This document shows positions 1 through 64,000 of a stretch of 64,000 nucleotides of DNA, one piece after another. Numbering within the stretch: the stretch's first letter is position 1; each line of letters starts with the position of its first letter. The position numbers and the translations under genes were made by a program. The notes beneath the pieces were generated by a model. That model was not told the DNA's origin. It was given only the letters and a program-made list of their open reading frames with translations, and did no database searches. Origin of the DNA: Medicago truncatula (lineage: Eukaryota > Streptophyta > Magnoliopsida > Fabales > Fabaceae); contig NC_053042.1 of the NCBI RefSeq assembly GCF_003473485.1, forward strand, positions 28,259,262 through 28,323,261, in the 5' to 3' direction.

Positions 1-2310
1 GTTTCATTCTTTATTTTACACTTTGCTTTTGTAGCGCTTTCGATTTGAGTTAACTTTATTTTTCTCATTGAAATTTCTGCACCATAAAACTCTTTTAAAA
101 TGTTTCATTCTTTATTTTACACTTTGTTTTTGCAGCTTTTTCATTTTGTGTTAAATTTATTTTTCTCGTTAAAAGTTATTCACCATGAAAGCTCTGTTAA
201 AATGTTTCATTCTTTATTTTACAATTTGTTTTTGTAACTCTTTCATTTTGTGTTAACTTTATTTTTCTCATTGAAATTTCTTCAGCATGAAAGCTCTGTT
301 AAAATGTTTCATTCTTTATTTTACAATTTGTTTTTGTTTCTCTTTCATTTTGTGTTAACTTTTTTTTTCTCGTTGAAATTTATTTACCATGAAAGCTCTT
401 TTAAAATGTTTCATTCTTTATTTTACAATTTGTTTTTGTAACTCTTTCATTTTGTGTTAACTTTATTTTTCTCATTGAAATTTCTTCACCATGTAAGCTC
501 TTATAAAATGTTTCATTCATTATTTTAAAATTTGTTTTTGTTTCTCTTTCATTTTGTGTTAACTTTATTTTTCTCATTGAAATTTCTTCACCATGTAAGC
601 TCTTATAAAATGCTTCATTCTTTGTTTTACAATTTGTTTTTGTTTCTCTTTCATTTTGTGTTAACTTAATTTTACTCGTTGAAATTTATCCACCATGAAA
701 ACTCTGTGAAAATTCATTCTTTATTTTACAATTTGTTTTCGTAACTTTTTCATTTTGTGTTAACTTTATTTTTCTCATTGAAATTTCTTCAACATGAAAG
801 CTCGGTTAAAAATTTTCATTCTTTATTTACACTAATAAACCTCTCATTGTTTTGTTTCATTCTTTACTCATATAAAGTTTGGCTATCACGATTCCTATCT
901 TTGCGGATTCGAAGCACATAAACACAGAGCAAATACACCAACCAATTCATATATGGTTAGTAGTACCACACAAAATAAAATCAAAAAACATAAATAAAAC
1001 TCTTTCATTGTTTTATCTCATTCCTTACTCAAACAAATCTAGGCTAACACGTTTTTTCTTTTTCGTTATTTGGAGTACACACAAGCATGCAACAATTTTA
1101 AAATCCCTCTCTTTCTTCATTCTAGTGGAGTAGTAGTTTCTTTATATGTAATTCTACAAATCACAACAAAATCACAACTCTTTCCCATTTCTTCTTAACA
1201 TTTTTTCGGGTTAAACATCTTCATACTAATCTCGTTTTTCTCCTCTACTTTTCGTCATCAAAACTCTGTCAAAATGTAACTAATTTCATTCTTTATTTTA
1301 CACATTGTTTTCGTAACGCTTTCATTTTGTGTTAACTTTATTTTTCTCATTGAAATTTATTCACCATGAAAGCTCTGTTAAAATGTTTCATTCTTTATTT
1401 TACACTTTGCTTTTGTAGCGCTTTCGATTTGAGTTAACTTTATTTTTCTCATTGAAATTTCTGCACCATAAAACTCTTTTAAAATGTTTCATTCTTTATT
1501 TTACACTTTGTTTTTGCAGCTCTTTCATTTTGTGTTAACTTTATTTTTCTCGTTAAAAGTTTTTCACCATGAAAGCTCTGTTAAAATGTTTCATTCTTTA
1601 TTTTACAATTTGTTTTTGTAGCTCTTTCATTTTGTGTTAACTTTTTTTTTGGTTAAAATTTATTCACCATGAAAGCTCTGTTAAAATGTTTCATTCTTTA
1701 TTTTACAATTTGTTTTCGTAATTCTTTCATTTTGTGTTAACTTTATTTTTCTCATTGAAATTTCTTCACCATGAAAGCTCGGTTTAAAATTTTCATTCTT
1801 TACTTTACACTAATAACCCTCTCATTGTTTTATTTTACTTTATTTACAGTTTGGCTATCACGATTCCTATCTTTATGGATTCGGAGCACACAAACATATA
1901 ACAAATACACCAACCAATTCATATATGGTTAGTAGTACCCCACAAAATGACAAAAAACATTAATAAAACTCTGTCATTGTTTTATTTCATTCCTTACTGA
2001 AACAAATCTTGGCTATCACGATTTTTCTCTTTCATGATTTGGAGCACACAAAAGCATGACAACAATTTTAAAATCCCTCTCTTTCTTCATTCTAGTGAAG
2101 TAGTAGTTTCTTTATAAGTAATGCTACAAATCACAACTCTTTCCCATTTCTTCTTAATATTTTTTCGGGTTCACATCTTCATACTAATCTTCTTTTTCTC
2201 CTCTACTTTTCGTCATCAAAACTCTGTCAAAATGTAACTAATTTCATTCTTTATTTTACACTTTGTTTTTATAGCTCTTTAATTTTGTGTTAACTTTATT
2301 TTCTTGTTAA
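1..2310. repeat. 102-bp tandem satellite with higher-order repeat
   Basis: An AT-rich unit recurs every 101-102 bases. The shared stretch GTTTCATTCTTTATTTTAC starts at 1, 102, 204, 306, 408 and, with small changes, 510 and 612, and the block runs to about 815. A second block starts at 1386 with a long stretch that appears identical to position 1 onward, and holds about four units. Each block is followed by a related non-repeat spacer (about 815-1250 and 1790-2225), and a further partial unit ends near 2310. The higher-order period is therefore about 1.0-1.4 kb, with unit number differing between copies. Short open frames here, such as 250-441, are by-products of the repeat and not genes. The array probably continues beyond the left edge. 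Confidence 0.93.
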
Positions 2311-4259
2311 CTATTGTTGAGGACTGAATATTGATGTGCTTGCATCAACTTATCCTCAAATGGTAGACATCTTGTTTGGACTTTGGAGAGCCCTGCATTT
2401 GAACTATTTAGACAAAGTAATATAAGCATCATTTATATAACATTAGAAATAGGTAAAATTTGATGATTCGCATAATCAAAGCTAGAAGTGAAATTTTATT
2501 AAAACTTATAGAGAAATAGGGAAAAAAAGGTATAAAGATCCAAAACAAGTTACAATTTACTTCATCAAAATCATGAAAAATGTTTACGATACTACACAAA
2601 AAAGTTGTCGCTTCCCACCAGAGCGGTGTTCTGTCTGTTTCGAAGCTATATTAGTTATTAGAGCAAGAAAAAGATGATTATTTTTCATTGGAAACCTAAA
2701 TGAGGTGTCTTACACTGTTATACGGGTTGTTGGCACATGTTAAATACGAGACACACAAAAGTATCCTTGCTTCTTAGAGAGGTCCTCCACTAAGAAATTA
2801 TATCAATGGATTGCAATTGAGATCTGATTATAGATCTATAATTCAAATTGCTAATTAAAGATAACTCTTATGATAATTATATAATCTACAATGAGCAACA
2901 CCTTCCGTTAATATCTGATGTTACCTTGACTCATTATTTTATTCACTTTGCTGATATAGTGTTGGATTGTTGCAACATTTATGATGTCCTGATGAGGTTG
3001 CTTTTGTGATAATACAGGGAATAGTTTTGTTAATAATTTTGATATCAGACCTTTGCTGTATGATTTGAGGCACCACAAGAGTGATGATCCATTTGTTAAA
3101 GATAATAACTGTTTTGGTGCATTAAAATATTACTGCTATATTAATTCGATTTTGTACAGAGGCTCGGATGAATGTCCTGTAATTTTTGTAGTAATTTCAG
3201 AAACTAAACATGTTGAATGTTAAAAATAATGTGTACTAGTAGAGTATACAAGTAAAACATCTATAGTATGTTTAAATTTTGATGCTGCGGGTGTTGTAAA
3301 ATTTCAAGTAAGAAGCAATTTTAGAATATGTTGTGTGTTCTGTTTTGTCATATTGTCTCCCTCTTCTCTTCATGGCTTCACCCTTAATTTGAAGGTGACG
3401 TGTACTGCAAGCTAAGTAACTTGTGTGCCAAGTTTCTCATTTCTTCCTCCTTTCTATTTTCTGCTGTTACCCCCTCATTTCTATTTTCTCATTTCTACAA
3501 GCTGGGGGTTGGGAAACATGTGATTCTTTCTTTGAATTGTAGTCCTTCTAGGACATGATGGGATTTAGTTACACATCCATCTATCTAAGGAAATATGCGA
3601 TGGAGGTCAGAACAATTTGGGAGTAATTTTCATTTTGATCCTTAAATAATCTCTGGTCGTGCAGCTTGTTAGTCAAAATAGTCTTTCAATATACTTAATA
3701 AATATATTTTTGGTCCCTATAAATATATCAACTTCTTGTTTAGTCCCGCTAAATTTTTTTTCCACTTTTAATTCTCCAAAAGTTTTTCATCTTCATTTTT
3801 GGAGTTGAGATCCTCTCCATTTATAAAAATAAATGTATATTGTCATTATGAGATAGACACAAAAAATGGATGGTGGGTCCTATCATTAAATGGGTCCCAC
3901 CATCATTAATTATTTTCAAGATTTTTTGTGTCCTTATCCCTCAAAATGGAAGAAATTGAGAGGATCCTAACCTCACGTAGAATTCATATTTTTGAATAAA
4001 ATTTTGCAGAAGAGTTTATAATATTATGAAAATCTCTCCCCTAAAAATATGATTTTTTTTTTATATTTTTGGCCGTTAAAAAATCATATTTAATTCATGT
4101 TTTGCTAAAAAAAATCTAACTTTTTTTGGAGAGATTTTTAAAATATTCTACAGAATTTCATTAAAAAAATACAAAGGTTACACATGAGAAAAAAAATAAA
4201 ACTAGGGACCAAAATGGGTGATTGAAGATTTTATAGAGACTAGAAATCGACAGACATTT
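2311..4259. other. Intergenic, mostly unassigned
   Basis: No continuous gene is visible. Around 3640-3790 and 4200-4220 there are phrases of the 'ggtccctataaat' kind, typical of ends of dispersed plant DNA elements, but I could not pair them into one element. One exon-like open stretch at 3018-3215 is listed separately. Confidence 0.5.
3018..3215 (+). other. Exon-like open stretch, unrecognised
   Basis: A frame stays open for about 65 codons directly after a plausible splice acceptor (AATACAG). It includes the peptides LLYDLRHHKSDDPFV and CFGALKYYCYINS, a mixed composition more protein-like than the AT-rich surroundings. I do not recognise the family and find no convincing partner exon, so it may be a gene relic or chance. 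Confidence 0.25.
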
Positions 4260-4960
4260 GGGTGGGAGGTGTTCCCTTAAGGGTTAGATTTCCTCGCCTA
4301 TTTGATTTGGTTGAAGATAAATGGGTGATGGTGGAGGTTATGGAGAGGAGAGGGTGGGAGGTTGGGGCCGGGTGGTGCCTGGGTGTGGGGGAGACACCTT
4401 TTTGCTTGGGAGGAAGAGTGTGTTAGGGAGTGTTCTGCTTTGCTGCATCATATTGTTTTGCAGGAACATACCCTTGACAGGTGGAAGTGGCTGCTCGATC
4501 TCGTTCATGGTTATTCCGTAAAGGGGACTTATCATTTCCTCACATCGGTTGATGAACCTCTTGCTAGGGGCTTGTTCAACAATGTTTGGCATAAGCATAT
4601 CCCGCTAAAGGTTTCATTATTTTCTTGGTGACTTCTACGCAACCGACTTTCGACGAAAGATAATCATGTGTGGTGTCGTGTCCTTTAACAAGACGACAAC
4701 CGGTGTGTTGGAGGGTGCGGTTCTGAGGAGACTGCATGTCATGTATTTTTAGGTTATGCTACATACCTTTGGCAACGTGTGGTCTTATGTTTCGCAGTGG
4801 TTAGGCATTACCTTTGTTGCTTCAGATGTGGTGGTTCGTGATCATCTCTTCAGTTTGGTCATCTAGCAGAGTTACCGCGATTTACACATTCTTTGATCTG
4901 GTTTGCGTGTGTCTGGGTTATTTGGAAGGAAATGAACAACCAAGATCGGCCTAACATAGT
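4260..4960 (+). pseudogene. LINE relic: reverse-transcriptase zinc-binding region
   Basis: Translated in shifting frames, this matches the C-terminal region of plant L1-type LINE polyproteins. Visible are GYSVKGTYHFLTS, then HKHIPLKVSLFSW, the Cys-containing VGGCGSEETACHVF block and a WFACVWVIWKE tail, the usual order of the zf-RVT domain. The frame breaks several times: stop codons follow FSW, and a stretch near 4750-4860 is shuffled or deleted. No poly(A) tail is obvious next to it. It is a dead fragment rather than an element able to move. Family assignment is from motif recognition. Confidence 0.75.
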
Positions 4961-5414
4961 ACGAGGCCTAAAGTGAAAATTAGATTGAGGCCTTTTATAT
5001 TAGAAAGCAGTACACAAATTATATTTTATAAGAAAAATTATAAAGAAATTAAAATTTGATCATTTGTATTGAAAATTATATTTACTTTTTCAAAAATAAA
5101 AAAACAGAAAATACCAGTATTATTTTTTTTGGTTACAGAAAATACCAGTATTATATGAACTGGCAAAAATACAAACTTATATGTCTATTTTACGTTTTAA
5201 TCTAAATTTCAGCTAATATATGCTATATTTTACGTACTAATCTGAATTTCAGCTTTAAAATATATGTTTCTACATGTAAATTAAATTGAATTTTTTTAAA
5301 AAATAGTGTTCAATTCCTCAAAAAAAAAAATGTTTTCAGAACAAAATAAAAACTAGTAACATATTATTTCATTAAGAAAATGAGTCCAACATAATTTGTA
5401 AATGTTGTTGCAAG

Positions 5415-5470
5415 CAGCAAGATTTGAACCAAATGAACAAACACGCCTACTACCAGCTTAGCCACTTTAG
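5415..5470 (-). other. tRNA-like A/B box pair (possible SINE relic)
   Basis: On the minus strand TGGCTAAGCTGGTAG resembles a pol III A box and GGTTCAAATC a B box, about 35 bases apart. No cloverleaf is evident, so this is more likely a tRNA-derived SINE remnant than a functional tRNA. Low confidence. Confidence 0.25.
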
Positions 5471-5512
5471 CAAAACCTTGCTTTGTGACCCAAAAAATAA
5501 AATTAGATTATA

Positions 5513-5787
5513 CTCCCTCTGTCCCTTAATCCTTTAATGTAGCACCTTTTGCCTTTTTTACATTTATTAAGTAATATTGTCGGTGTAATTAATGTATCTC
5601 TTTTGTGTGTTAATATTACCAAATTATCATTTGTTTGTATGTGTATTAAATTTGACTTTTCATATTTCAAGACAAATTAGCAGTGTATATTTAAAAAAAT
5701 AATAATAAATGCATCTAGTAATTTAAAAGGGGATTTATATTTAAGGATAAAAATAAAGTCAAATGGAGGCTTACAGGACGGAGGGAG
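5513..5787. mobile_element. Stowaway-type MITE
   Basis: The left end CTCCCTCTGTCCC and right end GGACGGAGGGAG are inverted copies, and both flanks carry TA (5511-5512 and 5788-5789). This is the Tc1/mariner-derived Stowaway signature. It contains no coding frame and lies about 130 bases upstream of the F-box pseudogene. Confidence 0.85.
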
Positions 5788-5918
5788 TATAAAAAAAAAA
5801 GATTACATTAAAAACCACGGGCACTATTTAATAATCCCCTGACAACTGAATCAAAGTTGGAATCCGAACCCTAAAAACGGTGACAAACATGACTGGTAGT
5901 TGTTAAAGAGGAAGACGC

Positions 5919-6962
5919 ATGGAGGCGGAGGTGCATCCACCACCGTATCTTATTGAGGCGGAGGATCAACCACCATATCTGCCTGATGAATTGATCACCC
6001 AAATCCTATTGAGATTACCGGTTAAGTCTCTTATTCGTTTCAAATGCGTTCGTAAGTCTTGGTTTTCTCTTATTTCAAATCCAGTTTTGCAAATTCACAG
6101 TTTCAGATTACTGCTGCAACACACACTCGTCGAATTCTGTTCGTAACAGAGACTTCTGAACTTCGATCCATAGCTTTGGATTCATTGTTTTACCGATCAT
6201 TCTGCTCCTACTTTACTTAACCCTAATTTTGTTCACAAACTTGATTTACCTATCAAAATTATAGGTTCATGTAGAGGGTTCATATTTTTTTACTCTTATA
6301 CAAACATTTACCTATGGTTTTTCACCTTCAAAAGACGATTACTTGGTAGTTTCAGTATCCTATATTCCAAACTCAGATGATGTGCTATCTCGCTTGAGGA
6401 TTTTCTCATTGAGAGCTAATGTGTGGAACGAAATTGTGAGTCCTACCCATTTGCCTTGTATTGAGGTCCCGTGTTCTGGTTCTGATTATCCTGTGGTAGA
6501 GTCGGTCTTCAATGGGGCTATTCATTGGTTAGCTTTCCGTCATGAGATAGATTTCTTTGTTGCAGCCTTTCATTTAACGGAAAGGAAACTTCTAGAGATT
6601 CCTCTCCCAAGTGATATTGAATTTTGGTCTACAGATTATAGTTTATGGGTATTTAGAGGATTTCTCAGTCTATGGGTTTTGAGGTTTAAGGATAGAGTTG
6701 ATATATGGGTGATGAAAGAATACAAAGGGCAGTCATCTTGGACTAAAACTCTTGTTCTCAACATGGATACCATTCCTCGCATTTCCCCCATTTGTTGTAC
6801 AAAAAGTGGTGATATTGTTGGAACAAGTTGCCGTATTGTATTGATTAGATATGATAACGAAGGAGAGTTTCTAGAGCATACCTACTATTGTAAATGTTCA
6901 ACATACGTGTCTATTTATACGAGTCTTTGCTTTCACTCCCTAGTGTCAGTGAGCAAGATTGA
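5919..6962 (+). pseudogene. F-box/FBA-domain protein gene, frameshifted
   Basis: The frame opens with an N-terminal F-box (LPDELITQILLRLPVKSLIR, residues about 21-40). F-box proteins bring substrates to SCF ubiquitin ligases by binding SKP1. An F-box-associated region follows (HWLAFRHEIDFFVAAFHL; VWVMKEY-like segments around 6530-6720). The gene is broken. Homology leaves the first frame near 6100, changes frame again near 6187, and a small piece is missing near 6316-6330 where family members have an NPSTG-type segment. A further one-base shift near 6918 moves the natural C-terminus to a TGA at 6960-6962. Four lesions argue for a pseudogene. An F-box-only 75-residue peptide (5919-6146) could still be made. 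Start chosen: the ATG at 5919. Confidence 0.8.
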
Positions 6963-7149
6963 GAAAATGGTACAAACAAGAAAACAACAAGAAGAACAAG
7001 CCAGTTATATTTTCTCCTTAACCGTTTTCTGGATATTTATAATTATGCTGAATTATGAACTGGATTCCGACAAACAAGATGAACGAGGTAGTAATATGTT
7101 CATTGGAAATATTTACAGCTTTGTTTGTGTGACTTACTCTTATTTATGA

Positions 7150-8597
7150 TGCTCTAATGTATGCTGTGTTCACTTGACATTGTTTTATTTGGTAAATGGT
7201 AAATTAGTATGATGATGAGTTCGAGCATGTTGATAAAAATCACAACTAACCGACTTTGGCTCAAAGAACTTGATTAAAAATTTGATAATAGCCACATATG
7301 TATTTGAATGAAACAGAATGCCTTGTTCTCAAAACAAGTTTTTTATTGAAGTTTTTTTATTTGGCTTCCCAAATAAAGACTGATACTGTTTTTACCATTG
7401 TTGGAATCAAAAGTAGTTTCTATTCCCTTCATGTTAACTGGTTCAAATTCTGTGCACATGATATGGTTGAAATTCTATTTCACAAAGTATAATGATTTTA
7501 TACATGATATGTTCAGAAAGAGTACAGATTTGATTTTAAGTCGCCCTGTTTTTATTACAGGTTAAATTTTCTTGCAATAAAGTGTCTCTTTTAAGCCAGT
7601 TTTAAATTAGCCTTACCTTATAAGAGCTTCACTATGCTTCAACCTCTAAGGCCGCCACTATCAATGAAGGTCAATTTACACACCAGCGCATATCGTTTAG
7701 TACCAATATATATCGTGTGGAAGAGTTGCACAATTTACTTTCAGTTACACAATGACAAACAAAACCAATTAAGAACTCCATTAAGAGGTTCAGAAGGAAG
7801 ATGATGAAGACACTGTTTTGACTGTCATACCATTCACTAAGAATATTATGATTTTTACAATATCAAAGGCCTTGAAGCAACTACCAAAGCTTAAGAAGAC
7901 CTAGAACAGAACAACATACGTTGATGAACACATCGACTAGCCTTTTCAAGATCGTGATCGCGACATAAACTTAAAGCTCTCGGCACATTGGATCAAGATC
8001 GTGACATAAACTTAAAGCTCGGCATTTTCAATTTTAAAAAAATCAAAATCATTGTAAACTGTTTGATCATAATTAAATAGTCTCTGATGTATTATTAACT
8101 ACATGAATGTAAAGTATCCCTACCGCAAATAATCCATTTTCCTAAGGTACTTGTCATTGCATACGGAAGTGTAAGGCATCATAAAAGTCACCTCTATCAA
8201 CCATATATGGTCGGTTTGGATTGACTTATTTGAGTTTATCTATTAATATAAGTACTTGTGAGACTATTTGAAAGAATGTGTAAAAACAACTTATGACATA
8301 TTCATTAGTTGTCTTCGACTTGTTTTCTTAAACTCTCCATTTATAGATTATAGGAAAACAACTTAACATATGTGTTTATCATGATAAGCACTTGTGTTAT
8401 AAGCTGCAAATTAACCTGTTTATCCAAATAGGGCCATCATTTGATCGCTACTTCATGCAAACTTCAATTGAATTGTTTTAAGAAATAAGAGACATCTTTC
8501 TCGAGAAACTATGTTCAATTGAATACACCATGGAGAAAATGCTATATTACAAAAACTAAAAGAAACTCATTCACTACTGTCGTAAATTTTTCTTACA
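7150..8597. other. Intergenic between F-box pseudogene and CDPK
   Basis: No gene recognised. A short direct repeat (GACATAAACTTAAAGCTC, near 7960 and 8004) and one small inverted-repeat element (8210-8435) are the only structure seen. The right end should hold the 3' untranslated region of the CDPK. Confidence 0.55.
8210..8435. mobile_element. Small MITE-like element
   Basis: The left end reads GTCGGTTTGGATTGACTT, and the right end, on the opposite strand, reads GGCCCTATTTGGATAAACAGG-like sequence. A relative with the same left end occurs in a START-gene intron at about 50906. Target duplications are not clear. Confidence 0.5.
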
Positions 8598-12141
<3,544 letters not shown>

Positions 12142-13073
12142 CTAACACTAATTACCCCCTATACCAATCATCCTACTGCGTCTCTATCGTGTCCGTCTCT
12201 ATCGTGTCTGTGTCAGAGGTATGTTTGTCCGTGTCGTGTCACGTGTCCTTGTAATATGCTTCATAGATTAAAACATAGCAAACAACAAAACATGAAAAAA
12301 TTCAACCTCAGAAACCTAAAATGTCAAAACCCTAATTCTTTTTCCTCCAAAAATTGAAAAAATAAAACCAAAATGAAAGGGAAAAAAATAAATATAAAAT
12401 TGTGTTTACCTTATTAGCTTGATGGTGCAACGCAATATTTGATGGTTGCACAAACCTAGTGTGCAACATGGATATGAAAGTGTGCTATATAAAAGGGTAT
12501 CAAATCAATGATTTATGAAAGATTTCTGGAATTTGTTTTTTTTTTTTTGTGACAATATAATGTTGAAATTATAGCTGGAATTAATGGAAAAAACCCGTTA
12601 TTATACGAATATCAATGAACACCAATAATGGAGAAAAATGTTTATAAGATTTTGATGATTGAGACTTTTGATGGAAACTTTTGAGAGAATTAAAGATGGG
12701 AAATGAAGATGAACATTAATGTGACAGAAATTAAGGTTGAAAATGGAAGAGATAGAGACAGAAAGTTATACGGTTTTTTCTGTTAGAAAGAATGTTACAA
12801 AATTTGGAGAAAACGCGTTGGTGCGTTACCAATAACATTTAAGAAATTGGACGACTAAGATGGATGGTAAGAGAGGATTGGACGGTTGAGATTTGATTTT
12901 ATTGGTGATCTGGTAGTTTGTTGTTGATATCTATCTACGTGCAATGCAATCCCTATGTTCACTCCGACGTGCTTAACCGCCGGCTGCCGGCTGTTGCTGC
13001 TGATTTTTTAATTCTCTTGTGTTCCCTTTTATTTTTAGTATCTTTAGGATTTGATTAGTATTATTATTATTAT
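12142..13073. other. CDPK upstream region
   Basis: This holds the presumed promoter and 5' untranslated region of the minus-strand CDPK. Near 12180-12260 is a 'gtgtccgtgtcgtgtcacgtgtcc' style run ending in GCTTCATAG, a repeat also seen near 52830-52960 and 53250-53350. A donor-like CTAATAAG/GTAAAC on the minus strand near 12411 could mark a 5'-UTR intron. No other gene is seen. Confidence 0.45.
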
Positions 13074-13639
13074 GGCTAAAATATGCTTTTGGTCCCTGTA
13101 AATATAGTGAAGTTGGATTTTGATCCCTGGTAAAAAAAAAATTTGAAAAACGTACTTGCAAAAATTTTTGTTTTTAAAAATAGTCCTTAGACCCACTTTC
13201 TTGCTAATTTGTCTCATTTCTGCCTATGTGGCATATGCTGACTATGCAAACATGTACATGTGGCATCCAGGTGGCAATAATTTAATTTTAACTAATTAAA
13301 AAACATTTTAAAAAAATCAAAAAATATATTTTTGAAATTAAAAAAACATTTATTTTTAGGCTAAAGTGCACTTTTACCCCCTTAACTTTCAAAAACTTGC
13401 AATTTTGACCCCCTAAGTACAAAAACTACAATTTTGGCCCCCTAAGATTTAGCCCCATTGCAAATTTGATCCTTTTGGTCAATTTTGACATAGTCAACGC
13501 CTGTGTGGCATGCCACGTGTGTAAATAATAAATTACAAAAAAATTAAAATGTCATAAAATCATTTTATAAATTAAATAAATAAAAAAAGATATTAAATTA
13601 TAAAAAAAAAATCAGAAAAAAATTAAAATTAAAAGGAAG

Positions 13640-13790
13640 GGAAATGAAAAAGGAAGCGAGGTGATGAACTCTCGTCGGATCTTATCTCCGGGAAGAGTCT
13701 CCCCCCTTGGAAGACGTCGTCGCCGTTCCCAATGACAACCCCTCCTGATACAACTTCGCCACCGTCAAGATCTCGTAGCTTCCGTGCACC
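13640..13790 (-). other. Possible third captured gene fragment
   Basis: On the minus strand one frame gives VHGSYEILTVAKLYQEGLSL, coding-like in composition and GC-richer than the surrounding TIRs. It ends where the ubiquitin homology begins. I do not recognise the source gene. It may instead be part of a 5' region picked up with the ubiquitin exon. Confidence 0.3.
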
Positions 13791-13860
13791 TTCCTTGGAC
13801 GACGGCCGCATTCTCGTCGATTATAACATCCAGAACGAATCCACTCTCCACCTTGCTCTT

Positions 13861-14364
13861 TGTAACACCCCGTTACCCAAAAACAATTAAATAACATTTA
13901 TACATCAGAGTAATCCACAATGGACATGCTACACGTCATTTCAAAATTTCTTAAATAGAAAATAAAACTATTTAATCAAGCAACTTATTATTTATGAAAA
14001 CATAGCAACATAATAGTTTTCAAATCCATAACCTCATAACATCCAACAACAGTCTATGGCATTAAAGGCCTCTAGCATAATTCAACAACATTGTTCAAAA
14101 GACAATAAAGGCTCCACATCACAATTCCAAAATTTGATACCATGGAAAAGAAACAACAATAAATATAAATAATAGTTCCCATCCCACGTATCAGAGCCCT
14201 AGACACGACATTGAGCCACCACCAACTACTCAGGGTCACCTGCAAGTTACCCATAGGAAGGGCAACATTTTCAAGCAGAAGGGGTGAGATTCACAACAAT
14301 AAATATAGATATTAAAATCTTCAATTGAATCTAACACCCTAATCATCAAACACATCATCTTGTA

Positions 14365-14412
<48 letters not shown>

Positions 14413-15975
14413 TCATAAGCAACAAACAACATCAATACACCACCATCACAATGAATATATATAAATGCATATTCAACATCAACATCAACCATCAGATAAT
14501 AACTGCAATCAACAACCAAGACTCATGCAAATGACATGACAACACTGCTAAGACACCATCTTAGACTTCTCAATGAAATGCAATATGCATGTGGTACCAA
14601 ACAGGACCGAAGCCCTCACCGCTTTTGAATGGTTAAAGCATTCATCAGGACCGAAGCCCTCACCGCTGTTGAGCAACTAGTACTCCAGGACCGAAGCCCT
14701 CACCGTTGTTTTATGCATATGCAATGGACCTACTTGTGTATATCTACATACAACTGACCATGCAATGCAACTCAATATGACTCCACTTTAACAATATGTA
14801 TGATTCAGCAATTGGCATACATTTCAACCATCATCAGTAATCATTAATCCAGTAGTTCAATCAACCAAAATAATGCATAATTATATATAACCATGCTCAA
14901 AAACAACAACATCAACCACTACTATTCAAGCTAGCAAAACAACATTCAGGAACTGTGCAGCTCGCCTCGCGAGCACAACTGCTCGCCATGGCGAGTTCAC
15001 AAAACACTAGCTCGCCATGGCGAGTTCAAGGCGAACTCGAGGCGAGTGAACATCAGGTGCTCTCGGGAAAAATGACATTTTCTCACTCAAATCCCAATTC
15101 TAAGTTCCCTATTCACCTTTTTAATCCAAAACTTTCACCATTCATCATTAAAATCATCCAGGTACCTTAAACCATCCCCAAAACATCTTATAACAACTTT
15201 TCAAAAATCAAGTTTTGATATGGGCTACTCGCCATGGCGAGTTGGTCTGCTCGCGAGGCGAGCTATGAAGTTGCTCACTCGCCATGGCGAGCACAGCTAC
15301 TCGCGAGGCGAGCGATGAACTTCTGTACGGGCAGAAAACTGGTTTTACCCAAAAATCTCATTTTTCTTCCAATCACTCCCCAAATCAGTTTACAGATACG
15401 AATTAACTTTCTGTATGCACTTAGAACCTATTTCTAACACCAAATTCACACTTACAACTTCAAATTCATCATTTCATCATAAAAACTCAATTTCCCCAAT
15501 TCTCACCAAAACTCTGTTAAACACAAAATCAGAATTTAATAACTACATTCTTGAAGTAAACCTCACCCTTACCTTAGTTCAGAATGAAAATGCACAGCAA
15601 AAATGGATTCCCTTGGTTCTTCTCTCTTGTTCCTGGTTTTCTCTCCCTTGGCTTGGTTTCACGTAAAAACTGCTTCTGACATCTATTTCCCAACTTCCCT
15701 CTTACTTAACTCCCTAATATTTCATTTAACTCCCCATAATTTCTATTAACTTCTATTAACTCCCCAAAACACCAAAATAATTATTATTTCATACTTATTC
15801 TAATTATTATTAAATAACTATATAATAAAATAATTCACCACATAAATCATCCAAAATCACACATATATATATAAATATATGCATACACTCCGCATAAATC
15901 ACCAAACATCATATATAAATATATATATACTCCACATAAATTAAAATAATTAATTATAACAACTAGGGCGTTACA
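13861..15975. mobile_element. Solo LTR, 2.1 kb
   Basis: It starts TGTAACACCC and ends GGGCGTTACA, an inverted TG..CA terminus, and is flanked by identical 5-bp duplications CTCTT (13856-13860 and 15976-15980). It has no internal retrotransposon genes and no second LTR, so it is best read as a solo LTR left by recombination. A long LTR of this kind suggests a Ty3/gypsy element. Internal features are a (TA)n run at 14368-14411, three copies of GGACCGAAGCCCTCACCG (about 14605-14705), and eight GC-rich dyads of the CTCGCCATGGCGAG/CTCGCGAGGCGAG type between about 14958 and 15315. Confidence 0.9.
14368..14411. repeat. (TA)n microsatellite
   Basis: About 22 uninterrupted TA dinucleotides inside the solo LTR. 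Confidence 0.95.
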
Positions 15976-16034
15976 CTCTTCGTCTTCGTGGTGGAGCTAA
16001 GAAGCGTAAGAAGAAGACCTTCACCAAAATTTCT

Positions 16035-16301
16035 CACAATCGGGTCAACATGAATCTGGGTCGGGTCAGTTTCTGGAACTGAAGCTGAAACTTTTGCTGC
16101 TGAAGAAGTGGATGATGTTGATGGAGAAGATGAAGATGGTGTTGTTGAACGTTTAGAACTTGATGAACGTTTTGTAACTTTTCTTGTTCCAACACCAACT
16201 GGTATGTTCCTTAAAGCACCACCTTTTGCCCAATATCTTTTGCAATGTTCTTGTTCTGGAAAATTTTGTTTCATGGGTTGAAATGTTGTTCGGTCTTGCA
16301 T
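16035..16301 (-). pseudogene. Captured Dof transcription factor fragment
   Basis: From an ATG at 16301 the minus strand reads MQDRTTFQPMKQNFPEQEHC and then directly KRYWAKGGALRNIPVGVGTR. That second block is the C-terminal half of the Dof DNA-binding domain. A Ser/Thr-rich stretch follows, ending in VPETDPTQI. The N-terminal half of the Dof finger, with its first zinc-binding cysteines, is missing through an internal deletion, and a GGG-type glycine run is altered. Near 16035 homology stops and the frame runs antisense into the S27a piece. A Dof protein would bind AAAG promoter sites; this one lacks an intact finger. Confidence 0.85.
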
Positions 16302-17351
16302 TTTTATGTGGTAACAACTTGAATAAAAATAAAACTAAAAGGTAACAACTTTGATTAGAAAATGAATACAATTTTATGCCTTTTGAATTAATTTTTTTTT
16401 TTGAAGATTGTTATGAAGACATGAAAATTGAAGATTGAATGTGTATTATTTTGGATTTTATTTTAAATTTTTTCTGATTTTTTTATATTATTTAATATCT
16501 TTTTTTATTTATTTAATTTATAAAATGATTTTATTATTTTTAATTTTTTTAATTCATTATTTACACGCTGGCATGCCATGCAAGCGTTGACTAGGTCAAA
16601 ATTGACCAAAAGTATCAAATTTGCAATGGGGCTAAATCTTAGGGGACTAAAATTGTAGTTTTTGTACTTAGGGGGCCAAAATTGCAAGTTTTTGAAAGTT
16701 AGAGGGGGGAAAGTGCACTTTAACCTTATTTTTAATATATTAAAAATAGAATCTCCTTCCATTTCACCCTCTTCTTATTCTTCACGGATCCTCTTATTCG
16801 TTCCTCTTCTTCTTCATTGTTTCATTCAATGCTTCATCAATTCATCTTAATCAAATCAAAATTCTGGAAAACTAAATTCATCTTCGTGCAACATCTTCAT
16901 CTTCATCAATTCATCCAAATCCAAATTGAAATTCTGGAAAATGGTGTGGGTTTAAACCCATATCTTCATCTTCTATTTTGATATTCATTTCTGCTTCTGG
17001 GTGTGTTTTGTTCAATTTGTTTCTTGTTTCCTCTTCAATACACTATCTGGTTTTCTGATCGATCTGGACAGTGATGCTTGTTATTGAGTTTGATCATCAA
17101 ATTCATCATCTTCATCCCCCAATTCATTTCTCAGATGTGTAATTACTACCCTTTACACCATTCATCTTTCTCACAACCACACTTAGATCCAATTCGATCA
17201 AATTGTTTATGGAAATTGGGTCTTTAACAAAGTTACTGCACCAAGATCTGGAACTTTTATGTATTTTCCCTCAATCATGAAGGTCACTCCGACCTTATTG
17301 TTGTGTTGTGTTGTGTTTTGTTCGCTTTTATTTAAGTTTGTGAAGATAATT

Positions 17352-17549
17352 TTATGAGCTTTGTTTCTGCTTGATTCATCTTGATCTTTTATACTTCAAT
17401 TATGAATTTAGATTTGGGAGGAAGAAGAATGATACGAAGAAGGAGGACGATTATGAGCTTGGTTTCTGCTTGATTCATCTTGATCTTTTATGCTTCAATT
17501 ATGAATTTAGATTTGGAAGGAAGAAGAATGATACGAAGAAGGAGGACGA
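17352..17549. repeat. 99-bp tandem duplication
   Basis: Two near-identical units start at 17352 and 17451, each beginning TTATGAGCTT and containing GATACGAAGAAGGAGGACGA. The open frame across them arises from the repeat and has no recognised product. It lies inside the outer Mutator-like element. Confidence 0.9.
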
Positions 17550-18017
17550 TTATGTTTGTTTCATTAAGATGAGAATGATAGGAAGTGATTAATTTCTAAA
17601 AAAAATTATGTTTGTTTGATTAAGATGATAAAGTTTATGAAAATGATGAAGAAAGAGTGGAGGGAAGAAGATGATACTAAGAGAAGATGAACATGGGGAG
17701 ATAATTTTATTAAATTTCAAAAATATAGTTTCTGATTTTTTAAAATATTTTTTAATTAGGTAAAATTGAATAATTGCCAACTGGATGCCACATGTACAGG
17801 TTTGCATAGTCAGCATATTTCAAATAGGCAAAAATGAGACAAATCACCAAGAAAGTGGGTTCAGGGACTATTTTAAAAAACAAAAAATTTTGCAAGGACA
17901 ATTTTCAAATAAAATTTTTACCAGGGACTAAAACTCAAACTCGCTATATTTGTAGGGACCAAAAACATATTTTAGCCCATTATTATTTTATGAAAGGATT
18001 TGGTTAGTATTGATATG

Positions 18018-19135
18018 TTTTTTTTTTTTAAGGAAACATTCTTATAGCATTTACTTGATAATAAGAGTTTCAATACAATGAGTATTTCAAAATAAACAGC
18101 AGGATCAGCTAGGAATGTGGTTTCTCTTGCAAGAGTATGAGCGACCTCATTGGCTTGTCGCCTAATAAACTCGACCCTAGAGTTAGAAAATAAAGAAGTA
18201 AACAAAGAACAACAAGAAGAAATAATGAAACCAAATTCAGACATAGAAAAGCATCAGAAGTCAGCTTAGGACCCGTTTCAAAATCCACGCTATCAAATTG
18301 CATGTCACTCAACCATTATAAAGCCAAATGCAAGTCAAGTGCTTCGCTCATGTCAACCGAAACAAGACAAGGATACGTAACAGTCTTGGCCAGAACAAAA
18401 AGTATCATATGAATCACAAACACAAATGTCAATACCTGTTCGGTTGAGGGAAAAGAAGAGAAAGTGGCGTCAGCATTTGTATCTCCCCGACATAGCTGCC
18501 ACTTACGTACACCATGTAGTACCGAAGTGGAAGCCCCCCCCCCCATCAAGAGTCGGTGATGGCTGGTTCTGACTGGTTGATGCAAGAACTGCGGGGGTGT
18601 TAGCCAACTGCCAAACATGCATCTTGTTAGTCATGAAGCATAGCTTTTATTCTCTCCACAACATAAACTTTAGCATCAACTACCTCATTCCACACTTTAT
18701 TGTTTCTTTGTTTTCAGATACTCCACAACACAACAAAATAAAGCCGCATCTTCCTTAGATAAATCATGTAATGCTTTGAAAATAATATTCTTGCTATTCA
18801 TATCTTGTTGTAGCAAAATAGAAATAGAAGAAAACAAAGGAAACATACTCCAAACACTTAAACTACCTGGACATTGAAGAAATAAATTAAATGCATCTTC
18901 AATGCCCACCGTACACAGTGTACAATCCATACGACATGTGACTCCTTTATCTTTTAGATGTACATAAGTTGGTAAGCAATTTCTACAGATTGGCCACATA
19001 ATTTTTTTTTTTACTTTTGGGGGAATCTTGAGCTTCCAAGTTAGATTCCAAGTGCTTTGTATCTTAAAATGGGATGTATCAAGTAATTCTTGCACACGAA
19101 TAGAGTATTCACCATGATTTTTTTTTTCTTTTCAG
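18018..19135 (-). pseudogene. LINE relic: zf-RVT plus RNase H region
   Basis: The minus strand shows first a zinc-binding RT domain (TWNLTWKLKIPPKVKKKIMW, CRNCLPTYVHLKDKGVTC, CTLCTVGIEDAFNLFLQCPG), then an RNase H-like region (VLAKTVTYPCLVSVDMSEAL; then VEFIRRQANEVAHTLARE). Frame changes near 18690 and 18300 and stops show it is dead. A T-run on plus at about 18019-18030 is the poly(A) tail of the minus-strand element, giving a 3' end. A run of C at about 18535 probably contributes to the frameshift. The 5' part of the element is absent. Confidence 0.8.
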
Positions 19136-19687
19136 ATGAGTCAATCTTCCGTCACTAATGGGTAGAGCGGTGTGTTCATTATACGTTCAACTACCTAATG
19201 ATAAAAAATTGTCAATTAATCTTAATTATTTGGTAAAAAAATAAAGGTTTAAATACAGTTTTAACTCTCCAACTTTTATATATGTGCAATTTTGGCCCTC
19301 CTAATTTATTTTATGCAATTTTAATCTCCTAAGTTTATCCTTTTTTTTTATTTTAAAATCCCCATATTCATATGTGGCGGGATTTATTTAAAGTCTATGA
19401 TAGCGATATACTTCTTTTACATCTAACCATCTCTCTTTCATCTCTTCACTTTCCATCATCATATCTATCTTTCTAATCTATTCCTACAACCTTCCATCGA
19501 TGCAAGCAATAATAGAATTTTTAAAATTTCCCATTTAAATTGAACCCACAACAACACTGCCTCGTCTTATATAAAAGTAAAACCCCTACTCTAAATATCG
19601 TGTGCTCGCTCTTTTTGTTGTTTGGTGGAGAAACAAGTCATCGTTGTGGACTTGTGGACTTTGGAAGAGAAAAACAATGGGACCAGC
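19136..19687. other. Intergenic
   Basis: No gene is seen. Around 19240-19390 is a single element end of the 'caattttggccctcctaa' type without a recognisable partner. Confidence 0.4.
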
Positions 19688-19856
19688 TAGGGGTGGAAAT
19701 AGGTCAGGTCAGGTCAGATTTTGAAAGGTCAGTCTGGCTTACAAAAAAAATTAAAAGCTTGAGTCAGGCCTGTCATAGGCTGTTTTTCTTGGTCTAGCCT
19801 GACATATTTAAAGGAATGGTTTGAAAGCTTACTTTCAGGCCACTTTACAATAAGAC

Positions 19857-20073
19857 TGTAGAAACTCAGGAAATACATAGAAACTCAGAAAAAGACATGG
19901 AGAAATATGTTTGTATATTTACTGAATGCTCTCAATTACAATAAGGTGCTCCTATATATATTGTACGATAGGAGACAAGAAATCAAGGAAAACAATTACA
20001 CATAAAACTAATTGATCCTATTATAATTGAGATATTAATTACAATAATGAGAAGATCATATAATATCGTAACA
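19857..20073 (-). repeat. Copia 3' LTR
   Basis: 217 bp, starting TGTAGAAACTC and ending ATCGTAACA, with an internal near-repeat of TAGAAACTCAGG. It is preceded on the minus strand by the polypurine tract. Three substitutions relative to the other LTR. Confidence 0.95.
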
Positions 20074-20086
20074 TCCCCCCTCAAAC

Positions 20087-21480
20087 TCAAGTAGGTGGAA
20101 TTGTGACCAACTTGAGTTTGGATACTAAAATGCGGAAGCGACTAGGAGAATGAGGTTTTGTAAACAAATCAGCTGGCTGGTCAAGAGTGCCAATGGAGAC
20201 AAGCTGTAGTTCATGACGAAGAAGATGTTGACGAATGAAGTGACAATCAATCTCTATATGCTTAGTGCGCTCATGGAAAACATCATTGTGGGCAATTTGA
20301 ATGGCACTGCGATTGTCACAATAAAGATCAACAGGTGAAGATTGAGATGTCTCTAAATCAGCAAGAAGCCAACGAAGCCACAATATCTCAGATGTAGTAT
20401 CAGCAAGGGCACGATACTCAGCTTCTGTACTAGAGCGAGCTGTCAGAGTTTGTTTCTTGCTACGCCAAGAAATAAGAGAGTCTCCAAGAAAAATACAAAA
20501 ACCAGTAGTAGAGCGACGGTCACTAGGATCACCTGCCCAATCTGCATCAGAGTAGGCTCTAAGAATCAAGGGAGATGTGACTGAATAGTGAAGACCATGA
20601 AACATAGTACCCTTGATATACCGAATGATTCGAAGAACAGCAGCATAATGGGTGCTCCGTGGGGCATTCATGAATTGACTAACTAAATGAACAGCATAAG
20701 AGATATCTGGTCGAGTAACAGTAAGGTAAATCAAGCTGCCTACGAGTTGACGATAAAGAGTTGCATCGTCAAGTAAGGTACCATCTTGAGGAGAAAATCG
20801 AACATTTGGTTCAAGAGGAGTGTGCTCAATTTTACAATCAGTGAGACCTGCTCGAGAGACAAGATCAGAAGCATACTTAGCCTGTGAGAGAAATAAACCA
20901 TCAATGGAAGATAAAACTTCAAGCCCCAAAAAATAACTTAACGGTCCAAGATCCTTCATCTCAAAATGTTGAAACAAGAATTGCTTAAGCTCGACAATTC
21001 CAACAGAGTCATTACCAGTAATAATCATGTCATCAACATAAAGTAGCAACACAATAGTACCATTTTCTGTTTTTCGAGTAAAAAGAGCAGAATCATGAGG
21101 ACTTGAAGAGAAACCCAACTGACTTAGAGTACTGTGAAATTTAGCAAACCAAGCCCGAGGTGCTTGCTTAAGACCATAAAGTGCCTTACGAAGACGACAA
21201 ACTTTGCTTTCCTGACAAGTATAACCTGGAGGAGGACGCATATAAACCTCTTCTTCTAATTCACCATTCAGAAATGCATTTTTAACATCCATTTGTGTAA
21301 GTGACCATTGGCGAGAGGCTGCAATGGCTAAAAGAGTTCGAACTGAGGTAATGCGAGCCACAGGAGCAAAAGTTTCTTCATAATCAATACCATACTCTTG
21401 AGTGAAGCCTTTGGCCACTAGACGAGCTTTGTATCGCTCAATTGAACCATCTGAATGTGTCTTGATTTTGTATACCCACT
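20087..21480 (-). pseudogene. Copia reverse transcriptase and RNase H
   Basis: The frame is uninterrupted from the left breakpoint of the inversion to a stop at 20087. It starts in the RT fingers (AKGFTQEYGIDYEETFAPVA), continues through MDVKNAFLNGELEEEVYM, the catalytic LLLYVDDMIITG motif and the conserved DISYAVHLVSQFM block, and ends with RNase H (AYSDADWAGDPSDRRSTTG, STEAEYRAL, DNRSAIQIA). All expected catalytic acidic residues seem present. It copies RNA to cDNA and degrades the template in cytoplasmic particles. It lacks any start codon of its own because the upstream pol part is inverted away. It is counted as a pseudogene because the polyprotein is broken. Confidence 0.93.
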
Positions 21481-21574
21481 TGATTCAAAATTGCCCCACT
21501 CTTCCTCCACGACCTAATCAGAACAAGAATCAACCTCGTCCTAATTCTTCTAGGCCGGTGCTTGCAACTGTTTC
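21337..21574. repeat. Left inversion breakpoint with duplicated borders
   Basis: 21337-21482 is the inverted copy of 23357-23503 (start of RT). 21477-21574 is the inverted copy of 23501-23597 (end of gag). The join falls in CACTTG (21477-21482), six bases shared by both source segments. Reading by eye, the RT copies appear identical and the gag copies differ at one base. Confidence 0.9.
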
Positions 21575-23503
21575 CTCTGCCAATGAATCTCTAGAAGCCT
21601 CTCAACGTGCTTTCTCTGCGACTGACCTTGAATCCATCCTTAGACAACTTCTTCCATCTGGTAACGGTAATACTCATGCAGCTCTTTCCACCACACCAGG
21701 TAATTCTAAATGGTATTTAGATTCTGCCTGTTGTAACCACATGACATCTTCATCCCATCTTTTTTCATCTTTATCTGAAAATATCACTACTCATTCTATC
21801 CACACAGCTGATGGGTCTCTTATGCCTGTAAGTCATAAGGGTTCTATATCCTTATCTAATCTAAGCTTACCTGATACATATCTCATCCCAAAACTAAACT
21901 TTAATCTTATCTCTGTTGGCCAATTATGTGATCTTGGTTATGAACTTACTTTCTCTTCCTCCGGTTGTCGTGTGCAGGACAAACAGACGGGACAACTCAT
22001 AGGGACTGGATGTAAGATCGGAAGGTTATTTGAGCTCACTCAACTACATGTTCCTCGTGTCTCCAAAAATATTTGTGCTGCTTCCACAGATTCCTCCATC
22101 CAGCTTTGGCATCAACGTCTTGCTCATAGCTCTATTGGAAAATTGCGTCCTCTAGTGTGTCAAGGTCATTTAGGATCAGTAACTAATGAGTCTTTTGATT
22201 GTACTGCCTGTCAAACGGCTAAACAACCAGCTTTGTCATTTAATAAAAGTACTAATATTTCAGCTTCACCGTTTGATCTTGTCCACTCTGATATTTGGGG
22301 ACCTGCTCCCACTCCTACAATGGGAGGTTCTCGGTATTTTGTTTTGTTTATTGATGATTATTCTCGTTTTACATGGATATACTTGATGAAAAATCGTCAT
22401 GAGCTTCCTCAAATTTACATTAAGTTTGCAAAAATGATTCAAACACAATTTTCTAAAATTATTAAAGTTTTTCGCCGAGATAATGCCATGGAATATCGTG
22501 ATTCTAAACTCTTAGATTTTCTTGGTGAGCAGGGTACCTTGTCTGAATTCTCTTGTCCATATACATCTCAACAAAATGGTCGTGCTGAGAGAAAACATCG
22601 TCACATTCTTGACTTTGTCCGTGCCATGCTTATCTCAGCCTCTTGTCCTGAACGTGCTTGGGGTGAAGCTTCTCTTACTGCTGTCCACATTATCAATCGT
22701 CTTCCTTCATCTATCTTTGGTAATATCTCTCCTTTTGAGCGTCTTTACCATACTACACCTGATTATAATTTACTTAAGGTGTTTGGTTGTGCTTGTTTTG
22801 TCCTCCTCCAACCCCACGAACATACTAAACTTGAGCCTCGTGCCCGTCTTTGTTGTTTTCTTGGTTATGGTATTGAACATAAAGGTTATCGATGTTGGGA
22901 TCCCATTTCTCAACGCATTCGCACCTCCCGTCATGTTGTCTTTTGGGAACATAAAATGTTCTCTTCCTTGTCAAATTTTGTTTCAATTCCGTCCACTTCC
23001 ACTCCTTTATTTACTAACCCTGATGTTGACTATTTTAATAGTGACACATATGCAGGTTCTTCTAGTGAGCTCTCTTCCCCTTCCGATGTTCCATCCACTT
23101 CAAATGATGATGTTCCAATTGTTGATCCTGCACCATCCACTACTGAGATTCCTGGAAGGGTAAGAAATACACCTTCTTACCTTCGTGATTACCATTGTTA
23201 TTCTACTATGCTTCACCTTCATGAACCGCAGTCCTATAAGGAAGCCTCTACAGATCCTCATTGGCAGCAAGCTATGATAGAAGAATTACAAGCATTAGAG
23301 AAAACCCACACATGGGACCTTGTTGATCCTCCATCTAATAAGCCTCTGGTTGGATGCAAGTGGGTATACAAAATCAAGACACATTCAGATGGTTCAATTG
23401 AGCGATACAAAGCTCGTCTAGTGGCCAAAGGCTTCACTCAAGAGTATGGTATTGATTATGAAGAAACTTTTGCTCCTGTGGCTCGCATTACCTCAGTTCG
23501 AAA
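21481..23503 (+). pseudogene. Copia protease-integrase segment, inverted
   Basis: Read on plus, this is the normal internal order but in the opposite direction to the rest of the element. It contains the gag tail, a protease active-site region (WYLDSACCNHMTSSS), the integrase zinc site (LWHQRLAHSS ... CTACQTAK), and the DDE core (LVHSDIWGPAP, FIDDYSRFTWIYLM, the second Asp near FRRDNAMEY, Glu in QNGRAERKHRHILD). The GKR-like segment and the RT start follow, ending at ITSVR just before the right breakpoint. The apparent extension at the N-terminus (21402-21480) is antisense RT. The segment is open throughout yet has no promoter or start in this orientation. Confidence 0.92.
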
Positions 23504-23597
23504 CAGTTGCAAGCACCGGCCTAGAAGAATTAGGACGAGGTTGATTCTTGTTCTGATTAGGTCGTGGAGGACGAGTGGGGCAATTTTGAATCAAGTG
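23357..23597. repeat. Right inversion breakpoint with duplicated borders
   Basis: The start-of-RT copy (23357-23503) is joined to an inverted gag-end copy (23501-23597), with three shared bases GAA at 23501-23503. It is the partner of 21337-21574. Confidence 0.9.
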
Positions 23598-24407
23598 CCC
23601 TGGACTCTTGCAATACCGACAACAGTTTGAAGCAATGTGACCTTTTTGCATACAATTACGACATTCAATAGTTGGGCAATCAGAGAAGGAATGTCCAGAT
23701 TTCTGACAGTGGCGACAAGGCTTGGTTGCATTGTTTGTAACTGCGAAGGCTAGATCAGCTTTTGGGCGAACAAGCTGCAACCTAGTTTCTTCAGACTTGA
23801 GACAAGGAAGAGCATTCTCAAGTGTAGGCAAAGGATTCTGGTGTAACAAAGATGCTCGGACTGGTTCATATTCATCCGTAAGAGCCATCAAAAATTGAAT
23901 AAGACGAACACGATCGCGATGAGTCTCATATGTTTTCATATCAGTTGCATCTTTTAATGAAGGCTCACATGATGTCAACTGATTTCATATAACTTCCATC
24001 TGTGCTAAGAACTCATAAACAGGTTGACCAGATTGTTGTTTCAAATTACTAAGATCCTTCAACAATTGATATTGATGAGATAAATCAGAAATAGTGTACC
24101 TTTGTTTCAAATGATCCCATACCTCTTTTGCGTTCTCAAAACGCCCAAATTGCAGATGAATACTAGGAATGGAGGTGTTGCGAAACCAGGTAATAATTTG
24201 ATGGTTCTTGCTATCCCATTCCTCTAATTTATCAGCAAAGGCATCTGCAGTATCATCTTTACCTTTGGTGGGGCACTTTTTATCACCGGTTACATAACGC
24301 CAAAGCCTGCGACCTTTCAAGAATCCGCACATAGATTCAGCCCAGTGGTTATAATTAGAACCATTGAGAATAATTGAAATAGGAGGCGTGACTTCAAGTT
24401 TCTCCAT
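23505..24407 (-). pseudogene. Copia gag with in-frame stop
   Basis: Gag forms the particle that packages retrotransposon RNA. Start chosen: the ATG at 24407 (MEKLEVTPPISIILNGSNYN). The conserved UBN2-type region follows (YNHWAESMCGFLKGRRLW, VWDHLKQRYTI). A TGA at 23985-23987 interrupts it after QMEVI, and the same frame then continues (SCEPSLKDATDMKTYETHRD) to two adjacent CCHC-type zinc knuckles (CRHCQKSGHSFSDCP and CRNCMQKGHIASNC), with a third, CRYCKSPGHLIQNC, just behind. The frame ends where the inverted segment begins. The stop is a nonsense change, not a frameshift. Confidence 0.9.
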
Positions 24408-24806
24408 TATAGAATCAAGGAAGAATAATACGGTAAGAACTGAATTGGGGAAAATTGACTGACAAAACAAGAAATTGAAAAGATCTCACCAAAAAACTTT
24501 CGATGTTGTTTTGATGAAAATTGGCCAAGTTGTAATTAGCCAATTTACTACAGGACAAGCTAACAATTGTTGTCGCAACCTAACAATTGTTATAAGGGGA
24601 AAAGAGACTCAAAAAAGTGGAACTTGTGAGGAAATTGAACATGAGTATATAAATAAACGAGACGGCGGCAGCGGTAATTATTATTATATTTTTTTTTTTA
24701 TATATAAAGTAAAATATGATGAGATAATATGTGTGACGGTGAAAAACAAATAACTTAAACACCACAGGAAAAAAAAATGAATCGAAAGCCTAAGCTCTTG
24801 ATACCA
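24408..24806 (-). other. Copia leader with tRNA primer site
   Basis: The untranslated leader lies between the 5' LTR and gag. The site at 24794-24806 resembles the 3' end complement of initiator-Met tRNA with one extra A. Small open frames here are not supported. Confidence 0.8.
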
Positions 24807-25023
24807 TGTAGAAACTCAGGAAATACATAGAAACTCAGGAAAAGACATGGAGAAATATGTTTGTATATTTACTGAAAGCTCTCAATTACAATAAGATGCT
24901 CCTATATATATTGTACGATAGGAGACAAGAAATCAAGGAAAACAATTACACATAAAACTAATTGATCCTATTATAATTGAGATATTAATTACAATAATGA
25001 GAAGATCATATAATATCGTAACA
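24807..25023 (-). repeat. Copia 5' LTR
   Basis: 217 bp, partner of 19857-20073. It should contain the promoter of the element; CTATATATATTG near 24902 (plus strand) is an AT-rich TATA candidate. Confidence 0.95.
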
Positions 25024-25391
25024 AAGACCATCAAATAGTTCACTTGACCTACTAAATAAGTTAAATAGGCCTGCCTACATAAAAGTATATTTCTCTACAA
25101 GTAAATTGGAAGGGGAATGATTTTTTTTTTTTAGGGGATAATGGGATTGTTCTTATGTTTAATATATAATAATAATAATGTAAAAAATAATTTTAATATT
25201 ATGATTATAAATAGGCCGACTTATTATGCTTAACATGCTTTTTTAAAAGCCTAAGCTTGACCTATTTGATCAAATATGCTTTTTAAAAAGTTTTGGTCTA
25301 ACCTTTTTAATAAATAGGTCAGTCCAATCCAGTCCAGGCCTAAAGAGGTTAAGTCGTCCTTGTAAGATGGACTGGCCTATTTCCAACCCTA

Positions 25392-26329
25392 GGCACCACC
25401 CAAACCTATTCAATTCAATTTTGTGTTTTTTTTTTTTTTTTTTTTAAGTAGAAAGAGGTATCGACTAAAACCTTCTCAAACAAGAAATGATAAATTGAAA
25501 AACAAATGAATCATGTGCTTAAGGAAAAATAAATGAATAAAAACAAAAATAAAAAACGAGATAAACAAGTACCAAGAAAACAATTCCTCAAAAAATGAAA
25601 TGGAGACAACAACAAATAGAGAATAACAAAGAAGATCGAGTTATTTCTTGTCAAAAAAGAAGATCGAGTTATAAATACGAGTTTAGAAAGAAGATTGAGA
25701 TTAGTTAGGTGTGAAGGATGTATATATTACTAGGAAAATGATAAATAGTACGGGCTGAAGTGTGTATGAAATTTCATGGATGAGCAGATTTTAAAAATTT
25801 TCATTCCTTAAACAACTTTATATAAGCAAATTCCATCATGGTTTGATTTATGAGCACCTTTATATTAAGTCTTGTCGGTTTCATCCAAGCTAACACATGT
25901 TTCTGATTGAATTTCCAGAGCCAACTTTATAATACATGATAAAATTCATTTCTAGAATCTCCTCCAAATTTTGCCGATTTCACCGTTCGTAGGATTAATT
26001 ATGAGGAGTATCTCCAATTTTTAGAATACTTTGCAACATGTTGAAGATGATTAATTTTTAGAATACGGTTGATGTGAGTTATTCTATCTGACGTGTCATA
26101 CAATTTGATGTCGTAGAATGATCAACAACTATAAAATTATCAGAAAATCCCTTAAAAGACAATTTTCATATAAGAGAGCGGATGAAAGTGAGAACAAACT
26201 TAGCAAAACTTCTTCTGAGCATATAATTATACCAACCACAAACATGCCTTCATTGATACCAATAATAATATACAAAAACAAATTACAAGCAAGGTGAAAT
26301 TTGTGGTTTTTTATTCATTCAACATAAAT
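25392..26329. other. Intergenic
   Basis: Poly(T) near 25425-25445 and AT-rich sequence. No gene or paired element ends are recognised. The right end holds the PMEI 3' region. Confidence 0.5.
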
Positions 26330-26863
26330 TTATTGTAGATGATCTGAAGCAAACGATATAATAGCAATAATAAACCTCATCTCACTGTTGAGTGTAGAAA
26401 GGGAAGAAGTATTAACAATCTTTTCATTAACTAAGCTATGTTCGCACTCTTCAAGTGCATCACTAGCATATGCAACATCCAAGCTTATAGTTTCCGAATA
26501 CTCATCCAACGCAATTTGTAACTCATCAACCACTTTATCATAATTTAGGGCACATCCTTTGATGGTTTGAGAAGAAGGATACTTTTTCTTCATTTCTTTG
26601 ACTTGATGTTGGGCTTTTGTTGCATTCTCTATTGCCACAATCCTTAAAAATAATCTTGAAAAAGTTAGATAATCTTTGGCAGAAGTAATTTGTGGGTAGG
26701 GTTCTAAAAGTTTCAGGCAAGGTTGTTCATAGTGGGGGTCTTGTTTATTAGTTTCTTTACATACACTTTTATACAAGTTAGGGCTTGATGTTGGTGAAAT
26801 GGCGTGAGAAATAAAGATCATTGATATGGTGAGCAATAAGGATAGATATGTTGAAGGTGTCAT
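26330..26863 (-). CDS. Plant invertase/pectin methylesterase inhibitor-like protein
   Basis: A single-exon gene for a 177-residue secreted protein. PMEI-domain proteins inhibit apoplastic pectin methylesterases or invertases and so affect wall stiffness or sugar supply. Residues 1-21 form a signal peptide (hydrophobic YLSLLLTISMIFISHA). The mature part has the family's four-helix pattern and four cysteines at about 35, 49, 104 and 140, fitting the two conserved disulfides (SVCKETNKQDPHYEQPC; TIKGCALNYDKVVDEL; ALEECEHSL). Length is normal for the family. Which enzyme class it inhibits cannot be told from sequence. A TATA-like ATTTATA (plus strand) lies about 55 bases upstream. The frame is intact. 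Confidence 0.9.
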   Translation of the reverse strand: MTPSTYLSLLLTISMIFISHAISPTSSPNLYKSVCKETNKQDPHYEQPCLKLLEPYPQITSAKDYLTFSRLFLRIVAIENATKAQHQVKEMKKKYPSSQTIKGCALNYDKVVDELQIALDEYSETISLDVAYASDALEECEHSLVNEKIVNTSSLSTLNSEMRFIIAIISFASDHLQ

Positions 26864-26916
26864 TCTTTCTTTTGTTAATGATGATGATGGACGATAATGT
26901 TTCTTTATGGTTATTC

Positions 26917-26923
26917 ATTTATA
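26917..26923 (-). promoter_or_regulatory. TATA-like box of PMEI gene
   Basis: The minus strand reads TCTATAAATG here, about 55 bases before the ATG at 26863, a plausible core-promoter distance. Confidence 0.4.
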
Positions 26924-27622
26924 GACATTATAGTATCCATTCGTAATTAATATAGTATGAAAACAGTCAACTCACATCGAATTTCTTTTTTCCTCAATCA
27001 AGACTAATAATATACTGCTAATTAAAAGGAGTAATAAGCCCTTTCTCTAACACTCCCTCTTTTATTGGGTGAAATCAATGTAGGACCCACACTTTGAAAA
27101 TAGAACCCACATAAAGTGGTGGGATATACATTGATTTCATCAGATAAAAAAGTGAGTACTAAAGAAATTATTCAAAAGAGGGTGCTGCTAGCATTCCTCA
27201 TCAAACAATTACCATTTTATTTAATTCTTTCAATTTTCCCAAATGAGCGAGATGCTAATTTAATTTTTTGGAAAATGTTAACTTTTGTGTTGTGCCTTAA
27301 GACTTTGTTTGGGATTTAGAGGGAAGGGGAATGAAATGTTTTGGGGTGTGAGAAATACAGGGGAAAATTGAGAAATTTTTCATGTTTTTTGGAAGAGAAT
27401 TTTTTTAGAGAGTGATAAATTAATGTTTTTGATTAATATATTTTTAATTTTAAAAGTATTATAACAACATAGATTAAATTTGAATAAATCATATAAATCC
27501 TCTGAAACTCTCCAAAACCCTCCTCTAATACAATTTTTTAACTCCCCCAAATGAGGAGGGTTTTATATTTTGAAGAAAAATAAGCCCACCAAAACTCCTC
27601 ATCCCTTTATTAAAAAAAAAAA
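26924..27622. other. Intergenic
   Basis: AT-rich; a degenerate 'ttggggtgagaaatacaggggaaaa' type repeat is seen around 27300-27600. No gene. Confidence 0.45.
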
Positions 27623-29556
27623 GGCTTAAATATGTAAAAGGTCCCTGTAAGTTCGCGTGTTTTTTGTTTTCGTCACTGTATCTTTTTTTGTTCTAAAACA
27701 AACCCTGTAAATTGTTAACTTTTTGGTTTTAGTCCCTAACGTTAACTTTTGTTAAAAAAAACGTTGATGTGTCTAATGGTGGCTGGCGTGGCATTGTTTG
27801 ACGTGGCAAAACAGGCTTATGTGTCCTTCTAGGAAAGATTACAGGGACCAAAATCAAAAACGAAAAATTACATAGGGACGAAATTAAAAATCACTAAATT
27901 GCAAAGTTTAAAATTAAAAATCCTTGATGTTTCCATCTTCTTCCTCTCTCATCCATATTATTCTTTTTCTGCTTAGATTCTCTTCACTGTGAAATTGTAA
28001 AGATACCATTTGTAGCTTCTCCTGACTTTGTATCGTGATTTCTCCATTCACCAAACATATACTTCATCATTTTGAGGCCAAAATCTGTCTCATTTTTTGT
28101 CCTATGTCACATGAGTAAGTACATGTTTATGGGAGAAAAAGGTGATAAGTTAGCTTAGAATTTTCATTTTATTCTCCGTTAGCAGTTCAAAATTTCAAAC
28201 AGTCTTTAAGAAATATGTTTCTCTCAATAAAAGGAACAAACACAAATTGCCAGCCACATCAAATAACCAAATGTTGTTGTGGGAACCCAGTTCCAACCTC
28301 TGTATAGTGAACTTTGTCGGATAATAAAAATTTAGTACCTAACAACATAAATCAACACAGGTTATTGGTTTTTGTGTACTGATTTGTTTATCAATAAGTA
28401 GTTTTATGAAGGATAAGGTAGTTATGTTCATATATAGTGTAGCATCATTTTATAAATCCAATGGAGGTCTTTATATACATTAGGTCAATTCTGGAACTAG
28501 TAAATCTTAATATGTTTTTTTCGTCCTTTTTTAAGTTAACTTCACTTAAAATTAACAAGAACTCAACAATTTAATTTTGCCATGTGATGGAATTTAAAAA
28601 AAAAAAAATGAATATTTGATGGTGTAATATAATATGTGTTTCTTAGAAGTTCATTGAGTTATGTAGTTGTACAAATTAGAGTCTAATCTTGACTTATGAA
28701 ATTGCAGTTATTTGTATATAAAATAATTGAAGACCTTCAAACCATAGTTATTTACAAATTTAATTTTCCTTCTGGAGAAATCAATTAGCAAGAGATTGTA
28801 GACTTGAGCAAAATATATAGTATGATTTTATAGTATATGGAATTGCTTCATCTTGTAAGAGAGCCAAAGTTTACTGGTGTGTGGAAGTAGATTAATGATT
28901 CTAATCTCAGATGCATCATGCAACTGGTTTGTTTTAATCTTATGATGGTTTAAGTTATGTTTTCTTGCCATTAACCTTTGATGTTTTCTATTCTCTTATT
29001 CTTCCTCTGCATAGTGTTTGAAAACCTAGCTAGTTTTCAAGACACAAAATTTGATTTTGGTATTCAAGTTATTTTTTGGTGAGAGTAGCACTGTTGGAAG
29101 TGTCACTTTAGTTCCAATGTTGTACTATTGTTGTCCGCAAATGAAACAAAATGAGTTACGACAATGGAATGCAAGGAAATAATGTTACAAGTTCATGCAA
29201 GAAGAATATGGAAGAGAGAGGAAGAAGACACAAAGAGAGGAAGAAGATGGAAACAAGGCTTTTAATTTCAATTTTTGTAACTTAGTGATTTTGAATTTCG
29301 TCCCTCTGTAATTTTTCGTTTTTGATTTTGGTCCTTGTAATCTTGCCTGGAAGGACAAATAAGCTTGTTTTGCCACGTCAAACAACGCCACGTCAGTCAC
29401 CGTTAGACACATCAACGTTTTTGTAACAGATGCTGACGGGTGGGACGAAAATCAAAACGTTTGTAACTTACAGGGTTTGTTTTAGAACAAAAAAAAGATA
29501 CAGGGACGAAAACCAAAAACACGCGAATTTACAGGGACGATTTACATATTTTAGCC
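27623..29556. mobile_element. Mutator-like element with about 330-bp TIRs
   Basis: The ends are GGCTTAAATATGTAAAAGG and, on minus, GGCTAAAATATGTAAATCG. Inverted arms run to about 27950 on the left and back to about 29210 on the right, sharing phrases such as TTCGCGTG, GTTTGACGTGGC and CTTCTTCCTCTCTC. Both flanks are long A runs, consistent with a 9-bp A-tract target but not provable. The central 1.25 kb has no recognised coding sequence. Non-autonomous, and related in terminal sequence to the outer element at 13074-17977. Confidence 0.8.
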
Positions 29557-30362
29557 AAAAAAAAAAAACACTCCTCATCCCAATGTGCTCTATTTCTTCC
29601 ACTTACTCCGTAATTTTTTTCCAAACTCTCTCCTCCCTTCCCCTCCGAACTCGCAAACAAAGGCTAATGACGGAAGATAAGAATCTAAATATAGAATTAA
29701 AAAATAAATATTGTATTAAAAAAATAAGTTTTTAAACTTTTAAGATTATGAATGCACAATTTTCAAAATTAAATTTTTACATTTAGTTTCTTATCGTGTG
29801 CCCTTATGGTACAAGTTAGCGAGACGTTTTCAATTATGTTTTAACTACTTTGTATTCGTTGATTATGAATGAAATGAATTAATTTGCCTTTGCTCAAAAA
29901 AGAATTTGTTAATGTCCTCCATCAAAAGACAAATCATTCAAGAGAATTTAAGTTTGATTTTTATGTCGAATAACTTTTGGTCAAACTATCCTTTAACAAA
30001 ATAGGTATTGGTCAGACAATATTTTTTTTGGTTAGGTTGGTGAATTATATTTATCTTACGGTCAAACTCCGCATCAATAGTGATCTCCTAAGAACCGAAA
30101 GGTTAACAATAAAACAATATTATTTTGTAATATTTAAATTCTACTTGATTTTTTGTAAAAAAAATCTACTTGATTTTTTTCTCAAAAAAAAATTACAATT
30201 TGATTTTCGTTAAAACTATTTATTTGTTTATTCATTCTCTTTTGTTTTTTTCTTAAAGGAGTTATTTTTCTTAAGCCATTTTGAAAGGATTTTTTATTCG
30301 TTCTCTGTTTTCTTCGTACACTGTCCCTAACATTTGTGTATGTCAAATGCAGAAAACAAAAC
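29557..30362. other. Upstream region of the PPR gene
   Basis: AT-rich, no gene. It should contain the PPR promoter; no clear TATA box was picked. Confidence 0.4.
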
Positions 30363-33300
30363 ATGAGAGCATTATTAAAAATCAAACTCCGATCCTATGA
30401 TTCATCTTTCCTTTCACATTCTCATCATGTTTTTCATCTTTCTACATTCTCAAATTCATCAAAACTTTCACATTCTCACAAAACAACAGATCAACTTTCC
30501 AATTCAGACGTTGAACCCTCACGTGCACTTTTCAACGAGATTACTGAGATTTTAGGTTCCGATACTGTAATCCATGATAATTCCCCATCTGGGTTTTTGT
30601 TTCCACTCGAAATTCGTGATACCCAGTTGGGTTTTAAGGAGAAACATGATTGCACTGAACCTGTTTGTGAAAATGCTGCAGAGAGTGTGGTACTTGATAA
30701 AGACGAAAACTTTACCGTTTTGGAAGATAACCAGTTGGTTAAATTGGGAGAAGAAGATATGTGTCGAATGGTGGGTGAGATTATGGAAATAATCCGAGGT
30801 GAAAATGGTTCGGTTTCTATGGAAGAGCGATTAGAAAAGATGGGTTATTGTGAATTGAATGTTGAGGTTTTCGATAGAGTTTTGAAAAGGTGTTTTAAAA
30901 TGCCGCATTTGGGTTTGAGGGTTTTTAACTGGTTGAAGCTTAAAGGTGGTTTTCGTCATACGACACAGACTTATAATACCATGTTGTGTCTTGTCGGAGA
31001 AGGTAAGGAGTTTGGGTTGGTGAAGAAGTTGGTGGATGAAATGGATGAATGTAGAGTTCAAAAGGATGTTAATACATGGACCATTCTTGTGTCTCTTTAT
31101 GGGAAGGCGAAGAAAATCAGTGAAGCTTTGTTGGCTTTTGAAAATATGCAAAAGTGTGGCTGCGAACCTGATGTGGTTTCATATAGAACGATCATTCGTT
31201 TGCTTTGTAGTTCAGGTAAGGGTGATATTGCTATGGAGTTCTATAAGGACATGGTCAAGAAGGATATTGTACTTGATGATGTAAGGTTGTATAAGATGCT
31301 TATGAACTGTATGGCAGAATCAGGAGATGTTGCAGCTGTTAATTTGCTTGGAAATGACATGACTCGGTTGTGTCTGATGCCGGAAAACAGTGTTTTTGGG
31401 TGTATGCTTAAGAGCTTTTGTATTTCTGGAAGGATTAAAGAAGCTTTGGAATTGATTCGTGACCTCAAATATAAAGATGCAGTTCTTGAACCTGAATATT
31501 TTGAGACCTTAGTGAGAGGGCTGTGTAAGGCAGGAAGGATTTCAGACGCTTTAGAGATTGTTGAAATTATGAAGAGAAGGGACATTGTTGTGTGGAACGT
31601 TCAAGGGATTATCATAAATGGCTATTTACGGAGAAACGATTTTTGCATGGCACTTGATGTGTTTCAAAGCATGAAAGAATCTGGTTATGTGCCTACAGTT
31701 TCCTCATATACAGAACTGATACAGCATCTCTTTAAGTTGAGTAGGTATGAAGAAGCTTGCATGATGTATGATGAGATGCTGGGAAAAGGAATTAAACCAG
31801 ATATCGTGGCCATGACAGCCATGGTTGCAGGCCATGTTTCACAAAATCGTATATCCGAAGCATGGAAAATTTTCAAGAGTATGGAAAGCCAAGGTATCAA
31901 GGCTACAGGGAAATCATATTCGGTATTTATTAAGGAGCTTTGCAAGGCTTCAAGGACTGATGACATTGTCAAAGTATTGTATGAAATGCGGTCTTCAAAG
32001 ATTGTATTCAAAGATGAAGTATTCCGTTGGGTTATAACTTACATGGAAACCAAGGGGGAGTTTGCTTTAAAAGAGAAAGTGCAGAAGATGCATGCAACAA
32101 CTATACTCCATCCTGAAAATTTTGAGGAGTCTGAAAATCGAGTGTCATTCAAAAATGAGGTGGAAGAAGATAGAGTTGACCAACCAAAATCAGAAAAGGT
32201 AGACTGCTCATTACTATATCCAATTCTCAAGACTTACAGTGAACAAGATGTTCGCGATGTCTGTAGGATTCTTTCATCCTCTCTAGATTGGTCTTCAATC
32301 CAAGAAAAGTTAGAGATAAGTAACATCGAGTTCACCCCGGAATTTGTTATGGAGATAATGCAAAGCTGCAGTATGCATGGCTGCACAGTGCTAAATTTCT
32401 TTTCCTGGGTGGGAAAGAGACCTGGTTACAGACACACCACAGAATCATACAACATTGCAATCAAAATTGCAGGGCGCGGGAAAGATTTCAAGCACATGCG
32501 CAGCCTGTTATATGAAATGAGAAGAAACAATTATCTAATAACATCAGAAACATGGACGATCATGATAATGATTTACGGCCGAACAGGTTTGACAGAGATG
32601 GCCATGAATTGTTTCAAAGAGATGAAAGATGGTGGTTATAGCCCAAGTAGGAGTACATACAAGTATCTGATAATCGCCTTATGTGGGAGGAAAGGAAGGA
32701 AAATTGATGATGCTCTCAAAATATACGGTGAGATGGTTAATTCCGGACATGTCCCAGACAAAGAATTGATTGAAACCTACCTTGGTTGCTTATGTGAAAT
32801 GGGTAGGATCTTAGACGCTAGGAAATGCATAGATTCACTTCAAAGATTTGGCTACACAGTTCCTCTTTGTTACTCCTTGTTTATAAGAGCTCTTTGTAGA
32901 GCTGGAAAAGTTGAAGAAGCATTGAAACTAGTTGAAGAAGTTGGTGCAGAGAAAATTAATGTTGAAAAGCTAACTTATGGAAGTATTGTACATGGTTTAT
33001 TACAAAAGGGTAAACTAGAAGAAGCATTAACCAAGGTGAGTAGAATGAAACAAGAGGGAATAACACCTACAATACATGTTTACACATCTTTAATAGTTCA
33101 TTTCTTTAAACAGAAACATGTAGAAAAAGCTATTCAGATATACGCGGAAATGCTAGAATCGGGTTATGAACCAAATGTTGTTACATATTCTGCACTTATA
33201 CGTGGGTACATGAACGTGGGGAGGTATAATGATGCATGGAATGTGTTCTACCGTATGAAATTCAAAGGACCATTTCCTGATTTTAAAACATATTCTATGT

Positions 33301-33503
33301 TCCTTTCTTGTCTATGCAAAGCAGGGAGATCTGAAGAAGCAATGAGACTTATTTCTGAAATGTTGGAGAGTGGGATTGTTCCTAGTACTATTAACTTTAG
33401 AACAGTTTTTTATGGGTTGAATAGAGAAGGGAAACAAGGTTTAGCACGTGTTGTGTTGCAACAAAAATCAGAACTGATTAGAAAGCGCAAGCTCATAACT
33501 TGA
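30363..33503 (+). CDS. P-class pentatricopeptide repeat protein, mitochondrial
   Basis: A single-exon gene for a 1046-residue protein. PPR arrays bind organelle RNA, each 35-residue helical hairpin reading about one base; P-class proteins act in stability, splicing or translation. The ATG at 30363 is used (MRALLKIKLRSYDSSFLSHS); the open frame extends nine codons upstream but without an ATG. The Arg/Ser-rich, acid-poor start fits a mitochondrial presequence. Clear repeats include TYNTMLCLVGEGKEFGLVKK, TWTILVSLYGKAKKISEALL, SYTELIQHLFKLSRYEEACM, VYTSLIVHFFKQKHVEKAIQ and TYSALIRGYMNVGRYNDAWN. No E or DYW tail. The protein consists of two similar halves. Size and plan match Arabidopsis At5g06400, from memory. 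Intact. Confidence 0.95.
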   Translation: MRALLKIKLRSYDSSFLSHSHHVFHLSTFSNSSKLSHSHKTTDQLSNSDVEPSRALFNEITEILGSDTVIHDNSPSGFLFPLEIRDTQLGFKEKHDCTEPVCENAAESVVLDKDENFTVLEDNQLVKLGEEDMCRMVGEIMEIIRGENGSVSMEERLEKMGYCELNVEVFDRVLKRCFKMPHLGLRVFNWLKLKGGFRHTTQTYNTMLCLVGEGKEFGLVKKLVDEMDECRVQKDVNTWTILVSLYGKAKKISEALLAFENMQKCGCEPDVVSYRTIIRLLCSSGKGDIAMEFYKDMVKKDIVLDDVRLYKMLMNCMAESGDVAAVNLLGNDMTRLCLMPENSVFGCMLKSFCISGRIKEALELIRDLKYKDAVLEPEYFETLVRGLCKAGRISDALEIVEIMKRRDIVVWNVQGIIINGYLRRNDFCMALDVFQSMKESGYVPTVSSYTELIQHLFKLSRYEEACMMYDEMLGKGIKPDIVAMTAMVAGHVSQNRISEAWKIFKSMESQGIKATGKSYSVFIKELCKASRTDDIVKVLYEMRSSKIVFKDEVFRWVITYMETKGEFALKEKVQKMHATTILHPENFEESENRVSFKNEVEEDRVDQPKSEKVDCSLLYPILKTYSEQDVRDVCRILSSSLDWSSIQEKLEISNIEFTPEFVMEIMQSCSMHGCTVLNFFSWVGKRPGYRHTTESYNIAIKIAGRGKDFKHMRSLLYEMRRNNYLITSETWTIMIMIYGRTGLTEMAMNCFKEMKDGGYSPSRSTYKYLIIALCGRKGRKIDDALKIYGEMVNSGHVPDKELIETYLGCLCEMGRILDARKCIDSLQRFGYTVPLCYSLFIRALCRAGKVEEALKLVEEVGAEKINVEKLTYGSIVHGLLQKGKLEEALTKVSRMKQEGITPTIHVYTSLIVHFFKQKHVEKAIQIYAEMLESGYEPNVVTYSALIRGYMNVGRYNDAWNVFYRMKFKGPFPDFKTYSMFLSCLCKAGRSEEAMRLISEMLESGIVPSTINFRTVFYGLNREGKQGLARVVLQQKSELIRKRKLIT

Positions 33504-34456
33504 TTTATTTTCAAGGCATTTGGAAGTTGTTGGATTTATGTTATTTTAGTTTCTTATTATGGTTTTGAGTACCAACAATGGTGGCTGGGAGAGTCCAATT
33601 TTAGAGGGGCGTTAATTTTATTTTTAGTATTTGTATTGTAAATACTAAAATTAAAATTGAAGATAGAAGGAATTACATTCTATAATAAAAATTTAAAATT
33701 ATGTAACAAATATCTTGAAATTCCTCTAAAACATCATAGTTCTTCTGTCCTTAATGATAAAATCAATTGTTATAATGAGTAATATTTGTTAAGGTCAACT
33801 TGATATGAAGTAGTGGGATAGCATCTTGCAATTATTATTGGAATTAGTAATGTTTTGTGTGGGAGATTTCAAATTGTGAGCCTTTCAAGTTTAAACTGTG
33901 ATGATGTATTTGTTAAACTATGATAGTGTGGAGGGAGTAATGGTGGATGTTGCTCAATGATGGCAGTTGTTAAGAATTTCTCATGGTATAGGTGGCCGAA
34001 AGAGTGCTTAATGTTGATGGCAGTGGTGTTATATTTTAAAATAACTGCTAAGAGGTTAAAAAACACTGAACCCAAACAATGAACTGTAACTGTATAGTAG
34101 CTTATAAATATCAAATTGCATACAGCCTACCTAAGGCAACACAATTATTGGGCACTGCTATATATCGCAAGAAATGGAATCGGGAAAAATCACGAGAATG
34201 CGTGTCCTTATTTCAGAATTGCACTTATAATACCTGAGACAACTTTCAATAGTCATAAAATGGGATAGTTTCGGGATGATTTCGTGAAGCTTATTGTCGC
34301 TGAATCTAGCATTATCCTCTCTTATTTGATAAAAATGAAATTTAATTATTCTATTGTTTCAGAAAACATCAAATAGTATAAGCAGGTATGAATGTTTTGA
34401 TATCCACGCTGCAAAACACATAGGATCAAGTGTTTCAAATTCCCTAGGTGAGGAAA

Positions 34457-34498
<42 letters not shown>

Positions 34499-34661
34499 CT
34501 TTATTGAATACATGAGTGTTGCTTTGCTGCATGCAGCGGACCTGAATGAGTGCTCATGCTAGGGATGTAGCTCATGGTGTGTGAAAACATGTAAACTTCG
34601 ACACAGACACGTGCATAGCAAAGCAATAACGTCCATTGATACAAATGATGTAATCAAATGG
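33504..34661. other. Intergenic between convergent genes
   Basis: This holds the 3' regions of the PPR gene (plus) and possibly of HSCB (minus). A microsatellite lies at 34469-34497. No gene is recognised. Confidence 0.5.
34469..34497. repeat. (AT)n microsatellite
   Basis: An ACATACATAC lead-in is followed by about 14 AT repeats. Confidence 0.9.
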
Positions 34662-35056
34662 TTATTTACTCAAAGGCCACTTCATTGGACTCAATGGATC
34701 AAATTCTTCGTAGTTCATACTCAGCACTGATCTACCATTTGCCCCCGAAGGCATAGCTCCATGTTGGAAACCTACACCAACATATTATCAATAATAATAC
34801 GAAAATAAAGGAATTTGAGGCACAGTTACAAGCAGGGACAGATTAAGATAAACGATTCGAAAAATTTCAAAAATAGTAGTAAACTAGAGAAACAATATAT
34901 AAGTAGAAGCATCAGTGGTTGAAAGAGATGTACATTTTATTCTGAAAGCCTTGATTCTAAAAGCCAGAACAAGCACAACAGTAACAATATCCTGAGAAAT
35001 GATGATTAACAATAATGTCAGAAGAGGTACAGCAATGAATAAATCCTCAAATATAT
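34662..35056 (-). other. Exon-like stretches downstream of HSCB, unrecognised
   Basis: Two minus-strand pieces look exonic. The stretch from 35056 downward follows an acceptor (GGTGCTAG) and keeps a frame encoding a hydrophobic run (FIAVPLLTLLLIIIS), a possible membrane helix. The stretch 34771-34662 follows an acceptor (TTGGTGTAG) and encodes GFQHGAMPSGANGRSVLSMN ending PMKWPLSK and TAA. HSCB's stop codon is followed within five bases by a donor-like GTAATG (35359-35354), so these may be 3'-UTR exons or alternative 3' exons of HSCB, or the relic of another gene. Confidence 0.35.
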
Positions 35057-35364
35057 CTAGCACCAAAAAGCAAAAGACAGTTCACAAGGTTATTGAACCA
35101 AACATTTATCCCACACTTTTTATAAAGATATTATTGTACAATTGCACATCCCACATTTAATATTTACCAATCACATAAAATATGTTGGTATGAGATAAAA
35201 ATAGCTACCATCCCATTATCATCATTTGTTTCTAAATTCTAATGTCTAAGCAAGCATGTAGAACATTTCACCTTAAGCTTCAATTCTTTTCAAATTTCTT
35301 ATTTTCGATTCTACAAAGTATGGTGTAAGGAATGCGCCAAAAGAAAATTATTACATTACCTGTA

Positions 35365-38190
35365 TCAAAGCTTCTTTACAACTTCCTCAATTACACGGGT
35401 ATAATAAATCATTCTCCTAATTGCATTCTTTGCTTCTTCAAAGTCCCGCCTTTGAAAAGCATCAGCGAAGGCATTAGACCAACTTTGCATTTTCTCCTGC
35501 ATCTGGATGAACATTCCAAGGATGATATGAAGAAAAGAAACAACATCAAAGCAATTATAATTCAAATTCTGTATTTGAACTGATTATGCAGTCTCTGTGC
35601 AGCACTTACGCCTTACTAAATAGAATTTTCAAGCATACCTCAGAGCGAATGTGATTCAAAGCCTCGGAGTTAGTTGCTTCTTCAACAGCTTCCCTGATTT
35701 CCATAATCTGCAGGAAATTTTAATAACAGAGTAGGATTAGAGTCGAGGTTAGATTTTCCTTGTGTAGACGAGTGAAATATGAGAAAAGAGATAGAAAGCA
35801 ATATGCATAGATAGTTGCCATTATCCCTACCAATTAAATTCCAAAGTCCTATTTTATGTTCGGGCAAAAGCTGGGCAGTTGATGAAGTGAAAAAAGGAAA
35901 ACGTTTACCTATAACAGAAATGCCACTTTCATTTCAATTGAACATATACATTGCTGCAGTTTATTTTTATACTTTTCTCATGTTATTTTCACTTCCATAG
36001 AAGTTAAGTTCAACGTTCTGACAGCTGAGAAAGCGTATTTTTAAATGGAAAAGGAATCTCAGATGCTAAAATAAACTTATTCATTATGATTTAAATATAA
36101 TCAATTGCAGTAACTAAGTCATCGCAATTGTACGAATATTATATTAGTTATTCTTCAGATATTTTTTATATTTGTCTCTGGACGATAGAGACTCAGGTAT
36201 TTAAAATTCAAATAAACTTTGAGAATGAGACGCAATTCAATCTTCAAAGAGAATAATTCTCCACTTATTTTCTGAAGCACTTGTCTCACTGTCATTCTGT
36301 TTACTACTGAAACCAACTTAAAAATAAATTTCATATTGTAAGCAAATTTGGCTTTATTGAGTTACCTCTGCTAGTAATTCAGGATCTGAAATTGTCTGCT
36401 CCTCGTCAACTTCCACTCCATCGAGTTTCAGCTAACAAAACACGGCGCAACATTACTTGGTGTCAAGCAAGAAGAAACAACTAACAATATAAAAGTAAAG
36501 AAAGTGATGGAAAGCCTGTTGCGACACATTTAATTTATTTGTTTCTAAGATCAAAAGAAAAATTTCCTCATCACATATCACAGGTATATCAATCATCACC
36601 ATTGAACTTTTCATATGTTCAAAATTTGTGGAGATTTCCGCTACCATAACTATGCATCATCAATTTGAATCTTGGCGATGAAATATGCTTACCATGTAAA
36701 TTGCTCTTGACAAAGGTTTGCTAAGTGTACGATATGCATCAATCACCCTTGCAGATTGTTCAGCAGCATAATCTCTTTCTTCCTGACCAATTGAGATGAA
36801 CAAACAAATTTTGTTAGTCTCTCCGAAAACACCTCAACACATTCAACCTTTACTACCTTCCTTGCCCCAAATCTTTGAAACAAAAAGAGATATGACAAAG
36901 ACATCGGGAGTATGAAATAAAAAGAAGAAAGGATATCCCCGTAAGAAGACAAACCTGAGATTTTGAATGCACCAAATCAGGATGTAGTTTCTTTTGCCAC
37001 TCCTTGTATTTCCCCTCCAAATCGATACCCCCTACGTCATACTTCCTCTCCCTGTATTAAATTTAAAAGAAAAAAATTTACTTTTCAGTTTCTCTACTTA
37101 TATATAGTACTATCCAGACAATAACAAATCAATAGATTTCTTTTCCTCCATCCCAACAACTTTAAACCATATATTGAAAGTCGCAATGGAACTCGAGTCA
37201 GAACTATAATAGACACGCAATTATGTCATATAAGAGAATACAATTTCTAGTAAGCCACCAAATTTGTCATTGATTTTGTAGGACGATCTCAAATTGGTCC
37301 TTGAGATTATAAACATGTCAAAAGATCCCCGACTCTGTCAAATTGTACTCATGTTAGAGACTAAATTGCTAGTTGGTGGTTAAATACAAGAACCAAATTG
37401 ATAGTAAGTGATTAAAATACAGAGACATAATTGATAGTGAGTGGTTAAATATAGGGATCAATTCGACAATTTAATAGAGTCAAGGACCTTCTTGAAATAT
37501 TCATAATCTCGCAAACATATTTGAGAGCTTTCTACAAAGTTAAGGACTAGTTTGATCGTTTACTTATACAATTTCCTCTTGCAGTTTGATGAAACACATT
37601 GCATAAACATACATGTATAAAAACTTTGAAAATAAACAAATTAATAACCTAAGATTAAAAATAAACAAACATGAATTTCCTATAAATTATCAAGTTTCAA
37701 CTTCCTAAGTAAAACATTATGTGCTTCAACTCAACAAATTACAACAAACCCACTATTTATCAACCAATAAAAATCAAAACTTTGTTCACAATTTCAACAC
37801 CCAAGGGCAGAAGAACAAAAACAAAATAAGAGAAACTTACAATCCAAAAATATCAAAATAGTCATTTGAACGATCAACAGGTTGAATACAGCGACACGAC
37901 TGGCAGAACAAGAAAGGTGTTGATTGAGGAACAGCATGACAATTCCAGCATGTTGGTTGAAAATTCTGCTCAGGTTTTGAACATAAACTTTTTCTGCAAA
38001 ATCTTAGAGACCCAGGTGAAGAATAATCGTAATTATGATATAGATGATGAGTATGATACGGTGTAAAGGGTGGTGATGGAGATTGAGGTTTAAGGTGAGG
38101 TAATAGACGTTGAGGAATCGAGGTTAAGGTTCGTGTTCGTGTGAAGTTGAAGAAGGTTGAAAGAGGTTTGGTGAGAAATTTCTTTGTCAT
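35365..38190 (-). CDS. HSCB: Iron-sulfur cluster co-chaperone HscB, 6 exons
   Basis: A J-protein that hands the ISU scaffold to mitochondrial HSP70 for Fe-S cluster transfer. Exons in transcription order: 37841-38190, 36955-37051, 36693-36782, 36366-36431, 35639-35707, 35365-35502; GT..AG junctions and phases sum to 270 codons (269 residues). The first about 75 residues are basic and Ser/Thr/Pro-rich, fitting organelle targeting. Two CxxC pairs (CWNC and CQSC) match the N-terminal zinc-binding motif of eukaryotic HscB. The J domain starts DYFDIFGL and keeps the essential HPD (KKLHPDLVHSK) plus YAAEQSARVIDAYRTLSKPL. The C-terminal HSCB domain (EIREAVEEATNSEAL, then FEEAKNAIRRMIYYTRVIEE) is complete. 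Intron 1 contains a MITE. Convergent with the PPR gene, as I recall for At5g06400/At5g06410. Confidence 0.94.
37255..37558. mobile_element. Inverted-repeat MITE in HSCB intron 1
   Basis: The left arm (AAATTGGTCCTTGAGATTAT) and right arm on minus (AAGGTCCTTGACTCTATTAA and TGCGAGATTATGAATAT) share order and sequence in inverted orientation. Internal phrases such as 'gactaaattgctagttggtggttaaatac' repeat. Exact ends and target duplications were not resolved. Confidence 0.55.
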
Positions 38191-38410
38191 TGTTGAAGAA
38201 GTAATTGAAGATTCCTGAAATTTGGGAGGGTGAAGAAATAAAGAATGAGTTTAGGAGACAAGTTAGATTCGGTGACAGAACACTAACACTTGATTTATTT
38301 GGTTTGTATCTGATACTTGTACGATGATAGTTTGTGCGACGTGTTTGGTTGACAAGTTTTTTCAAACAGTTGGTAGGTTGTAACTTGTAAGGGGAAGCGG
38401 GTAACCAGAT

Positions 38411-39007
38411 TGTGTACAAGTACTATTGGTGAGGGACTCTAAACCATGAGGTATTTTTTTTACTATCATCTCGTCCATTTTTAAATGAGTGTCGTGTATA
38501 GTATTTGTGGTGTCTTTCATTTGTGTGGTTGTTATGGTCTAGATGTGGACAGTCTTTCTGACTTCCCTCGTGATCCAACAATGGTATCAGAGTTTGGTTC
38601 GACGAAGGGTACAACTGACTCCTTGGGTTTGAAGTCTTCCTGACACAGTCGGTTCCGTTGCGAAGAAAGCAACAACGGTAGTACAAGCAAGCATTTGCGG
38701 ATGATCGGTTTTGTTGCGAAGAAAGCAGCAACAAAAGTACAAGCAAGTAATTGCAGATAAAAGAGCTTTCGCTTGAGGGAAAGCACGATGAATTGATGGG
38801 CTCACAATTGAGGGGGAGTGTTGTGTGCAAGTGTAAGTTATATGTTAGACATCTCAAAGAAAAGTGGAAGTTGAACATTTTATAAGTGAGAGGGCTCATA
38901 AACTCATTGTCTTAAGATTTTGGATAAAAGTGTGGCGTGTCTCTCACTTATGAGGTTGTTCAGGCCTAGATGTGGGCAGTTCCGCTGACTCCCCTCGTAA
39001 CCACTCA
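38411..39007 (+). mobile_element. TRIM-like miniature LTR retrotransposon
   Basis: Two related direct repeats, about 38411-38580 and 38819-39007, start TGTGTACAAG / TGTTGTGTGCAAG and end in CCCTCGTGATCCAACA / CCCTCGTAACCACTCA. Directly after the first is TGGTATCAGAG (38582), the initiator-Met tRNA primer site; directly before the second is a purine-rich TTGAGGGGGAG tract. The 240-bp interior has no genes but a direct duplication of a segment including TTGCGAAGAAAGCA. This is the architecture of TRIM elements. The LTRs are clearly diverged and target duplications are not identified, so it is old. It lies about 220 bases upstream of the HSCB start. Confidence 0.7.
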
Positions 39008-39422
39008 AATTAAAACATCAATAATGTTTTAAAAAAGAATGACATTTTTAACAAACTAACATTATTTATTAGTGATTGTAAAAAAAACATTATTTATTAG
39101 TGGTGTATTTCTATCATCATAAATAAAAAGTGAATATAATTCTTTGGATGTACTATATTCCATAATTTTTTTAGGGTAGTAACAAAAAAAAACAAATAAT
39201 AAAAAGAAATAATCTTGTATTGAAAAGTGTAAATTACATTCATTTTAATTTTTGTTTGTTTGTTAAAATACACTCGATTTGAACGGTTGAAGTATTTAGA
39301 GTGTTTGGATGATACAATTGAAAATTTAGATGAACTCAAATGATTTCCTTGAATTGAATTGATTTTTAAATATCTTGTTTGGGTAGAGTAATAAAAACAA
39401 TATTGTTAAGATCGTCGTGTAA
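39008..39422. other. Intergenic
   Basis: AT-rich, no gene recognised. Confidence 0.4.
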
Positions 39423-39907
39423 AATGGGTGAAGCCAAACAAAGGTCGTTTTAAATGTAATATTGTTGCATCTTTTTTTGAGCATTTGAATAAGGTTGGAT
39501 TAGGGATGTGTATGAGAGATGAAAATGGTACTTTTGTTTTGGCTAAACAAGAATATTTCAGCCCCATCTGTGAGGTACACATTGAAGAAGTTCTAGGACT
39601 TTTATTTGCATTGGATTGGGTTCATGAGCTAAATATAGGACCTGTGAATTTTGAACTAGACGCAAAGAGAGTGGTGGATAGCTTTAATTCCCAAAATTGT
39701 GATGCTATGGAATTTGGGAACATCATTAGTCATTGTAAATCTCTTTGTATTAATTTTTATGAAAACTCAAGTGTCGGGTTTGTACGGAGACAAGCAAACA
39801 AGGCAGCTCATATGTTAGCTAAAGCGGCTTTGTTATTAGCTAGTTTTCAAATTTGTGTTGAAATACCAGATTGTATTGATCACATGTTGATAAATGAAAT
39901 GCAATAG
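39423..39907 (+). pseudogene. LINE-derived RNase H-like fragment
   Basis: The frame reads KPNKGRFKCNIVASFFEHLN, then GLGMCMRDENGTFVLAKQEY, FELDAKRVVDSFNSQ and FVRRQANKAAHMLAKAALLL, the RVT_3 RNase H-like domain found at the C-terminus of plant LINE polyproteins. Catalytic aspartates are partly lost (IVASF where DASF is usual). An A-rich tail follows at about 39917. It is a 5'-truncated LINE insertion. The open frame of 159 codons could be translated, but nothing suggests selection for a host function. Confidence 0.75.
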
Positions 39908-40105
39908 TTTTATTCCTCTAAAAAAAAATTGGACAACTTTTATAAACTTTAAAATATTTAGATAAAGTTTGAAATTAGAAAAATAAGTACCGATTTGAAA
40001 TTTGGAATCTTTGGTTTTTATGTATCATTAGAAATTTCCTATATTTGGTTTCGACAAAATATTTTATAAATTTTCATTGTTTTGAAAATTCTCCAATATA
40101 ATCAT

Positions 40106-40121
40106 ATAAACAGTGTAACTT
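40106..40121. repeat. Target-site duplication, left copy
   Basis: ATAAACAGTGTAACTT, matching 42050-42065 (ATAAACGGTTTAACTT) at 14 of 16 positions. Confidence 0.75.
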
Positions 40122-42049
40122 TTTTTTGAATTGGCAAATATTATTAAACGCCATCCCGCAAGATGCAAGGTATGGACGAAACAAGATACAAATGGTGCTG
40201 CATATAGACGGTACACCATAACCACATAAAAACACCCCTAGAGATAAACACACCAAAACACATCACCACCTAAAGTAGACTCCAAAAAAAACAAGCACTG
40301 TAAACACGGTATCCACCACCGCCCATCGTCACTACTCACCCACAAATAACACCCTCAAAATAAAACTCCTAGACCCCAACACCCAAGCTGAGCCGCATTT
40401 CGAAGAGCACCTAACCGAAGGATCATGCAACTATCACAAACCTCGCGACCTCCGATCCACCAAAAGAGCACAACACAAATCCCAAAAACCAACTTAAGAC
40501 AAAGAACTGACTTCCGATCTCAAATCAAAAGTGATCGGCCCACCAAACTATAGTACCAAAATAGCAGGGCACCCCTCGCCCCCGGTACACCAGAGAAAAA
40601 CCAAACCAAGTCAAACAAAGATTGCAGCTAGACCCCGACTCCCGATCTCGAAGCCAAATGAATCGGCCCATCGAAAACCAACACATAATATGTAAGACGA
40701 AAGACATGGCGTGCGAAGTTTAAATAACAAACAAATCCAAAGGACAAGACTCAACACAGCGTGACACGCACCCCCCAAACTCCGTAAACACCTAAACCAC
40801 CCAAAAAAAGCACAAACAAGAGCTAGAGACGACGAACATGGACCCATTTAACAAAGGTTGCTTCTAAAGGAAATCACCCCAACAAGCACACGCCTCCTCA
40901 CTTAAAACACCAACCACCACTACACATCATCACCCCCAAAAACTACGTCTCCAAACCACCCCACCAAGAAACAAGCATTAACCCAAATACAGACCAAAAG
41001 GAAGATGAAACCCAACAACAAAACACGGGCAGCGACGCAGTTTGAAGCGGGAACACTACCTAGGTCGTAAACAGGCATCTGACGGTGACAAGGAGAAGGC
41101 ATCTAGCGCCACAGTAAACACCAACCAATCCAAAAAGTGACAAGAGCCCACCAAACACAACCCAAAAAGGACCCAAAAAAGATCTGAAGGTACATGAATG
41201 ACTACTACCGCCAACACGGAGCGTCTAAGCACCAAACCCTTTCGGGCATTATCTGGCGACTCAAGATAACATAAATGAAACAGAACAATTAAGGAACCAT
41301 ACCAAAATTACCTCCAAGTTGCACGAAAGAAGAACAACACCAACAGAACACAAATGACACAACACGACCAACACCAAAAACAACCACACCACCGACGAGG
41401 TACAGAGTATACATACGAGTAAGGAACCATATGCATACCCATGCCTCAATATCCCAACAATAAGAAGACCCAAGACCCGAAAGGAACAACACAACACCTG
41501 ATGCCAAAAAGCCTAGGCATCGCACAATACAAGCTGCCTAACAACAACAACAACAACAAAATCTTCCCAAAAACCAAGGTACAGATAGAAAGCCTCATAA
41601 AACACACAACAAACACGTAACAAACAACAAATACGAAACAGACACGAACAAAAAACAAACGAAACCTCGGTGATAGATCTCCGGACAACAACCACCCAAC
41701 GCACCAAACCCCAAAAGCGTTGAGATTGCCACTTGCGTCGGATTCGCTCGAAAACCTGCTGATCAAAACCGGATCTGAATCAACCAACCTAGAACGACCC
41801 ACCACGTACCTTGCAAAGTCGGCGACTCAAAGAAACGACAACGACGGAGGGTTAAACACGGACGAACGGAAGCCACCGGCAGGAGAGCAAACTATAACCG
41901 ACTAAAGTGACGGTGGTGCGGAGGAGAAGATCCTCGTCACACCACCCAAAACTGATATCAACATAGGAAAAGGAAGGTTTGGATATGTCGGATTGAAGAA
42001 AAGAGGTTGGGGCGGCACTACTGGTTTAAGAGAGAGGGTGGAGAAAGCT
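40122..42049 (-). mobile_element. 1.93-kb poly(A) retroelement, no coding capacity
   Basis: A block richer in GC than its neighbours, bounded by a 16-bp imperfect direct repeat (40106-40121, 42050-42065). On the minus strand it ends GCGTTTAATAATATTTGCC-like sequence and a short A tail (T run from about 40121 on plus). The TTTAATAATAT..poly(A) end is LINE-like. The minus strand has several overlapping hydrophobic open frames (for example 41446-41805) interrupted by stops, with no RT, endonuclease or other domain that I recognise. It may be a non-autonomous LINE, an internally deleted LINE or a retrocopy. The 5' end resembles an untranslated leader (CTTCTCCTCCGCACCACC near 41930). Confidence 0.6.
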
Positions 42050-42065
42050 ATAAACGGTTTAACTT

Positions 42066-42837
42066 ATTTAGAAGAATTTGAATTACTTCAAAACGTTCTT
42101 TTTCAAATGTTTTCTATTATCCTTTTTTTTTGTCCTTGCATTCAATCCAACTCCTTCAAATGTAACCAAAAAAATCCAACTCCTTCAAACTCTTAAACAA
42201 ACTTGGATGTAAAAATGATATTTTTAGAGAGAAAGCGGAACATGCATGCGAAAGTCACAGTTACTTTTAAAAACCGGTTAAAATATGGCAAATTCTATGG
42301 TACACTCAAAAATTTGAGTGTACCGGTGCACCAAATTACTAAATTAATATTGAAGCGAGATGTTTTTATGAAGAAAAAGAATTATTTTCTATCATTAACA
42401 ATTATAATAATTAGATTTTATTTACCAAAAGTGTCGACGAAATAAAATTTACTTTTTTTGAATTTTTGTTACATATAACAAAGAATATTGATTATTTTTT
42501 ATAAGAAAATGTTAAAAATTTAATATGATTCTTATAAACAATAAAATAATGTTTTTTCTTATAAAATGATGTTTCATAAAATATAAATATTAATAAATAA
42601 CTCTTTATTTCATAAACTGATCGTTAAATTATAAATTTTTAAAATAGAAGTACCGGTACACCTCAATTTGTAGAAGTTCCCTTAAAATATATATGCTTAC
42701 ATGGCAATATGATAGTTTATTGGGAGACATTGTAAAACTATTTTACCTTGTATACCTTCATTTAACTCATCTTTAAATCCATGTAACCCTTAAACTCTAA
42801 ATCCCGAACTTGATTACGATGATGGTATGTTAACATA
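42066..42837. other. Intergenic
   Basis: AT-rich. Inverted phrases CACTCAAAAATTTGAGTGTACC (about 42303) and GTACCGGTACACCTCAA (about 42650) may belong to a small element with unclear ends. No gene. Confidence 0.4.
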
Positions 42838-45800
42838 CTAGTGTAACGTCCCGTGCCAAGCACGGGATATATTTTATTTAAATTTTTTTAATATGATTTA
42901 AATTTTAACAGATTTTTTAAATATCATTGTTTTTGTTTCTTTTCATCCATAATTTTGGCGTTATGTAATATTTTATCTTCGTATTTAAAATTGAACAATA
43001 AATAATCATTTATTGAGATCAAAAAGTTAAATTTTATAGATAACTATTTTTGTGAGAGTGATAAAATAATCAACAAAAGTACAATTAAACCCAAAAGATA
43101 AAAACACTCTAAATAATTAATATATTTCTAAAAAATTAACTAATTAGTAAGAGTTTGTATTAACTTTGATTTGTCAGTCATTCAATATATCAAATGGATA
43201 TGATTACCTATGTTTTAATTTTTCACTCTTAATAAAAATATTAATTTTTTACTTAATCACAATGATCTCTATGATCACAATTATAAATTAAAAAAAAACC
43301 TAAATTCAAAATTTTAGTTACATCTATTATTTTTCTTGGTTTCATAAATAATATTCATTGACATTACTTTTTTAATTTATGAAAATAAGCACATTTTTGA
43401 ATAAAATTTACCTCATAAATATATGTATATTTTGTATTTCATTAAAAAAAATGAATTTTATTGTTAAATTTTGAATATAAAAAAAAGCATTAACAAATCA
43501 TGTTTGATTTTATATTTGTGAACAAAAAATAAGTTTAAAACACAAAAATATTTTTAATATAATAGGTTATCGCTAATTATTCACACTTAGGGAAATTTAA
43601 TTTTTGTATTTACTTTAGAATTTGTGTAAAGTTTAAGACATAAGTAAATTGTAAATTGAAAATATGGAAACTAATTTTTTTTTTATTGAAGTGTCAATAC
43701 ATGCAACGAAAACAATTTGTTCAATTGAAAATTGAAATTCCCAAGACAATAAAAGAGGTGCCTTGCATCAATATACAAAATAACATTGTACCAAAAGGTG
43801 TACAAACTTTACCAAAATAGACTTGTAATAAAAAAAAAAAAACAACCTTATTAACATTCTTTAACTCCTCAATAGTGGTCCTAGGAGTAAGTAAGAGAAA
43901 CTCTTCATTTACAAGTATGCGAGATGAATTTGGTAATTGGATCAATCCCGATGCAGGAGAATTTGTATTTGCACTAAGAAAGCTATAATAAAAAGTATCA
44001 ATCAATAATATTATAACTTAAGAAGAAAAAAAATGTTATATTAAAAAAAAATATATATATACCTTTTCCTTAGTTCCTTTGTTTCACCAATTTCAGGATT
44101 GAATGTGATTCTAGTGGAAGAAAATGCATTTTGCAATGCTGATTTTCCTATCATTAAGATTCAAAAGTATATGAATCAAGTATATATATTCGTATAAACA
44201 AACAATCACAATTGCTAGTCATAAATTATTACCTTGAAACAATTTAACTTTTGCCAACATAATGGCTACAACAACATTTTGAGATTCACCGGACGATAGG
44301 AAAGAGCTCAGCTCTTCAACATACTCTCCAAAAAGAGTACATTTAAAACGATACCTATTTAAAATTGTCAAAGATTATACAAATATTAATAAAAATACTA
44401 TAATACAGGTCTTGAAAAATTAGAATTACAAAAAAAAAAAAAATCAAACCTACCCATTTGAATCCAATTCAATGACATTCATTTTAGTTTTTACACCATC
44501 TCTTTCGTACTCTCTTTCAACTCCAACTCCAGTCATGACTCCAATTACATCTGCATATATAACACACATTAAAATATCGATCAAATTACTATTTATTATT
44601 AAAAGAATATAACATACAATTGAATCATATTAAACAAAACATTTTATTAATTCAATATATAAATTATTGTGTTATTTTTGTAAGCAAAAATAATATTAAA
44701 AAAAATCTACATGAAGAAAATTATAGTCACTTACCTACCAAGAAGTTGTTGTCGTAAGATTCATTGAAAACATCATATGCAGATGTAAACGAATACACGT
44801 TTGTTGGGACCAAAACAGTTTTAGATAGTTTGACTTTTGTGTTGATTGTGAAATTCAGTTTGTATTCATTGCGTGATGGTCGATACGAACCACTGTTGCT
44901 AGCAACATCAAATGAGGAAATCGTGAACACCATTCCCTCTTGGAGTTGCTCCTTGGACTTGTAGATCAATGTTCTTCGTATAGACGCACCAATTCGATCA
45001 CCCTAGATAAAAGAGATGAGAACATTATACTTTAAACAAAAAAATACTAAAAAAAACAAAAAAGAAAAACGATATGAAAAAGGTATCTTTCGATCCATTA
45101 GAACCAACTCCATGGAAAATGATAGTTTTTTATTTTTGTAGTCTTGAACAAACCAAGCACGAACAACCCTCACAACCATGTCCACGATTGTTTTCTTGGC
45201 GAAACATTAGAGTTGAAGTCGTGTTTCATAGACATTTTCCTTTGCAATAGAAAAATTACAGAAATAGTTTAAAATATAGATATCAGAGCACCAGATAACA
45301 GAAAACGAAAAACTATATTTTGTGATTGTTGTGTACTCATACCCAAAAACTCTACTATTTATATAGAAAAATAGTACCATAACGGTTAATATCAATTAAT
45401 TATCAATTTGACCGTTTTAAAATTAATATTATCAACGTCTTTAATATTATAAAACGTGCATTAAACGATTAAATTATATTTCATGTAACGTACAAAAAAA
45501 ATTAACTTCATAACATTTGAAATTTAATTTAATATTTAATAATATCTTATAAATAATTATGTAATATAGTTTTGTAACAAACAAAAATTAATTATATAAC
45601 CTTAAAAATTAATTAATAAAATTAATTTTTTTAATTAGTAGGTTAATGCCTTAGTGTAACGTCCCAAAATTCAAAATATAATTTATTCAATTTATTTATT
45701 ATAATTTTGTAACCAACCAAATTTTTAATGTTACATATAAATGTTAATTGAATACTAATTAGATTAATAATTATTTGATTTGTAACGTTCAAATTTTTAT

Positions 45801-46057
45801 TGTAAAATATAAATTTTAATCGAAACAGTAATTATATTAATCATTATCTGATTGTAACCAACTATTTACTTTATGTACAATTTAATGTTAAATAAAAAAC
45901 GGTTTTTAATAATAATTAAAATTATTAAGCTTGTATTAAAAATTAGGAGGAATTTTGGGAACATATGCCAAGTAGGTTTTTGATGAGGTGGACATCCTTA
46001 GAGGAAAGGAATTTGAAATAGATTATTTCTAAGAACTCTAAATTGTTAGTATAAAGA
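42838..46057 (-). mobile_element. Putative Helitron carrying an RPA70-like gene
   Basis: On the minus strand the left end reads CCCGTGC TTG GCACGGG (a perfect 7-bp-stem hairpin), then ACGTTACACTAG and T. A hairpin about ten bases before CTRR followed by T is the Helitron 3' terminus. The 5' end is a guess: A|TCTTTATACTAAC at 46057 on minus fits the TC start and A/T insertion rule. The cargo is a decayed RPA1/DUF223-type gene on the same strand; Helitrons of plants often carry RPA-like genes. No Rep/helicase is seen, so it is non-autonomous. A second copy of TAGTGTAACGTCCC at about 45653 without hairpin is unexplained. Confidence 0.6.
43847..45235 (-). pseudogene. RPA70-like (DUF223/OB-fold) gene, decayed
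   Basis: RPA large-subunit-like proteins bind single-stranded DNA through OB folds. Exons recognised (transcription order): about 45090-45235, 44735-45002, 44454-44550, 44233-44354, 44063-44138, 43847-43982. The start is likely the ATG at 45235 (MSMKHDFNSNVSPRKQSW). A one-base loss near 45180 is needed to reach MVVRVVRAWFVQDYKNKKLS. The first donor, after LMDRK, reads AT instead of GT, while the acceptor TATCTAG is normal. Later exons encode GDRIGASIRRTLIYKSKEQL, YKLNFTINTKV, DVIGVMTGVG and FKCTLFGEYVEEL. The C-terminal zinc OB fold is missing. Frameshift, donor loss and truncation make it a pseudogene. Confidence 0.7.
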
Positions 46058-47472
46058 TATCATAAAGACATGTTAAGAAACCCACACATAGTTGTTATAT
46101 CTTTTTTTTTTTAGGGGAAAAGGTTGCACACAGTGGTTATATCTTGAAACTAACAAAATTAACTTTACAAAAATATTGAATGTTTTTAGATTATTAGCTA
46201 CAACATAAACATATATAAGCAAAGAGAACATGTACATCTTTTATAAAAGTTGAATGTTTGCAAACACTATTAGTTGCAATTCTTTAATTTGAGGGGGAGA
46301 CTGATGAAGAAGACATAACGGCATGTTTGTGTGTGAGCATGTGTTGATAGTCTTATTTTTTTTTATCTTAATAAATCTAGACCATTAATTAGATCTAATA
46401 GTATTTTTGTCATGGTTCATCGATGAAGGACATAATTGAGCCCTCACCCTAGAATCCAACTTTTTTTTTTTAATAGAAGGATAGTCAAAACTTATTAAAT
46501 TGAATTTTTTTTTTTTTGGTACATAAGTGAAACAAATTTCTACTTATGGGAGACAAATATTATTAAACTGATATTTTCTATTGGTATTATAAATTTTCCA
46601 AGACTCGAAAGCCATACATGTTTATGTTGTAGCTAATAATCTAAAAAAATTCTGTATCAACTAATAGTTTGTAAACTAGGGTGACTTATTATTATTACTC
46701 ATGAATTTGATCATTCTTACTATCTAGATAACACAAATATCTAAACAGAGAAATGAACTAATTAGAAGTTTATGTAAAAAGCTTTGTAAATATTTTCTTG
46801 AAACAAATTTATATCGATCTCGACAAGAATACTACATCGCATTTTCGTCATTTCATCGTCACTTGATAATATTACTTTGTGAATCGATTTTTACACAAAT
46901 TTTATACTCATAATCTCTTTTAAAAAGGGGTTACACATTTAAAAAATATGAAAATGAATATTTCCATGCACAAATTTTTTGTTCTTATTTATAACTTTAC
47001 GAGGCAATGTAAAGATAAATTGACAAACACAATATAGTATAGATTACATGGTTAGCAGAAAAATAAATGGAAAAGGTGATTTCATGTCCAACAAGACAAA
47101 AAAGGAGAGCCTTTTTTGAGTAAATCAAGGTATCCTTGTGTACAAGGGTAGAGATTTAATCTCTGGAGGTAACGAAGATCTATTAAAAAGGTTGACTGCT
47201 TTCAATAGATGATTTTCGGTACACCAATTGATCAGACTCCCGGCTAAATGGTCAAAGAACTCAAATATCTACCGGTTTTGACACACTATGTCGGTAAAAA
47301 AAGAGAACCCTGTATGAGTATATTTCACTACTGAACCATTATTCAAGAAATCCTTGCCTATGGTATACAAAACATGTACTAAGCTACTGAGATTTGTGGT
47401 TACATGCTGACAATATGCCTCAAAATACCATATCTTTACTCTCCTCTTAACCATTAACGTCTCTCCATTTGG
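46058..47472. other. Intergenic and 3' flank of START gene
   Basis: AT-rich. From about 47100 to 47472 sequence becomes less AT-rich and is probably the 3' untranslated region of the minus-strand START gene. Nothing else recognised. Confidence 0.45.
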
Positions 47473-50400
47473 TTAATGCAGAAAACCAAAGCACATATAT
47501 TTTTTATACCCGCTCAACTTCTTTGGTACATTTGAAGACATACCTCGAGTCACATTGTTGTTGGTTTTTTTCAGCCTTCTTGACTTAACTTTATCATCTG
47601 AAGACATGTCTTGGACCAAATCAGTGTTTGGTTGCTTGTTTTGGCATGTTGTTTGGTCCATAATCGCTCCACTGTCCAAAGAATATGAACCAACCTGGCT
47701 TGCCTCAGTAGGTCCTGCAAGACCCTGCTCTGATAGAGTTGGAATCACTTTGTTGGGATTTATTTCCTTTAAATTTGGATCTATTCCTGAATACCTGAAG
47801 GAGCCATAACAATAAAATTAAAAAGAATTAGAACTCCATCTAAATATATAACATCAATGATCAACAACATCAAGCACTACTTTGCTTATTTTGAAACTAG
47901 CCATATAGAAGGAAAAAATATTTGTCATAAGGTGTAGTTACACCTCAAGTGCAGAGTTCAAATTAACATATATAACTTTTAGCCATTCTTAGGATAAGTA
48001 GTACAATCAATCACCTTAAGTTTTGGATGTCAGAGTTTGTCGAAGGTGCTTCTTGTGAAGTTCCCTTCAATATATCTTTATTTGGTACCCCATTTTTATC
48101 AGAAGGTTTAACAATTTTTGTGGAATATGAATCAACTCTATCAATTTCTTCCATGCAAGGGGACTCTTCATTGGCAAAGCTAGTCGAGGCCATCTCGGAA
48201 TGTAATCGATATTCCCTAATCATTGAAATGGCCTTGTCTAATGTTTCTATAGCCTGTTTGACATCCGAGCGAATAAATATACTCTTTCCTTTTTGTGCAA
48301 TTGTGCCTACTTCCTTGTTTGGAATGACACTTACTTTCTCATCATCCTCCACACTTTGTATAATATCTTCTTTATCTAATTCTACAATCTCACCAAATGC
48401 TTTGCTATTTTCTAGTTCTGTTGCATCCATTGTCGGTGACATGTCATTATTTGCACATTGACTTATTTTATCCTCTTCAGATGCATCTTTTTCTCCACCC
48501 GGCTTACTTTCAACAAGGTATTCAGCAGGGTGAATTTTTGCAACTTGTTGAAGCTCTCCGCTATTTGCAACCTCTGATGCACTAGTAGTAGTGCTATATA
48601 GAGCCTCGCGAATTCTAGCATACAATGGATCCCCCAAGGCCTTGCTGAATTCTTCTTTATCACTGCTCATCACAGAAGCCACAACCTATAATATTATCAG
48701 GGTTGGTTAATGTCGAAAGATGATATGAAACAGTACCAAATAGTAACATGATGTTCACTTTCATATGAACATGATTGAAATAGGCTTAGTTCACAAAGCC
48801 AAAGTAAATACTCAAAGTTGGAGTAATAATCAAAGAAACCATGTTAATTAGCATGATGAAGACGAGCCTAGTAAGTATATGACTTTCAATTAAATAAAGT
48901 AAAATGGAGTATAAGAAATATAAGTTTGCCAGGAGGAAAACAAAATGTAACTTAGAAGTGAACATTGGAAAACTTAACATACAACTTACAAGTCTCATGG
49001 TTTAAGTATCATAGGTAAATATAGAAAATGACATGAAGGTAGAGGGAGATGTAAATCACAAGATTCAAAGAGCGGATGAGATGGACAAATGCTTCTGGAA
49101 TAACCTGTGGTTGAAATTTACCATTCAAGCATAAATGGAGAGTTTAAGTGCATAGTTATAAGACCCACAATGTTACATGTTAATCAAGTAGTCAGGCTCA
49201 TGTGGGTTAATGAGCTTCAGTTGACGAACAGATCGACAGCTTCCGATTTGGAATCTTGGCTGGAACAATCCTTGGTCAGACTTTACTTAGGATGAACTCC
49301 GGATTACCTGGGGCCCTTTTCCCCTTAGGAACCGGAGGGTTAAGATCAGAAGAAACATATGTGACTAAATGTTGGGTTCTAAAGAACCAACAAGAAAGTA
49401 AGGTCAATATTTAGAGATGAGAATGATATGACAGATGAATGGTCGCACAACATTGAAATGAACCAGTTGTGGAAAATATGGTAATATCTTGATTTAGATG
49501 GTTTAAGCATGTATGGATAAAATCTTGAGAATCGCTGATAAGGAAGGTAAACTTGATAGAGAATCGTTTAATAGGTAGACTAGAGAGATAAGGGGAGACC
49601 AACGAAAACTATAGGTTAAACCATTAACAACATTTGGAATTCAATGATTTGTCATTAGACATAATTTACAATACGGCAACGTAGTGTCGTAAAAAATGCT
49701 TTGGTTGTTGCTGTTATTGATGTGTTCTGAATTTTTCCATTTGCTGATTTGTTTAAGGAAAATATTTTACCCTATTTTCTTTGTAATCTTTCTTTCCATC
49801 TAACAAACAAAAAAACTATTTTATTAAAAACAAGTAAGTAATCTAATGATAGATGATTAAAGAATCCTTGGGGAGGTAGATGATTTGATTATAGAATATA
49901 TAACATAAAATGCACCATTACATTTGCTTTTAACTTTCGTTTTGTCTTATTAAAGATTGAGATTAAACACTGGATGCATCCAGAGATTTATAAATAACAA
50001 TTATTGAATGCCAAACAAGTATAGATGAAAAGAATCTGCAACCTTCTGATAAAGTCTGAAACCATTGCCAATGAGCTGCCTTGAAATAAAGTTTATCAAG
50101 GATGGAGGAACAAAATCAACCTTTATATCCATATTAGCTATTGTCCTACAAAATGTCAATTATTGAATTAGAATTACAAATAAAAGTTCATTTTCTTTGT
50201 TGTACCTTTTCATTTTTCAAAGCTTGTCAATTACAGTTAATCCACAAAGCCAACTAGTAATAAATGTCAAGTAAATTCCATCATTCCATTGAAGTAAATT
50301 ATTTAATTTGTTTTCCCCATATCATTGTTATGTTTATTTACACCTAAAACTCACCGAAAGTAACTTCTTTCTGATGTCACCTTTTGCAAAGCAAAGCCTC

Positions 50401-52588
50401 CCACCAAATCAACTCTCACAACATCCTTTTCTTCAGGAATTTTCTCATTGTTGATGCTCTTTGACTCAGGGACCTGAGAGAAAATTAAGCACAAATTTCT
50501 TGAAAACTTCAATCTAGTCTATAATTAACTTTCTCTAAAATAAAATAAAAAACCAAAGAAATGTTCGGATTATTACTGAATTCGTAAGAACGACAATTAA
50601 GTCATCTTGAAAGTACTCAAACAGATAATAGTGCACTACAGCTTCCCTTGAAGACAGAGGCCACGAAACCTTCATCCTTTCTTCCGAAATTCAGAGCAAA
50701 ATCAGAATTTAATAACGAAAACCTTCAAAGCGGGATTGAAAAGTGATAATTTTAGCACAAACCTCACTAGTGATATTTGTTCCCCAATCTGAACCTTCTG
50801 TAAACATTCACATGATAAGATTTTGAAAGTAGGAATTGTAGACTGAGGCCACCTAAATGAACATTGTTAAACAGGTGTCAGCTACAAATATCAGTTACAT
50901 TTTTAGGGCCTGTTTGGATTGACTTATTTGAACTTATCTACTGACATGAGCACTTGTGAGACTGTTTGAGTCTGAGAGAAATTATGAAAATAGCTTATGA
51001 CATGTTCATAAGCTGTTTCCAGCTTATTTTTGTAAGCTCTCAAGGATAGCTTATGAAAACAAACTATAGTCTATATGATTATATGAAAACAGTTTGACTT
51101 TAATTTATCGTCTGTATAAAAATAGCTTATATATAAGCAATTATATGACAGAAAACAATAACAGCAAATCAAATGTATGCCGGAAAGAAAGAAAAAAAGC
51201 TACATTTTTCTCAGCACATTAAAACAAACAAAAATAAAGCGGCTATGTTTTTTCTTTTATATTGTGTTACAACTTTGAACCTTATGCATAAATTAATAAC
51301 GAAAAGAATGTTAATGGTGTTCAATGTCATTTGATGAATAGTATACAGAAAGTTAAAGGTAATAAAATAATTCTCACCATTTTTTGTAAAGAGAAGTCTG
51401 CCATGAGATACATAGACCTGAAAATGATGAAAATAACTAGTTCAACTTTGCGAGTTGATATCAATAATACGGTCTGTATTTTGTCAATAAAAGGATGATG
51501 CTAAATCTGTTCATTGCTCTAATGTGACTTACAAACATCAACAGGTCCATCCACAAAGCCTTCCACTAACATTGTATGAAAGGGAGTTCCCTCCGGTCCT
51601 TCACGATACATAACACGGAACTCTTCACCGTCCTGTTTTAACTATTGGAAAAAGTAAAATTATCAGCTATGACTCGATGAATTGATTGCAAAAAATCAAG
51701 TATTAGCATCAAGCTTAAAGAATCAGGTTACAGGTGTTCTGCATTAGTCCGTTGAATTTTAAACAATAGAGCATTGTTGGACAGAAACCACATAGCCAAA
51801 AAAGGTACATCAATTGCAAAATCATGATTTCTATGAAACGAAGTTATGAATTAGACACACAAAACAAGATGGTTCCGGATCTAAACTTATGGAAGATTAC
51901 ATATTTAAGAAACAATATGGTTTATCAATAAAACAAAACATTGTGAAACTGCAGAAGCCAGAGAGTGAATAACATACTTTCCAATCATTTTGTGATGTAT
52001 TAGACCTTCCATGTTCATCTGAAGTACTTCTTAACATATCAAGAAAGTTAGATATTTCCGCAGTTTTATGTTCTACGAATTTCTCCTTATATTCTGCACA
52101 AAACCAAACATACAATTAGTGAAACAGAGAACACAGAGCTAAGCAACTAGATAATTGTTCCACTGAACTCTTCCTAAATGATTTCAGAACTGTAATCCCT
52201 GAATGTATCAAAACTAGAAAAAACATCTCTAAATGTGTATTTTGTCAGTTATCATGGTCCTAGAACGCGTCTTTTATAGTTAGTTTGGTTCTCAAACGTG
52301 TCTTCTAACCATATAATTCTGTTTGGTCCATAAATTACTAACAGAAGACAACTCAGGAACAATATTGCAATTTCAATACATTCAGGAGTTATAGCGACAA
52401 CGCCTCATACATTTAGGCACCAAAATAAATAAAAGAATGTTACCACCACCTTCATCTTCTAGTTCCGATGAAGGTAGGAGTTGACTTTTGACAAGCTTTT
52501 TGAGTATCTCGACATTTGTAAGATCAGGTGAGGCAAGGGTCTTATCTAGCCTCTCCCTATACTGCACAATCTTTCGTTTCTTCTCCAT
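47473..52588 (-). CDS. START-domain lipid-transfer-like protein, 10 exons
   Basis: A START/Bet v1-fold protein of 604 residues, expected to bind a lipid or other hydrophobic ligand. Exons in transcription order: 52444-52588, 51978-52093, 51533-51641, 51378-51417, 50763-50852, 50577-50676, 50355-50473, 50043-50145, 48015-48685, 47473-47794; all GT..AG, total 605 codons. The N-terminus MEKKRKIVQYRERLDKTLAS is coiled-coil-like. The START core shows DVCLCISWQTSLYKKWWPQS across three exons, then VSWPLSSREAVVHYYLFEYF, VDLVGGFALQKVTSERSYFR and DFVPPSLINFISRQLIG. From about residue 275 a 330-residue acidic, Ser-rich tail without known domain follows. No signal peptide and no clear membrane helix. Intact. 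Ligand and orthologue unassigned. Confidence 0.9.
49370..49720 (+). pseudogene. LINE fragment in START intron 8
   Basis: Degenerate C-terminal LINE reverse-transcriptase sequence: RWFKHVW near 49497 and RGRPTKT-like codons near 49590, in broken frames. It lies in intron 48686-50042, antisense to the host gene. Confidence 0.5.
50906..51155. mobile_element. MITE-like element in START intron 4
   Basis: It starts GGCCTGTTTGGATTGACTTA like the element at 8210-8435 and shares CACTTGTGAGACT with it. The right boundary is unclear. It lies in intron 50853-51377. Confidence 0.5.
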
Positions 52589-53879
52589 CTTCGTACCTCG
52601 TCGGGAAGCCTTTTCTCAAAATGTCATATCAGGCATAGGTGCCAACCATTCATAGGATTCTTCCCACACTTATCCTAAATTTACCACAAGAGAAATCCAA
52701 TATGGTTAAACAAGATTAACAAAGCAGGTATAGTTCTCATCACATCATTCACGATAAGTAAAATACACAAAATTGCTCGTGTTTAATTGGCCAAAATCTT
52801 TGTTGCACAGACACTTCTGATTGAAGGCGTGTCCAACACGTGTCATGTTAGACACCAACACGACACTGAAACTTGTGATTACATTGAATTATGTCATTTT
52901 TTCAAAATTTGATCAGTGTCGACGTATCTGTGTCGTGTCCCGTGTGTCTGTGTTTCATAGACGGAAATCACATAAGGTTTCCTTCTATTATCCAAGGAAA
53001 AGACCACTGATGGTCATTGGTAAAACCAACAAACAAAAAAATCATAACAACAACAAACTCAAAGCTCAACTGGTTTGAGTTAAGAGTTAACGAGAGTTTA
53101 AACTCTAGTGAATGAGAAAAATATTAGCGTAACAACTAATTTACTAACATTTGTCAATCCAAATAATAACACACCCATTTGAATTACATCTGTTGCAACA
53201 ACAAATATAACATAGTATTAACCTATGAAGCACACACACTACACTGATTAGAGATGTCTAAGTGTCCAACACCGACAGATATAATTACACTGAATTATAT
53301 AATTTTTCGCAAATTATTAGCTGTGTCGACGACGTGCTTCATAGGTGTTAACATATGAAGAAAGCTAAACAAACAAAGATTGAATAAGTCTCCAAAACAA
53401 AAACCACCAAATACTAGTCTTAAAGTCAACATGCACATGAGAATCAGAGATTAAAGCAACTAAACAAAATCAAACCCAATACAAAAACATGAAACAGAAG
53501 CTAAAAAGATGAAGAAAAAAATGATTAAAATCTAACAGAAAGATGAAAAGAAACTTTTACTTTGATTGTACAGTAGTGATGATAAGGTCTGAAAAGATGA
53601 AGAAGAACCCAGAGAATGAGGGGAAAAAAAGGAAGATCTAAAACGGTGATGAAAGAAATATTCTGTCGAGATTCAGGTGATGTGATATAGCACCAAATCG
53701 GATAGAAAACAAAACAAAAAAGGGTATGTGACTTTTGTTTGTTGGGTCCAGACAAGTAAGGTAGAACTCGAACACCAGGACAGACTTTTTCTTGGGTACT
53801 TGTTTTCGTCGACCTCCTCTTTGTCTTAGTTTACTAGGTACGATTAGTTAACCACACTTATAATATTCAAAACAGAATA
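52589..53879. other. START gene upstream region
   Basis: Presumed promoter and 5' leader. Two related 'gtgtccaacac...gtgtcgacg...cttcatag' repeats at about 52827-52960 and 53250-53350 are of the same kind as near 12200. A donor-like GTAAAAGTTTC on minus at about 53560 could start a 5'-UTR intron, but I cannot confirm it. Confidence 0.45.
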
Positions 53880-54027
53880 CTCCTCTTTCGCTTTTATTTA
53901 CAAAAGACAATTTATTTTTAGATATATTAAATAATTTATATATTTGGTTTATGTTCTTGATCAAATACATACATTATTGAATGAATTTAAAAAATCAACT
54001 TTTTATTGTAAATATGACCGAAGGGAG
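53880..54027. mobile_element. Stowaway-type MITE
   Basis: Ends CTCCTCTTTCG and, on minus, CTCCCTTCGGTCATATTTAC, with TA on both sides (53878-53879, 54028-54029). About 148 bp, no coding sequence. Confidence 0.75.
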
Positions 54028-54029
54028 TA

Positions 54030-56484
54030 TTTAGCATCAATAGAAAAATGTAAATTAGTTTGTTAATCTTAAAAAGAAATATTATCTAAGACCAAAAAAA
54101 TATATATATTATCTTCATCGAAAAATAAATCTTACATTAGATAAATGGTATTTTATAAATGATATATATTAAAAACTTTAAAAAATTAAATTTGCTTTGA
54201 CTACCTGATGTGTAAATATATGTAAATATTTTTTTTCCCTTAAAACTCAAGACAGGAAGTCAGCGATGTTCATAGTGCTTTTTCCTTAAAATTAAATTTT
54301 ATATATAGAATTTTTTAATATGCTTCCCACATTGGATGTTTTTGTGGTTATATACTTTTATTTTTTTCTTAAGAACGAAATAGGAATGTTAATTTGACTC
54401 AAGTTTATTGGACATCCGCAAAATTACCTACAATAGAAAGGGTAAATACTCGCATTTGAATCTACGTTTGATCTCGGGTATTTACTAACAAAATTATGGG
54501 TGTGGAACGAACACTCTAATGTCCAACCCATCACTAGTCCGCACCTATATGATATTATATCATTAAAGTTAATTAATTGTAAATATTTTTACAATTATTT
54601 AAAACTTAAATCTTTCTTTAGAAGTGTTTGAACACTGGTGCATCTTTCTCATAAGCTACTGATCAACATCTCTTCTTCAAAATTGAATCAATGCAATAGA
54701 AAAATCGCAAATCTTTTGTTCACCCATTTTTTGTTGTTGTCTTGTTGTTTTTATCCTTAATCAAGTATGGATACATACGATTCCAAATACGAATAGTTGA
54801 GTCATCTCTAAATTATTGTTAATTGTTATGTTTTTTTTGTTGTTTTTATTGTCCTTAGGATTTTTTTTGTTGTTGTTGTTTTTATTGTCCATGGATCATG
54901 CTTCAAGCGCCCCCAATGTATTTTCCTGCGCGTAAATGCTTGTTTCAACGTCTTTTAGGGTGTTTGCTTCCATATAAAATGTCTTTGGACTTGGGTACAA
55001 AATTCCTCCATTTGTAATGTCTTACGAGGCTTCTTGAATCTTTATTCATATATGATCTTCACAAAGTCTTCACAAGTCTTCAGATGTCTTGTTTTGCAAT
55101 TTTCATGATTCTTCGTGAGTTATATCAAAACAACATATAATTGCTATGTTTCGGGAAAGTAGAATTACATGACTCAAATATAGTAAATATTACAAATATC
55201 CCAAAAATCGCAATTGCTCTAATACTCCTCTATTCTAGATGAAAAACCTGTTGGAAATGACTGAAAAACATGCTAAGAATAACGTAAGATGACATGTCAT
55301 CAGTGTGATTCTTTATCTATTATGTTAATGGTTTGGGATGCATGACCTGAACTATGTGCATTGAACAAATTTTATGTTCATGACTTTGTTCCATGTTAGT
55401 GGTAGACATAAGACTCGTCCGCACAATTCATTTTGAATCATGCATCACAAATTTATTGGATTCACTAAACATCCTTGTGAATCATTTTCTTGCATTCATC
55501 AAATGTAGTTTTTTTAGGACAAATAAAGTTCTAAGATGGGGAGAGTTGATAAGTGTTAAAGTACTATTATTTTTCAAAGTAGTTATCGACTTGTTTTGCA
55601 ATGAATCAATTATGAAAACCCTCCAATTTGATACAAATATCGTTTATATTAGTTTAATATGTCATAAATATAGTACATCCAGTTTCTATACACTTGTATA
55701 AGTTTAAGACAATGATTGCACCAATGCAGAGAAATCGAAGGCAAGAATACATACACCAGAGTTATGCTAAAGCATCATAAAGACGTCTGGAGACATCCAC
55801 AATTCGTTAAGCATGCATGGTAAAGTGAATGCAAGCAGAAAAATAGGATTCTAAAAGATTGAAGACAAAGTCGATTTGCTAAGCACAAGAATTATGCTTA
55901 GTTAGAAAATACAATTACCTCTCCATGAAGGAAAAGCAAAGGCGGCTCACTAAGAACAAAAGTTGTTCTTAACGAACAAAGACGGTTTAAGTAAAAATAT
56001 CTAAAGAACAACCGCTTTTCCCTCCCTTGAAGCAACCTCGATTCTCTAAGCATAGTTTTTTGTTCCTAGCAAAATTTCAACTTTATAAACTCTATAAATA
56101 GAAGTGCAAGTCATTTGTAAACTCAATCAATTTTAAACCCAAAATAATAGAGAGAATGAGGGTAGAGAGTGGTTGGAGCTCCAAGATTCAATACTTCTCT
56201 GATGTTAGTCATGCGACACATGGATAACTTAACTCTCTCTTGTGTTGGAATTGAATGTAAATAGATAAGAATCTTTGTAATACTCTTACTCCAGATGATT
56301 GTATATGATTATGTTCTCAATATAATTTTAGTCTAAATCTTTTTCTAATGCTTTGTCGCCGATGTAGTGTGCCACAATTGATCTTTTGATTTAATTAGGC
56401 CCTAATAAGGCTGGCTATCTAAGGGAAATGATTTAAATTATGTATAGGTGTTATCCATGAGAGATCGCATGCAAGTCTATATTC
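54030..56484. other. Intergenic, possible LTR remnants
   Basis: No gene. Between about 55230 and 56400, phrases such as 'ctaagcacaagaattatgcttag' and 'ctctataaatagaagtgcaag' (a TATA-like promoter phrase near 56090) resemble an old long LTR. Ends and a partner LTR were not found. Confidence 0.35.
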
Positions 56485-56493
56485 ATGTATAAC

Positions 56494-56756
56494 GGGTTAA
56501 TGGTGCTTTATCACCCTGTAATATAGGTCATTTTTTGTTTTCCCCCCTGTAAAATATATATTTTTTGGAATACCCCCCTAATAGGTCATAAAAAACCGAA
56601 AAAGTTCTGCAAAAAAAATATAAAGTCGTTTTTTTATGACCAATTAGGGGGGTATTATAAAAAAAAAAAATTTTACAGGGGGGTAAATAAAAAAAAATTT
56701 ACAGGGGAAAACAAAAAATGACCTATATTACAGGGGTGGTAAAGCACTATTAACCC
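56494..56756. mobile_element. 263-bp palindromic MITE, Mutator-type
   Basis: The whole element folds on itself. The left arm GGGTTAATGGTGCTTTATC and right arm on minus GGGTTAATAGTGCTTTACC continue inverted for about 120 bp. A perfect 9-bp duplication ATGTATAAC flanks it (56485-56493, 56757-56765). It is non-coding, and transcripts would form a long hairpin. Confidence 0.92.
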
Positions 56757-56765
56757 ATGTATAAC

Positions 56766-57500
56766 TTTTCAAGCATATGCCATAGAAACATTCAACTATT
56801 TTGTCACCGAGCATTGGAAGTCAGTTGTTTCTATGTCATTTCACGTCCTTAACCTTAATTTTGAAACCTACGCTAAGGAAAGGGTGAAGTTATATCTGAA
56901 ACATAAAATGTATTCAATCGATTAAGATTAACCTTACGAGGAATAATTATTGTTGCTTTTAGATTTTCTATTTTTTTCAAAAGAAGTTTTTCATTGTTTT
57001 TCTTTAAAAAATGTTGCTATCTATCATTCATATTTTTAAAAACACATCGATAAAAAATATTTTAAAACACAATTTCTAGGGCGGGCCACCTTTTTATCAT
57101 GGATAGTACTAACTTGTGTTCTTAGGGCACATGTTAAAAAATTCAAAAAAAGAAATATTCTCTAAAATTTTGTACATTCAATTAATTAAAAAAGTTAAAG
57201 ATTAAATGTAATGCACACGTTTTTAATAAACTATTTCTTTATTTGATTTATTAACTTGTGTCTTAAGGTCACAAGTTAGCATTTCCCATTCATTAGTAGA
57301 CCAAAACTTAAAAATCAGCCAAACCTAACAACAAGTGGCATGCCAGGTCATAGTCTTCAAAAAAGTATGAGTTGAGTTTTAGAGCATTTATATTTATGTG
57401 CCTTCTTTTTCTTACAATGAATATATATGCCTTGAATATACAATAAAAAATGTACTACTATAGCCGTCAAAAAAAAAAAATTGTACTACTATATTATATG
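56766..57500. other. Intergenic, 3' flank of P450
   Basis: No gene recognised. An antisense-looking echo of the P450 phrase 'agtggcatgccagg' at about 57336 matches part of the P450 exon near 57629, possibly a short local duplication. Confidence 0.4.
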
Positions 57501-59755
57501 TTACACCTTATTTACTCTAACTGGAATAGCTCGCAAGGGTTGATTAATGTCTCTATCTCCATTTTCCAGTTTCCAATCAAAGAAATTAATCAATGATCCT
57601 AACATCATATGTATCATTTTAGTAGCAAGTGGCATGCCAGGGCATATTCTTCTCCCACCACCAAATGGTGTCAATTGAAAATTTTGACCATTGAAATTAA
57701 TTTCTGACCCCAAAAACCTCTCAGGCAAAAATGAATTTGGATTATCCCAAATATTAGGGTTTCTTCCTATGGCCCATTCATTTATTACGACCTGTGCACC
57801 TTGAGGGATAGTGTATCCATGAATTTTAACATCAACCCTAGCTTTTTTTGGTAGTAAAAGTGGAGCTGATGGGTGCATGCGTAACGTTTCTTTTACTACT
57901 GCTTGCAAATATGGGAGTCTAGTAATGTCTGATTCCTCAATTGGATTTCCTATACCAATTATTTGTTTAAGCTCTTCTTTGGCTTTTAACATTGCATGTG
58001 GGTTGTGGACCAGTTCTGCCATTCCTCTCTCTATAGCGTAGGAAGTTGTATCTGTCCCCGCAACAAATAAATCCTATTACAAAGTCCCAAAATGTAATAT
58101 AAATAAATAGTTAACAAAATTACACTTTTAATAACAAGATTAATATTAATATTTGCATAAGAATATCTCATAATGAGTGAGTATGTGAACACATTTGTAT
58201 TCCTCAAGGAAAAAAAAAAGGGTAAATACATCTTTTCGTCCCTGTAATATTAGCGAATTCCAATTTTAGTCCCTGTAAAAAAAAGATTTAGATTTTGTCC
58301 CTGTAATTTCAGATTCTTCCACTTTTGGTCCCTCCTTTCATCAAGTCATTAGAATCTGCATAAATTACGTCATTGTAATTTCATATTCCTCCCACTTTTG
58401 GTCCCTGTAATTTCAGATTACTCCACATTTGGTCCTCATTTTACGTGCCATGTATGCAGATTCTACTGACGTGGTGAAATGAGGGACCAAAAGTGGAAGA
58501 ATCTGAAATTACAGGGACAAAATCTAAATCTTTTTTTTTACAGGGACTAAAACCGGAATTCACTAATATTACATGGAAAAGAGGTATTTACCCAAAAAAA
58601 ATAATGAAGTTAGGATGATGTCAACTAGTCGTTATATATAGTCAAAAGACAACTTTCACTAGCTTAAACAAAGTTATTTTAAAAATAGAAAAATTATCAC
58701 ACAAATATAAACAAAACAAGGATAGTAAAATAAAGTTAAAAATAAAAATAAAATAAAAAGATGGAGAGAAAATTTACAAGAAACAAATGTTGAATCTTTG
58801 TTGTGTCCATCATTTGGCCATTCTCTTGAGAGATGTTGAGCAAATTGTCTAACATGTCACCATTTGTGACATAATTTTCTTCATTTCTTAACTCCAATCT
58901 CTTGGTAATATAGGAATCAAAGATTTGCAACAATTTTTCAGCATAAGTAGCTGATATTCCCCTGATACCTTGTGGGTCAAACATCCTCAAAATAGGGAAA
59001 AAATCAACCAAGTTTGGTGTTCCTATTGCTGTCATAAGACTTTCAACTATATCTTTATACTCATCAGTTTCACCTGCAGAGTTAACAAAATCCATGGAGA
59101 AAAAAGTGTTTGACAAAACATTCAACAAAGTCTTAAAAGCAGCTTTCTCAACATCCACTGCTTCACCAACCAAGCTACTTCTATCAATATCACATAAAAG
59201 CTCTTGCAGCTTCTTACACCTAAGTTCATTGCTAGCATCAAGAGTTTTGTTAGAAAACAAATTGTTTTTGCATATTTTTCTTAGGTCTCTCCAAAGATTT
59301 GACATTGGCATAAATGGTAAGCTAAAATGTTCATGACCAAGAACTGCTACAGCTTGAGGAATTGTTCGGTCCGAGATCGAGAGATCATGGGTTTGAAACA
59401 CTTCTTGTGCTATATCTGGTGATGAAATTACTATAGTTGTTATTTGACCTAGCTTTAAATGCATTATTGGGCCATATATTTTGGAGAATTTGGCTAATGA
59501 GTATTGTGGTTTTTTTCCTAATTCAAAAACATTTCTCATAATTGTAAGAAGTGAAGGACCTGGTGGAAGATTGTACTTTTGTTTTTTGGTTCTACCAATG
59601 AGTGAAATTAAGCTTATAGAAATGTATGTTAAAAAGAGAATGAGCATTGTGGTTGCAAAATACATTTCTGGATTCATATTGCTATAGCCTAAAGAGGATA
59701 TGATATTTTGATATGCTTGGTAATACATGGAACTAATTGATTTATACAAACTCAT
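57501..59755 (-). CDS. Cytochrome P450, CYP76-like, 2 exons
   Basis: A haem monooxygenase of 516 residues. Exon 1 is 58778-59755 and exon 2 is 57501-58073; the single phase-0 GT..AG intron sits before the I helix, as usual for A-type plant P450s. An N-terminal membrane anchor (FATTMLILFLTYISISLISL) is followed by the proline-rich hinge YNLPPGPS. Exon 2 holds the oxygen-binding AGTDTTS, the ExxR motif KETLR, the PERF motif (FLPERFLG) and the haem loop FGGGRRICPG with its Cys ligand, so catalysis should be intact. Similarity suggests family CYP76 (terpenoid or phenolic hydroxylases such as geraniol 8-hydroxylase); substrate cannot be told. Translation may start at Met27 (59677), since 26 residues precede the usual start. 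The intron carries a MITE. Confidence 0.93.
58220..58593. mobile_element. Long-TIR MITE in P450 intron
   Basis: The ends are GGGTAAATACATCTTTTCG and, on minus, GGGTAAATACCTCTTTTCC. The arms of about 130 bp share TCCCTGTAATTTCAGATTC and CCACTTTTGGTCCCT in inverted order. Both flanks are A runs, consistent with a 9-bp duplication. It fills over half of the 704-bp intron but leaves both splice sites clear. Confidence 0.88.
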
Positions 59756-60377
59756 TAATCGAAGTCAAAAGCCATAATGCATATAGTATGTGAATTTGTC
59801 AAAGAGAAAAAAATAATATGCATGGAAATTGTGGCTGGCTATAGTTGATGAATATTGAATTCTACGAAGAAAGTCAAGTAATACAGATTTTTGTTGAAAA
59901 AAGTTTGTGTTTAATAAGATTTGACTTTGATGCCGTCAAAAAAAAGATTTGACTTTAATAATACAGTTGCATGATCAATAATGATACAAATTATTTTGAC
60001 AAAAATAATACTCACGTGGTTCCTTTTTAGTCATTAATCTTTTTTCTTACCATTTTGATGGGGTTTTGGTAACTTAATTTCAACGTTTTAATAACTAAAC
60101 ACAGATGAGGTGGATTGGAGTATAAATGAAAGCTAATCTATTGGTATATCAAAAAAAAATAAAATTAAAGCTAATCTGTGTATATTATCTTGGAGATTAA
60201 TTAGACGACGCCATTCTGATGAAGGTAATGGTTTTCATTCATTTTGATTTAGTGTTATGTTTATTGTGTTAATATGTTTCAGGGTTGCATTTAGTTCCCT
60301 CATGGTATGGACTTTGTGGGTTGCATGCACATGTTGATTTTTGGGGTTTAGCTGTCTAGGGTTATGGTCCACACACA
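59756..60377. other. P450 upstream region
   Basis: Presumed promoter, AT-rich; no clear TATA box chosen and no other gene seen. Confidence 0.4.
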
Positions 60378-60407
60378 TATATTTTAGATTATTATTTTTC
60401 CACCCTG

Positions 60408-60882
60408 TAGGGCTGGCAATGAACCGAACCAACTCGATTATAGTTCGACATTCGACTCGATATTTAATCCGTTGAACTTGGTTCATGAACCTAACGAGCT
60501 GGACTTGAGCTGAAAATTAAGTTCGTTAATTAAATGAGCTGAACTTGAGCTACATATAGTTCGACTCGTTAGGTTCATGAGATGGCTCGATTATCGATTA
60601 TATATATAAATCAATTTGAGTTAGTTTTTAAAAAAATTTAATTCAAATGTGGCAAATGTCGCTGAATACAATTTTGTCTTGAAGGGAAGAGCAGTTGGAG
60701 TTTACAAATAAAAGAATATTATGAATTTTGTTCACAACTAATTGAATTTTGTTGGATTTTTTGTCTCTGTTACTTGTATCAGATATTTTTCTTCGTATTT
60801 ATGCAACCTTTAACTTTATATAATTTATGTCTATTATATGCATGCTTGTGGGAACTTTTATTTTAATTCAATATTTAATTTT

Positions 60883-60936
<54 letters not shown>

Positions 60937-61153
60937 CAAAGATCTATAAATTAACTTTTTTTTTATAATTTTTTTTGGACGAGTTGAGCAACCGAACTGA
61001 ACCTAACGAGCCGAACCGAACTGTTCGTGAACTTTAAACGAGCCGAACTCGAGCTGAAAAAATAGTTCGTATCGAACTCGAGCCGAACCAATTCTTATCG
61101 AGTTGAGCCGAGCTCAGGCAGGTTCGGTTCGACTCGACTCATTTCCAGCCCTA
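60408..61153. mobile_element. hAT-type element inside copy 1
   Basis: Ends TAGGGCTGGCAATGA and, on minus, TAGGGCTGGAAATGA, flanked by a perfect 8-bp duplication CCACCCTG (60400-60407, 61154-61161), the hAT signature. The interior is rich in 'gagctcgaac'-type phrases and an (AT)n run at about 60890-60932. 746 bp, no transposase. Confidence 0.93.
60890..60932. repeat. (AT)n microsatellite
   Basis: About 21 AT repeats within the hAT-type element. Confidence 0.9.
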
Positions 61154-62122
61154 CCACCCTGTTGACTTCTTGCGCGCCCTGTAAAATTTCCAAAAATGCC
61201 CCTTTGCATTCCGGATTACGTAATCCAGATTGCATTAGGACCATAAAAAAAATGAAATTTTAGATTCTGAACATAACAGAACTATTAACAAAGACAAGTT
61301 ATTCCCAACTTAGCTTACAAAGAACAGAATTGTAAAAAGACTAAGCAGCAAATATTAGGATAACTGAAGCACAAGTTCAGTAGTAAAAAAAAAAAATATA
61401 TGTGTGAATTACCAAGGAAATCAATTGAGTTTCGGTAGAAGATTGCTAAAAGTTGACTAAAAGCACATGATTTCACCAGAAAATTAGTTAAAGATATAGT
61501 TTACATGTATGATCTATCTAACCAATTTTAAATGGTATACTCAACTATTCATTGTTATTATATTCCCTTTTGGTCCAAAGAATAACATCTAGCTCAATCT
61601 AATAACAGTAATGTGCAAAAAAAGAAGGCAAACAGAATCATTTTGATTCATATCATGAGGATTCAACAAAGATTTAGGTTAGTCATATACACAAAATATG
61701 TCATTTTATCAACTTGTCACATAGAACAATTAACAGAAGACAACAAAGTACTTCAATCATACATGAACACAAGCACAAAGAGAACTAGTAACAATACATG
61801 AAGGCAAATGTGATATGAAACTGTTACAAACATGTTCAGAATTGATGCTGGTGCTGTCCGAATTACGTAATCCGGATTACACCATGGAAAAAAGGGTGTT
61901 TAGGGGGGTTTTCGGATTATGTAATCCGGAAACATCATGTAACGCGCCCTATTTTTGAAGTTTCTGGATTACAAAATCCGTAACTCCATTTTGCACCCTA
62001 TAACAAAGGAAAACACCATTCCGGATTATGAAATCCGGAAACCTCAAGGACATTTTTGGAAAAAAAAAACACAGGGCGCGCAAGAAGCTTATAGGGTGGG
62101 AAAAGTAATACTGTATATTTTA

Positions 62123-62771
62123 ATCTTTTTCAATTTATGGGAGCGTTGTGGTCCACATATTATATTATGAATGAATATTTTTAAAAAAAGGGATGCAGTC
62201 CGTAAAGCTTAGCTTAACTCTATATCGAAATTGTTAAAGTGGATGCTTTTACCTAGGTTTAAACTTGAAATCTTGTGATGCGTGTGAATTTTAATAGTAC
62301 TTACCATTTCGTCTAAAAAAAGGGATGCATCGTGGTGCCCGTTCAAACATGGGTGAAAATTTCAAAGCCCGGTAAAACCGCTTAAAATATGAAACCATTG
62401 TTATCTTAAAGGAAAAAAATAATTAATTCATGATTCAAAAGCTCTCTCTTTCCTTCTCGCGGCTCTTCCCTCTTGTAGATCTTTGCGAAAAAGAAGATCT
62501 GTTGTGCAGTGGATTGCATATAGTTGTGTTGTCGTAAAATGTCATAATTGTGGAAGACGGTGATGGGAGATAAGAATGTTAGAGCTTAATTTATTTTTAT
62601 TTTTTTAACAGTAAATGTTAGTATACTAATTGCTATGTTAGTGTTTTATGCCCTGTACTATAGCTCTAGAACTTTAACCCTCTTAATTTCTTTAATTCTT
62701 TAGGCCAACCAAATAAGTTACTCAGCCCCCACTAGGGCTTGAGGTTAATTTAATAAATAAAGATGATTATA
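62123..62771. other. Intergenic
   Basis: No gene or repeat recognised between two related miniature elements. Confidence 0.4.
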
Positions 62772-63630
62772 TATTACTTTTTCCACCCTATGGCTTACTA
62801 CCGCGTCCTGTAAATTTTTCAAAAATGCCCTTTAGTAATTCGGATTTTAAAATCCGAATTCATTTTTCACTAATTCGGATTTTATAATCCGAACTATGCT
62901 TATGTATAATCAGAAATCAGAATCTCTCACATTTCAGCCGTTTTAAATTTTGCTTTTAAAAACAAAGTAAAAAAGCTAAAAACATGTCAAATAAAATCAT
63001 AAAAATATAGAAATACTACCAAAAAAAATCTAAAAACCAAATAAAACTAATGCAAAAAAATTTCGGATTTTTCTGAGAATATGAAAAATTTTAAAAAATA
63101 AATAAAAATGGGTCTAAACGATGAAATTTTGGATTTTGAAGGGCGGAGTCCCGCAAGAAGTCCCTTCTATGGGAGTCTTGATCCTTGATTTTTTCTGATT
63201 TTCTGGGGAAGTTTCGGAGCAATCCAATCAAGTTGCCCACAAATTCGATTTTTGACTAAGAACAGCTAACAATGACCAAAAACAGAAGAATGATAGTTAG
63301 GAAGCTTAATATTTTCCTTAAAATGACTATCCATGTTACAAACATGTTTAAAATTTGTGCTAATATAGTTCGGATTATATAATCCGAATTGTTTTTCCCT
63401 TGAAAAAGGGTGATTAAGGGATGTTAGGATTCTATAATCTGAAAAAAAATCAAGTAGCGCACCCTATTTTTTGAAGTTTTCGGATTATAAAATCTAAACT
63501 GGCGAAAAACTCATTTTTCACCTATAACAAAGGAAAAACGCAGTTCAAATTTTAAAATTTGAATTGCTCAAGGGCATTTTTGAAAAATTTATAGGGCGCG
63601 CTATCAAGATATAGGATGGAAAAAGTAATA
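62772..63630. mobile_element. Mutator-like miniature element, copy 2
   Basis: The ends TATTACTTTTTCCACCCTAT and, on minus, TATTACTTTTTCCATCCTAT lead into arms with GCGCGCCCTATAAATTTTTC-like sequence, as in copy 1. It carries six variants of TTCGGATTATAAAATCCGAA (near 62847, 62870, 63369, 63427, 63479, 63545). Flanks do not give a clean 9-bp duplication (ATAAAGAT against ATAAAAGAT at best). No coding sequence. Confidence 0.75.
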
Positions 63631-64000
63631 GCCATAAAAGATAGGCATTGGGATACACGCCCACAATTGGTAGTATGAAATCCTTTTAACATATTATTAC
63701 CTCTGTTTATAAATAATAGAGAATTTCTTTCTCCACCCTATCTGTTTCTCATACACCCTTCATTTTGACCATTTTAATGCGTTTGAATTTTATAATCCGA
63801 AGTGTATTTGATATATTTTTAATATAAATCATAACTGTATTTACCTAGAATTTTCATTTAAATGACATAATTTAAAGAGACATGGTATAAATTGACAACA
63901 AAATTTAATAATTCTAACACATTTTATTATTTGATTAAGGTACCGTTTGGCCAGACTTTTTTTCGGTCTAAAAACTACTTTAAAACAAAGTTATTATAAT
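63631..64000. other. Intergenic with partial third copy
   Basis: At about 63722 the phrase TTTCTTTCTCCACCCTAT followed by TTTGAATTTTATAATCCGAA repeats the left end and dyad motif of the two preceding elements. Its other end was not found before the window edge. Confidence 0.45.

Follow-up and report, generated by a model that had tools for sequence, protein, structure and literature searches.

In a 64,000-nucleotide stretch of the Medicago truncatula genome (hereafter the window; C1:28259262-28323261 in a 430-Mb assembly of 42 contigs), a Copia LTR retrotransposon carries its middle part in the reverse direction. Did this inversion arise while the element was being copied, before its insertion, or by a rearrangement of the chromosome afterwards? 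The first-pass annotation had described a Copia element with an inverted middle and with both breakpoint segments duplicated, and this description is confirmed in the assembly by the LTRs, the AAGAC duplication, the open reading frames and the inverted pairs. The element occupies positions 19857-25023 of the minus strand (5,167 bp), as defined by its LTRs, target duplication, open reading frames and Pfam domains. Its parts are the following:

19852-19856, no strand: left target-site duplication AAGAC, the same 5 bp as 25024-25028
19857-20073, minus strand: 3' LTR, 217 bp, TG...CA, differing from the 5' LTR at 3 of 217 positions
20087-21484, minus strand: reverse transcriptase (RT) frame, 465 aa, in normal orientation (Pfam RVT_2, E 9.8e-74)
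21337-21482, minus strand: duplicate b outside the block (start of RT), 146 bp, with 0/146 differences from the reverse complement of 23357-23502
21477-23502, plus strand: inverted block with Pol_BBD, gag_pre-integrase, integrase, SH3-like domain and the first part of RT (Pfam; 742-aa open frame)
21477-21482, no strand: junction 2, shared CACTTG, 6 bp; its 21-base pattern has 1 exact match in the assembly
21477-21574, plus strand: duplicate a inside the block, 98 bp, with 1/98 differences from the reverse complement of 23500-23597
23357-23502, plus strand: duplicate b inside the block, 146 bp, inverse partner of 21337-21482
23493-24485, minus strand: gag with zinc knuckle, in two adjacent frames broken by an in-frame stop at 23985 (Pfam Retrotran_gag_2, zf-CCHC)
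23500-23502, no strand: junction 1, shared GAA, 3 bp; its 21-base pattern has 1 exact match in the assembly
23500-23597, minus strand: duplicate a outside the block (end of gag), 98 bp, inverse partner of 21477-21574
24807-25023, minus strand: 5' LTR, 217 bp, TG...CA, paired with 19857-20073
25024-25028, no strand: right target-site duplication AAGAC, the same 5 bp as 19852-19856

The domains are those of a Copia-type element (Pfam Retrotran_gag_2, gag_pre-integrs, rve and RVT_2). By position the order is also that of Copia, with integrase between gag and RT; among the classified copies, integrase has its direction reversed in this one only. As the annotation had stated, the remaining parts keep their normal order: gag and RT both lie on the minus strand, and AAGAC flanks both ends. 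The RT frame presumably includes an RNase H part, Pfam giving RVT_2 only, and the internal bases beside the 5' LTR resemble what we take to be a plant initiator-tRNA primer-binding site. Gag, protease, integrase and RT do not run in one stop-free direction, the middle being reversed and gag carrying the stop at 23985. The copy is thus presumably non-autonomous as it stands, and it looks like a single dead element.

The inverted block measures 2,026 bp with the shared bases included, roughly the middle two-fifths of the element. The annotation had placed it at 21481-23503, a few bases from the measured ends, and had called it protease-integrase. The inversion and the integrase part of that label (rve, gag_pre-integrs) are borne out. 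A plus-strand open frame at 21402-23630 (742 aa) covers the integrase part and the start of RT, and Pfam recognizes in it Pol_BBD, gag_pre-integrs, rve, SH3_retrovirus and part of RVT_2, with no named protease family. The Pol_BBD region is assumed here to be the protease region.

Both breakpoint segments are present twice, in opposite orientation, and their sizes (98 and 146 bp), their near identity (about one base of difference) and the shared bases at the joins (6 and 3 bp) all agree with what had been claimed for them. The sole difference, in duplicate a, lies at 21502 versus 23572, and the derived base is that at 21502, in the inverted copy. When joins were placed at random within the element, six or more shared bases were found with P = 0.002 and three or more with P = 0.06. 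Because an overlap of 6 bp or more is expected in only about 0.2% of random joins, the joins were probably guided by microhomology. Purine tracts and folding were also examined around the joins; the block contains purine tracts of 14 and 15, and nothing in the tracts or the folding indicated a mechanism.

A whole-element search of the assembly returned at least 89 matches, with the best 40 of 366 first-look candidates scored, and all counts derived from it are lower bounds. Sixty of the 89 match rows were classified into 33 clusters, 16 of which contain the block plus a flank. Among the matches listed, all 15 of the other classified loci have the collinear order, and the inverted order occurs in the window copy alone. 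A search with the LTR gave 18 matches, two of them the window element's own LTRs. The annotation had proposed a search for other copies sharing the inversion, which would show mobilization after the rearrangement. Run on this one assembly, the search found only the window copy as an exact match to either 21-base junction pattern and no further match to either at up to 2 mismatches, so there is no sign of later mobilization. At 3 mismatches the two patterns gave 23 and 7 further matches, and reversed control patterns gave 17 and 0. Outside the assembly, a search of the viral_contigs set with the protein of the block found no relative there, and two DNA patterns (junction 2 and the LTR start) found no match in the same set. 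In the genome_contigs set, the RT protein as query found two loci, one with 49% identity in an uncultured bin and one weak match with 53% over 32 residues; both were left aside.

The closest relative among the matches listed is a collinear copy on C6 (C6:18044416-18049302), which has its own 5-bp target duplication, GAAGA. Close to the LTR start, the window copy has 19 bp that are missing from both LTRs of the C6 copy. Over 5,155 compared bases, with the duplicates counted in both pieces, the two copies differ by 42 substitutions: 10/2,026 in the block, 15/1,605 on the RT side and 17/1,524 plus 24 gap columns on the gag side. Divergence in the block is thus lower than in the flanks (10/2026 versus 32/3129, Fisher P = 0.04); against the coding flanks only, the difference is not significant (10/2026 versus 19/2304, P = 0.20). 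Changes were polarized with five more distant relatives as outgroups, whose coverage is incomplete, many gag sites having one outgroup or none. On this basis, 5 of the 10 block differences fall to the window copy and 3 to the C6 copy, and 2 are unclear. As a separate observation, of the derived changes in the C6 copy itself (C6:18043500-18050500), 3 lie in the block region and 16 in the flanks, or 14 once two LTR sites are reassigned by LTR comparison. This imbalance could come from chance, missing outgroups or gene conversion.

Two clocks are present in the one element, the breakpoint duplicates and the pair of LTRs. The window duplicates have 1 change in 488 sites and the LTR pair 3 differences in 434 sites (Fisher P = 0.35). 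In the single-copy interior (4,245 sites), 8 changes can be assigned clearly to the window copy alone and a further 12 are unpolarized, at most about 20 altogether; these private changes are an upper bound, since they include any that predate the insertion. With interior totals of 8, 14 and 19 in 4,245 sites, the ratio of the duplicate rate to the interior rate is 1.09, 0.62 (P = 1.0) and 0.46 (P = 0.71), respectively. If inversion and insertion had the same age, the duplicates would be expected to have 1.2, 1.8 or 2.4 changes with the interior pooled with the LTRs, and 3.9 with the LTRs alone (P of 0 or 1 change = 0.20); 1 is observed. The likelihood ratio of the same age to any later time ranges from 0.58 to 1.28 by calibration, the LTR-only (0.58) and the highest interior (0.80) calibrations leaning toward a later inversion. 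At LTR sites, a comparison of four LTRs takes precedence over polarizing by outgroups. Over 196 aligned positions, 7 vary among the window and C6 LTRs, and each of these changes is confined to a single LTR, 3 of them falling to the window copy and 4 to the C6 copy; the two copies therefore came from closely similar parents. None of the three clocks (duplicates, LTRs, interior) tells an origin in the same cycle apart from a later one. The earlier claim that the inversion is recent is not upheld, the change rate of the duplicates permitting an inversion as old as the insertion, or younger; from these counts, the inversion may be of the same age as the insertion or younger than it.

On plausibility only, we consider it somewhat probable that the inversion arose by an error of reverse transcription, before integration. 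The normal sense order would have been gag - a - M - b - RT, where a and b are the segments now duplicated. The growing minus-strand DNA would have copied RT and then b, slipped on the 6 shared bases to a DNA strand of opposite sense, landing on the edge of a that faces gag (the outer edge), and copied a-M-b in reverse. A second slip, on the 3 shared bases, would have returned it to the RNA where a has its inner edge, with copying continuing through gag to the LTR. The resulting molecule, gag-a-(b'-M'-a')-b-RT, would keep its ends intact, and integrase could insert it in the normal way, giving rise to the AAGAC duplication. The structure so predicted agrees exactly with the observed order and duplicates; the timing of the switches, within reverse transcription, and the strand used are what we infer. 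An origin in reverse transcription is preferred because the rearrangement stays within a single insertion that is otherwise complete and has both ends intact, because template switching belongs to the normal cycle of LTR elements, and because recombination of Onsen and inverted HIV-1 proviruses are on record. The 6-bp overlap (chance P = 0.002) is counted in favour of this origin, and the rates of change in duplicates and interior allow inversion and insertion to be one joint event. Against it, two jumps to an opposite-sense template are required, and homologous switching is reported to exceed nonhomologous switching at least 1,000-fold in frequency, in a paper whose text does not contain the word inversion (PMC3187697). 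In plants, high-frequency recombination of Onsen was ascribed by its authors to co-packaged RNAs in reverse transcription (PMC5668417). The words inversion and inverted are absent from the text of that paper, and the Onsen case is one of ordinary recombination. A literature search on internal inversions of LTR elements found no plant case in titles or the openings of abstracts.

The same anatomy is predicted by a chromosomal inversion after insertion, a tenable but less probable course of events, in which fill-in of two staggered breaks, 98 and 146 nt wide, would have been followed by microhomology end joining that put the released piece back in reverse, or replication-based repair would have made the same two jumps. 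Staggered breaks with fill-in, the mechanism named in the first-pass annotation, do predict the structure found, but two opposite-strand template switches would leave it as well. Models of staggered breakage yield inverted duplications at the ends of inversions, as described in parts of a Drosophila study (PMC7584159). The microhomology of 6 and 3 bp suits breakage and end joining, and the LTR-only clock tilts slightly toward a later event. However, two staggered breaks would both have to fall inside one 5.2-kb element, and none of the clocks shows that the inversion postdates the insertion. Another proposed mechanism of microinversions, by pre-existing flanking inverted repeats (described in sections of PMC8755829), was set aside since it needs such repeats beforehand.

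The other explanations are weaker than either an error of reverse transcription or breakage of the chromosome. It is unlikely that the real element is collinear and the inversion an artefact of assembly or sequencing: a collinear element would presumably lack inverted repeats, the usual cause of misjoins of this kind, both joins have microhomology, one duplicate has a private change at 21502, and the block carries its own changes relative to the C6 copy and so is not misplaced C6 sequence. The two LTRs and the probable primer-binding site would in principle permit an already inverted parent to be mobilized in trans by the enzymes of intact relatives. Such a parent is nonetheless very improbable, given that the assembly holds a single occurrence of each junction pattern, that all other matches to the patterns have 3 mismatches, and that among the matches listed the other classified loci are without exception collinear. 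Least credible of all is that the block was copied as a patch from the C6 sister into a gap in the window element. The C6 copy is the closest among the matches listed and the block is nearer to it than the flanks are, but the block is ancestral at the 3 sites derived in C6 and has 5 changes of its own. The idea of a patch had come from a match table giving the block as 100% identical versus 99% and 97% for the flanks, and that 100% was a rounded 99.5%. The 10 differences, some of them private to the window copy and others to C6, rule out a patch from the present C6 copy.

Comparable products are known from other systems. Two HIV-1 proviruses with inversions were reported, each making up 1.3% (n = 1 for either), one of which carried a deletion as well, and the passages describing them state no cause (PMC9278108). 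As here, these are integrated LTR elements with an inverted stretch, present as rare defective copies; unlike the plant Copia element, they belong to a virus in T cells, and duplications at their breakpoints are not described in those passages. The complex LTR elements formed by template switching in Triticeae and other grasses share with the window copy a 5-bp target duplication and matching outer LTRs, an argument for one event of reverse transcription and integration, but they consist of two fused elements, have a third LTR internally and show no inversion (Sabot and Schulman, 2007; PMC1950507). In that study, products of template switching were found to be a minor share. In Drosophila, a 2,026-bp microinversion has duplicated ends, and repair alone could also give such duplications, according to the sections concerned (PMC7584159). 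The staggered-break inversions described there resemble the present one in their duplicated ends (59 and about 540 bp, versus 98 and 146 bp here) and differ in being chromosomal, not within one retroelement.

The window copy clearly exemplifies an error of a known type. More tentatively, and with slightly less than even confidence, plant Copia reverse transcriptase may be able to make two opposite-strand switches in one cycle and have the product integrated, in which case inverted copies with duplicated ends would be a regular kind of plant LTR element that has been overlooked and whose members can be dated from their LTRs. A survey of copies holding both clocks could tell inversions made in reverse transcription in plant LTR elements from later chromosomal ones.

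Several other features were observed in the window. At positions 1-2363, a 102-bp tandem repeat forms two arrays, one of about 8 copies and one of about 5, in a larger duplicated stretch spaced about 970 bp. At 13074-17977, long inverted arms of 242, 173 and 101 nt (80-88% complementary) enclose an interior of about 3 to 4.4 kb with a MIR2617 match and a 99-bp tandem duplication; this is possibly a DNA transposon with long ends. Inverted arms at 27623-29556, about 300 nt in all and 81-91% complementary, surround about 1.3 kb and likewise resemble a long-ended DNA transposon. Fragments at 18697-19131 and 39410-39907, with zf-RVT and RVT_3 domains, are perhaps remnants of non-LTR elements. Rfam microRNA families matched in the window are MIR5284, MIR5269 and MIR2617, all of them families of Medicago, and a 94% complementary hairpin at 58277-58538, which overlaps the MIR5284 match, may be a MITE-derived microRNA precursor.
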